Shown: positions 1-37,825 of the stretch, piece after piece
Layout of the letters: each line of letters begins with the position of its first letter
How positions within the stretch are numbered: the stretch's first letter is position 1
From: a bacterium
GTDB lineage: Bacteria; Lernaellota; Lernaellaia; JACKCT01
Length of the DNA: 37,825 nucleotides
Assembly (NCBI GenBank): GCA_019912885.1
Contig: JAIOHV010000043.1
Coordinates: forward strand, 1-37,825
Reading direction: 5' to 3'
Translations under genes and position numbers: made by a program
The notes under the pieces: generated by a model
What the model saw: only the letters and a program-made list of their open reading frames with translations
Databases searched by the model: none
What the model was told of the DNA's origin: nothing

Positions 1-320
1 GAATGACAAGCTCGCTCGGAATGACAAGCTCGCTCGGTACGACCGGCTCGCTGGGGGCGTTGTCACCCTGAGCGAAGCGAAGGGTCTCCGCGATTGACCG
101 GCGAGATTCTTCGCTTCGCTCGGAATGACAAGCTCGCTCAGAATGACAAACTCGCTCAGAATGACAAACTCGCTCGGGGGCGTTGTCACCCTGAGCGGAG
201 CGAAGGGTCTCCGCGATTGACTGACGGCGTTGTCACCCCGGTGTTGTCACCCCGGCGTTATCACCCTGAGCGGAGCGAAGGGCCTCGCCGTAAGGACGGC
301 AGAACGAATATGATCGCGTG
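1..320. repeat. Cluster of short intergenic repeats, no gene
   Basis: This 5' stretch holds tandem copies of an 18-19 nt unit (AATGACAAGCTCGCTCGG and variants, around 1-37 and 125-178). It also holds palindromic copies of the widespread element that reads CACCCTGAGCGAAGCGAAGG (around 65-90, 187-210 and 263-285), with an inverted half at about 108-130. Any open frame here translates into the familiar spurious HPERSEG peptide and should not be called a gene. The same element recurs at 18256-18375 and 35705-35785. Confidence 0.85.
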
Positions 321-339
321 ACCGACCGGAGATCCAACC

Positions 340-1137
340 ATGAGCGATAAACGAAACGCCGTGCTTTTTTTGTGCGTCGCCAATTCCGCGCGCAGCCAGA
401 TGGCGGAGGGCTTCGCGCGGGGGATCGCCGATCCGGGCGTCGAGGTGTTCAGCGCCGGGTCCGCACCGTCGTCGGTGAATCCCTACGCCGTCGAGGTCAT
501 GCGCGAGGCAGGCATCGACATTTCGAACGCGCGTTCAAAATCCATCGACGAGATTCCGATGGAGCGCGTGGGGTTCGTGGTGACAATTTGCGCGGACGAG
601 GTCTGCCCCGCCGTGCCCGGCGACGTGTTGCGCTATCACCTCCCCGTGCCGGATCCGGCCGGGGCGACGGGTTCACGCGAGACGATCCTCAAGGCGTTCC
701 GGGAGGCGCGCGACATGGTCCGCCTGACGGTGGACGAGTTTTTCTTCGGCGAGTTCATCGAGATGATGCAAAGTCCCCGCCCCAAAAGCGAGGAAGAATT
801 GGAATACCGGCAACACGCGCGATGGGCGCTGGCGAAGGAGGAGCGTATGAAACGGGAACGCGAGTTCAAGAAGGTCACGAAGGAAGCCGCCGTCGACGCC
901 CTCAAGCGCGTCGGCGCCGCCGTGCCCTGCCGCGTGTGCGGGAGCCACGATTTGGAGGTCATGCCCGGATTCTGGTCAAATGCTTTCGCGCGGGAAACGG
1001 GTGTCACCGTCCTTGGCGGCGGAAACTCGATGCCGACGATCGTGACGGTCTGTCCGAAATGCGGCCTCACGTCGCAATACGCGTTGCACATCCTGTTCGG
1101 CGTGGGCCCGGTGAAGTGGGAGGTCGAAACGAACTGA
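340..1137 (+). CDS. ArsC-type low-molecular-weight phosphatase/arsenate reductase with C-terminal zinc ribbon
   Basis: Residues 5-140 form a low-molecular-weight tyrosine phosphatase fold of the thioredoxin-coupled arsenate reductase type. The P-loop is C12-X5-R18 (CVANSARS), the Asp-Pro general-acid loop lies near D105, and the Cys pair C84/C89 sits where ArsC enzymes carry their redox cysteines. Residues 145-190 are charged and helical. Residues 197-241 carry two CxxC pairs (C197/C200 and C238/C241) that look like a zinc ribbon. Typical ArsC is about 130-140 residues, so the second half is an extension. No arsR, acr3/arsB or arsM gene is adjacent, so an arsenic role is inferred only from the fold; a protein-tyrosine phosphatase is the alternative. 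The ATG at 340 follows a GGAG about 11 nt upstream. Confidence 0.85.
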   Translation: MSDKRNAVLFLCVANSARSQMAEGFARGIADPGVEVFSAGSAPSSVNPYAVEVMREAGIDISNARSKSIDEIPMERVGFVVTICADEVCPAVPGDVLRYHLPVPDPAGATGSRETILKAFREARDMVRLTVDEFFFGEFIEMMQSPRPKSEEELEYRQHARWALAKEERMKREREFKKVTKEAAVDALKRVGAAVPCRVCGSHDLEVMPGFWSNAFARETGVTVLGGGNSMPTIVTVCPKCGLTSQYALHILFGVGPVKWEVETN

Positions 1138-1140
1138 CGA

Positions 1141-1236
1141 CTCACCGCGAAGGCGCAAAGATGGCGCGAAAACCGCAAAGGGTGTAATCAATCCGGTCTT
1201 CGCGCCCTTTGCGTTTCTTTGCGTCTTTGCGGTAAA
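1141..1236. repeat. Intergenic palindromic repeat (CGCAAAG family)
   Basis: The arms are built from ACCGCGAAGGCGCAAAG on the left and CTTTGCGTCTTTGCGGTAAA on the right, giving an imperfect inverted repeat between the arsC-like and RDD genes. A second, diverged copy lies at 2968-3072. It could form a long RNA hairpin on either strand and thus act as a weak terminator, which is inference. Confidence 0.75.
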
Positions 1237-1260
1237 TCCGCCTTTTGAGGGAGGCTCGCC

Positions 1261-1686
1261 ATGGAACTCGCCGGAAACGGCAAGCGCTTTCTCGCGCTAC
1301 TCATCGACGCCGTCATCCTGTTTGTCGCCAACAAGGTCATCCACGCGCTTCCGATCGTCGGCGTGATCCCGGGCATCATGATTGTCGCGGCCGTGTGCTA
1401 TTTCGGGTTCATGGAGTCCTCGAAGTATGCCGGCACGCTCGGAAAGATCGCGCTCGCGATCGAGGTGCGCGGCCAGGACGGCGCGCGCGTCACGCGCGGC
1501 GCGGCGTTTTTGCGCGCGGGCGGCAAGATGGTTTCCGTGCTTGTGATGTTTCTCGGCTTCCTGCCCGCGTTTTTCACCGGCAAGCGGCAGACGCTGCACG
1601 ACATGATCGCAAGGACGATCGTCGTCCCGGCCGCGCCTTTGCCCGCCGCGCCCGCGTCCGCCACGCCCCCCGACGCCCCGAAATAA
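1261..1686 (+). CDS. RDD family integral membrane protein
   Basis: This 141-residue protein matches the RDD pattern. It has an Arg/Asp-containing first helix (KRFLALLIDAVILFV), a second hydrophobic segment (VGVIPGIMIVAAVCYFGFM), the GTLGKIALAIEV turn typical of the family, a third hydrophobic stretch, and the closing KRQTLHDMIARTIVV motif. A Pro/Ala-rich tail of about 20 residues follows. RDD proteins are small inner-membrane proteins; some are linked to ion transport, but no specific substrate can be read here. The start is supported by GAGGGAGG about 8 nt before the ATG. It lies downstream of the arsC-like gene, but a repeat separates them, so co-transcription is uncertain. Confidence 0.85.
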   Translation: MELAGNGKRFLALLIDAVILFVANKVIHALPIVGVIPGIMIVAAVCYFGFMESSKYAGTLGKIALAIEVRGQDGARVTRGAAFLRAGGKMVSVLVMFLGFLPAFFTGKRQTLHDMIARTIVVPAAPLPAAPASATPPDAPK

Positions 1687-1877
1687 CTGGTAAACCTTCC
1701 GAAATTTCGCGCCGATAAGAAAACCCGGGGCGCGACGCAGGGCGCGAGCCATGCCGCCCGATCGCGGGGCGACGCCTTGAATTTGCGCCGCCGGCGCATT
1801 TGGGAGGGACATTCGCCACGGCGCAAGGCGAAGAATTAACAAAAAAATGGGAAATCAGAAGAAACGACGCTTTTGGG

Positions 1878-1906
1878 TTGTGCGCGCGGTTTGCTTTTGC
1901 GATAGT
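1878..1906 (+). promoter_or_regulatory. Candidate sigma-70-type promoter for the HD-GYP gene
   Basis: TTGTGC (1878-1883) and GATAGT (1901-1906) are separated by 17 bp and lie 30 nt upstream of the ATG at 1936. Each hexamer has mismatches to consensus, so this is a plausible but unproven promoter. The rest of 1687-1935 shows nothing else recognisable. Confidence 0.35.
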
Positions 1907-1935
1907 AGTTCGGACGCGGAGTCGATAAAAATATT

Positions 1936-2967
1936 ATGGCGTATGTAGAAAAAATCCTCGTCGTCGATGACGAACCGTTCGTTCGCGACACGCTCGCGGC
2001 GATCCTCGAGACCAACGGCTTCGCCGTGCGCATCGCCGATTCGGGTGAGGAAGCGCTTTCCATCCTCGAGTCCGAGTTCGTTTCGCTTGTCATTTCCGAT
2101 GTCCGCATGCCCGGCATTTCCGGGTTCGAGCTGCTCGCGCACGTCCTTTCCGACCATATCGGCGTGGAGGTCATCCTCATCACCGGCCACAGCGAGGTGG
2201 ATTCCGCGTCCGTGGCCGTCGAGGCCGGCGCGTACGATTTCATCTCCAAGCCGTTTCGCGCGTACAACGTCATCCTCTCGGTCCGCCGCGCGCTCGAAAA
2301 ACGCATGCTCGTCGCCGCGAACCGCGACATGCGCGAGGCGCTCGAAAAGAAGCTGAAGGAGCAGGCGCTCAGCCACCGCCTGCACGGCCAGGAAAAGACG
2401 CAGCTTCTCAACAACATGATCATGAGCTTCGTGCACACGCTCGAGGCCAAGGACAAATACACCGAGGGCCACTCGCATCGCGTCGCCGACGCGGCGCTCC
2501 TGATCGCGCAGAAGATCGGACTTACGCCCAAGGAGCAGGAGGAGATCCACCTGGCGGGCCTGTTCCACGACATCGGAAAAATCGGCGTGCCCGAGTCGAT
2601 CCTGAACAAACACGGCGTGCTGACGCCCGAGGAATTCGAGATCATCAAGACGCACGTGACGATCGGCGTGAAGATCCTCTCGGAGATCCCGCAGTTCCGC
2701 CGCATCACGCCGATGATCCGCGGGCACCACGAATATTACGACGGCACCGGCTATCCCGACGGTCTGGTCGGCGACGACATCCCGCTGGGCGGCCGCATCC
2801 TCGCGGTGTGCGACGCGTACGACGCGATGAGCTCGGATCGCCCCTACCGCCGCCGCCTCACCACCGACGAAATCCGCGAGGTGATGATCGCCAATCGCGG
2901 CACGCAGTTCGACGCCGCGCTCGTGGAAATCTTCCTGCGCAGCGTCGGGCTCGCGGTGGCAATCTGA
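1936..2967 (+). CDS. Response regulator with HD-GYP domain (c-di-GMP phosphodiesterase)
   Basis: Residues 5-122 are a receiver domain with acidic pocket D11/D12, phospho-acceptor D55 (SDVRMPG), T83 and K105. A helical linker (123-160) leads to an HD-GYP domain (about 161-343) with H211-D212 (FHDIGKIG), the HHEYYDGTGYPDGL block at 264-277 including G272-Y273-P274, and the late CDAYDAMSSDRPYR motif. All signature metal and GYP residues are present, so it is probably an active enzyme hydrolysing cyclic di-GMP under control of a sensor kinase. No histidine kinase is adjacent, so it is an orphan regulator. The Shine-Dalgarno is weak (GGAG about 14 nt upstream, in an A-rich leader). Confidence 0.93.
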   Translation: MAYVEKILVVDDEPFVRDTLAAILETNGFAVRIADSGEEALSILESEFVSLVISDVRMPGISGFELLAHVLSDHIGVEVILITGHSEVDSASVAVEAGAYDFISKPFRAYNVILSVRRALEKRMLVAANRDMREALEKKLKEQALSHRLHGQEKTQLLNNMIMSFVHTLEAKDKYTEGHSHRVADAALLIAQKIGLTPKEQEEIHLAGLFHDIGKIGVPESILNKHGVLTPEEFEIIKTHVTIGVKILSEIPQFRRITPMIRGHHEYYDGTGYPDGLVGDDIPLGGRILAVCDAYDAMSSDRPYRRRLTTDEIREVMIANRGTQFDAALVEIFLRSVGLAVAI

Positions 2968-3072
2968 AAGTTTTTACCGCCAAGACGCAAAGGTGAACGC
3001 AAAGGGCGCGAAGATTCTCGGTCTTTTTCGTCTTTGCGTCTTCGCGATTCTCTTAGCGCCTTTGCGGTAAGC
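2968..3072. repeat. Palindromic CGCAAAG-family repeat between convergent genes
   Basis: This is a second copy of the element at 1141-1236. Left-arm segments (ACCGCCAAGACGCAAAGG, CGCAAAGGGCGCGAAGA) face right-arm segments (TCTTTGCGTCTTCGCGA, GCGCCTTTGCGGTAA). It fills the whole gap between the ends of the HD-GYP gene (+) and the fusion gene (-), where a bidirectional terminator would be expected. Confidence 0.75.
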
Positions 3073-3074
3073 GT

Positions 3075-6000
3075 TCATTCCCCCTTCATCAGCAGATCTT
3101 CGTAGAAATCGCCGTAGGCGCGGATCATGCGCTCGATGGAAAAACGCGAAACGATCGTCTCGCGCGCGGCGCGTCCCATGGCTTCGCGCAGCGGGGCGTC
3201 CTTAAGAAGCGTCACGATGCGTTCGGCGAGCGCGTCGGGATCGCCGGGCGGCACGAGGAATCCGTCCACGCCGTCCGTGACGACCTCCGGGTTTCCGCCG
3301 ACGCGCGTCGCCACGACGGGCACGCCCTCGGCCATCGTTTCGCAAAGCGTGAGCGAAAGGCCCTCGTAGAGGGACGGCATCGCCCCGATATCGACGCCGG
3401 GCAACAGGTCCGCCACATCGGAGCGGTATCCCAGCACGCGCACGACGCCGCCGAATCCGGCGGCGCGCTGTTTCACCTCGTCGGCCACGTCGCGGTCGTC
3501 GCGCCCGATGAAGAACACGTTCAGGCCGGGCGCCTCCTCGATAAGCTTCGGCATCGCATCCAGGAAAACCGCATGGCCCTTCACGCGGTACAGGCTGCCG
3601 ACGATCGCGATGACCGGGCCGTTCGCGACGCCGAGGCGCTCGCGCGCGGCGGCGACGCGATCGGGCGTGCGTTCCGGCGGCACGGCCACGCCGTTGTGAA
3701 TCACGCTGACGCGCGCGGGCGGCACGCCGGTGATTTCGACGAACTCGTTTTTCAGCGCCTGGCTGACCGTGACGAAGTTCGAGCCGGCCATCGCGCCCAG
3801 GCGATACGCCAGCCGCCGCCGCCACGGGCGGATGTAGTCGAGATTGCCGTGCACGACGCCCACGTGCGCGGTGTGCGCCAAAAGCGCGGCGAGGCCGGAC
3901 ATCGCGTTCATGTACATCTCGTGGCTCTGGATCAGGCGGATCTCGTGCCGCCGGCAAAGGCGCGTCAGCTCGCGGACAAAACGCGCCTTGCTCGCCGGCG
4001 GCAGGACATCCACGGGCGTGCCGGCCGTGACCATTCGGTCGTGCAGCCAGCCATGCTTGAGAAGCGCGCCGCGCGAGACGAACCGGTCGCGGGGTAGCCG
4101 GTCGATGAGCGTCAGCATCATGTTTTCCGCGCCGCCGGGATTGCCGGTTTCGATCGCGTGCAGCACGCGCACCATTTCTCCGGACCGCCACGCCGGGCCG
4201 AAGATCAGGTCGGACAGCCCGCGCCTGACGCGCCGCAATTCGCGCACGGCCGGACGCGCCGCGCCGATGACCGAGCGCATGGCGCGGATGTAGGCCAGGT
4301 CGAAATCGCTCACGTAACCGCGCGCCGCGATCGAAAACATGCGCCCGCGCGTCTCGAAGCGCCCGTCGCGCAGCGCGTCGAGAATCGCGCCGGGGCGATT
4401 CGCGGCGGCGAACACGCGCAGGCGCGCGCCGCGATAGTGGCCCGGCTTGTGAAAATCGAGGCCGCCGAAAACGAGCACGTCCGGGTTGACCTGCCGGATC
4501 TCGCGAAGCGCGAGCGCGTTTTTGTACGAGGGCACGAACGGCCCGTCGTGGACGGAGTTCCAGAGTTCCACACCGTCGAGGTTGCGCAGGAATTCGGGAT
4601 CGCGCTCGAACTCGCCGACATCCGGATGCGCGAGCACCGCCACGCCGCCGCGCTCCCTGATGCCTTTCACGATGCGGGCCGGATCGTGCTCGTCGAAAAA
4701 CTCCGACACGCCAAGGCCAAGGATGTGCGTACGCCGGGGCGTGGCGAATTCGATGCCGGGGATCATGACGAAATCGCCGCGCGAAATCGTTTCGCACGCG
4801 GCCTGCAACTCGCGAAAGGACTCCCCGGTCACGGAATTTTCGTGCTCGGAGATCGCCGCGAAACGTAATCCCTGGCGGTCCAGATGAAGCGCGAGGCGAT
4901 CGGGGCGAAGCTCGCCGTCGTACGAAAAGTTTGTATGCCCGTGGACCATGCCGGTCAGCGCCGGCGGGAACAGGCGCCGCGCCACGAGCCGCGCCGCCTT
5001 GCGGGCGAAACGTTTCAGGTCGAAGGCGAACGGCGCGGGGTCCGACACGCGCATGATCTCCGCGCGCCCGCCCACCGCGAAAAACTTCCGCGCGTATTCG
5101 GCGCGCGTGGCGACGCCGGGCGGCAGCGATCGCCGCCCCTTGAGCAGCACGGTGATGAGGCTTTCGAGGTCGCCGGTCAGGTGCCGCAGGCGCACGCCGT
5201 AGCGATAGGACGGGACGGGAAACGCCTCTCCGATCGCGGCCTTGGCGAGCAGATTCGGAAAGTCGATACCCGCGTCGATCGCAAGCTGCAACGATCCCCA
5301 GAAGCGGCCGTTCACCTCGATCAGCCGGGGGACGCCGTCCGCGCCGCGTTTGAACTCGACCATCGCCGGGCCGGTCCAGTTCAGGTGTTTCAGAATGGCG
5401 CGGCCGCCGCGCTTCATGGCGTCATCCGGCGGGATCGACTCGCGCAGCACACTCACGCCGCCGGAAGCGGGCAATTCGCGCAGCCGGCGATGATAGAACT
5501 CGGCGAGCGGCGCACCCTCGCGCGCGAGCGCGAAATAGCCGACGCCGTCGCCGGTCAGGCGGCCTTGCAGCAGCAGCGGAAACGCGCCCTCGGGCAGATC
5601 GCGCGCGGCCTCGCGCAGGCTCGCTTCGTCAAACGCGATGGCGACGCCCGTCTTCACGTATTCGCCCGCGGCGAGCACGCGCGAGCGCCGCGGTTTGACG
5701 ACGACCGGATACTCGAGCGCGGGCAGCGCGACATCCGGATGCTCCATCTCGAAGGTCACCGGCACGGGGACGGCAAGCTCGCGCGCGAGGTGGAACATGC
5801 CGAGTTTGTCGGCCGCCAGGCGCAATTCGTCGAAACCCGGCTGGAACACCCCAACGACCGCCTCCACGCGATCGCGCGCCCGCGCGATGGCGAAGGCGGT
5901 GTCGTCGGTCATCGGCATGATGAGATCCGCCGCGAATCGGCGGCATTCGCCGAGGATGTCGTCGAGAAACCCGCCCTGGTCGATCGTCGGGTTCATGTAG

Positions 6001-6185
6001 GTGAAGACGCCCGCCGCGTGGCGAGAGCGTCCGGCGAGGCAGGGCAGGGACGACGCGCCGACCGAGACGTAATGCCCGGCGCGCCCCAGGGAGCGCACGG
6101 CCGCCAGCGCGGATCGTTCGCCGCCATCGGTCACCACGACGCGCAGTTTCGTGTCGGCGGTCAAATCGGGTTTGCTCCCGTCCAT
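3075..6185 (-). CDS. ATP-grasp / PHP phosphoesterase / GT4 glycosyltransferase fusion
   Basis: One 1036-residue frame with three enzymes. Residues 12-400 form an ATP-grasp ligase of the carbamoyl-phosphate-synthase-like type, with the Glu/Asn metal motif LIEVNGRFWGS at 288-298. Residues 412-620 form a PHP domain with metal motifs HGHTNFSYD (415-423), SEHEN (446-450), PGIEF (476-480), H520-P521 and DFH (577-579). Residues 671-1030 form a GT-B glycosyltransferase of family 4 type, with VGSLYRVKG (862-870) and the nucleotide-sugar E-X7-E motif starting EGLSLTLCE at 941. No signal peptide or membrane span is evident. It probably works in cytoplasmic assembly of a surface glycan, but the substrate is unknown. 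The frame can be extended to 6287; the ATG at 6185 is preferred because it is followed directly by ATP-grasp sequence and has GGA upstream. Confidence 0.88.
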   Translation of the reverse strand: MDGSKPDLTADTKLRVVVTDGGERSALAAVRSLGRAGHYVSVGASSLPCLAGRSRHAAGVFTYMNPTIDQGGFLDDILGECRRFAADLIMPMTDDTAFAIARARDRVEAVVGVFQPGFDELRLAADKLGMFHLARELAVPVPVTFEMEHPDVALPALEYPVVVKPRRSRVLAAGEYVKTGVAIAFDEASLREAARDLPEGAFPLLLQGRLTGDGVGYFALAREGAPLAEFYHRRLRELPASGGVSVLRESIPPDDAMKRGGRAILKHLNWTGPAMVEFKRGADGVPRLIEVNGRFWGSLQLAIDAGIDFPNLLAKAAIGEAFPVPSYRYGVRLRHLTGDLESLITVLLKGRRSLPPGVATRAEYARKFFAVGGRAEIMRVSDPAPFAFDLKRFARKAARLVARRLFPPALTGMVHGHTNFSYDGELRPDRLALHLDRQGLRFAAISEHENSVTGESFRELQAACETISRGDFVMIPGIEFATPRRTHILGLGVSEFFDEHDPARIVKGIRERGGVAVLAHPDVGEFERDPEFLRNLDGVELWNSVHDGPFVPSYKNALALREIRQVNPDVLVFGGLDFHKPGHYRGARLRVFAAANRPGAILDALRDGRFETRGRMFSIAARGYVSDFDLAYIRAMRSVIGAARPAVRELRRVRRGLSDLIFGPAWRSGEMVRVLHAIETGNPGGAENMMLTLIDRLPRDRFVSRGALLKHGWLHDRMVTAGTPVDVLPPASKARFVRELTRLCRRHEIRLIQSHEMYMNAMSGLAALLAHTAHVGVVHGNLDYIRPWRRRLAYRLGAMAGSNFVTVSQALKNEFVEITGVPPARVSVIHNGVAVPPERTPDRVAAARERLGVANGPVIAIVGSLYRVKGHAVFLDAMPKLIEEAPGLNVFFIGRDDRDVADEVKQRAAGFGGVVRVLGYRSDVADLLPGVDIGAMPSLYEGLSLTLCETMAEGVPVVATRVGGNPEVVTDGVDGFLVPPGDPDALAERIVTLLKDAPLREAMGRAARETIVSRFSIERMIRAYGDFYEDLLMKGE

Positions 6186-6434
6186 TTTTCCGGGCGTTCG
6201 ATACGCACGGGCCGAAAAATCGAAAGCGCGGGCTATCTGTCCGCGCGCGGCGGAAATTATCACGAGAACGTTTGCCGATACCACCAATTTTTTCGCGAAT
6301 CGTGTCGCGCATCGCGCCTCGGGGAAATCTCGGCGAAACGGCCGCGTTTCCTTGCTTTTTCGCGGCGCGCTTTATAGAAAAGCACGGTTTACCCGAATTT
6401 TCGGCTACGCCATGGCGAGGGGTTTCATCGTCCC

Positions 6435-7811
6435 GTGAACCGGGCTCCGCACCGCTACCTTGTCGTCACCGTCCTTGCGGCGGCGGCGGCGTATCTGGCC
6501 CTTGCGCCCGCGGCGCGGGCCGACGTGCTTTTCAGCTACGGCTACAACGCGCGCGGCATCGCCATGGGCGGCGCGGCCGCGGCGCAGAGCAAGGATTTCG
6601 GCGTCGCGTATTACAACCCGGCCGGCGGCGTGCTGCTTCGCCACCCGGCGCTCGGCGTCGGATTCCTCAAGACGGGCAACTGGCTCGAGACAATGTACGC
6701 GGACGACGCGCCGCTGCTCTCGACCGAGGGCATCATCGCGGGCGTCGTGCTGCCGTTTCCCTTTGGCGGCGTTCTCGAGGACCGCATCGCGTTCGGATTC
6801 GCGGGCCTTCTTCCGCGCGGCACCTTCCTGGATCTTGACGTCCCCAGCGCCGACGAGGCGCAATACGTGCTTCTGCGCAATTCCGGCAAGCAGGCGACGC
6901 TTTCGCCGAGCCTTTCCGTGCGCCTGCACGATTCGATCGCCATCGGCGGCGGCGCGCAACTTTTTTCAAACACGCTCGGCTCGACGACCGCCGTCGTGGA
7001 CGCCAACGGCAATACCGAGGCCTACACCGGGCAGGAGGTCTCCACGAGCTTCGCGCCGAGCTACGGCGTTATGCTGCGCCCGGGCGAGCTGGCCCCCGCG
7101 CTGCGGCCGGTCTCGCTCGGGTTCGTGTATCGCGAGGCGTTTTTCACCAAGTACCGCATCCCGGTTTCGAGCTTCATCGGCACGACGCCGATTCGCCTGG
7201 TTTTCAACGCCACGAGCCTCTACACGCCGCGCCAGTGGACCGGCGGCATCGCGTTCAACTCCGACGCGTACGGCGTCGTCTGGGAATTCGACGTCTCCTA
7301 CAACGAGTGGCGCAAGTTCCCGGATCCGAGCCTGTTCGTCGACGCACAGTTCGTCGTTCCGCTCATCAACGTGGAGTTTCTGGACGGCAAGGAGATCGAC
7401 CCGAATTTCCACGACACGATCACGCTGCGCACCGGTGGCGAGCTCAACATCTTCACGCACAAATACGTCGGCATGCTGATGCAGACGGGGTATTTTTACG
7501 ACCCCTCGCCCGTGCCCGCGCAAACCGGCGTCACCAACTTTCTGGATTCCGACCGGCACGTCGTCTCGCTCGGCGCCGGGTGGGAGTGGTATCGCCTTCC
7601 GGACTACGACTTCGGCGGGCCGTTCACCCTGCAACTCACGGGGCAGCTCCACTACTTGCGCCCGCGCGTGTTCCACAAGAACACGAACGTCGACGCCGAA
7701 AATCCCGGATACCCGAAGATCGGCCTTTCGGGCACGATCTGGGCCGTCGCGGTCGATCTGTCCTTCGAGTTCGACTTCGAGCTCGACGAGAACGGGGAGG
7801 GCGGATCGTGA
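6435..7811 (+). CDS. FadL/TodX (OMPP1) family outer-membrane transport protein 1
   Basis: This 458-residue protein has a signal peptide (about 1-29, cleaved after PAARA) and the conserved FadL N-terminus GYNARGIAMGGAAAAQSKD...YYNPAG, which in the family forms the hatch. The remainder alternates polar and aromatic residues, as in a beta-barrel. FadL proteins pass hydrophobic molecules such as fatty acids or aromatics across the outer membrane. The stop codon overlaps the GTG start of the next gene, which encodes a second FadL-type protein, so the two are translationally coupled. The start is GTG at 6435 with AGGGG about 13 nt upstream. Segments about 75 bp upstream (TTGCTT, TATAGA) could be a poor promoter. 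Confidence 0.88.
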   Translation: MNRAPHRYLVVTVLAAAAAYLALAPAARADVLFSYGYNARGIAMGGAAAAQSKDFGVAYYNPAGGVLLRHPALGVGFLKTGNWLETMYADDAPLLSTEGIIAGVVLPFPFGGVLEDRIAFGFAGLLPRGTFLDLDVPSADEAQYVLLRNSGKQATLSPSLSVRLHDSIAIGGGAQLFSNTLGSTTAVVDANGNTEAYTGQEVSTSFAPSYGVMLRPGELAPALRPVSLGFVYREAFFTKYRIPVSSFIGTTPIRLVFNATSLYTPRQWTGGIAFNSDAYGVVWEFDVSYNEWRKFPDPSLFVDAQFVVPLINVEFLDGKEIDPNFHDTITLRTGGELNIFTHKYVGMLMQTGYFYDPSPVPAQTGVTNFLDSDRHVVSLGAGWEWYRLPDYDFGGPFTLQLTGQLHYLRPRVFHKNTNVDAENPGYPKIGLSGTIWAVAVDLSFEFDFELDENGEGGS

Positions 7812-9130
7812 CGCGCCGCCTTCTCGCCCTGACGTTGTTCGCAATCGTCGCGCTCGCCGCGCGAAACGCCGCCGCGTCCCCGTTTGACACCTTCGGCACC
7901 GGCGCGCGCGCCGTGGCGATGGGAGGCGCGTATTCCGCGGTCGGCGGCGACTCCGCCGCGATGTATTACAACCTCGGTTCGCTCACGCGCGCGCGCGCGT
8001 TCCAGATCGAGCTCGGTTATCACCGCGCCGAGATGGAGATGACCATCAACGATCGGCAGACCGACATCGACCCGGATCGCGGCGTCAGCTTCGGCCTGAT
8101 CGTCGGCAAGAATTTCTTCGGACGTCGCTGGCGTATCGGCGCGCTCGTGTTCACGCCCGACGATCACTTCCTGCGTCTCATCATGCCGCCGCGCTACGCG
8201 TCCACGTTCATCCGCTACAACAACGATAACCACATCCAGGGCATGATCATCGGCATGGCCTACGAGGTCACGAAGTGGTGGTCGATCGGCGCCGGCGCGA
8301 CGTTCGTCTCCGGCAATTCCGGCGGCGTCGATTTCTTCCTGTCCGACGACACGCCCGCGGAGGGCGATCTGCGCAGCAAGGTCGGCTCGGACGTCGTGCC
8401 CGTGGCGGGCATGCTGTTCACGCCGCACGAGAAATGGCGCATCGGCGTCTCGTTCCGGGAAGAGCAGAACATGGAGCTGGTGCTGAAAAACACGATCCAC
8501 ATGGAGCAGCTCGAGGTGCTGCCGCGCTCGGGCGTCGTCGTGTTCCACGACGGCCGCCTGCTTCTGACCATCACCAGTCACACGCACTTCTCGCCGCGCC
8601 AATACCAGGGCGGCGTGTCGTTCGAGCCGAACGATCGGCTGGTGTTCGCCGTGGACGCGACCTACTACGAGTGGTCGAACATGAAAAGCAACGTCAGCTT
8701 TTCGCAGTCGGAAATGCAGGGCGATTTCGGCGTCGTGTTCCCGACCACGCCCGAGGAAAAGCCCGACGATCCCGGCTTGCACGATGTTGTCGGCCTCGCG
8801 CTTGGCGCGGAAGGCACGGCGGTGCGAACCGGCAAGTTCGAGCTCGACCTGCGCGGCGGGTACAATCTGCGGCCGACGCCGGTGCCGAACCAGAACGGCG
8901 TGACCAACAATATCGACAGCACGACGCACGTCCTGTCCGCGGGCATCGGCTTCACGTTCATGAATTTTTCGGAGGTCTTCCCCGCGCCGATCAGTTTCGA
9001 TATCTACGACCAGTATCATCAAATGGAACAGCGGACGATGAAAAAAGACGATCCCACAAACGTCGTCGGCGACTACCGCGTCAAAGGCCGCGCCAACAAC
9101 ATCGGCGCGCAGTTCACGCTGAGGTTCTGA
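7808..9130 (+). CDS. FadL/TodX (OMPP1) family outer-membrane transport protein 2
   Basis: This 440-residue protein has a short signal peptide (about 1-23, cleaved around NAAAS) and the same FadL signature (FGTGARAVAMGGAYSAVGGDS...YYNLGSL). It ends in Phe (AQFTLRF), a typical beta-signal for outer-membrane insertion. Middle segments repeat the paralogue's pattern (FSPRQYQGGVSF...YYEWSN against YTPRQWTGGIAF...YNEWRK). The GTG start at 7808 overlaps the previous TGA and has GGGGAGG 7 nt upstream, which fixes the start. A longer open frame beginning at 7235 lies inside the upstream gene and is not real. The two porins may form different-specificity channels or work in series with the exported protein that follows. 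Confidence 0.88.
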   Translation: MTRRLLALTLFAIVALAARNAAASPFDTFGTGARAVAMGGAYSAVGGDSAAMYYNLGSLTRARAFQIELGYHRAEMEMTINDRQTDIDPDRGVSFGLIVGKNFFGRRWRIGALVFTPDDHFLRLIMPPRYASTFIRYNNDNHIQGMIIGMAYEVTKWWSIGAGATFVSGNSGGVDFFLSDDTPAEGDLRSKVGSDVVPVAGMLFTPHEKWRIGVSFREEQNMELVLKNTIHMEQLEVLPRSGVVVFHDGRLLLTITSHTHFSPRQYQGGVSFEPNDRLVFAVDATYYEWSNMKSNVSFSQSEMQGDFGVVFPTTPEEKPDDPGLHDVVGLALGAEGTAVRTGKFELDLRGGYNLRPTPVPNQNGVTNNIDSTTHVLSAGIGFTFMNFSEVFPAPISFDIYDQYHQMEQRTMKKDDPTNVVGDYRVKGRANNIGAQFTLRF

Positions 9131-10323
9131 TGACACGCCGCTCGCGCCTCCTCACCCTTCGCCTCGCGCTTGCGATCTGCTGCGCCGCGGCGGGCGGCGC
9201 CATGCTGCATTGCGGCACGGGGGAGGACATCCTCGGCGGCTCGACCGGCTGGGGCTTCACGGGCGTATCGCCCTGGAGCAAGGTCGATCTCGACCCGAAC
9301 ACCGAGGGCGGGCAGATCTTTGTCGCGCTCGCGCCGCCCGAAGAGGATTTCGCCGAGCCGATGTTCGTCAAGGCCGAAGGCGCGTACTGGATTTTTTACG
9401 AGCGCCGCCAAATGGTCGAGGAGGACGGCGAGCGCCGCGCGACATCGAGCGATATCGTCGCCATCCGCGCCACCGACGCATTCACCTACGAGCCGGTCAA
9501 CGACGGCGAGCCGGTCCTCATCGCCGATCGCCCGTGGGAAGACGGGTTTGTCGGCGCGCCGGCGATCATTTGGGACGCGGGCACCTGGACGATGTGGTAC
9601 GCCGCGGGCATCGGCGGCGGCATCGCGCGCGCGCAAAGCGGCGACGGCATCCACTGGTCAAAAAGCGAAGCGCCGGTACTTGCGTCGGACCAGGTCTGGG
9701 AAGACGGATTTGTCGGCGCGCCCACCGTGATGCGCCACAACGGCCTCTACCGCATGTATTACTCCGGCGGGCGGATGGACGACACGCCGATCTCCCCGTT
9801 CGCCGGGCGGCTCATCGGCTACGCCGACAGCGAAGACGGCGTCGCGTGGACAAAACGCGACACCGCGCGGCGAAGCTCGGCGAATTCCGACAACGTCGAT
9901 CCCGTCCTCGGCCCGACGCAGTGGTGGGACGGCATCGAACCGGACGAGGATTTCGCCGGCGCGGTGACGAGCCCGTCGGTCATCACCGTCAAGCCCGCGG
10001 AACGCACGATCACGCTTCTCTACCACACGGGCGACATGCTCGGCGATCCGGTGCGGCACGAGACGTCGATCGCGGTGGCGGGCGCGTTCGACGACTACAC
10101 GAAATTCGTCAAGGCCGAGGACGGCGTGAACCCGATCCTCAACGAAAAGTTCGCGCTGCGTCTTTACGGCATCTCCGAGTTCATGGCGATGTCCGAGTCC
10201 GCGCCGAGCGTCATCCGCCTTGCGTACGACCAGTACCTCATGGCGTTCGCCCAAACCGACCCGCTCTCCGAAACGTCCGGCGGAAACCGCGGCATCGCGC
10301 TCGCGGCGTCACCGCCGAGGTAG
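9130..10323 (+). CDS. Exported beta-propeller (glycosidase-like) protein, probable lipoprotein
   Basis: This 397-residue protein starts at an ATG overlapping the previous stop (ATGA), with GAGG 5 nt upstream. A hydrophobic leader is followed by C28 (MLHC); His at -1 makes the lipobox atypical, so lipidation is uncertain. The body contains repeated propeller blades: PWEDGFVGAPAIIWD...MWYAAG...DGIHWSK is followed by VWEDGFVGAPTVMRH...MYYSGG...DGVAWTK. This resembles the five-bladed fold of GH43/GH32/GH130-type carbohydrate-active enzymes and relatives. I cannot confirm a catalytic triad, so it may be a binding protein. Co-translation with two FadL porins suggests a shared uptake or surface role. 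Confidence 0.75.
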   Translation: MTRRSRLLTLRLALAICCAAAGGAMLHCGTGEDILGGSTGWGFTGVSPWSKVDLDPNTEGGQIFVALAPPEEDFAEPMFVKAEGAYWIFYERRQMVEEDGERRATSSDIVAIRATDAFTYEPVNDGEPVLIADRPWEDGFVGAPAIIWDAGTWTMWYAAGIGGGIARAQSGDGIHWSKSEAPVLASDQVWEDGFVGAPTVMRHNGLYRMYYSGGRMDDTPISPFAGRLIGYADSEDGVAWTKRDTARRSSANSDNVDPVLGPTQWWDGIEPDEDFAGAVTSPSVITVKPAERTITLLYHTGDMLGDPVRHETSIAVAGAFDDYTKFVKAEDGVNPILNEKFALRLYGISEFMAMSESAPSVIRLAYDQYLMAFAQTDPLSETSGGNRGIALAASPPR

Positions 10324-10545
10324 CCCCCGGGAGCGCAGGCGGCCCGCCTGCTTCGGTACGATTCCCCGGGAGCGCAGGCTGCCCGGCGCGCCGTAGCCGT
10401 GGCGAAGGCGGGTCCCGCCTGCTTCGGTGCGCCCGTGCCCGGATCGTTCATGGACAAAATGGACATGATGGACGACATGGACGGGATGGACGGCAAACCG
10501 CGGGCGGCGCTACTCAATCCTCAATCCTCGATCCTCAATCCTCGT
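10324..10545. repeat. Mosaic of three intergenic repeat families
   Basis: There are two copies of a GGGAGCGCAGGC element with palindromic GCAGGCGGCCCGCCTGC-like arms (10327-10350 and 10366-10424). They are followed by a nine-nucleotide-periodic ATGGAC tract (10451-10497) and by tandem CAATCCTC units (10514-10545). The ATGGAC tract is preceded by GCGCCCGTGCCCGGATCG (10429-10446), a box shared with 18115-18131. No gene is present. Confidence 0.75.
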
Positions 10546-11103
10546 CTAAAAAAGCGTATCCGTCGGCTTCGGCGCCGCCACGAACTCCACCACATCGCCC
10601 ACCTTCGGTTCGGGCAGCGTGAACGTGCCGCCTTTCACGTGCGTCTCGGCGCGCATCTTTTCGATATCCGCGTGGTGCGTCCACAGGAAGAAAGCCGTGT
10701 GCGTGTCGTCGGAGCGAAAAAGCAGCACCTGCGGGCGCGCGCGCGCGGCCTCGTTGAAATCTCCCGGCGACACGATGTGTGTTCCCTTCATCACCTCGAT
10801 CGTGGCCGAGGGCGATTCGAGTTTCATGTGCACCGACATCGTCTTGAGCTTCACGCCGTCGTTGGCCCCCTTGTCGACGAACACGATGAACGCGTGATCG
10901 CCGACCTTCGTCACCTGCGTGACGTTGCCCGTGACGCGCACCTCGTATTTGGGCTTTTCATCAGACGCGCCGGCGGCGACGGGTTTGGCGACGGCGGGCG
11001 TCGCGAAAAGAAGCGCGGCGAAAAGCAGATTCACCACAGAGAACACAAAGGACACAGAGGAACGAAAAGGAATTTGAATCGCAAAACGAATGCGCGGGAA
11101 CAT
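10546..11103 (-). CDS. Small exported protein of unknown function
   Basis: This 185-residue protein has a signal peptide (about 1-39, ending FATPAVA). The body has one possible beta-rich segment, HAFIVFVDKGANDGVKLKTM, which faintly recalls the C-terminal domain of flagellar FlgT-like proteins; I do not claim homology. The open frame extends to 11226, but the ATG at 11103 has a strong GGAGG 6-7 nt upstream and starts the signal peptide, so the extension is rejected. Codons for about SVSFVFSVVN of the signal peptide come from an intergenic-type repeat (11031-11061) whose inverted counterpart lies upstream at 11190-11223. No neighbour gives a functional hint. Confidence 0.7.
   Translation of the reverse strand: MFPRIRFAIQIPFRSSVSFVFSVVNLLFAALLFATPAVAKPVAAGASDEKPKYEVRVTGNVTQVTKVGDHAFIVFVDKGANDGVKLKTMSVHMKLESPSATIEVMKGTHIVSPGDFNEAARARPQVLLFRSDDTHTAFFLWTHHADIEKMRAETHVKGGTFTLPEPKVGDVVEFVAAPKPTDTLF
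11031..11061. repeat. CACAGAG-type repeat, copy inside a signal-peptide coding region
   Basis: The + strand reads TCACCACAGAGAACACAAAG followed by GACACAGAGGA. The same family is intergenic at 11190-11223 in inverted orientation. This copy is read in frame, on the minus strand, as part of the signal peptide of the gene at 10546-11103. Confidence 0.75.
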
Positions 11104-11189
11104 GGGATTCCTCCAGGGAACGCGAGAAGCCGCGTTGGATTCGGGCTTATCAGAAAAGCGGGGCGCAACGAAGCGCGCCCCGCGTACTT

Positions 11190-11223
11190 TGTGATCTCCG
11201 TGTCCTCCGTGTCCTCCGTGGTG
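11190..11223. repeat. CACGGAG-type repeat, inverted partner
   Basis: Its minus strand reads GCACCACGGAGGACACGGAG and onwards, matching the copy at 11031-11061 in opposite orientation. The pair flanks the start region of the small exported protein gene. The stretch 11224-11315 otherwise shows only GC-rich sequence. Confidence 0.7.
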
Positions 11224-11315
11224 CAAATGCGTTTGCGATGACGTCTGGGGCCACCTGACCGCGCGCTATCGCTTGCGGCACTGACAGCGCAACACGCGCT
11301 ATTGCCGGCGTTCGC

Positions 11316-13085
11316 TCAGCATCCGCAGCAGCCGTCGTCGTCGTCATCGTCGCCGTCGTTGCCGCCGCCGGCGTTGATATCGTTGTCGTCGTCGAACGCA
11401 TCGTCATCGGAATCGTCGTCGCTGTCGTCGTCGCTGTCGTCATCAAAATCGTCGTCGAGGACGTCGTCATCGTCGCTATCGTCATCGGCCACATCGTCGT
11501 CCGCTGCGTCGTCATCGAAATCGTCGTCGGCGAAGTCGTCGTCACAATCATCGTCATCATCGTCGCTATCGTCGTCCGCGGTATCGTCGTCGGCCGTATC
11601 GTCGTCATCGTCGCCGGGGATGCAACTGCTCGGCTGGCCGGGCGTCGGATTTTGTTCCGTCCACGTGACGGACAGATTCTCGCTTGTCTCGTCCTCCGTC
11701 GGCCCCTCCAGCCCCGCGCCGTTGTTGCCGCCGCTCTTGTCCTCCGTGCCTTCGGTCTGCGTGCAGCGGTTGAACGCCTTGTCGAGCGCGTGTACCGCCG
11801 TGTCGGCCGGGTCTTGCGAGCCGATCGCGGTGTCGGCCGCGTAGACGCTCGTTTCCGAGCCGCCGTCCGGGCCGTCGATGGTCACGCCCGTCTTGTCCAC
11901 GAACGAGGAGCCGTCGCCCCACATCACCATGTCGCAATCGCCGACGAGATCCGATGCGCCGTCCCAGTAATACAGCACGACGGCCGGCCCGGCTTGCGAG
12001 AGATGCGGCCCCGCGCCGAGCGAGCCGGGGAAAGCCTCGAGCATGTTCGGAGCGCCGCTCGTATCCTTGATTTCGTAATCGGGCGGAAATCCCCACGCGG
12101 TCTGGAACGCCGCGCCGTCGAGGGCCACGGTCAGCCCGCCGCTGGGCGGAATGCCCATGCCGTCCGCGGGAAACTTCGCGTTGAAGTAGCCGTTCGCGCC
12201 CGAGCGCGTGTCCACCGTGCCGTTGCCCTTGACCACGCCGTAATATTGATCGCTGTTGGAAAGATAGAGGCTGCCAAGGCCGATCCAGTAATTCGAACGA
12301 TTGATCAGCTCGACGAATCCGTCGCCCGCGGGGACGGCGAGAATTTCGTTGAGAAGCGGGCAATGATCCTGCGCGAACTGAAACAGCCCTTCATCCAGGT
12401 CGTCGTCGGTCGTCTCGATGGGATCGGCCGTCGCGCCGCCCGCGCCGACCTCAAGCACGATCCATTGCCCGTGCTCCACGTCCTGCCCCGGACCGATCGC
12501 AAGCGGCGTCTCGTTCAAAATGGCGCCGTTCGCGCCGATGGCGACCGGCGAGGCCTCCGAACCCAGGAAATCGACCACGCTGTCGTAGTCCGGCCCGTCG
12601 AGCGTGCCGTCGTGATCGGCGATGAACGCGCGCACCTCGGCGCCGCTCGCGAGCGCGTGCATGTTCAGTCGAAAGCGATAGCGCGGGTCCTTGCCGCCGG
12701 CCAGATCGCCGGTCACATCCGGCTGAAGCGCCACGACGACGCGCTGCGAATACGCGTGGGGCAGGGCGTAGCCCTTGGCCTGCAGCGTCCAGCTTTCGTC
12801 GGTCTCAAGTTTCACGAACGCGGAATTGCCATCCGAAAGGCCGGGATCATCCCAACGCGCCGCGCCGCCGTCGTAGGAAAGTGCCTCCGTTTCCGTGTGA
12901 TTGCCAAGGATATTGAAGTGGTCCACGAAATAGCCCCAGCCGTTGGCGACCGTGCTCCCCGTCACGTCGTGCGGCCAGCGGTACGGCTCTCCGGCCGTGG
13001 CGGCATAGGCAGCGAACATCAGGCTTACGGTGGCAAGCACGCCGATCCACGGTTTGCGTCGTTTTCTTTTTTCCGTGTTCTCCAT
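11316..13085 (-). CDS. Secreted lamin-tail-like protein with Asp-rich, Cys-capped C-terminus
   Basis: This 589-residue protein has a signal peptide (about 1-31, KRKRRKPW basic region, cleavage near ATA/GEP). Residues 32-240 are an unrecognised extracellular region. Residues about 244-390 resemble a lamin-tail domain (LLNEILAVPAGDGFVELINR...WIGLGSLYLSN). Residues 492-589 are an Asp-dominated tail interrupted by Ala, Ser, Phe and Val, ending GCCGC. Lamin-tail domains in bacterial exported proteins are often found on surface or nuclease-associated proteins; no enzyme motif is visible here. The upstream extension to 13193 is rejected because the ATG at 13085 has GGAGGG about 9 nt before it and begins the signal peptide. 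The Asp tail is encoded by GAC/GAT repeats that could vary in length. Confidence 0.78.
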   Translation of the reverse strand: MENTEKRKRRKPWIGVLATVSLMFAAYAATAGEPYRWPHDVTGSTVANGWGYFVDHFNILGNHTETEALSYDGGAARWDDPGLSDGNSAFVKLETDESWTLQAKGYALPHAYSQRVVVALQPDVTGDLAGGKDPRYRFRLNMHALASGAEVRAFIADHDGTLDGPDYDSVVDFLGSEASPVAIGANGAILNETPLAIGPGQDVEHGQWIVLEVGAGGATADPIETTDDDLDEGLFQFAQDHCPLLNEILAVPAGDGFVELINRSNYWIGLGSLYLSNSDQYYGVVKGNGTVDTRSGANGYFNAKFPADGMGIPPSGGLTVALDGAAFQTAWGFPPDYEIKDTSGAPNMLEAFPGSLGAGPHLSQAGPAVVLYYWDGASDLVGDCDMVMWGDGSSFVDKTGVTIDGPDGGSETSVYAADTAIGSQDPADTAVHALDKAFNRCTQTEGTEDKSGGNNGAGLEGPTEDETSENLSVTWTEQNPTPGQPSSCIPGDDDDDTADDDTADDDSDDDDDDCDDDFADDDFDDDAADDDVADDDSDDDDVLDDDFDDDSDDDSDDDSDDDAFDDDNDINAGGGNDGDDDDDDGCCGC

Positions 13086-13160
13086 GATCGGAACCCTCCA
13101 AACAAAATTTTCTGTCCCGATTGTGTCGCGCAAAACGCAACGACTCCCGTACGCAATCGC

Positions 13161-13190
13161 GATAAATTTTGGTCCTTGTAGCGGCGTCAA
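13161..13190 (-). promoter_or_regulatory. Candidate sigma-70 promoter for the lamin-tail gene
   Basis: On the minus strand TTGACG (13190-13185) and TTTATC (13166-13161) are 18 bp apart, about 75 nt upstream of the ATG at 13085. The -35 matches consensus at five of six positions; the -10 is weaker. Confidence 0.45.
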
Positions 13191-13236
13191 CAATTCCGCG
13201 GCGAACGAAGGTCAGGAAGCCAACCGTCTTGCCCAT

Positions 13237-13266
13237 TTGATTTTCGGTGGCGGACCGGCGTAATTT
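13237..13266 (+). promoter_or_regulatory. Candidate sigma-70 promoter for the Asp-rich lipoprotein gene
   Basis: TTGATT (13237-13242) and TAATTT (13261-13266) are 18 bp apart and sit 45 nt before the ATG at 13312. The -10 is a poor match. Confidence 0.3.
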
Positions 13267-13311
13267 TCAACGCCGCGCGGCAAGGCGCCGCGCCAAACGG
13301 AGGGTAGACGC

Positions 13312-14220
13312 ATGAAACCTGCTCGAATTCGAGCTTTGTGGCCTGTTTTGATTCTGGCGGCTCTTTTCGCCGTAGCCGCATTCATCGGTGCGTGCGGCGA
13401 CGATGACGACGATGACGATGACGACGACGCGCCGCCGGTCACCGCGAACATCGGCTTTGTCCATCACTACACGACCGACGCCGAGGGCAATTATCCCGCC
13501 GGGAACCCGGCCGGCGAGCCGCGCATCATCACGAGCGATCTCGGCTACGTCATCACGCTTGACGACGCATACGTGTCGTTCGAGGACGTGGAGCTCGTCT
13601 CGTGCAAGAACGCGGGCTTCAAGCACGCCGACGCCGACCAGGAACCGGCCGAGGGCGAGGAAGGGTTTGTCGAGGACATCGTCGGCGTCGCCGACTACAC
13701 CTTCAGCGTCGCCTGGACGCGAGAGGTTCCGTTTGTGAAGTACTGCGTCGCGACGGTGCACGTTGGACCGGCGAACGAATTTTCAAACGGCCTGCCGGGC
13801 GAGGATTTCGAGGACCTGACGCTGCGCCTGTCCGGCACGTTCATCGCGCCCGGCGGCGGGCAGGCCACACCGTTCCTTTTCGAATCCGACGGACAGACGG
13901 ACGTGGATGTCGAATTCCGTGACGCCGGTGGCGCCATCGCCCCGGTGGAAACCGAACGCGGCGAGGTGACCGATTTCCCCATCGGCATGAACTACGACCG
14001 CTGGTTTCACGGCCTCGATCTCAATGCCGACGGCAGCGACGGCGTGGCCGGCGGCGTGTTCGACAACGTGATCGAATCGCTGCGATGGCACGTCGGCCCG
14101 ATCGACGACACCGTCGGCGGCGCCGATGACGACGATGATGATGACGATGACGACGATGACGACGATGATGGCGACGACGACGATGACGATGCGGACGAAG
14201 ACGAGGGGTCGAGCGCGTAG
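13312..14220 (+). CDS. Lipoprotein with Asp-rich segments at both ends
   Basis: This 302-residue protein has a clear lipoprotein signal peptide ending IGAC (C28 lipidated). Ten consecutive Asp residues (30-39) follow directly, then a globular body (about 44-265) with no recognised domain, then a second Asp-rich tail (about 275-295) ending EDEGSSA. Unlike the other Asp-rich proteins in the window it has no C-terminal Cys/Gly cap. The body contains three Cys, including those in ELVSCKNAGF and FVKYCVATVH, that might form a disulphide. GGAGGG 7 nt upstream supports the start. The gene is divergent from the lamin-tail gene. The role is unknown; acidic tails could bind Ca2+ or act as spacers, which is inference. 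Confidence 0.75.
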   Translation: MKPARIRALWPVLILAALFAVAAFIGACGDDDDDDDDDDAPPVTANIGFVHHYTTDAEGNYPAGNPAGEPRIITSDLGYVITLDDAYVSFEDVELVSCKNAGFKHADADQEPAEGEEGFVEDIVGVADYTFSVAWTREVPFVKYCVATVHVGPANEFSNGLPGEDFEDLTLRLSGTFIAPGGGQATPFLFESDGQTDVDVEFRDAGGAIAPVETERGEVTDFPIGMNYDRWFHGLDLNADGSDGVAGGVFDNVIESLRWHVGPIDDTVGGADDDDDDDDDDDDDDDGDDDDDDADEDEGSSA

Positions 14221-14227
14221 CCATTTT

Positions 14228-14281
14228 GCGATCAGCTTTCAGCCGTCTGGTTGATCGCTGAACGCTGACCGCTGACCGCTA
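14228..14281. repeat. AGCGGTCAGC-type palindromic intergenic repeat
   Basis: The minus strand reads AGCGGTCAGCGGTCAGCGTT and then GGCTGAAAGCTGATCGC, an imperfect inverted repeat between convergent genes. It may work as a bidirectional terminator-like hairpin, but no T-tract is present. Confidence 0.65.
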
Positions 14282-15649
14282 TTAAACGACGCGCTTTTTC
14301 CAGACGCCGGTCTGAAACGCGATCACGATGGCGATGCCCTTGAGGATGCTTGTGCCCGAGAGCACCCACCAGAGCGCCTCGATGCCGAGATTCAGGCGCT
14401 CGGTCAGCACGGCGAGCGGAAATCGCGCGAGCGTGAGCGGCAGGATGATGAGCATCGGCACGAGCGTTTCGCCCGCGCCGGCGAACGCGCCGACGAACAC
14501 GAGCTCCGTCATCATGAAAACCTGGCTCCAGCCGATGATGCGCAGATAACGCGCGGCCGCGGCGATGACCTCGCCGTCGTCCACGAAGACCGCGGCGACG
14601 ACCTCCGGCACGAGGATGAGCATCGCGGAGTAAAGCGTGACCGGCAGCGCGAGCAGCGCGGTACCGACCCACGGGGCGCGCGCGGCGCGGCCGGGATGGC
14701 CCGCGCCGAGATTCTGGCCGACCAGCGGGCGCATCACAAGGCCCATGCCGAGACCCGCGAAAAAGACGAAGCCCTCCGTCGTATGCCCCACGCGCAGCGC
14801 GGCCACCTCCGCGGTGCCGTGCAGCGTCGTGAAGCGCGTCAGCAGCATGTACACGACGGGAAACAGCGTCGCCTCCACGGCGGTCGGCACGCCGATGCCG
14901 AGGATGCGCGAATACAGGCCCAGGTCCGGCCGAAACCTTCCGTGCGGGCGCAGGATGAACGACGGCCAGCGCGGGGAGACGAGGATCGCCAGCGCGACGA
15001 TCGCAAACGCCGTCCGCGAGACGAGAAGCGCGACGCCCGCGCCGCGAATGCCGAGCGCCGGCGCGCCGAGGTTGCCGGGGATGAGCAGGTAATCGAGCAC
15101 GAAGGTGATCGCGACGGCGACGACCATGAACCACATCGGCTTTTTCGTATCACCGAGCGCCTGGTAGATCTGGCTCGTGGTGATCATGAGGAAGATCGAC
15201 GGCGTGGCGACGAGCGTCAGGCGCAGGTACGGCAAGCCCTCGTGCGTGACCTCGGGGCTCGCCGCCATGACGGCGCGGTAGATCCAGGGCGCGAGCATAT
15301 AGACCAGCGCGCCAGCGATAACGGACAAGGCGACGGACAGCACGACGCCCTGATACGCGGCGCGCTCCGCCGATACGATGTCGTGTTCGCCCGCGCGCCG
15401 CGCGACCACCGCGGCGGTGCCGACCGCGACCAGGTTCGACAGCCCGACAATCGCCCAAAAGACGTAATTGCCCGTCGAAAGCGCGGCCAGGGCCGTCGCG
15501 CCGAGCCGTCCCGCGAATTCCGTGTCGATGACGTTGAACGCCGAGACGAGATACATCATGCCGATCGCCGGCCACGCCAGCCGCGCGGTCAGGGGCGCGA
15601 GCGGCGCATCGCCGGTGATCTGGCCGGACAGGGCGAGAAGGCGTTTCAT
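14282..15649 (-). CDS. MATE family multidrug/cation antiporter
   Basis: This 455-residue protein has about 12 predicted membrane helices and MATE signatures: the first-helix segment LTARLAWPAIGMMYLVSAFNVIDTEFAGRLG, where D and E sit in the usual membrane-embedded positions, and LFPVVYMLLTRF...ALRVGHTTEGFVFFAGLGMG at the start of the second half. MATE proteins export drugs or metabolites in exchange for H+ or Na+. The length is normal for the family. The ATG at 15649 lacks a visible Shine-Dalgarno. It stands alone, divergent from the J-domain gene, so its substrate cannot be inferred. No regulator is adjacent. Confidence 0.9.
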   Translation of the reverse strand: MKRLLALSGQITGDAPLAPLTARLAWPAIGMMYLVSAFNVIDTEFAGRLGATALAALSTGNYVFWAIVGLSNLVAVGTAAVVARRAGEHDIVSAERAAYQGVVLSVALSVIAGALVYMLAPWIYRAVMAASPEVTHEGLPYLRLTLVATPSIFLMITTSQIYQALGDTKKPMWFMVVAVAITFVLDYLLIPGNLGAPALGIRGAGVALLVSRTAFAIVALAILVSPRWPSFILRPHGRFRPDLGLYSRILGIGVPTAVEATLFPVVYMLLTRFTTLHGTAEVAALRVGHTTEGFVFFAGLGMGLVMRPLVGQNLGAGHPGRAARAPWVGTALLALPVTLYSAMLILVPEVVAAVFVDDGEVIAAAARYLRIIGWSQVFMMTELVFVGAFAGAGETLVPMLIILPLTLARFPLAVLTERLNLGIEALWWVLSGTSILKGIAIVIAFQTGVWKKRVV

Positions 15650-15832
15650 CGGGCGCGCAATCTAATGCACCGCGCGAAAAAAGTCCGGCTTTTCATCCGT
15701 CCGCAAATGGCGGGTCTGACGGCGGCCGACGCTAGCCGGCGCGGGAAAAACGGCGCTTCTCCCCGCCCCCGGTTATGGCTATGATCGCCGGACGGATCGA
15801 TGCCGTCTTGCCGGCATCCGCCGGCGGAGATC

Positions 15833-18094
15833 ATGGGTACCGACTATCCCGTTACCTACATCGGCGACCTGGAGGAATACCCGCTTGGCGAGGTGATGTA
15901 TTCCCTCGCCATCCGGCGCGAGACGGGTGCGCTCATCGTCACGCACGACCGCGTGGCCAAGCGCATCTTCTTCGCGTCGGGGCGTGTGATTCTGGTCGAG
16001 ACGAGCCTCGCCTGTGAAAATCCGCTGCGCGAGCTGGCGCACGCGCGCGGCGTGGCGCTCGAGTCGCTGGCGCGCGCCGCCGGCCGCAAGCCACACGATC
16101 TGCCGCGATTCGTCGTCGAGACCGGCCTGGTATCCGAGGGCGATCTGCCCGCCCTGCTCGAGAAGGCCTACACCGATCGCGTCGTCGAGGCGTTCCGCTG
16201 GCGCGAGGGAGAATATCTCTTCGGGTTCGAGGAGACGCCGCCGGAAACGCTCGCGTCGTATAAGGTCGATCTCGATGTCGCGCGGCTCGTGGAGCAAGGC
16301 ATCCGCCGGGGCAGCGCGATGTTTCATCTGAAGACCTGGGCGCGCATCGCGCAGGACGAGATCTACCGGCTCGCCTCGTCGCTTGCCGAGGCCACGCGCC
16401 GGTTCGCGATGGACGAGCCCGAGCGGCGCTTTCTGGCGATGATCGACGGCCGCCGCTCCGTGATGGACCTGCTCTACGGCACGGAACTGGAATTCGATCG
16501 CGCGGCGCGCTTGCTGTGCCTGTTACGCACGCTCGACGAGGTTGTCCTGATCGAGCCGGAACCCGCGCCGGCCGCGCGGACGGCCGCACCCGATGACATC
16601 CCCGCGCCGGCTCGCGAGCTGGACGCACTCCTGCGGCGCGACGCGCCGGGCCTGTTGGATCGCCGGCCGTTCGAGCTTCTGCAGGTCAATCGCCTGCATT
16701 TTTCCGAGGATGACGTGCGCCGCGGTTATTACGCACTCGCGCAGAAATATCACAAAGCGGATCTCGTCGAAGCCCTGCCGCCCGAATCGCGCGAGCTGGC
16801 GCGACACCTGTTCGATCGCGCGAGCAAGACCTTCGAGGCGCTGGTGCGTTGGGTCAAGGCGCGCGCCGCCGGCCGGCATCAGCAGATCGAAAAGGAGATC
16901 GGCGAGCTGCTCGCGAACGACGAACGATTCCTGCGCGCCGAGCTGTGTTACCTCGCCGGCAGCCAGCGCCGCGCGGCGGGCGACCATCGCGGGGCGCTCG
17001 ACGAGTTTCAAAAGGCCAACCACATCTTCGACGGATCGTGCGAGTACCGCACGCGCCAGGCCGATGCCGAACTGGCGGCGAACGCGGCCGACGTGCGCGC
17101 CGTGCGCGGCGTGCTCGCCTCGCTGCAACGGGCCATTTCGTTCGACCGCTTTTTCCCGTACGCGCACGCGGGAGTCGCGCGCTGCTACGATCGGCTGGGC
17201 CAATTCGCGGAAGCCGCCGCGGCCGCGGAACGCGCGTTCGACCTCGAACCCGATCGCGCCGACCTGCGCGACCTGGTCGTTCGGGCGGGATACCGCCTGC
17301 GCGCGCACGAGGCCGAGCAACACGCCGTCACCGCGTCCGAACGCGAGCGACTGCAGGCGCTCACGAAGTTTGTCGAAGACAAGCAGGAGCAGGATCTGTA
17401 CGGCATTCTCGGCGTGACGCGCGAGGCCAGCAAACTCGACGTGCGCCGCGCGTATTTCGCGCTGGCCAAGGATTTTCATCCGGACACGCTCGGCCACCTG
17501 AAGACGCACCCCGTCGCCGAGCGCGCGTTCGTGCTGATCAACGACGCGTACGACATCCTGTCCTCCGACACGCGGCGCCGGCAGTACGATCGCGGATTGC
17601 GCGCGGCCAGCACGCATAAGCAGGTCGAGCAGATGGAGCGCAAAAAGCAGATCCACCGGCAGATCGACCGGGCGCGCTCGCTCGTCCAGCAGGGGCAATA
17701 CGACGCCGCCGTGCGTTTGTTGCAGCCGATCGCGGTCGACTTTCCTGACGCCCGCGACGTGCGCGCCTGGCTAGTTTTCGCCGAGTTCCATCGCGAGGCA
17801 GAGGCCGACGGCCAGGCTCGCTGGCGCGCGGAGGAGCGATTGCAGACGCTCGCCGGGGAAGATCCGGCCGACGATCTGCCGCCGTACCTGCTCGCGCGCA
17901 TCGCCCTGCGTTACGACGATACGCGAAAAGCCGTGACGCAGTTGAAAAAAGCCGTGGAGATTAATCCGAACAACATCGAGGCCAGCCGCGAGCTGCGCCT
18001 TTTGGCGCAGCGCCAGCACGCCGCGCCCAAAAAACCGGCGCCCGAGGACGACGACAAAAAAGGCCTCCTTGGCGGGATTTTCAAGAAGAAGTAG
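15833..18094 (+). CDS. PATAN/DUF4388 - degenerate J-like - TPR - J domain - TPR protein
   Basis: This 753-residue cytoplasmic protein starts with a PATAN (DUF4388) domain (about 8-105, beginning YIGDLEEYPLGEVMYSLA). A further helical region follows to 240, then a J-like segment at 279-345 starting RPFELLQVNRLHFSEDDVRR in which the HPD tripeptide is replaced (YHKAD). TPR-like helices lie at about 360-500. A true J domain (520-590: DLYGILGVTREASKLDVRRA, HPD at 549-551) and a second TPR stretch (610-725) follow, with a Lys-rich end. PATAN proteins are common in gliding and polarity signalling of Myxococcota-type bacteria; the J domain implies recruitment of DnaK. An upstream in-frame ATG at 15800 is possible; 15833 is chosen for its GGAG and the domain start. 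Confidence 0.85.
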   Translation: MGTDYPVTYIGDLEEYPLGEVMYSLAIRRETGALIVTHDRVAKRIFFASGRVILVETSLACENPLRELAHARGVALESLARAAGRKPHDLPRFVVETGLVSEGDLPALLEKAYTDRVVEAFRWREGEYLFGFEETPPETLASYKVDLDVARLVEQGIRRGSAMFHLKTWARIAQDEIYRLASSLAEATRRFAMDEPERRFLAMIDGRRSVMDLLYGTELEFDRAARLLCLLRTLDEVVLIEPEPAPAARTAAPDDIPAPARELDALLRRDAPGLLDRRPFELLQVNRLHFSEDDVRRGYYALAQKYHKADLVEALPPESRELARHLFDRASKTFEALVRWVKARAAGRHQQIEKEIGELLANDERFLRAELCYLAGSQRRAAGDHRGALDEFQKANHIFDGSCEYRTRQADAELAANAADVRAVRGVLASLQRAISFDRFFPYAHAGVARCYDRLGQFAEAAAAAERAFDLEPDRADLRDLVVRAGYRLRAHEAEQHAVTASERERLQALTKFVEDKQEQDLYGILGVTREASKLDVRRAYFALAKDFHPDTLGHLKTHPVAERAFVLINDAYDILSSDTRRRQYDRGLRAASTHKQVEQMERKKQIHRQIDRARSLVQQGQYDAAVRLLQPIAVDFPDARDVRAWLVFAEFHREAEADGQARWRAEERLQTLAGEDPADDLPPYLLARIALRYDDTRKAVTQLKKAVEINPNNIEASRELRLLAQRQHAAPKKPAPEDDDKKGLLGGIFKKK

Positions 18095-18114
18095 GGCGCG
18101 CCCTCCCGCGCGTC

Positions 18115-18376
18115 GCGCCCGTGCCCGAATTGTTCATGGCCGAATTGTTCATTGACGGTATGGACATCGTGGACACGATGGACCGAATGGACGCCGTGAA
18201 CCGAATGGACGCACGCGCTCTTGTCATCCCGTGAACCGAATGGACGCACACGCTCTTGTCATCCTGAGCGAAGCGAAGGATCTCGTCGATCAGCCACGGA
18301 GACCCTTCGCTTCGCTCAGGGTGACAACGCGCTCAGGGGGGACAACGCGCTCAGGGTGACAACGCGCTCAGGGTGA
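18115..18376. repeat. Mosaic of ATGGAC-periodic and HPERSEG-type repeats
   Basis: 18115-18131 repeats the GCGCCCGTGCCCG box of 10429. It is followed by a degenerate nine-nucleotide ATGGAC tract (18136-18215). 18256-18320 is an inverted pair of the GTCATCCTGAGCGAAGCGAA element, followed by three tandem copies of CGCTCAGGGTGACAA (about 18330-18380). No gene is present between 18095 and 18469; the terminator at 18388-18418 is listed separately. Confidence 0.8.
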
Positions 18377-18387
18377 CAACCGTCCAG

Positions 18388-18418
18388 AAAAAACCGCGCC
18401 GCCCGAAGGCGGCGCGGT
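18388..18418 (-). terminator. Strong intrinsic terminator of the tamB operon
   Basis: On the minus strand an 11-bp perfect stem (ACCGCGCCGCC) closes a TTCG loop and is followed by six T. It lies 52 nt beyond the stop of the lipoprotein gene ending at 18470 and is the first terminator seen downstream of tamB. Confidence 0.93.
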
Positions 18419-18469
18419 GCAAGCTTCTATCGCTGTTCGTGACTTCGTGCCCGGCGTCTTGCGCGCCGG

Positions 18470-20353
18470 CTACCAGGTCACCCCGAGCTTGGCCAGGTCG
18501 GCCGGGGCTTCGAGCGCCATGATCTGCGTCGAGAGCAGGTGCTGGTTGTAGTCGATGCGGATGTCGTTGGCGATCAGGCTGCCGCGGATGCCGCCCTCGG
18601 CCTTTTCCGGATACGGCAGGAACCACGAATTTTGCGGCGACCACTGATTCTGCACGCAGAAGTGGATCGCCTTGAGCAGCGCGGCGCCGTATTTCTTCTG
18701 CGTTTCCGTGTCGCCGAAATGTTTGGCGGTCAGGTAGTTTTCCGCGAGCGACTCACCGCGCGCGGAGGTCGGCGTGGTGCGCGGCGGGCGCGAATTGTCC
18801 GCGCCGCCCTCGTAATCCTTCCAGGCCGCGTCCGCGGTGTATTGATGCTTGATGACCGCGTCGGCGTGCGAGTAGCCGATTTCGCGATATTCGTTCGCGA
18901 GCGCCGCATCCGGCTCGATCCGCGCCATGCGCGCGAACGCCTGGCCGACCCAGCAGTAGTCGCCGACCGAGGCGTGGCCGGCGTTCATCCAAAGCTCCTT
19001 CTGCCCGGGCGCGAGGTCCTTGGCGGCCTCGTACCATTTCTTGTCGCCCGTGCGCTCATAGAGCTTCACGAGCGCGAGCATGGATTCGCCGGGGTAATAG
19101 CGCGCCTGCTCGCGCGGCGGGTTCTTTTTGTAGGCCTGCGTGAACGAGGTATAGAACAGGCCCTTTTGCGGCATGCGGTAGTAAAGGATCGACTCGCCGA
19201 GCTTGTTGCGCATCTCCTTGTCGCGATCGGTCATGCGGTCTTCGGGCATCGCGGAGTAAGCCATCGCCGCGAGCGCGTTCGTACCCAGCACGGAGCGCCC
19301 GCGTTCCTTGATGATCGCGATTTCCGGCGCCTCCGCGGGCTCCTCGGCAAGCCGCAGCAGATAGTCCATCGAACGGCGGCCGGCGTCGAAGTAGGCGTCG
19401 TCGCCGAAGTGGTTGTAGGCCTCGAACAGGCCGTACACCGAACCCGCGTGACGCACGATGCTGTAGCCGCGGTCGTATTTATCGAGTTCGGGGTAATAGA
19501 TGTAATTGAAGCGGCCCTCGTCGTTGACGGCCTTTGCGAGGTACGTCGCGTTCGCGATGGCGCCGGCGCGTACCGTTTCGGTCGTCAAAGGCGGCAGCAT
19601 GTTCTTGGTGCGGAAGACCTCGACGGGGTTTTTGCGATCCGCGGCATCCTCGATGAACGTGTATTGGCGGAAAGCCAAGATCTCGCCTTCCTTCCAGCCC
19701 TTGGTCGTGCCCGCCGCCTCGCGGACGACGTACGGTAGCTGCCGCCCGACGAGGCGCCGCCCCATGTATCGGGTCTCGCCCTTCATCGCCCAGCCTTCGT
19801 AGTGGACCATTTCGGGAATCTGGAAAGCGGTTTTGCCTTCCTTCGATACGTAGATGAAGCCGTGAATGCCGTCCTCGACCTGCCGGGCGATCTGCCGGAA
19901 AATCTTTTCGCCCTTCGCCTTGCGCGGATAGTCGAGCTCCTTGATCTCGCTGATCAGGCCGACCTTCACGCGGGCGTCGGCGAGTGAGGCGCCGATCTTG
20001 CCGAAGTTCTTGTGCGCCTTGGCTTGTTTGACGGCCTCCGCGAACGCCTTGTCGAACGGGCGCTGCGCCACGACGGCGATCGCCGGCTCGTTCGGCGGCA
20101 GGAAGACCTCGACCACCGCGCCGCCGGCGTCGATTCCGGTGACGCCGGCGGGCAGGGCGGGGATGGCTTCACCGGACAGGCCCTTGCGAGCGGCGTCGAG
20201 CAGGAAGCGCTGGTCGGCCTGCGAAAGCTTGATGTCGGATTCGAACGGAACCAGCTCGTGCTTGCTGCTCGCGTCGCGGGAACCGCAAGCGGTTCCGAGA
20301 GCCACGGCGAGCGCGACGACGATGGAAAGGATATAGAGACGCGGACGATGCAT
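18470..20353 (-). CDS. Lipoprotein with AMMECR1-like and alpha-toroid domains
   Basis: This 627-residue protein has an export signal ending GTAC (C23, a weak lipobox). Residues 44-236 resemble AMMECR1: FLLDAARKGL near the start, VKVGLISEIKEL (129-140), EDGIHGFIYVSKEGKTAF...MVHYEGW (160-188) and AFRQYTFIED. The family hallmark LRGCIG is missing. Residues 258-627 look like an (alpha/alpha)6 toroid of the kind found in glycosidases and epimerases (RFNYIYYPELDKYDRGYSIV at 281-300, RHAGSVYGLFEAY). It may process a surface glycan; no active site is assigned. Last gene of the tamB operon, 62 nt after the DUF2079 gene. GGGGGT about 6 nt before the ATG fixes the start; the frame runs open to 20419. 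Confidence 0.72.
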   Translation of the reverse strand: MHRPRLYILSIVVALAVALGTACGSRDASSKHELVPFESDIKLSQADQRFLLDAARKGLSGEAIPALPAGVTGIDAGGAVVEVFLPPNEPAIAVVAQRPFDKAFAEAVKQAKAHKNFGKIGASLADARVKVGLISEIKELDYPRKAKGEKIFRQIARQVEDGIHGFIYVSKEGKTAFQIPEMVHYEGWAMKGETRYMGRRLVGRQLPYVVREAAGTTKGWKEGEILAFRQYTFIEDAADRKNPVEVFRTKNMLPPLTTETVRAGAIANATYLAKAVNDEGRFNYIYYPELDKYDRGYSIVRHAGSVYGLFEAYNHFGDDAYFDAGRRSMDYLLRLAEEPAEAPEIAIIKERGRSVLGTNALAAMAYSAMPEDRMTDRDKEMRNKLGESILYYRMPQKGLFYTSFTQAYKKNPPREQARYYPGESMLALVKLYERTGDKKWYEAAKDLAPGQKELWMNAGHASVGDYCWVGQAFARMARIEPDAALANEYREIGYSHADAVIKHQYTADAAWKDYEGGADNSRPPRTTPTSARGESLAENYLTAKHFGDTETQKKYGAALLKAIHFCVQNQWSPQNSWFLPYPEKAEGGIRGSLIANDIRIDYNQHLLSTQIMALEAPADLAKLGVTW

Positions 20354-20415
20354 ATACGACCCCCGAAAAATCGGTGTGTTACGGAGAAAGGAAAAGACGC
20401 ACGCCTTGTTTATCG

Positions 20416-22137
20416 TCACTCGGGAGGTTTTTCAACGTCCCCATCACCAAACCCGGCGTTATCCGGATTCGGCGGCGCGGCCGGACCGGGCCCCGGCGCT
20501 CCGGCGCCGCCGCCTTGGGGTTCCGGAGCGAAATCCGGGTCGCGCGGCTCGTCGAGCGGAAGTCCCTCGCCGCGCGCCAGCGCGCCGGCGATTTCCTCGA
20601 CGCGCCCGATGAACGGAAGCGACAGGGATTCGTCGGGCGCGAATCCGGTTGCGGGCAGGCGGCGATTGGTCAACACGGCGAACGCGCCGTCCAGGTGCGC
20701 CACCCCGAATCGCCCCTCGGAGACAAGCCGCCCGGCCAGCCGCAGGTTTTGCGGGGACAGCTCCGCGAACGTGCACGTGCGGCAATCCGTACGCAAAAAC
20801 CAGATGAACACGGCCTGCGCCGGCGCGAAATCCTCGAGGCTCTTTTGCGTGCCAAATTCCATGAGATTCGGCCGGCTCGACATCACGAGCAACAGCCGGG
20901 CGTTCGCCATCGCCACGACGTTTTCCGGCACGCGATCGGCCATCCGGCGCGCGCGAAGCTCGGCCGAGGTCGGCGTGCGGAACTGGCGGTCGAGCACGTT
21001 CGACGCCGTCATGCCGTGGATGCGATCGAGTCCGTAGTTCTGATAAAGCCCGAACGTGCCGGGCGCGAACCACAGCGCGGCGCAACACAGATTTGCCGCC
21101 GCGAGCGCCCCCACGGCGACGCCGCGCTCGCGGCCGGCCAAAACGCGCACGCGCCCGCCAAGCTCGCCAAGGCGCCGGACGCCGCGAAGAAACGCCCAGA
21201 AGACAAAGGGAAGGATCGCCGAGATCATATGCGCCTGACGCACGGGCAACGGATCGTGTTGCAGCAGGATCTGGATGACGATCGTGCCCGCGCCCACGAT
21301 CGGCAAGGGGGACAACAAAAACAGAAACAACAGCGGACGCCCGATGCGGTAGAAAAGCTCGATGTGCTCGCGCGAGAAAACCTGCGCGAGAACGCCCGCC
21401 GGATCGGCGGCGAACGCGCGGAAAAACGACGCGGGAAAATTCAGGTCCGCGGAGCCGATGAAACGGCCGAAGATCGTGCCCCAGGACGGGTGATAGATCG
21501 GGATGATGATTTTGAGCGCCACGAAAAACCAGACCGCGCCGACAAGGATCGGCGCCGCCCACCATCGCGCCGGCCGCCGGTCCAGAAGCGCGAGCGCGCC
21601 GAACGCGCACAACACCGGCGCCTGCGTCTCCTTGCAGGAGATCGCGAAGATGGCGGTGGCGAAAAACGGCAGGTATCGCCGCTCCACGTAGAACACCGCG
21701 GCGAACAGCCACGCCGCGGCGACAAACGTTTCAATGTCCAGGTTGCCGAGCGTGATGTCGTGGACCGCCGGCCAGGCGAGCCACGCGGCGCCGGCCAAAA
21801 GGGCGGCGGCGTGGTCCTGAAACAGCAGCAGCCCCAGGCGGCGCGCGGCGAAGGCGCCGACCCCCACGGCGAGCGCCACCTCGATGTACCACGCCCACGC
21901 CGAACGGATGGGGATGTAGGCGATCGACGCGGGAAAAAACGACGGCCGAAAGTGGCGGTCGTGCCGGCGCGGCCCCTCGACGGTGGAGAAGAGCAGATCG
22001 CCGCGCGCCGTGTTCCACATCATCTGGTTGGTGTACGCCTCGTCGCGCCAGTCGTGCGAGAACGTGGACTCGTGCCGCGCGATACCGAGATACGAGAAGA
22101 TCGCCGTGAAGGCGGCGACCGCAACCGCGAGGGCCAT
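20416..22137 (-). CDS. DUF2079 family multi-pass membrane protein
   Basis: This 573-residue protein has about nine to ten hydrophobic helices in its first 400 residues and DUF2079 landmarks: an exported loop with HDWRDEAYTNQMMWNTARGD, the HFRPSFFPASIAYIP segment, and CKETQAP. The family is distantly related to GT-C glycosyltransferases (mannosyltransferase-like), so lipid-linked sugar transfer is a reasonable guess. The last 45 residues are Pro/Gly/Asp-rich and probably unstructured. The start is the ATG at 22137 with GAGGGG about 8 nt upstream. A much longer open frame to 22719 overlaps bamA and is rejected. It sits 44 nt after the bamA-like gene, in the same operon. Confidence 0.8.
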   Translation of the reverse strand: MALAVAVAAFTAIFSYLGIARHESTFSHDWRDEAYTNQMMWNTARGDLLFSTVEGPRRHDRHFRPSFFPASIAYIPIRSAWAWYIEVALAVGVGAFAARRLGLLLFQDHAAALLAGAAWLAWPAVHDITLGNLDIETFVAAAWLFAAVFYVERRYLPFFATAIFAISCKETQAPVLCAFGALALLDRRPARWWAAPILVGAVWFFVALKIIIPIYHPSWGTIFGRFIGSADLNFPASFFRAFAADPAGVLAQVFSREHIELFYRIGRPLLFLFLLSPLPIVGAGTIVIQILLQHDPLPVRQAHMISAILPFVFWAFLRGVRRLGELGGRVRVLAGRERGVAVGALAAANLCCAALWFAPGTFGLYQNYGLDRIHGMTASNVLDRQFRTPTSAELRARRMADRVPENVVAMANARLLLVMSSRPNLMEFGTQKSLEDFAPAQAVFIWFLRTDCRTCTFAELSPQNLRLAGRLVSEGRFGVAHLDGAFAVLTNRRLPATGFAPDESLSLPFIGRVEEIAGALARGEGLPLDEPRDPDFAPEPQGGGAGAPGPGPAAPPNPDNAGFGDGDVEKPPE

Positions 22138-22181
22138 CCGCGATCCCCTCGCCGAGATCGGCGACCGGATCGACGGGAGGA

Positions 22182-25082
22182 TCAAAACGCGTTGCCCACC
22201 GTGATGTAGAACTCGCCGTAGGACTCGTGCGGCTCGCGGTTCAGCTTGAAACCGTAGTCCGCGGAGATCGGGCCGACGGGCGTGAGGTAACGGAACCCGA
22301 GGCCGGTCGTCGTGCGCACCTTGTCGATGTACCAGGTCTTGAATTCGCTCGACACGTTGCCCGCGTCGAAGAACGCAAGGATGCCGAAGTTCGTGTCGCC
22401 GATGGGGATGCGGAACTCGGTGTTGGAGTAAGCCATGAAATAGCCGCCGATGGGCGTCCTTTCGTCGTCGGCCTTCGGCGCGATCTCGTCCTGACCGAAA
22501 CCGCGGATCGTCGAGGATCCGCCGAGGTAGAAGCGCCGGTTGATCGGCAGCGTGTCCGTCTCGCGCAATTCCTGCGCGTGTCCCACCTTGAAGTTCTGCG
22601 CGAATACGACGCCGTTTTTCGCGTGTTTGTCGAACCACCGGAACACGGGCAGGTAATACGAAAACTGCCCGATCGCCTTGAGGTAATTGATCTCCGACAG
22701 AAGCGGCGGCGAGCCCCATTCGAGCATCGCCATGTAGACCTTGCCCGTCGTCGGCATGAAGGCGTTGTCGCGCGAGTCGCGCGTGAGCTGCGGGCTGATC
22801 GTCGCGATCTTCACCTCGCCGGGCTCCTGGTCGTCCACGTCCTCGTCGATGTTGTACAGGAAGTCCCGGATGTACGCGTACGCCAGCCGCCCGGACCAGT
22901 GGCGCGACAGCTCGCGGATGCCCTCGTTATGCCGCGTCGCCTTGAGGTTGTAGAACAGTTTCGGGAACTCGACCTTGACCGCCGCGGTCGTTGCCAGCTC
23001 GCGCAGGTCGTAGCCGATCTGCCGGCGCTGGTCGTCCACGATTGACAACTCGCCGTCCATCGGCAGTCGCGCGATCCACGGCCAGCCGAAGACGATCGTC
23101 GCCGTGCGCTGCTCGAATTCGAACGTCTCCTCGCGGAAGCCCACCTCGGTGCGGAACGAAAGCGATCGCCCGTGCCCCGCGAGGTTCTTGTGCCCGATTT
23201 CCGTGGCCGCCTGGTAGCCGAAGTACGTGTTGTAGCCGACGCCCGCCTTGATGTAGCCCGCGTTGCGCTCGTCCACGTCCACGATGAGGTCGATGTATTC
23301 CTCGTCGATGTCCGGATCGACCGGCTCGATCTCGACCTTGTTGAAGAACCCGAGCTTCATGAGCTGCTGCTGGCTCTGGAAGACATCCTCGTAGTTGAAC
23401 GGATCGCCGCTCGTGATGAACAGCTCACGCTTGATGACGTGCGACTTGGTCAGCTTGTTGCCGTGCACGTACACGTTGCCGAAAAAATATTGCCGCCCCT
23501 CGGTGAATTCGTAAGTGACCTGCACGCGCGTGCCGTCCTCGGAGATCTGGATGCGCTCGCGGATGCGCGCCTTCAGGTACCCGCGCGTCAGGTACTTGGC
23601 GATCATGCGCGTCTTGGTTTCCGCGACGAGAAACGGATTGTACGGGTAGCCGGGGATCAGCTCGGCCTGTTCGAGCATGTTGCGGAAGACGGTGTCGTCG
23701 AGCACCTCGTTGCCGGACAGATCCACGGACTCGATCAGCGCCCGCGGGCCCTCGTCCACGACGATTTCGATGAAGACCTCGCCGGTGCCCTCGTCGATCG
23801 TGGCGGACTTGCCGAGGATTTTCGCCTGGATGAACCCGTTGCGGTTGTAGTGCGCGATGACGTTTTCGAGGCTCTTGTTGAAGTCCTCGGGCAGGAAGTA
23901 CTTGCGCGCGTCCAGCTCGTCCTTCAGATCCGGATCCTCGTAGTTGTCGTTGTTCTTGAAGTCGATCTCCTCGATCTTGTACTTCTTGCCGCGATCCATC
24001 CGGAAAACCAGGCGCTTGACCTTCTCGCCGTCCTCGTCGAGCGCCTCCTCGAAATCGCCGGTCACGTCGACGTCCAGGTACCCCTTGCGCCGGTAGTAGT
24101 CCTCGATCTTCTCGGCGAACGGCTCCACGACGTACCGCGTGAAACGCCGGTTGTTCTTCACGTCCAGGTGGTTGTTCAGCTTCCACTTCTTCTGCGCGCA
24201 GGTGTAGCAATCCGACGGATAGATTGTCTCGATGCGCGGCCCGACGTCCACGCGGATGAAAAACGTCATGGACGAGTGATCGTGGTCGATCTTCACCGTC
24301 GTCTCGTCTTCCGTGTCGATGTCGCCGACGCGCGCCTCGTAGTGCTGCCGCGTCTTCAGCCAGTTCTTCAGGCGCTCCAGGCCCGTGTCCACGCGCTCCT
24401 TCTCGTAGGCCATCCCGTCTTTCCAGCGAAGCACGCGCAGGATCTTCTCGCGCGTGTACGGCGCAAGGTCGCCGGACAGCACGATCGTCTCGACGTGGTA
24501 GGTCGGCCGCTCGTTGACCTCGACCGCGATATCGACCTTGTTGTCGATGTCGCGCGGGGTCTGCTCCGCCGCGATCTTCACCGTCGCCTTCAGGTGCCCC
24601 ACGTCGGCCATCGCATCGCGGACCATGCCTTCGTAGATCGCGATGTCCTCCGGGCGGAAGTCGCTGCCGGGCTTCAGGCGCAACACGTCCTCGATGATCT
24701 CCAGATCGTTGAGCGTCCGGTTGCCCTTCACCACGATGTCGCGCACCTGGTAGCGCGCGTAGATCTTGATGACGACCTTCACGCCGTCCTTGTGCGGCTC
24801 GGTCTTCACGACCACGTTGTCCACGTAGCCGAGCAGATGGATGCGGCGCACGGTGCTCGCCACGCGCCAGCGCGCGAGCGCCTTGCCCTTCTTGATGCGC
24901 GTCACGCGGCGGATTTCGTTGTCCGGCATCCACGCGGGAACGTCGTATTCGATCGCGGTGACGATCTCGCCAAGGCCCCGCGCCTCGGCCGCCGCGTCCT
25001 GGGCATGCGCGCGCGCGGCCGCGCCGGCAATGACGGCGATCGCGAGAAGGGCGGCGGCGATGGAGCGCATGCGGGGCATCAT
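22182..25082 (-). CDS. Omp85/BamA-like outer-membrane assembly protein with seven POTRA-like repeats
   Basis: This 966-residue protein has a signal peptide (about 1-28, ARAHA). Seven repeats of about 80 residues follow at roughly 36-110, 111-193, 194-282, 283-365, 366-445, 446-530 and 531-606; several have the POTRA ending ...V.V.E/DER/GP. A barrel (607-966) follows, with the conserved IRGF motif at 859-862 and a C-terminal beta-signal YITVGNAF. BamA usually has five POTRA domains and TamA three. The fourth repeat has an unusual CYTC (C292, C295). Being directly downstream of tamB (one nucleotide between stop and start), it probably partners TamB, but which role (BamA or TamA) is not decided. 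The longer frame to 25235 is inside tamB. Confidence 0.88.
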   Translation of the reverse strand: MMPRMRSIAAALLAIAVIAGAAARAHAQDAAAEARGLGEIVTAIEYDVPAWMPDNEIRRVTRIKKGKALARWRVASTVRRIHLLGYVDNVVVKTEPHKDGVKVVIKIYARYQVRDIVVKGNRTLNDLEIIEDVLRLKPGSDFRPEDIAIYEGMVRDAMADVGHLKATVKIAAEQTPRDIDNKVDIAVEVNERPTYHVETIVLSGDLAPYTREKILRVLRWKDGMAYEKERVDTGLERLKNWLKTRQHYEARVGDIDTEDETTVKIDHDHSSMTFFIRVDVGPRIETIYPSDCYTCAQKKWKLNNHLDVKNNRRFTRYVVEPFAEKIEDYYRRKGYLDVDVTGDFEEALDEDGEKVKRLVFRMDRGKKYKIEEIDFKNNDNYEDPDLKDELDARKYFLPEDFNKSLENVIAHYNRNGFIQAKILGKSATIDEGTGEVFIEIVVDEGPRALIESVDLSGNEVLDDTVFRNMLEQAELIPGYPYNPFLVAETKTRMIAKYLTRGYLKARIRERIQISEDGTRVQVTYEFTEGRQYFFGNVYVHGNKLTKSHVIKRELFITSGDPFNYEDVFQSQQQLMKLGFFNKVEIEPVDPDIDEEYIDLIVDVDERNAGYIKAGVGYNTYFGYQAATEIGHKNLAGHGRSLSFRTEVGFREETFEFEQRTATIVFGWPWIARLPMDGELSIVDDQRRQIGYDLRELATTAAVKVEFPKLFYNLKATRHNEGIRELSRHWSGRLAYAYIRDFLYNIDEDVDDQEPGEVKIATISPQLTRDSRDNAFMPTTGKVYMAMLEWGSPPLLSEINYLKAIGQFSYYLPVFRWFDKHAKNGVVFAQNFKVGHAQELRETDTLPINRRFYLGGSSTIRGFGQDEIAPKADDERTPIGGYFMAYSNTEFRIPIGDTNFGILAFFDAGNVSSEFKTWYIDKVRTTTGLGFRYLTPVGPISADYGFKLNREPHESYGEFYITVGNAF

Positions 25083-25083
25083 C

Positions 25084-28000
25084 CTATTGGAAATCGATCT
25101 TGAAACGCACGCCGGTTCCGAAGGCGCCGGAAGATTCCACGTCCTCGTATCCGGCCATGTTGCTCCAGGAGCCGACAAGCGCGACGTAGCGCAGGAAATC
25201 GTATTCGAGCTCGGACCCGAGCGTCTGGTCCACAAGCCCGCGGTACATCGTGAGGTAGAGGTCCTTTTCGACCTCGCCTGTCACCTTCACGCGCGCGGTG
25301 CCGCCCGCGGAATCGACGCCAACGTCAAACCCGGTCGCGCCGCCGGCGAGCTTGCTTAGCTGGCTCCCCACCAGGCTCTGCGCCGCGGCCGCCGCGGCCT
25401 CGTCGCCGCCGCCGGATCCCCCGGCCATGAACTCGTCGTAGCTCGCTCCCGTGGCAAGCATGAAGAAGATGTCGCGCTCGGTGCGCGGCGGATCGGACGC
25501 GAATGAGATGTTGTAGTTGAGCGGCGTACCCGCGATGGAGACGTAGATCTTCGAGCCCCGCACCTCCGTTTGCGCGTTGATGTCGAAGCTCGGGAAGATG
25601 CGCTGCTCGTCGTAGAACTGGATCGTCGCGTACGACACGTCGTAGGTATTCTGGAGCACCGTCGCCCAGCCCTCGACCACGTCCACCGAACCGCGCAGGC
25701 CCGGCGTCACGTCGTTGCCCACGAGCACGAGGTCGAACTTCGTCTCGATCTCCGCGAGGTTCGACATCAGCATCACGTCGCCGTCCGCGCGCAGCGCGAT
25801 GTTGAAAAACAGCGACTCCTCGCGAGCCTCGTAGGTTTCGGTGCCCTTCACCTCTTTTTCGCGGCCGACTTCCGCGAGCTGGTTGAAAAGTTCGATGAAG
25901 TCGATGTTCTTCGTGTACACGGCCTTGTCCACCACAACCTCGCCGGAGATCTCGAACTTGCCCTTGTTCGCGCCCGTGCGGATCGTCGTGACGAGCAGAT
26001 CGACCTTCTCGATGACCGCCTCCAGGTACGGATCCATGCCCGTGCGCACGTTCTTCAGGCGAACGAACACCTGCACGTCCGTCACGTCGTCCTCGCCCTT
26101 GGCGAGGCGAATGCGCCCGCCGCCTTCCAGGCGCCCGCCGCCGATCGCCGCGCGCAGGCGCTCGATCTCCGCCGCGCCGTCGCCGTATGTGATGAGCACG
26201 TCGATGTTTTCCACCGGCGTCGGTACGCCCTGCACCGCGACGGAGCCGTCCTCGATCGTGACCTCCGCCGTCGCGCGATCGACCGCGAGATCGGACGGGA
26301 TGCGCGCGACCACGCGCACGCGGCCTTTCGCGTCGGTGAGGATCTCGGTGAACTCCTGCCCGACCGAAAGCGCGGCGACGAGTTCCAGCCGGAAGCCGCC
26401 CGCCTCTTCGGTCACTGTCAGGTCCACGCCCTTGCCGGCCAGGCGGAACGAACGCACGTTCAGATTCCCGCCGGCGTATTCGATCTGGACCGGCTGCGCC
26501 TGCCCGGACTCGGACTGGTTGCGGATGACGAGCGCGTTCTTGCGGAAATAAATCTCGTCGAGATCGACCGACGCGGCGAGCGCGTTCGGATCCGCGAGGT
26601 TTCCCGACAGGGTGACCGCGCCGTTCAGGCGGCCGGCGACGATTTCCTCGTCCGAATCCGCGGGCGGGGCGTCGGTCGCCGGCGCGACGCTCGCTTTTTT
26701 CGGAACGCGTTTGCCCAGCTCGTCCTTGTCCGACTTCAACGGCTCGAGGAAGCTTGAGAAATCGAACTTGTCGAACACGACCTCGCCCTCGACCGTGTTC
26801 GGCGCGTCGATGCCCACCGTCACGTCCACGCGGATGACTCCGACGTCCGACGGCGCCTTGGGCTTTTCGGGCGCCGGCGGCGGCGCCGCGGTGAAGTCCT
26901 CCGGCGTCTCCTCGCCGGTCAGTTCGGACAGCTCGTCCGGCGCAACCGACATCGGCTCGGGCTCGAGTTCCGAGTTGATGCGGCGGATCAGCCAGTCATC
27001 CGCGCGCACCGTCGGCGGCACCGCGATCTCCACCACGTCGCGCTGCGCGAGAAGTTCGCCGGTGACGTGCGCCTTCTTGTCCGCCACTTCGACCTTCAGG
27101 TCCGAATTGCCGAGAATCATCCGGTCAAACCGCGCGTTCCTGATCGACAGCACCGCCGTCGCGCGCGGGTCCTTGATCGTGCCCTCGGCGTCGACATCCA
27201 GTTTGATGTCCGCGACAAGCGGGATGCCCTGCGTCCGGAGGATGTCGGAAGCCTGCTCGTTCAGGTTGGCCGCGGCCAGGCGCAGATCGAGCTTGCCCGT
27301 CGCCGGGTCGAAAGTGCCCTTGGCCTGCACCTTCGCCTCGACCCATTGATCCTTCGGCACGTCCTTGCGGATCTTGTCCGCGCGCACGCCGTAATCGGGC
27401 CGCGGGGGCACGAGCTTGGTGACGATCAGGTTGCGGATGTCCACGACCCCGCCGTCAAGCGCCACGTCCAGTTCCACGGATTTCACGTTTTCGCCGAACG
27501 CGGTCGCGTCCTCCACGTCGAGTTTCGCCTTGCCGGTCAGCCGGTCGGCCGGGCCTTCGACGTGCGCGGTCATGGCGACGAAGCCCTCGGCCTCCATCTC
27601 GGCCATGCCCGCGATTTCCAGGAAGTCCTCGATCGGCGACCTCGGGATCTCGACGTCCGCGGTGATCTTCGGCGTCGTGCCGGAAAGCAGCGCCTCCGCG
27701 GATAGCTTCAACGTCGCGTCGTCCTGACGCACCACGAGGTTTGAGACCCGCGCCTTCTTGCCGGCCATCGACGCGTCGCCGGAGATTTCGTCGAGCCGGT
27801 ACGCGCCGAACGCGAGATCGTAGCCGCGAATCTCGGCCTGCACGTTCGGGTTGCCCGTCGTGCCCTTCGCCGCGCCCTGCACGCGCAGCTTGCCGGCGAG
27901 CTTCTGCTCCATGATCGGCGAGAATTCCGAAAGGTCCTTCGCGTCGACCAGGAATTTGAAATCGAGCGCCTGGCTTTCGAGCCCAAGCTTGCCCTTGGCG

Positions 28001-29394
28001 TCGATCACCGTGTCGCGCGAGCGGAAATCGAACCGATGCACGTCGAGCGCGGCGGGCGAGTAATCGATGTCGGCCATGAGGCTCGCGCGCGGAATCGCGA
28101 CGATGTCGGTGTACCGCGTGTCGTACATGCGCAAATTCGCGTCGGCGCCGATCTTCATGAACTCGCCGCCAAGCCGGCCGCTCGCGTTGATGTCGCCGGT
28201 CAGGTGGCTCGCGACGCCAAGACCCTCGAGCCCGTAATCGGCGAGCACGCGTTTGACGTTCAGGTCGTCGATCTCCACCCGCGCCTCAAGCGGCATCTCG
28301 TCCTTCAATCCGAGTTCCGCGTCCGCCGCGACGACGCCGTCCGCAAGCATCAGGTAAAGCTCCGTCAGCTTCGCGCGGTCCTGGTTCGCATCGAACAGGA
28401 TGCGAAACTCGCGAAGGTCCATCGCGTTGACGCGCCCGCCCTCCATGCCGATCTTGCCGTCCACCTTCCAGTCCGGCAGCGGCGCCTCGGCGTGCGCGGT
28501 CAATACGAGCGTGCCGGCAAGGTCCGGCTCCGGCATGAACAGCTTGTTCACCTTGTCGATGTCGATGCGGCCGTTCACGTCCGCCTCGGCGACCATCTCC
28601 GTGAGGACGTCGCGCGCCTTGGCGGTCGCGTCGATCTCCACGTCCGGGATACGCAGCGAAAGCCGCGTGATCGCGCCGCTCCAGGTGGCAAGCGAGAAAT
28701 CCGCGTCGGCCTGAAGGCTCGTCAGCGTGTCGCGCAATTCGCCCGCGCGGAAGGCGCCGTCGCTGATGCGCAGCAAGGCGTGCGTGTCGCCGGTGGACAG
28801 ACTGCCGTGCGCGTCAAGCTCGATCGAACGCACGGCCACTTCCGTCTCCGGCCCCTCGATCGCCGGGTCGGCGTCCACGTCGAGATAAAACTGCACGCCG
28901 CGGATTTCGATCTTCTCGATCTCGATGGGCAGCTTCAGGTCGGGCGGGCCGGTGTCGGGCTCGTCCGGCTTTTCCTCGCCGGGCGGGAAGGGCAGGTTCG
29001 CCAGGCCTTTCTCGTTAATGAACAAGTAATTCGACGCGCCGTGCAGCGTGACGTGCTCCACGACGACCTGCCCGCGCAAAAGCGGCCAGAACGCGGTTTC
29101 CAGCTCGAGCGAATCCACCTCGGCGAAACGGCGTTTGAATTCGCCCTTGGCCGGGGTGATGTACGCGCCCTTCAAATCGAGCGTGACCGGAAACAGCGAA
29201 AGCTCAAGGCTCTCCACGCCGATGTCCGCGCCGAGCGACTCCTCGATCGGCGGCAGCGCGAGGCCAAGAACAAACGAGGTAAACGTGGAGGATTGCAAAA
29301 GGAAGTTCAGCGCGAGCAAAACGACGACGACAAAACCGACAAGGCCGCCGATGGCGATGAGCACCCATTTGGCGATGGCCTTGACGATGCTCAT
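25084..29394 (-). CDS. tamB: TamB-like translocation/assembly (AsmA/TamB family) protein
   Basis: This 1436-residue protein begins with a single membrane anchor (about 9-35, WVLIAIGGLVGFVVVVLLAL) and an AsmA-like N-terminus (LELSLFPVTLDLKGAYITP). A very long repetitive beta-rich middle follows, as expected for the hydrophobic groove that spans the periplasm. The C-terminal TamB (DUF490) domain covers about 1080-1436 and contains VLQNTYDVSYATIQFYDEQR and LATGASYDEF; it ends in VRFKIDFQ. TamB links the inner membrane to Omp85 proteins and helps move phospholipids or outer-membrane proteins. The next gene is an Omp85 protein, a classic pairing. A small upstream frame (29585-29391) overlaps the ATG by 4 nt, but its coding status is doubtful. 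Confidence 0.92.
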   Translation of the reverse strand: MSIVKAIAKWVLIAIGGLVGFVVVVLLALNFLLQSSTFTSFVLGLALPPIEESLGADIGVESLELSLFPVTLDLKGAYITPAKGEFKRRFAEVDSLELETAFWPLLRGQVVVEHVTLHGASNYLFINEKGLANLPFPPGEEKPDEPDTGPPDLKLPIEIEKIEIRGVQFYLDVDADPAIEGPETEVAVRSIELDAHGSLSTGDTHALLRISDGAFRAGELRDTLTSLQADADFSLATWSGAITRLSLRIPDVEIDATAKARDVLTEMVAEADVNGRIDIDKVNKLFMPEPDLAGTLVLTAHAEAPLPDWKVDGKIGMEGGRVNAMDLREFRILFDANQDRAKLTELYLMLADGVVAADAELGLKDEMPLEARVEIDDLNVKRVLADYGLEGLGVASHLTGDINASGRLGGEFMKIGADANLRMYDTRYTDIVAIPRASLMADIDYSPAALDVHRFDFRSRDTVIDAKGKLGLESQALDFKFLVDAKDLSEFSPIMEQKLAGKLRVQGAAKGTTGNPNVQAEIRGYDLAFGAYRLDEISGDASMAGKKARVSNLVVRQDDATLKLSAEALLSGTTPKITADVEIPRSPIEDFLEIAGMAEMEAEGFVAMTAHVEGPADRLTGKAKLDVEDATAFGENVKSVELDVALDGGVVDIRNLIVTKLVPPRPDYGVRADKIRKDVPKDQWVEAKVQAKGTFDPATGKLDLRLAAANLNEQASDILRTQGIPLVADIKLDVDAEGTIKDPRATAVLSIRNARFDRMILGNSDLKVEVADKKAHVTGELLAQRDVVEIAVPPTVRADDWLIRRINSELEPEPMSVAPDELSELTGEETPEDFTAAPPPAPEKPKAPSDVGVIRVDVTVGIDAPNTVEGEVVFDKFDFSSFLEPLKSDKDELGKRVPKKASVAPATDAPPADSDEEIVAGRLNGAVTLSGNLADPNALAASVDLDEIYFRKNALVIRNQSESGQAQPVQIEYAGGNLNVRSFRLAGKGVDLTVTEEAGGFRLELVAALSVGQEFTEILTDAKGRVRVVARIPSDLAVDRATAEVTIEDGSVAVQGVPTPVENIDVLITYGDGAAEIERLRAAIGGGRLEGGGRIRLAKGEDDVTDVQVFVRLKNVRTGMDPYLEAVIEKVDLLVTTIRTGANKGKFEISGEVVVDKAVYTKNIDFIELFNQLAEVGREKEVKGTETYEAREESLFFNIALRADGDVMLMSNLAEIETKFDLVLVGNDVTPGLRGSVDVVEGWATVLQNTYDVSYATIQFYDEQRIFPSFDINAQTEVRGSKIYVSIAGTPLNYNISFASDPPRTERDIFFMLATGASYDEFMAGGSGGGDEAAAAAAQSLVGSQLSKLAGGATGFDVGVDSAGGTARVKVTGEVEKDLYLTMYRGLVDQTLGSELEYDFLRYVALVGSWSNMAGYEDVESSGAFGTGVRFKIDFQ

Positions 29395-29494
29395 CGGCGC
29401 CCCATTCCGCCGCGCCGCGCACGGGCGTCATCGACGTTCCGGCCGGGCGCCGGAGCCGTCGATCCGCGCCGTGTCACCGGCGCCTTATTTGGCC

Positions 29495-29518
29495 GCGATC
29501 CGGAAAGATCCGGATCGC
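29495..29518. repeat. Perfect 10-bp inverted repeat upstream of tamB
   Basis: GCGATCCGGA and TCCGGATCGC flank a four-base loop (AAGA). There is no T-tract on either strand, so it is not a normal intrinsic terminator; it lies about 100 nt before the tamB start and could be an operator or leader hairpin. The rest of 29395-29647 shows no convincing gene. Confidence 0.5.
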
Positions 29519-29647
29519 CCGCCGCAAAGGGCCGGGCCAGGGCGCCGCTCGGAGCAAAACGGACCACGCGGTTCGGCCTCCCCATTTGTCGTTCTCCCGC
29601 GGGCGGGGCATCGCAACGCCTTTCCGGCCATGCCCCGCCGACAGGAC

Positions 29648-29678
29648 AAAGGCTCCAATCCCTCGGACTGGAGCCTTT
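29648..29678 (-). terminator. Intrinsic terminator after tRNA-Gly
   Basis: AAAGGCTCCA and TGGAGCCTTT form a 10-bp perfect stem with an 11-nt loop, ending in TTT on both strands. It lies 59 nt downstream of the tRNA 3' end. It could function in both directions. Confidence 0.75.
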
Positions 29679-29736
29679 GCGGAAATCGAACCGTACACGA
29701 CGCATCCGCCGGTGCGAATGGCCCGGCCTGGCGTCA

Positions 29737-29809
29737 AGCGGGCGACGGGCTTCGAACCCGCGACCCCGAGCTTGGGAAGCTCGTGCTCTACCAACTGAGC
29801 TACACCCGC
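29737..29809 (-). tRNA. tRNA-Gly (anticodon CCC)
   Basis: A 73-nt cloverleaf reads from GCGGGTGTAGCTCAGTTGG. The acceptor stem GCGGGTG/CGCCCGC has one G-T pair, the anticodon stem CGAGC/GCTCG holds the loop TTCCCAA with anticodon CCC, and the T arm is GCGGG-TTCGAAG-CCCGT. The discriminator is U, as in bacterial tRNA-Gly. The 3' CCA is not encoded and must be added. It decodes GGG. Confidence 0.96.
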
Positions 29810-29897
29810 GCGCCCGACGATATCGCCGAGACGTTCCCGCGCCCGCCGGCCGGGCGGCGGAACGCGTCCAATCTTCGCCTAAGCGAGAGCGGAACCG

Positions 29898-29926
29898 ACT
29901 ATAGAAACCGACTTTTGGGGTGTCAA
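29898..29926 (-). promoter_or_regulatory. Near-consensus sigma-70 promoter of tRNA-Gly
   Basis: On the minus strand TTGACA (29926-29921) is followed after exactly 17 bp by TATAGT (29903-29898). Transcription should start near 29891, giving about 80 nt of leader before the tRNA. Confidence 0.9.
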
Positions 29927-29995
29927 GAATCATTAAAGAACGCGCGCGCGATTGTAACGGTACGCAACGCCATTCAATCCGTGCCCGTGCCCTGG

Positions 29996-30045
29996 AAAAG
30001 CCTGGAAGCCTGGAAGCCTGAAAGTCGGGAAGGTCGTCGAAAACC
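29996..30045. repeat. CTGGAAGCCTGGAAG-type intergenic repeat, copy 1
   Basis: Tandem CTGGAAGCC units run into GAAAGTCGGGAAGGTCGTCG. A second copy in the same orientation lies at 31228-31272, so the two flank the ExeA-like gene. Confidence 0.7.
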
Positions 30046-30056
30046 GCGGTGCGTTG

Positions 30057-30113
30057 GTCAACGGGCCCATGATGTCCATTCCGTCCATGATGTCCATCTT
30101 GTCCATCCGCGGA
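30057..30113. repeat. Nine-nucleotide-periodic GTCCAT repeat
   Basis: GTCCAT recurs at 9-nt steps (GATGTCCATTCCGTCCATGA and onwards). This is the reverse complement of the ATGGAC tracts at 10451-10497 and 18136-18215; a fourth lies at 33660-33705. Confidence 0.75.
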
Positions 30114-30135
30114 AGCGTGCCGGCTTTCCGGTCTT

Positions 30136-31080
30136 TTATTTTCCGAGAAACCCGAGGATCTCGTCGATGCTGCCCGCCTTTAGAAAATCCCAGTCCGTGT
30201 CCGCGCGCTCGCGGTCGCCGGGCTCGCCCTCGGAAAGCAGCCGCTCCACGATGCCAAGCGGCTCGCGGCGCACGAGCCCGAGATCCTCGGCGATCTGCCC
30301 CACGGTCTCGACGGTAAATTTCCTTGATCCGTTGAGCACGCCCCAGAGCAACAGGTTGTCGCAGACGGTGTTGATCGTCCGCGGCGTGCCTTCGGAGACC
30401 TCGTGCACGCGGCGCAGCACCGCGTCGGAGAACAGATCGCCCCTTCCGCCCGCCGCGACAAGCCGATGCGCCACGTAATGTGCGGTCGCCGCCGCGTCGA
30501 ACGGCGACAGCTTCACCCGAAGCGCCACGCGGTTACGCAGCGGCGGATCGAGCGCGAGCGCATGCTCCGTTTCCGGCAGGCCGAAGAACACGAAGTTGAT
30601 GAGCTTGCGCCCGGAAAGTTCGATGTTGAGAAGCCCGCGAAACTCCTCCATGAGTTGCCGGCTCGCCAGCATCTGCACCTCGTCCACGAGGATCACGGCC
30701 GTCTTTCCGGCTTCATCAATCTGACGCAGCCGCGCGTAAATCCGCGAAAGCAGCGTGAGTTTGTCCATCTGCGCGTTGCCGCAGCCGAGCAGCCCGCCGA
30801 TCTTGCGCAACAGCCAGTCGGGCGTGACGTCCGAGTGGATAACGACAAGAAGCCCCTTCACGTATTCGTCGCCCGAAAGTTCGTCGAACATGCGCCGCGC
30901 GATGGTGGTCTTCCCGTGCCCGACCGGCGCCGTGCAGACCGCGAGTCCGCGCCGCGCTTCCACCGCGAAACGCAGCTTCGCCATCGCCGCCTCGTACGGA
31001 GCCCCCGGCCAGAACATCCGCAGATCCGGCGCGTTCGTGAACGCCTCGTGCGTCAGGTTGTAGTGCGCAAGATAGCTCAT
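30136..31080 (-). CDS. ExeA/GspA-like AAA ATPase
   Basis: This 314-residue protein opens with the family's MSYLAHYNLTHEAFTNAPD, which matches the ExeA pattern (short helix, then F..aPD..fw). Walker A is APVGHGKTT (51-59) and Walker B is AVILVDEVQML (128-138, D133/E134), with a downstream FFGLPE and basic Arg-containing LRNRVALRVKLSPF. ExeA works with ExeB to place the type II secretin, but no exeB or secretin gene is in this window, and similar ATPases also serve transposition and other ATP-driven switches. The frame is open to 31209; 31080 is preferred as the family start. Copies of one intergenic repeat lie on both sides. Confidence 0.82.
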   Translation of the reverse strand: MSYLAHYNLTHEAFTNAPDLRMFWPGAPYEAAMAKLRFAVEARRGLAVCTAPVGHGKTTIARRMFDELSGDEYVKGLLVVIHSDVTPDWLLRKIGGLLGCGNAQMDKLTLLSRIYARLRQIDEAGKTAVILVDEVQMLASRQLMEEFRGLLNIELSGRKLINFVFFGLPETEHALALDPPLRNRVALRVKLSPFDAAATAHYVAHRLVAAGGRGDLFSDAVLRRVHEVSEGTPRTINTVCDNLLLWGVLNGSRKFTVETVGQIAEDLGLVRREPLGIVERLLSEGEPGDRERADTDWDFLKAGSIDEILGFLGK

Positions 31081-31227
31081 CGTCCGCCCCACGGATTCCG
31101 GACGGCCCGCGCAAGGAAAACACGCGTTTGCACGATGCCGCCACGTTAAAACGAACCGCCGCGAAGAATATTGGAAAACATCCGATAAATCAACAGCTTC
31201 GTCGGCCAAACCTCATGTTGGGGCTTA

Positions 31228-31272
31228 AGTCTGAAAGTCTGGAAGTCGGGAAGTCTGGAAGGTCGTCGCAAA
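31228..31272. repeat. CTGGAAGTCGGGAAG-type intergenic repeat, copy 2
   Basis: AGTCTGGAAGTCGGGAAGTC and GGAAGGTCGTCGCAAA match copy 1 at 29996-30045 in the same orientation. It lies between the end of cstA and the ExeA-like gene. Confidence 0.7.
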
Positions 31273-31301
31273 GGGGCGCCTGCCTGAGCCCTCCGGCGAA
31301 G

Positions 31302-32987
31302 TCAGGCCTCCGGCTGGGCCTGCCATCGCTCGCCCCGAAGGCGCCTTGCGACCGCGATCGACTCCACGATCATCCACGCCTCGAGCGCGAGCACAACGGC
31401 GCCGACGACGAAAAGCACCCATTGGCCGGTCGCGTAAAAGCGGCCGAGATTCAGCAACATCGCCCAACCGGTCATGCCGATCATGAAGATCATCGGGAAC
31501 ACCATGAACCAGGTCGGGCGGCCGGTGCGCACGAGAAAGACGTACATCACGACGAATGTGAGCCCCGCGAGAAGCTGGTTGGTCGTGCCGAAAAGCGGCC
31601 ACAACATCAGCGCGCCCGTGCCTTCCTTGTTGGTCAGCGCAAAGAGCATCGCCGTGCCGACCGCGATTTCCGTCGCGGCGTGCTTGCCCGTCAGCCGCGG
31701 CAGGTTGTATCCGCGCGCAAGCTCCGCGACGACGTAGCGCTGGATGCGCGTCGCGGAGTCGAGTGTCGTGCTCGCGAACGACGCGACGAACACGCCCATG
31801 ACGGTCGCCAGAAGCGCGTGCGTGACGGGGTAGGCTTGCGCCATGATCCACGCCGAACCGTCGACGAAAGAACCGACCGTCGCGCCAAGCCCGCTCGACG
31901 CGCCGAAGTCGCGGTAGCGCGCCGCCCACGCCGCGTGATCCGGAAAGCCCGCCGTGCACGCGATGATGACGAGCACCGCGAGGAAGCCCTCGAGCAGCAT
32001 GGAACCGAACGCGATCGGCAGCGCGTCCGTCTCGCGGTCGAGCTGCTTCACCGTCGTGCCGCTTGAGGCGAGGCTGTGAAACCCCGAGATCGCCCCGCAC
32101 GCGACGATGACAAAAAGCATCGGCAGCATCGGCGGCGCGCCCGCCGGATGCGGATCGAACGCCGGCGCCACAACCGCCGGCCGCGCGATCAGCACCGCGA
32201 ACACGAGCAGCCCCATCACGATGAAAAGCTGGTGGCTGTTGATGTAGTCGCGAGGCTGCAACAGGCGATGCACCGGCAGCGTCGACGCGACGTACGAATA
32301 CGCCAGCAGGATGACGATCCAGGGGATCGTCGGCGAGACGCCCGCGATTGCCGGCATCTCTAGCGGAACGCGGTATCCGACATACACGAACGCGAACATC
32401 GCCGCCACCGCGAGAAACCCGCCAAGGCGAAGGTTCATCCGCCGGTTGATGACGAAGTACGACAGCGCGACGGCGATCGGCACTTCGGACCATACCGCGA
32501 GCACCGACTGCGGGTATTGCTTGAAGATCACCGCGATCACCCAGCCGAAAACGGAAATAACCAGAAGCAGAAGGAAAAAGATGATCAGCAGGAACAGCGT
32601 CCGCGCGCGCGGGCTGACGATGTCCTCGGCGATCTCGCCGATGGAGTCGCCGCGATGCCGCGCGGAGATGACAAGCGCCCCCAGATCGTGCACCGCACCC
32701 ATGAAGATCGGCCCGACAATCACCCAGCAAAGCGCCGGCAGCCAGCCCCAAATGACCGCGATCGCCGGACCGACGATCGGGCCCGTCCCCGCGATCGTCG
32801 TGAAGTGATGGCCGAACAGAACCTCCGGCTTCGTCGGGACGAAGTCCACGCCGTCCTGACGCGCGTGGGCCGGCGTTTTTGCGCTCGCGGAAAGCGCGAA
32901 GACACGCCCGGAAAGCCAGCGGCCGTAGATACGATATGCGACGAGATAACCCACGGCCGAAAACACGACGATGGCAACGGTCGACAT
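31302..32987 (-). CDS. cstA: CstA family carbon-starvation transporter
   Basis: This 561-residue protein has about 15-16 membrane helices and characteristic CstA sequence: YRIYGRWLSGRVFAL, DFVPTKPEVLFGHHFTTIAG, GPIVGPAIAVIWGW, GAVHDLGALVISARHRG and GAISGFHSLASSGTTVKQL. CstA proteins import peptides or pyruvate, usually when preferred carbon is short. The length fits the shorter type common outside enterobacteria. The start is firm: AAGGAG lies 6 nt before the ATG. There is no two-component pair or YbdD-type partner gene adjacent. It is divergent from doxX. Confidence 0.94.
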   Translation of the reverse strand: MSTVAIVVFSAVGYLVAYRIYGRWLSGRVFALSASAKTPAHARQDGVDFVPTKPEVLFGHHFTTIAGTGPIVGPAIAVIWGWLPALCWVIVGPIFMGAVHDLGALVISARHRGDSIGEIAEDIVSPRARTLFLLIIFFLLLLVISVFGWVIAVIFKQYPQSVLAVWSEVPIAVALSYFVINRRMNLRLGGFLAVAAMFAFVYVGYRVPLEMPAIAGVSPTIPWIVILLAYSYVASTLPVHRLLQPRDYINSHQLFIVMGLLVFAVLIARPAVVAPAFDPHPAGAPPMLPMLFVIVACGAISGFHSLASSGTTVKQLDRETDALPIAFGSMLLEGFLAVLVIIACTAGFPDHAAWAARYRDFGASSGLGATVGSFVDGSAWIMAQAYPVTHALLATVMGVFVASFASTTLDSATRIQRYVVAELARGYNLPRLTGKHAATEIAVGTAMLFALTNKEGTGALMLWPLFGTTNQLLAGLTFVVMYVFLVRTGRPTWFMVFPMIFMIGMTGWAMLLNLGRFYATGQWVLFVVGAVVLALEAWMIVESIAVARRLRGERWQAQPEA

Positions 32988-33078
32988 ACGCGGCTCCTTG
33001 CACGGGGCAAACCCACCGATCCGGCGTCATTGTCGCGCCGGCGACCGGTTCCGTCTTGCTCCGCCGATTCGAATGGTC

Positions 33079-33109
33079 ATTATAAACAACGAAATCGCGC
33101 GCGCGTCAC
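33079..33109 (-). promoter_or_regulatory. Candidate promoter of cstA
   Basis: A perfect TATAAT lies on the minus strand at 33084-33079. The best -35 is GTGACG (33109-33104) with a 19-bp spacer, which is long. It would give a leader of about 85 nt before cstA. Confidence 0.45.
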
Positions 33110-33171
33110 GTCCCCGGCCGGACCGCGCGCCGCGATCGTTTTGAAAGACGGAAAATATTGGGGAGGCGTGT

Positions 33172-33585
33172 ATGCTCTTTTCGGGTCTAGAACGGTATCG
33201 CGATTTCGGATTGTTCATCCTGCGCGCCGGCGTGGGCGCCATGTTCGTGACGCACGGGTTTCCCAAACTCGAAGGCGGGCCGGAACTTTGGGCGAAGGTC
33301 GGCGGCGCGATGGCCAACATCGGCATCGACTTCGGGCATACCGCGTTCGGCCTCGCGGCCGCGCTGACCGAGTGTCTGGGCGGCATCGCGTTGATTCTCG
33401 GCCTCGGCACGCGCGTCGCCGCGTTGTTCCTTGCGTTCGTGATGGGGATCGCGGCGACGCACCATCTGTCGCGCGGGGACGGGCTGGCCGGCGCTTCACA
33501 CGCGATCGAGCTTGGCGTCGTTTTCCTCGCGCTATTCGTCATCGGCGCCGGGTCGTACAGCGTGGACGCGAAACTCGGAAAATAG
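33172..33585 (+). CDS. DoxX family membrane protein
   Basis: This 137-residue protein has four hydrophobic helices with DoxX landmarks: LFILRAGVGAMFVTHGFPKL in helix 1, ALTECLGGIALILGLGTRVAALFLAFVMG in helices 2-3 and HAIELGVVFLALFVIGAGSYSVD at the end. DoxX proteins are small inner-membrane proteins linked to quinone or thiosulfate metabolism or to redox stress; the role is not set by this context. GGGGAGG about 7 nt before the ATG fixes the start. It is divergent from cstA, with about 185 bp between them. Confidence 0.9.
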   Translation: MLFSGLERYRDFGLFILRAGVGAMFVTHGFPKLEGGPELWAKVGGAMANIGIDFGHTAFGLAAALTECLGGIALILGLGTRVAALFLAFVMGIAATHHLSRGDGLAGASHAIELGVVFLALFVIGAGSYSVDAKLGK

Positions 33586-33593
33586 CGCGCCTC

Positions 33594-33705
33594 CGGCGAT
33601 GTCGGTGCCGCAAACACCGCGCGGCGCTCGGCGCCGCCGTGCCCGTGACGTTGTTTGCATCCGCCCATCACGTCCATTCGGTCCATGATGTCCATGCGTC
33701 CATCG
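33594..33705. repeat. Post-gene GCGATGTC box and hairpin, then GTCCAT-periodic tract
   Basis: GCGATGTCGGTGCCGCAAAC (about 33596-33615) is followed by a 7-bp hairpin (GCGGCGC-TCG-GCGCCGC, 33621-33637). The same box (GCGATGTCAGGGCCGCAAAC) precedes a hairpin after the gene ending at 37674. 33660-33705 is a nine-nucleotide GTCCAT tract. No gene is present. Confidence 0.7.
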
Positions 33706-33745
33706 CCATTCGGCGGATTTGCCGGTCGTCCGAGGGATTTTGAAT

Positions 33746-33785
33746 AAAAAAAAAGCGATACCGGAGGGGCAAAAACCGGTATCGC
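33746..33785 (-). terminator. Intrinsic terminator of the small RNA
   Basis: On the minus strand a 10-bp perfect stem is followed by nine T (33754-33746). On the plus strand the hairpin is not followed by T, so it acts on minus-strand transcripts only. No annotated minus-strand gene lies upstream of it. Confidence 0.93.
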
Positions 33786-33836
33786 GAGAGGAGATTTGCC
33801 CTGCCGCGAAACCGCTAAGTTCCGGGCAATCGCAAG
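33746..33836 (-). ncRNA. Candidate sigma-54-dependent small RNA, about 90 nt
   Basis: The predicted RNA starts near 33836, 12 nt after a sigma-54 -12 element, and ends in a run of nine U. It has a 5' stem-loop (TTGCCC at 33829-33824 with GGGCAA at 33801-33796), a predicted single-stranded linker ATCTCCTCTC (33795-33786), and a terminator hairpin of 10 perfect base pairs (GCGATACCGG/CCGGTATCGC, 33785-33755, 11-nt loop). The linker is complementary to GAGGAG-type ribosome binding sites. This is the common layout of Hfq-type trans-acting small RNAs, and sigma-54-driven small RNAs are known (Qrr in Vibrio, Pxr in Myxococcus). No known family is recognised. Confidence 0.72.
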
Positions 33837-33846
33837 GATAACTATG

Positions 33847-33862
33847 AGCAAGTCCCGTGCCC
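33847..33862 (-). promoter_or_regulatory. Sigma-54 (RpoN) promoter
   Basis: The minus strand reads GGGCACGGGACTTGCT. GG (33861-33860) and GC (33849-33848) have the required 10-bp spacing, and GGCACG-N4-TTGCT matches the consensus except for G in place of T at the -26 position. No protein-coding gene follows it on this strand before the terminator at 33785. Confidence 0.82.
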
Positions 33863-33872
33863 AAACGCCGTA

Positions 33873-33900
33873 TATGCGTAAGCCCTTGATTTTTATGCGT
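33873..33900. promoter_or_regulatory. Two TATGCGT direct repeats 21 bp apart, upstream of the sigma-54 promoter
   Basis: TATGCGT occurs at 33873-33879 and 33894-33900, exactly two helical turns apart, at about -40 and -61 relative to the predicted RNA start. They may be a protein-binding site for an activator or architectural factor. They could also be chance; the seven-base match is short. Confidence 0.35.
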
Positions 33901-34073
33901 CTTGGCAATTCAACGATTTTGGACGGCACCCGTTAGCGCGACAGATTTCTGAAAAACCGTGACGAAAATTCAAGATTCCTCGCCCCGCGACGTGCGCGTC
34001 GTCTTGACCGTGACCGCCTGTGCGCGGACACTCGGAACAACGTGAATCCCCATTTTCCCGGAGCGCCTTGCCG

Positions 34074-35648
34074 ATGACGCACGCCCTGCGCCTTGCTTTC
34101 GCGGTGACTTTCGCGACCCTCGCCGTGCTGGCCCTTGCCGCCCCCGTCTCCGCCCGCACCGTCATTTATTACGACGACGCCGGCGGCGACACCGACGGCA
34201 TCACCATGTCCAACATGTTCCTCAACATGATCGGGCACTTCGACCCGGACGTTTCGACCGCGCCCATCGACGAATTCGCGGGTGCCGGCGCGGGCGATTT
34301 CGTCGTTTATATCGGCCATCAGGACGAATCCGGCCTGTCGGACGACTTTCTGGAAACCGTCGTATCCGGCGAGGTCCGCACGCTGTGGATCTACAACAAT
34401 TTCTGGAAACTGGCCGAGGTCGAAGGCAGCGAGGCGATCGGGTTTTCCGTCGATGACTGGATCGAAAACGACGGCCGCGACGCGATCCGATACGGCCATC
34501 ACACCGTCGAGCGCAAAATCGACCTGTCCTACTACAACGTCAACGTGACGGGCGAACATGTGAAGGTGCACTCCACCCTGACGTCGCTTGACGGCGCCGA
34601 ACAGCGCCCGCACTTCCTTTGCGGCAACAACGTCTGCTTTTTGTCGGAGATGCCGTTTTTCGCCGAGGGCGTGGACGAGCGCCTGTTCGTGCTCGCGGAT
34701 TGCCTGCACGAGTTCTACGAGACCGGCGCGCCGGCCGAGCGCCTCGCGATGATCCGCGTCGAGGACCTCTCGCCTGGTTTTGTCAGCCCCACGCGCCTCG
34801 TGGCGCTCGCCGACGAACTCGCGGCACGCGACGTGCCGTTCGGCTTCGGCGTCATCCCCGTCACGCGCGACCCGATCGGACTGTATTTCGGCGGTGTGGA
34901 CACCACGCTGACGCTCGCGGACGACCCCGATTTCCTTATCGCAATCGACCACATGATGGCGCGCGGCGGCACGATGGCGATGCACGGCTATACGCACCAG
35001 AACGGCGACGGCATCACCGCGCACGACTGGGAGTTCGTCGAAAATCTCGACAACGACCCCCTGCCGCAAGATTCCGGGGACTGGGTGCGCGACCGCGTTA
35101 CGAAGGGCCTCGCCGAGCTTTGGAGCGAGGGATACGAGCCGCTGATCTGGGAGACGCCGCACTACGGCGCCTCGCACGGCGCGTTCGGCGTGTTCGCGGA
35201 ATATTTCGATACCTACTGGGACCGGCCGCTCATTTTCCCGTTCCGCCCCGGCGCCGAGGGCGTGTTCGGCGAGGATATCGAGCCACTCTCGCAGATCGTC
35301 TATCAATACACCCCCGTCAGCGTGTACGGCATGGGCATCATCCCGGAAACGCTTGGCCTCATCGATCCCGCGGATGTCGCCGGATCGGCGCAGGCGATGC
35401 TCGATCGCGCCGAACGCATGACCATCATCCGCGACGGCGTCGCGTCGTTTTTCTTCCACCACGGCTCGATCGAAAACGAAGACATCCTCGCGCTCGTCGA
35501 TGAGTTCCTCGATCGCGGCTATCGCTTCGTCTCGCCGGAGGAATACGCCGGCGACGACGGCATGGACGGGCAGGAAGCGCCGGAGGACTTCGGCGATGAG
35601 GATGCCGGCGACGACGACGATGACGACTCGGGAGGCTGCGGCTGGTGA
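34074..35648 (+). CDS. DUF2334 (YdaL-like) polysaccharide-deacetylase-type protein, catalytic copy
   Basis: This 524-residue protein has a signal peptide (1-27, ending PVSA). Its catalytic region resembles the DUF2334 branch of carbohydrate esterase 4-like deacetylases: E230-D231 (IRVEDLSP), HGYTH with H304 and H308, WETPHY (359-364, H363) and FFFHHG (H462/H463), all plausible metal or catalytic residues. The last 30 residues are acidic (six Asp in a row) and end SGGCGW. Deacetylases of this branch modify exported polysaccharide. The frame is open to 34020; ATG 34074 with GGAG upstream begins the signal peptide. A paralogue follows 247 bp downstream, so they arose by duplication. Confidence 0.85.
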   Translation: MTHALRLAFAVTFATLAVLALAAPVSARTVIYYDDAGGDTDGITMSNMFLNMIGHFDPDVSTAPIDEFAGAGAGDFVVYIGHQDESGLSDDFLETVVSGEVRTLWIYNNFWKLAEVEGSEAIGFSVDDWIENDGRDAIRYGHHTVERKIDLSYYNVNVTGEHVKVHSTLTSLDGAEQRPHFLCGNNVCFLSEMPFFAEGVDERLFVLADCLHEFYETGAPAERLAMIRVEDLSPGFVSPTRLVALADELAARDVPFGFGVIPVTRDPIGLYFGGVDTTLTLADDPDFLIAIDHMMARGGTMAMHGYTHQNGDGITAHDWEFVENLDNDPLPQDSGDWVRDRVTKGLAELWSEGYEPLIWETPHYGASHGAFGVFAEYFDTYWDRPLIFPFRPGAEGVFGEDIEPLSQIVYQYTPVSVYGMGIIPETLGLIDPADVAGSAQAMLDRAERMTIIRDGVASFFFHHGSIENEDILALVDEFLDRGYRFVSPEEYAGDDGMDGQEAPEDFGDEDAGDDDDDDSGGCGW

Positions 35649-35786
35649 GCGGAATGCGAAGTGCGGAATGAATCGCATAAACAAATTCGAAAATGCTCGC
35701 GCAAATTGTCACCCTGAGCGAAGCGAAGGGTCTAGCCACGCGCCACCACGGAATGAGATCCTTCGCTTCGCTCAGGATGACAACCC
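35649..35786. repeat. GCGGAATGCGAAGTGC-type and HPERSEG-type repeats between DUF2334 genes
   Basis: GCGGAATGCGAAGTGCGGAA (35651-35670) is followed by TCACCCTGAGCGAAGCGAAG (35709-35728) and its inverted half CTTCGCTTCGCTCAGGATGA at about 35760-35780. No gene is present. Confidence 0.75.
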
Positions 35787-35895
35787 GCCGGACTAACTCT
35801 TCGATGAACTTCCAGCCTTTCAGCCTGTTCTCGACCGCTTTCCGCTCATGATCGAAGCGGATAATCCGATAGGTAGAGACAGGAAGGAAACGACC

Positions 35896-37674
35896 ATGAA
35901 ACGCACTTGCGCCCAAATCTTCTTCACGGTTTTCGTTGCCGTGGCGGCCCTTGGCCTTGCCGCTGCGCCCGCCCAGGCCAAGTCCGTCATCTATTACGAC
36001 GGCACGGCCAGCTCCGGGCAGGGCGTTCTGATCGCCAACATGACCTACAACCTCGTCGGGCATTTTGACCCGGACACGGTCACGATCGACGTCGCGGGAT
36101 ACACGCTTGGCGACATGATCGCGTACGAACACGTGCTCTACGTGGACGATCACGGCGGAAACCTCGTGCCCGGCGCATTTCTGGAGGACGTCGGCAGCGG
36201 CGTGCACCGCGTCATGTGGATCGGCGCCGATTTCGAACAGCTCTGGGAATACTGGGAAACCACCGCGCCGTTCGGCTTTCGCGGAACGGGCTACGACGAC
36301 GGCGACGGCGAGGATGCGATCCTCTACAAGGGCCGCGCCGTGCCCCGCGACGAGGAATATTCCTACTTCGGCGTCGAGATCGACGGCGCCGTCGATGTCT
36401 ATTCCTGGATGACGTACGCAAGCGATCCGGACGAAGATGTCCCGCACTTCCTTTGCGGCGGCAACCTGTGTTTCTTCGCCGAGATCCCGTTCTACTTCGA
36501 AGGCCAGGATGACCGAATGCTCGTGCTCGCCGACGTGCTGCACGAGTTCTACCAGACCGGCGTCGCCCCGAGCCGCCGCGCGATGGTGCGTTTCTACGAG
36601 ATGGCCCCGGTCGTCACCGATTCGCCGAACCTCGTCACGCTCACCGCGGGCCTCGCGTCGCGCAACGTGCCGTTTTCCGTGTCCGTCATCGCGGTCTACA
36701 AGGACCCGCAGGCGTGGACGTGGCCGACCCCCGTCGAGTTCCATTTCGACGACGATCCCGCGCTTGTCACGCTGCTGCACGACGTGGTCGATAACGGCGC
36801 GATCCTGACCATGCTCGGTATCACGCACCAGAACGATTTCGACAACGGCACGACGGGCGATCCGGAATTCGTCATCAACGGCTACGCGCTCCCGCTACCG
36901 TTCGACTCCGACGTGTTCGTGCGTGACCGCATCGAGTGGGGCCTGTCCGAATATCACGACCAGGGCCTTGAACCGGTCGTGTGGGAGACGCCGTGGCATC
37001 TGGCGAGCCAGGGCGACTACTCCGTGTTCGCGGAATTTTTCGACTACTACCTCGACCAGCCGCTCGTGTTCCCGTATCCCATCGACGGCGCGCCGCAGTT
37101 CGCAACCGAGTTTGGCATCACCCTCACACAGACGATCCCGTTCGAGTCGACCGTGGGAAGTTCCGGCCTTGGCATCGTGCCGTCGAACATGGGCTGCCTG
37201 TTCCCGGGCCTTCCCGGCTACGACGTTGAGGACATCCTCGACCAGGCCTACCGCCTGTCGATCGTGCGCGACGTGGTCGCGTCGTTTTGCGCGTATTCGA
37301 ACGTCGATTTCGACACGCTGATGGGCCTTGTCGACGACATCACCGACGAAGGTTTCGAGTGGGTCGATCCGGGCGACATTGTCGATCTCACCGGCGACGA
37401 CGACGATGACGACGCCGCGGACGACGACGCGGCGGATGACGACATGGACGATGACGCCGCCGATGACGACATGGACGATGATGCGGCCGATGACGACATG
37501 GACGACGACACGGACGACGATGCCGGCGACGACGACAGTTTCGATGACGACAATTTCGGCGATGACGATGCCGGGGACGACGACGATGCCGGCGATGGCG
37601 GCCTCGGCGCTGACGCGGATGATGACGATGACGACGACGGACTGCTGAGCGGCGGCTGCGGCTGCGGCTGCTGA
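35896..37674 (+). CDS. DUF2334-like paralogue, probable pseudoenzyme, with long Asp-rich, Cys-capped tail
   Basis: This 592-residue protein has a signal peptide (1-28, PAQA). It aligns along its length with the preceding gene (HFDPD near 56-60, HFLCGGNLCFFAEIPF, ADVLHEFYQTG). The presumed catalytic residues differ: IRVEDLSP is VRFYEMAP (D231 becomes E235), MHGYTH is MLGITH (H304 becomes L307), ETPHYG is ETPWHL (H363 becomes W367) and FHHGS is CAYSN (both His lost). Residues 501-583 are an Asp/Ala/Met-rich tail with the repeating unit DDDMDDDAA, and the end is GGCGCGC. AGGAAGG about 8 nt before the ATG sets the start. It is likely a surface glycan-binding or scaffold protein, not an enzyme. 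Confidence 0.82.
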   Translation: MKRTCAQIFFTVFVAVAALGLAAAPAQAKSVIYYDGTASSGQGVLIANMTYNLVGHFDPDTVTIDVAGYTLGDMIAYEHVLYVDDHGGNLVPGAFLEDVGSGVHRVMWIGADFEQLWEYWETTAPFGFRGTGYDDGDGEDAILYKGRAVPRDEEYSYFGVEIDGAVDVYSWMTYASDPDEDVPHFLCGGNLCFFAEIPFYFEGQDDRMLVLADVLHEFYQTGVAPSRRAMVRFYEMAPVVTDSPNLVTLTAGLASRNVPFSVSVIAVYKDPQAWTWPTPVEFHFDDDPALVTLLHDVVDNGAILTMLGITHQNDFDNGTTGDPEFVINGYALPLPFDSDVFVRDRIEWGLSEYHDQGLEPVVWETPWHLASQGDYSVFAEFFDYYLDQPLVFPYPIDGAPQFATEFGITLTQTIPFESTVGSSGLGIVPSNMGCLFPGLPGYDVEDILDQAYRLSIVRDVVASFCAYSNVDFDTLMGLVDDITDEGFEWVDPGDIVDLTGDDDDDDAADDDAADDDMDDDAADDDMDDDAADDDMDDDTDDDAGDDDSFDDDNFGDDDAGDDDDAGDGGLGADADDDDDDDGLLSGGCGCGC

Positions 37675-37687
37675 AATCCCGCGCACC

Positions 37688-37825
37688 GCGATGTCAGGGC
37701 CGCAAACGCAGTCGCCCCGCTCCGAGCGGGGCGGCGAAGTGCGCGGTCGGCACCGCCCCGGAAAAAGACGAAAGCGGCGATGCCAAGGCGATATCGACCG
37801 CGCACTTCGCCGCCCCGCTCGGAGC
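37688..37825. repeat. Post-gene GCGATGTC box, hairpin and 31-bp inverted repeat
   Basis: The box GCGATGTCAGGGCCGCAAAC (about 37688-37707) precedes a hairpin (CGCCCCGC/GCGGGGCG, 37713-37733). A larger perfect inverted repeat of 31 bp has arms at 37719-37749 and 37795-37825 and a 45-bp centre. The right arm reaches the window end, so it may be longer. Confidence 0.85.

Follow-up and report, generated by a model that had tools for sequence, protein, structure and literature searches.

A conserved small RNA family with a sigma-54-type promoter and a putative anti-Shine-Dalgarno linker in the phylum Lernaellota

The Qrr small RNAs (sRNAs) of Vibrio, which are controlled by sigma-54 together with a LuxO-type activator, are trans-acting RNAs of the Hfq type. 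Other sRNAs titrate proteins, as CrcZ does with Hfq/Crc and RsmZ with CsrA, and the C-rich sRNAs of Firmicutes (RsaE/RoxS, IsrR and LhrC) direct C-rich unpaired seeds against Shine-Dalgarno (SD) sequences. In Pseudomonas, CrcZ and CrcY are transcribed from RpoN promoters and activated by the enhancer-binding protein CbrB (PMC8657755), and the rhizobial AbcR1/2 repress translation through the anti-SD motifs CUCCUCCC and UUCCCCUC, which pair with ribosome-binding sites (PMC8844928). Here we describe what appears to be a further case, outside Vibrio and Pseudomonas, of an sRNA commanded by sigma-54 and an enhancer-binding protein. The RNA is encoded in the window, that is, the whole stretch of 37,825 nt analyzed here (contig C43 of a 4.8-Mb draft genome, G000), and was compared among draft genomes, one per species (n=7), of FEN-1099, which we take to be the phylum Ca. 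Lernaellota. This phylum is poorly studied and known mainly from assembled metagenomes; the RNA is apparently the first regulatory family in it for which promoter, activator site and pairing motif have been deduced, and a concrete regulatory circuit can now be tested there.

Compared with the described systems, the Lernaellota RNA resembles AbcR1/AbcR2 (alpha-r15) and NfeR1 (alpha-r14) in its length of about 100 nt, its terminator and its unpaired anti-SD motifs, and CUCCUCCC and UUCCCCUC of AbcR1/2 are much like its CUCCUCUC and GCCCC (PMC8844928). However, those RNAs are alphaproteobacterial and under LsrB or RpoH1 control rather than that of sigma-54, whereas the Lernaellota RNA matches no Rfam model. 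The Pseudomonas CrcZ/CrcY/CrcX share the RpoN and enhancer-binding-protein control proposed here, but they titrate Hfq/Crc through motifs not seen in the Lernaellota RNA, which again has no Rfam match. The Qrr RNAs differ in occurring in several copies rather than one and in having another seed and another activator site, while RsaE/RoxS, IsrR and LhrC have other seeds, other sigma factors and unrelated sequence. By analogy, the control of the Lernaellota RNA would thus be like that of CrcZ/CrcY and Qrr and its seed like that of AbcR/NfeR1, and no common descent is claimed for these likenesses.

The whole element occupies the minus strand at 33862-33746 and extends from an RpoN box to a terminator with nine T. 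Its sigma-54 (RpoN) promoter, GGCACGGGACTTGCT (33861-33847, minus), has the −24 GG at 33861-33860 and the −12 GC at 33849-33848; it contains GG-N10-GC and shows a single departure from TGGCACG-N4-TTGCW, a T to G change before the GG. From about 12 bases 3′ of this box to the terminator, the sequence has no usable open frame, as the original prediction had described it, both for the position of the promoter and for the lack of a frame between promoter and terminator. Since the 5′ end is expected from the −12 element to lie near 33840-33836 (minus), the predicted RNA would be about 91-95 nt long, and it was delimited at 33838-33746 (minus; about 92 nt, ending at the last T). Its predicted minimum free energy (MFE) fold has −37 kcal/mol, with z = −4.0 compared with shuffles, and comprises a predicted 5′ stem-loop domain (33835-33796, minus), a linker AATCTCCTCTC (33796-33786, minus) and an intrinsic terminator hairpin (33785-33755, minus). 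The terminator stem is a perfect 10 bp helix (33785-33776 with 33764-33755) closed by an 11-nt loop, TTTTTGCCCCT, with GCCCC at 33770-33766, and is followed by the nine T at 33754-33746 that had been predicted as its U tail. Six of its pairs were found altered on both sides with pairing kept among the six sequences available. Of the two stems originally proposed, the terminator is therefore backed by covariation; the 5′ stem is predicted for every sequence of the window's own family and drawn differently in the second family, and no compensatory changes supporting it were found among the compared homologues.

A covariance model (R1) found one strong copy of the RNA per genome, at 76-89 bits, in six of the seven Lernaellota genomes, with the window matched at 33811-33746 (minus; 84 bits), and nothing like the RNA in the seventh genome (G003). 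A DNA search of 60 relatives matched two further genera of the window's family with E = 4e-23 and 6e-22, at 86-88% identity across the RNA and without alignment beyond the element; in three genomes of another family, the alignments were weak and always fell on query positions 90-118. Side by side, all six loci displayed a common layout, in which an RpoN box GGC[AG]-N6-TTGCT, kept at a fixed distance from the RNA in every homologue, is followed by a spacer, GYARGGCMAATCTCCTCTC and the terminator hairpin with a GCCC(C) loop, and conservation ends at the T tract. The linker AATCTCCTCTC was invariant across all six, which come from two families with three genera each, while the 3′ tail, nine T in the window, is T-poor in G004 and G005. 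The original prediction had been staked on relatives conserving promoter spacing, linker and stems; this held in six of seven genomes for the RpoN box, AATCTCCTCTC and the covarying terminator stem, and the covariance search that the prediction had suggested yielded the six copies.

Outside the phylum, the covariance model gave a best match of 23.7 bits among 386 genomes, which is unconvincing as a homologue, and the weak matches in G236, G145 and G101 have the appearance of coding DNA or of an unrelated terminator. A pattern scan of a species-genome collection matched two members of the phylum and one Rhodobacteraceae sequence, which reads as coding DNA and was taken as chance, and a scan of viral contigs for the element gave no match. 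In Rfam 15, no sRNA family scored above its gathering score for the RNA, the weak matches at a permissive threshold (E up to 5) being only microRNA models and CC0196 in a flank; together with the lack of any description in the literature searched, this bears out that the RNA was undescribed. The family thus appears confined, as far as testable, to one phylum. From these sequence comparisons, we conclude that the window holds a real sRNA gene, whose family is new within a known kind of RNA, and that the conserved element, with its promoter, upstream site, linker and terminator, is supported by comparison; its transcription, the identity of its activator, the binding of Hfq, the pairing with targets and the outcome of that pairing are inferred.

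The upstream site is a candidate binding site (UAS) for an enhancer-binding protein, a near-palindrome TCAGAAATCTGA or TCGGATTTCTGA upstream of the RNA promoter. In the window it reads TCAGAAATCTGT (33952-33941, minus), starting 89 bp 5′ of the promoter 17-mer. In each of the six genomes with the RNA, a UAS-like motif precedes the RpoN box by 87-108 bp, its start lying 89 (G000), 108 (G001), 90 (G006), 100 (G005) and 100 bp (G004) from the promoter. The sixth genome, G002 (C22, L035:6946-7936), carries a 991-bp IS630-type element with transposase genes, flanked by TA and with inverted ends TAGAGCA(C/A)TTCACG, between candidate UAS and RNA promoter, immediately 5′ of the latter; after subtracting this insertion and joining the flanks, two diverged UAS copies (10/12 letters) lie at 87 and 107 bp, which makes this locus a natural experiment on whether the activator depends on its distance from the promoter. 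Across the seven genomes, the exact palindrome TCAGAAATCYGA was counted 13 times, compared with 0 for a reversed control word. The conserved site lends support to the dependence on an enhancer-binding protein that had been proposed, and it is probably the sigma-54 system that turns the RNA on.

Beyond the RNA loci, the UAS precedes strong RpoN boxes by 98 bp in G000 (C66, L040:1140-1450) and by 101 bp in G001 (C137, L045:2860-3290), where the promoters drive tiny signal-bearing lipoprotein genes whose products contain almost only Asp after the lipobox Cys, for example VACGDDDDDDDDDDDPADDD...; a possible third case of UAS, RpoN box and Asp-rich lipoprotein is G004:C16 (L074). In G003, which lacks the sRNA, a UAS lies 112 bp upstream of an RpoN box (C19, L047:2740 to about 2450, minus) that is followed by a strongly folded, apparently noncoding stretch and a terminator-like hairpin with a GCCCC loop, without the CUCCUC linker; this stretch is a candidate for a diverged counterpart of the RNA. 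Further UAS and RpoN matches (G003:C107; G006:C12, C235, C340, C56 and C351; G000:C144) had poor boxes, looked for the most part like coding DNA and were discarded. The distribution of UAS and RpoN boxes is in keeping with an enhancer-binding protein whose regulon is small. Relatives encode activators with a GAFTGA motif, and the neighbourhoods of the RNA that were examined contain only activator genes that are frame-broken or distant, which are unconvincing as the gene sought. Equally unconvincing as an activator gene is a fragment in G003 beside a broken P-II-like gene. This fragment (C109, L048:3210-3660) looks from its sequence like the C-terminal helix-turn-helix part of an enhancer-binding protein and abuts, in opposite orientation, the P-II-like protein fragment, with an RpoN box and a UAS alongside; the two may be either decayed genes or an assembly join.

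The linker sequence AAUCUCCUCUC is similar to the anti-SD end of 16S rRNA, and its complement is GAGAGGAG(AUU), an SD sequence. The linker is the longest invariant stretch predicted to be unpaired in the window RNA, where the predicted CTCCTC of the CU-rich linker was located at 33793-33788 (minus) inside the invariant AATCTCCTCTC; AATCTCCTCTC itself is unpaired in the MFE fold of the window RNA and partly paired in those of G004 and G005. Hfq is encoded in all seven Lernaellota genomes. Based on the complementarity between linker and SD sequence, the presence of Hfq and the likeness to the AbcR1/2 seeds, translational repression via the linker was taken as most likely, and the RNA probably silences mRNAs by covering their ribosome-binding sites (RBSs). 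No orthologous set common to the genomes compared emerged from the genes that have GAGAGGAG or AGAGGAGAT ahead of their start codon. Skp/OmpH, the sole promising cross-family pair, was rejected as a conserved target, having GAGAGGAG in two genomes only, and the other orthologues examined carry GAAAGGAG, AAGGAG and similar SD words. When duplex energies between linker and RBS were calculated for about 650 genes, the linker performed no better overall than its reverse in G002 and slightly better in G004, and the comparison was not significant. That the RNA would control many targets, as the original prediction had it, therefore keeps the standing of a proposal, the search for target sites conserved between genomes having given none.

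The lack of a conserved mRNA target would also suit an RNA that chiefly binds and titrates a protein, with the linker serving as a protein site instead of an mRNA-pairing seed; control by sigma-54 and an activator is shared with CrcZ/CrcY (PMC8657755), and a protein site could equally account for a linker that does not vary across both families, each represented by three genera. We nevertheless regard titration as unlikely, given that the conserved part of the RNA is without repeated GGA or AANAANAA-type motifs, that it offers a single CU-rich linker compared with the several sites of known sponges, and that this linker reads as a match to an SD sequence.

The genomic surroundings speak to whether the RNA belongs to a neighbouring gene. 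In the window it is flanked by a convergent and close DoxX gene (33172-33585, +), which could suggest a cis-antisense RNA of this neighbour or else a leader or attenuator of a downstream gene, and by a gene for a DUF2334 protein on the other side. Yet the downstream gene of the window is on the opposite strand, and other genes flank the RNA elsewhere: G001 has AIM24 and TerC, G002 an IS630-type transposase, G006 DprA and a PCC-domain protein, and G004 FtsK, upstream neighbours being common to G004 and G005 only. The flanking genes thus mostly differ, which identifies the RNA as a free-standing unit; as it is kept while its neighbours change (DoxX, TerC, DprA/PCC genes, FtsK) and its conservation stops at the T tract, a leader, attenuator or cis-antisense role is very unlikely. 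A short conserved peptide encoded on either strand is suggested by the plus-strand motif GAGAGGAGATT, which looks like a ribosome-binding site, but the triplet after it is CTG, TTG or TTA depending on the genome, so that no start codon is conserved; the minus strand lacks a conserved start as well, and the indels between the families are not multiples of three, leaving a small-protein gene highly improbable. As for a chance terminator behind a chance promoter with no gene at all, the RpoN box alone proves nothing, because three RpoN-type boxes (≤2 mismatches) were found in the window, compared with a mean of 5.4 in window shuffles. What is above chance in the sequence comparison is that five other genomes jointly keep the box, its spacing, the linker and the terminator. 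The chance reading is refuted by this conservation, including the intergeneric identity limited to the element and the recurrence of its architecture in a second family, and its probability is close to nil.

The explanation that we favor, and hold with considerable though not full confidence, is a trans-acting anti-SD sRNA of about 92 nt, expressed from a free-standing gene and induced by an enhancer-binding protein and sigma-54. An enhancer-binding protein bound at the TCAGAAATCTGA-like site, about 90-108 bp upstream, would activate RpoN-RNA polymerase at the GGCAC/TTGCT promoter, and transcription would stop at the GCCCC-loop terminator. The resulting RNA, probably together with Hfq, would present the invariant linker AAUCUCCUCUC for pairing with GAG(A)GGAG ribosome-binding sites, with the GCCCC loop as a possible second C-rich contact, and translation of a set of mRNAs would be lowered as long as the activator is on.

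A comparative study links sigma-54 to the control of the bacterial exterior, lipoproteins included (PMC3162934), which fits the finding of Asp-rich lipoprotein genes that apparently have the same activator site. Four genes with a GAGAGGAG RBS, in four genomes, encode Asp-rich lipoproteins, compared with a background of 10/657 (1.5%), an enrichment with P of about 0.005-0.01 that was calculated post hoc. The UAS before lipoprotein RpoN boxes (G000, G001 and possibly G004) and these GAGAGGAG-RBS lipoproteins together hint at a circuit, which we put forward as a speculative and rather improbable extension, in which one enhancer-binding protein would induce an Asp-rich surface lipoprotein together with an anti-SD sRNA that silences other Asp-rich lipoproteins; the direct comparison of linker-to-RBS energies was, as noted above, not significant. 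Such a circuit would be comparable in logic to sigmaE with MicL/Lpp and, if true, the lipoprotein/sRNA pair would constitute a surface-switching circuit of the phylum.

Two further features were observed in the window. The neighbouring open reading frames at 34020-35648 and 35848-37674 (+), the first encoding the DUF2334 protein and the second a protein of similar plan, both carry a long Asp-rich tail that leads into a Gly/Cys-rich end (SGGCGW, SGGCGCGC), and poly-Asp stretches are common in Lernaellota. Short degenerate repeats of the type GTCCATNATGTCCAT are found at 33660-33710 and 30054-30110.
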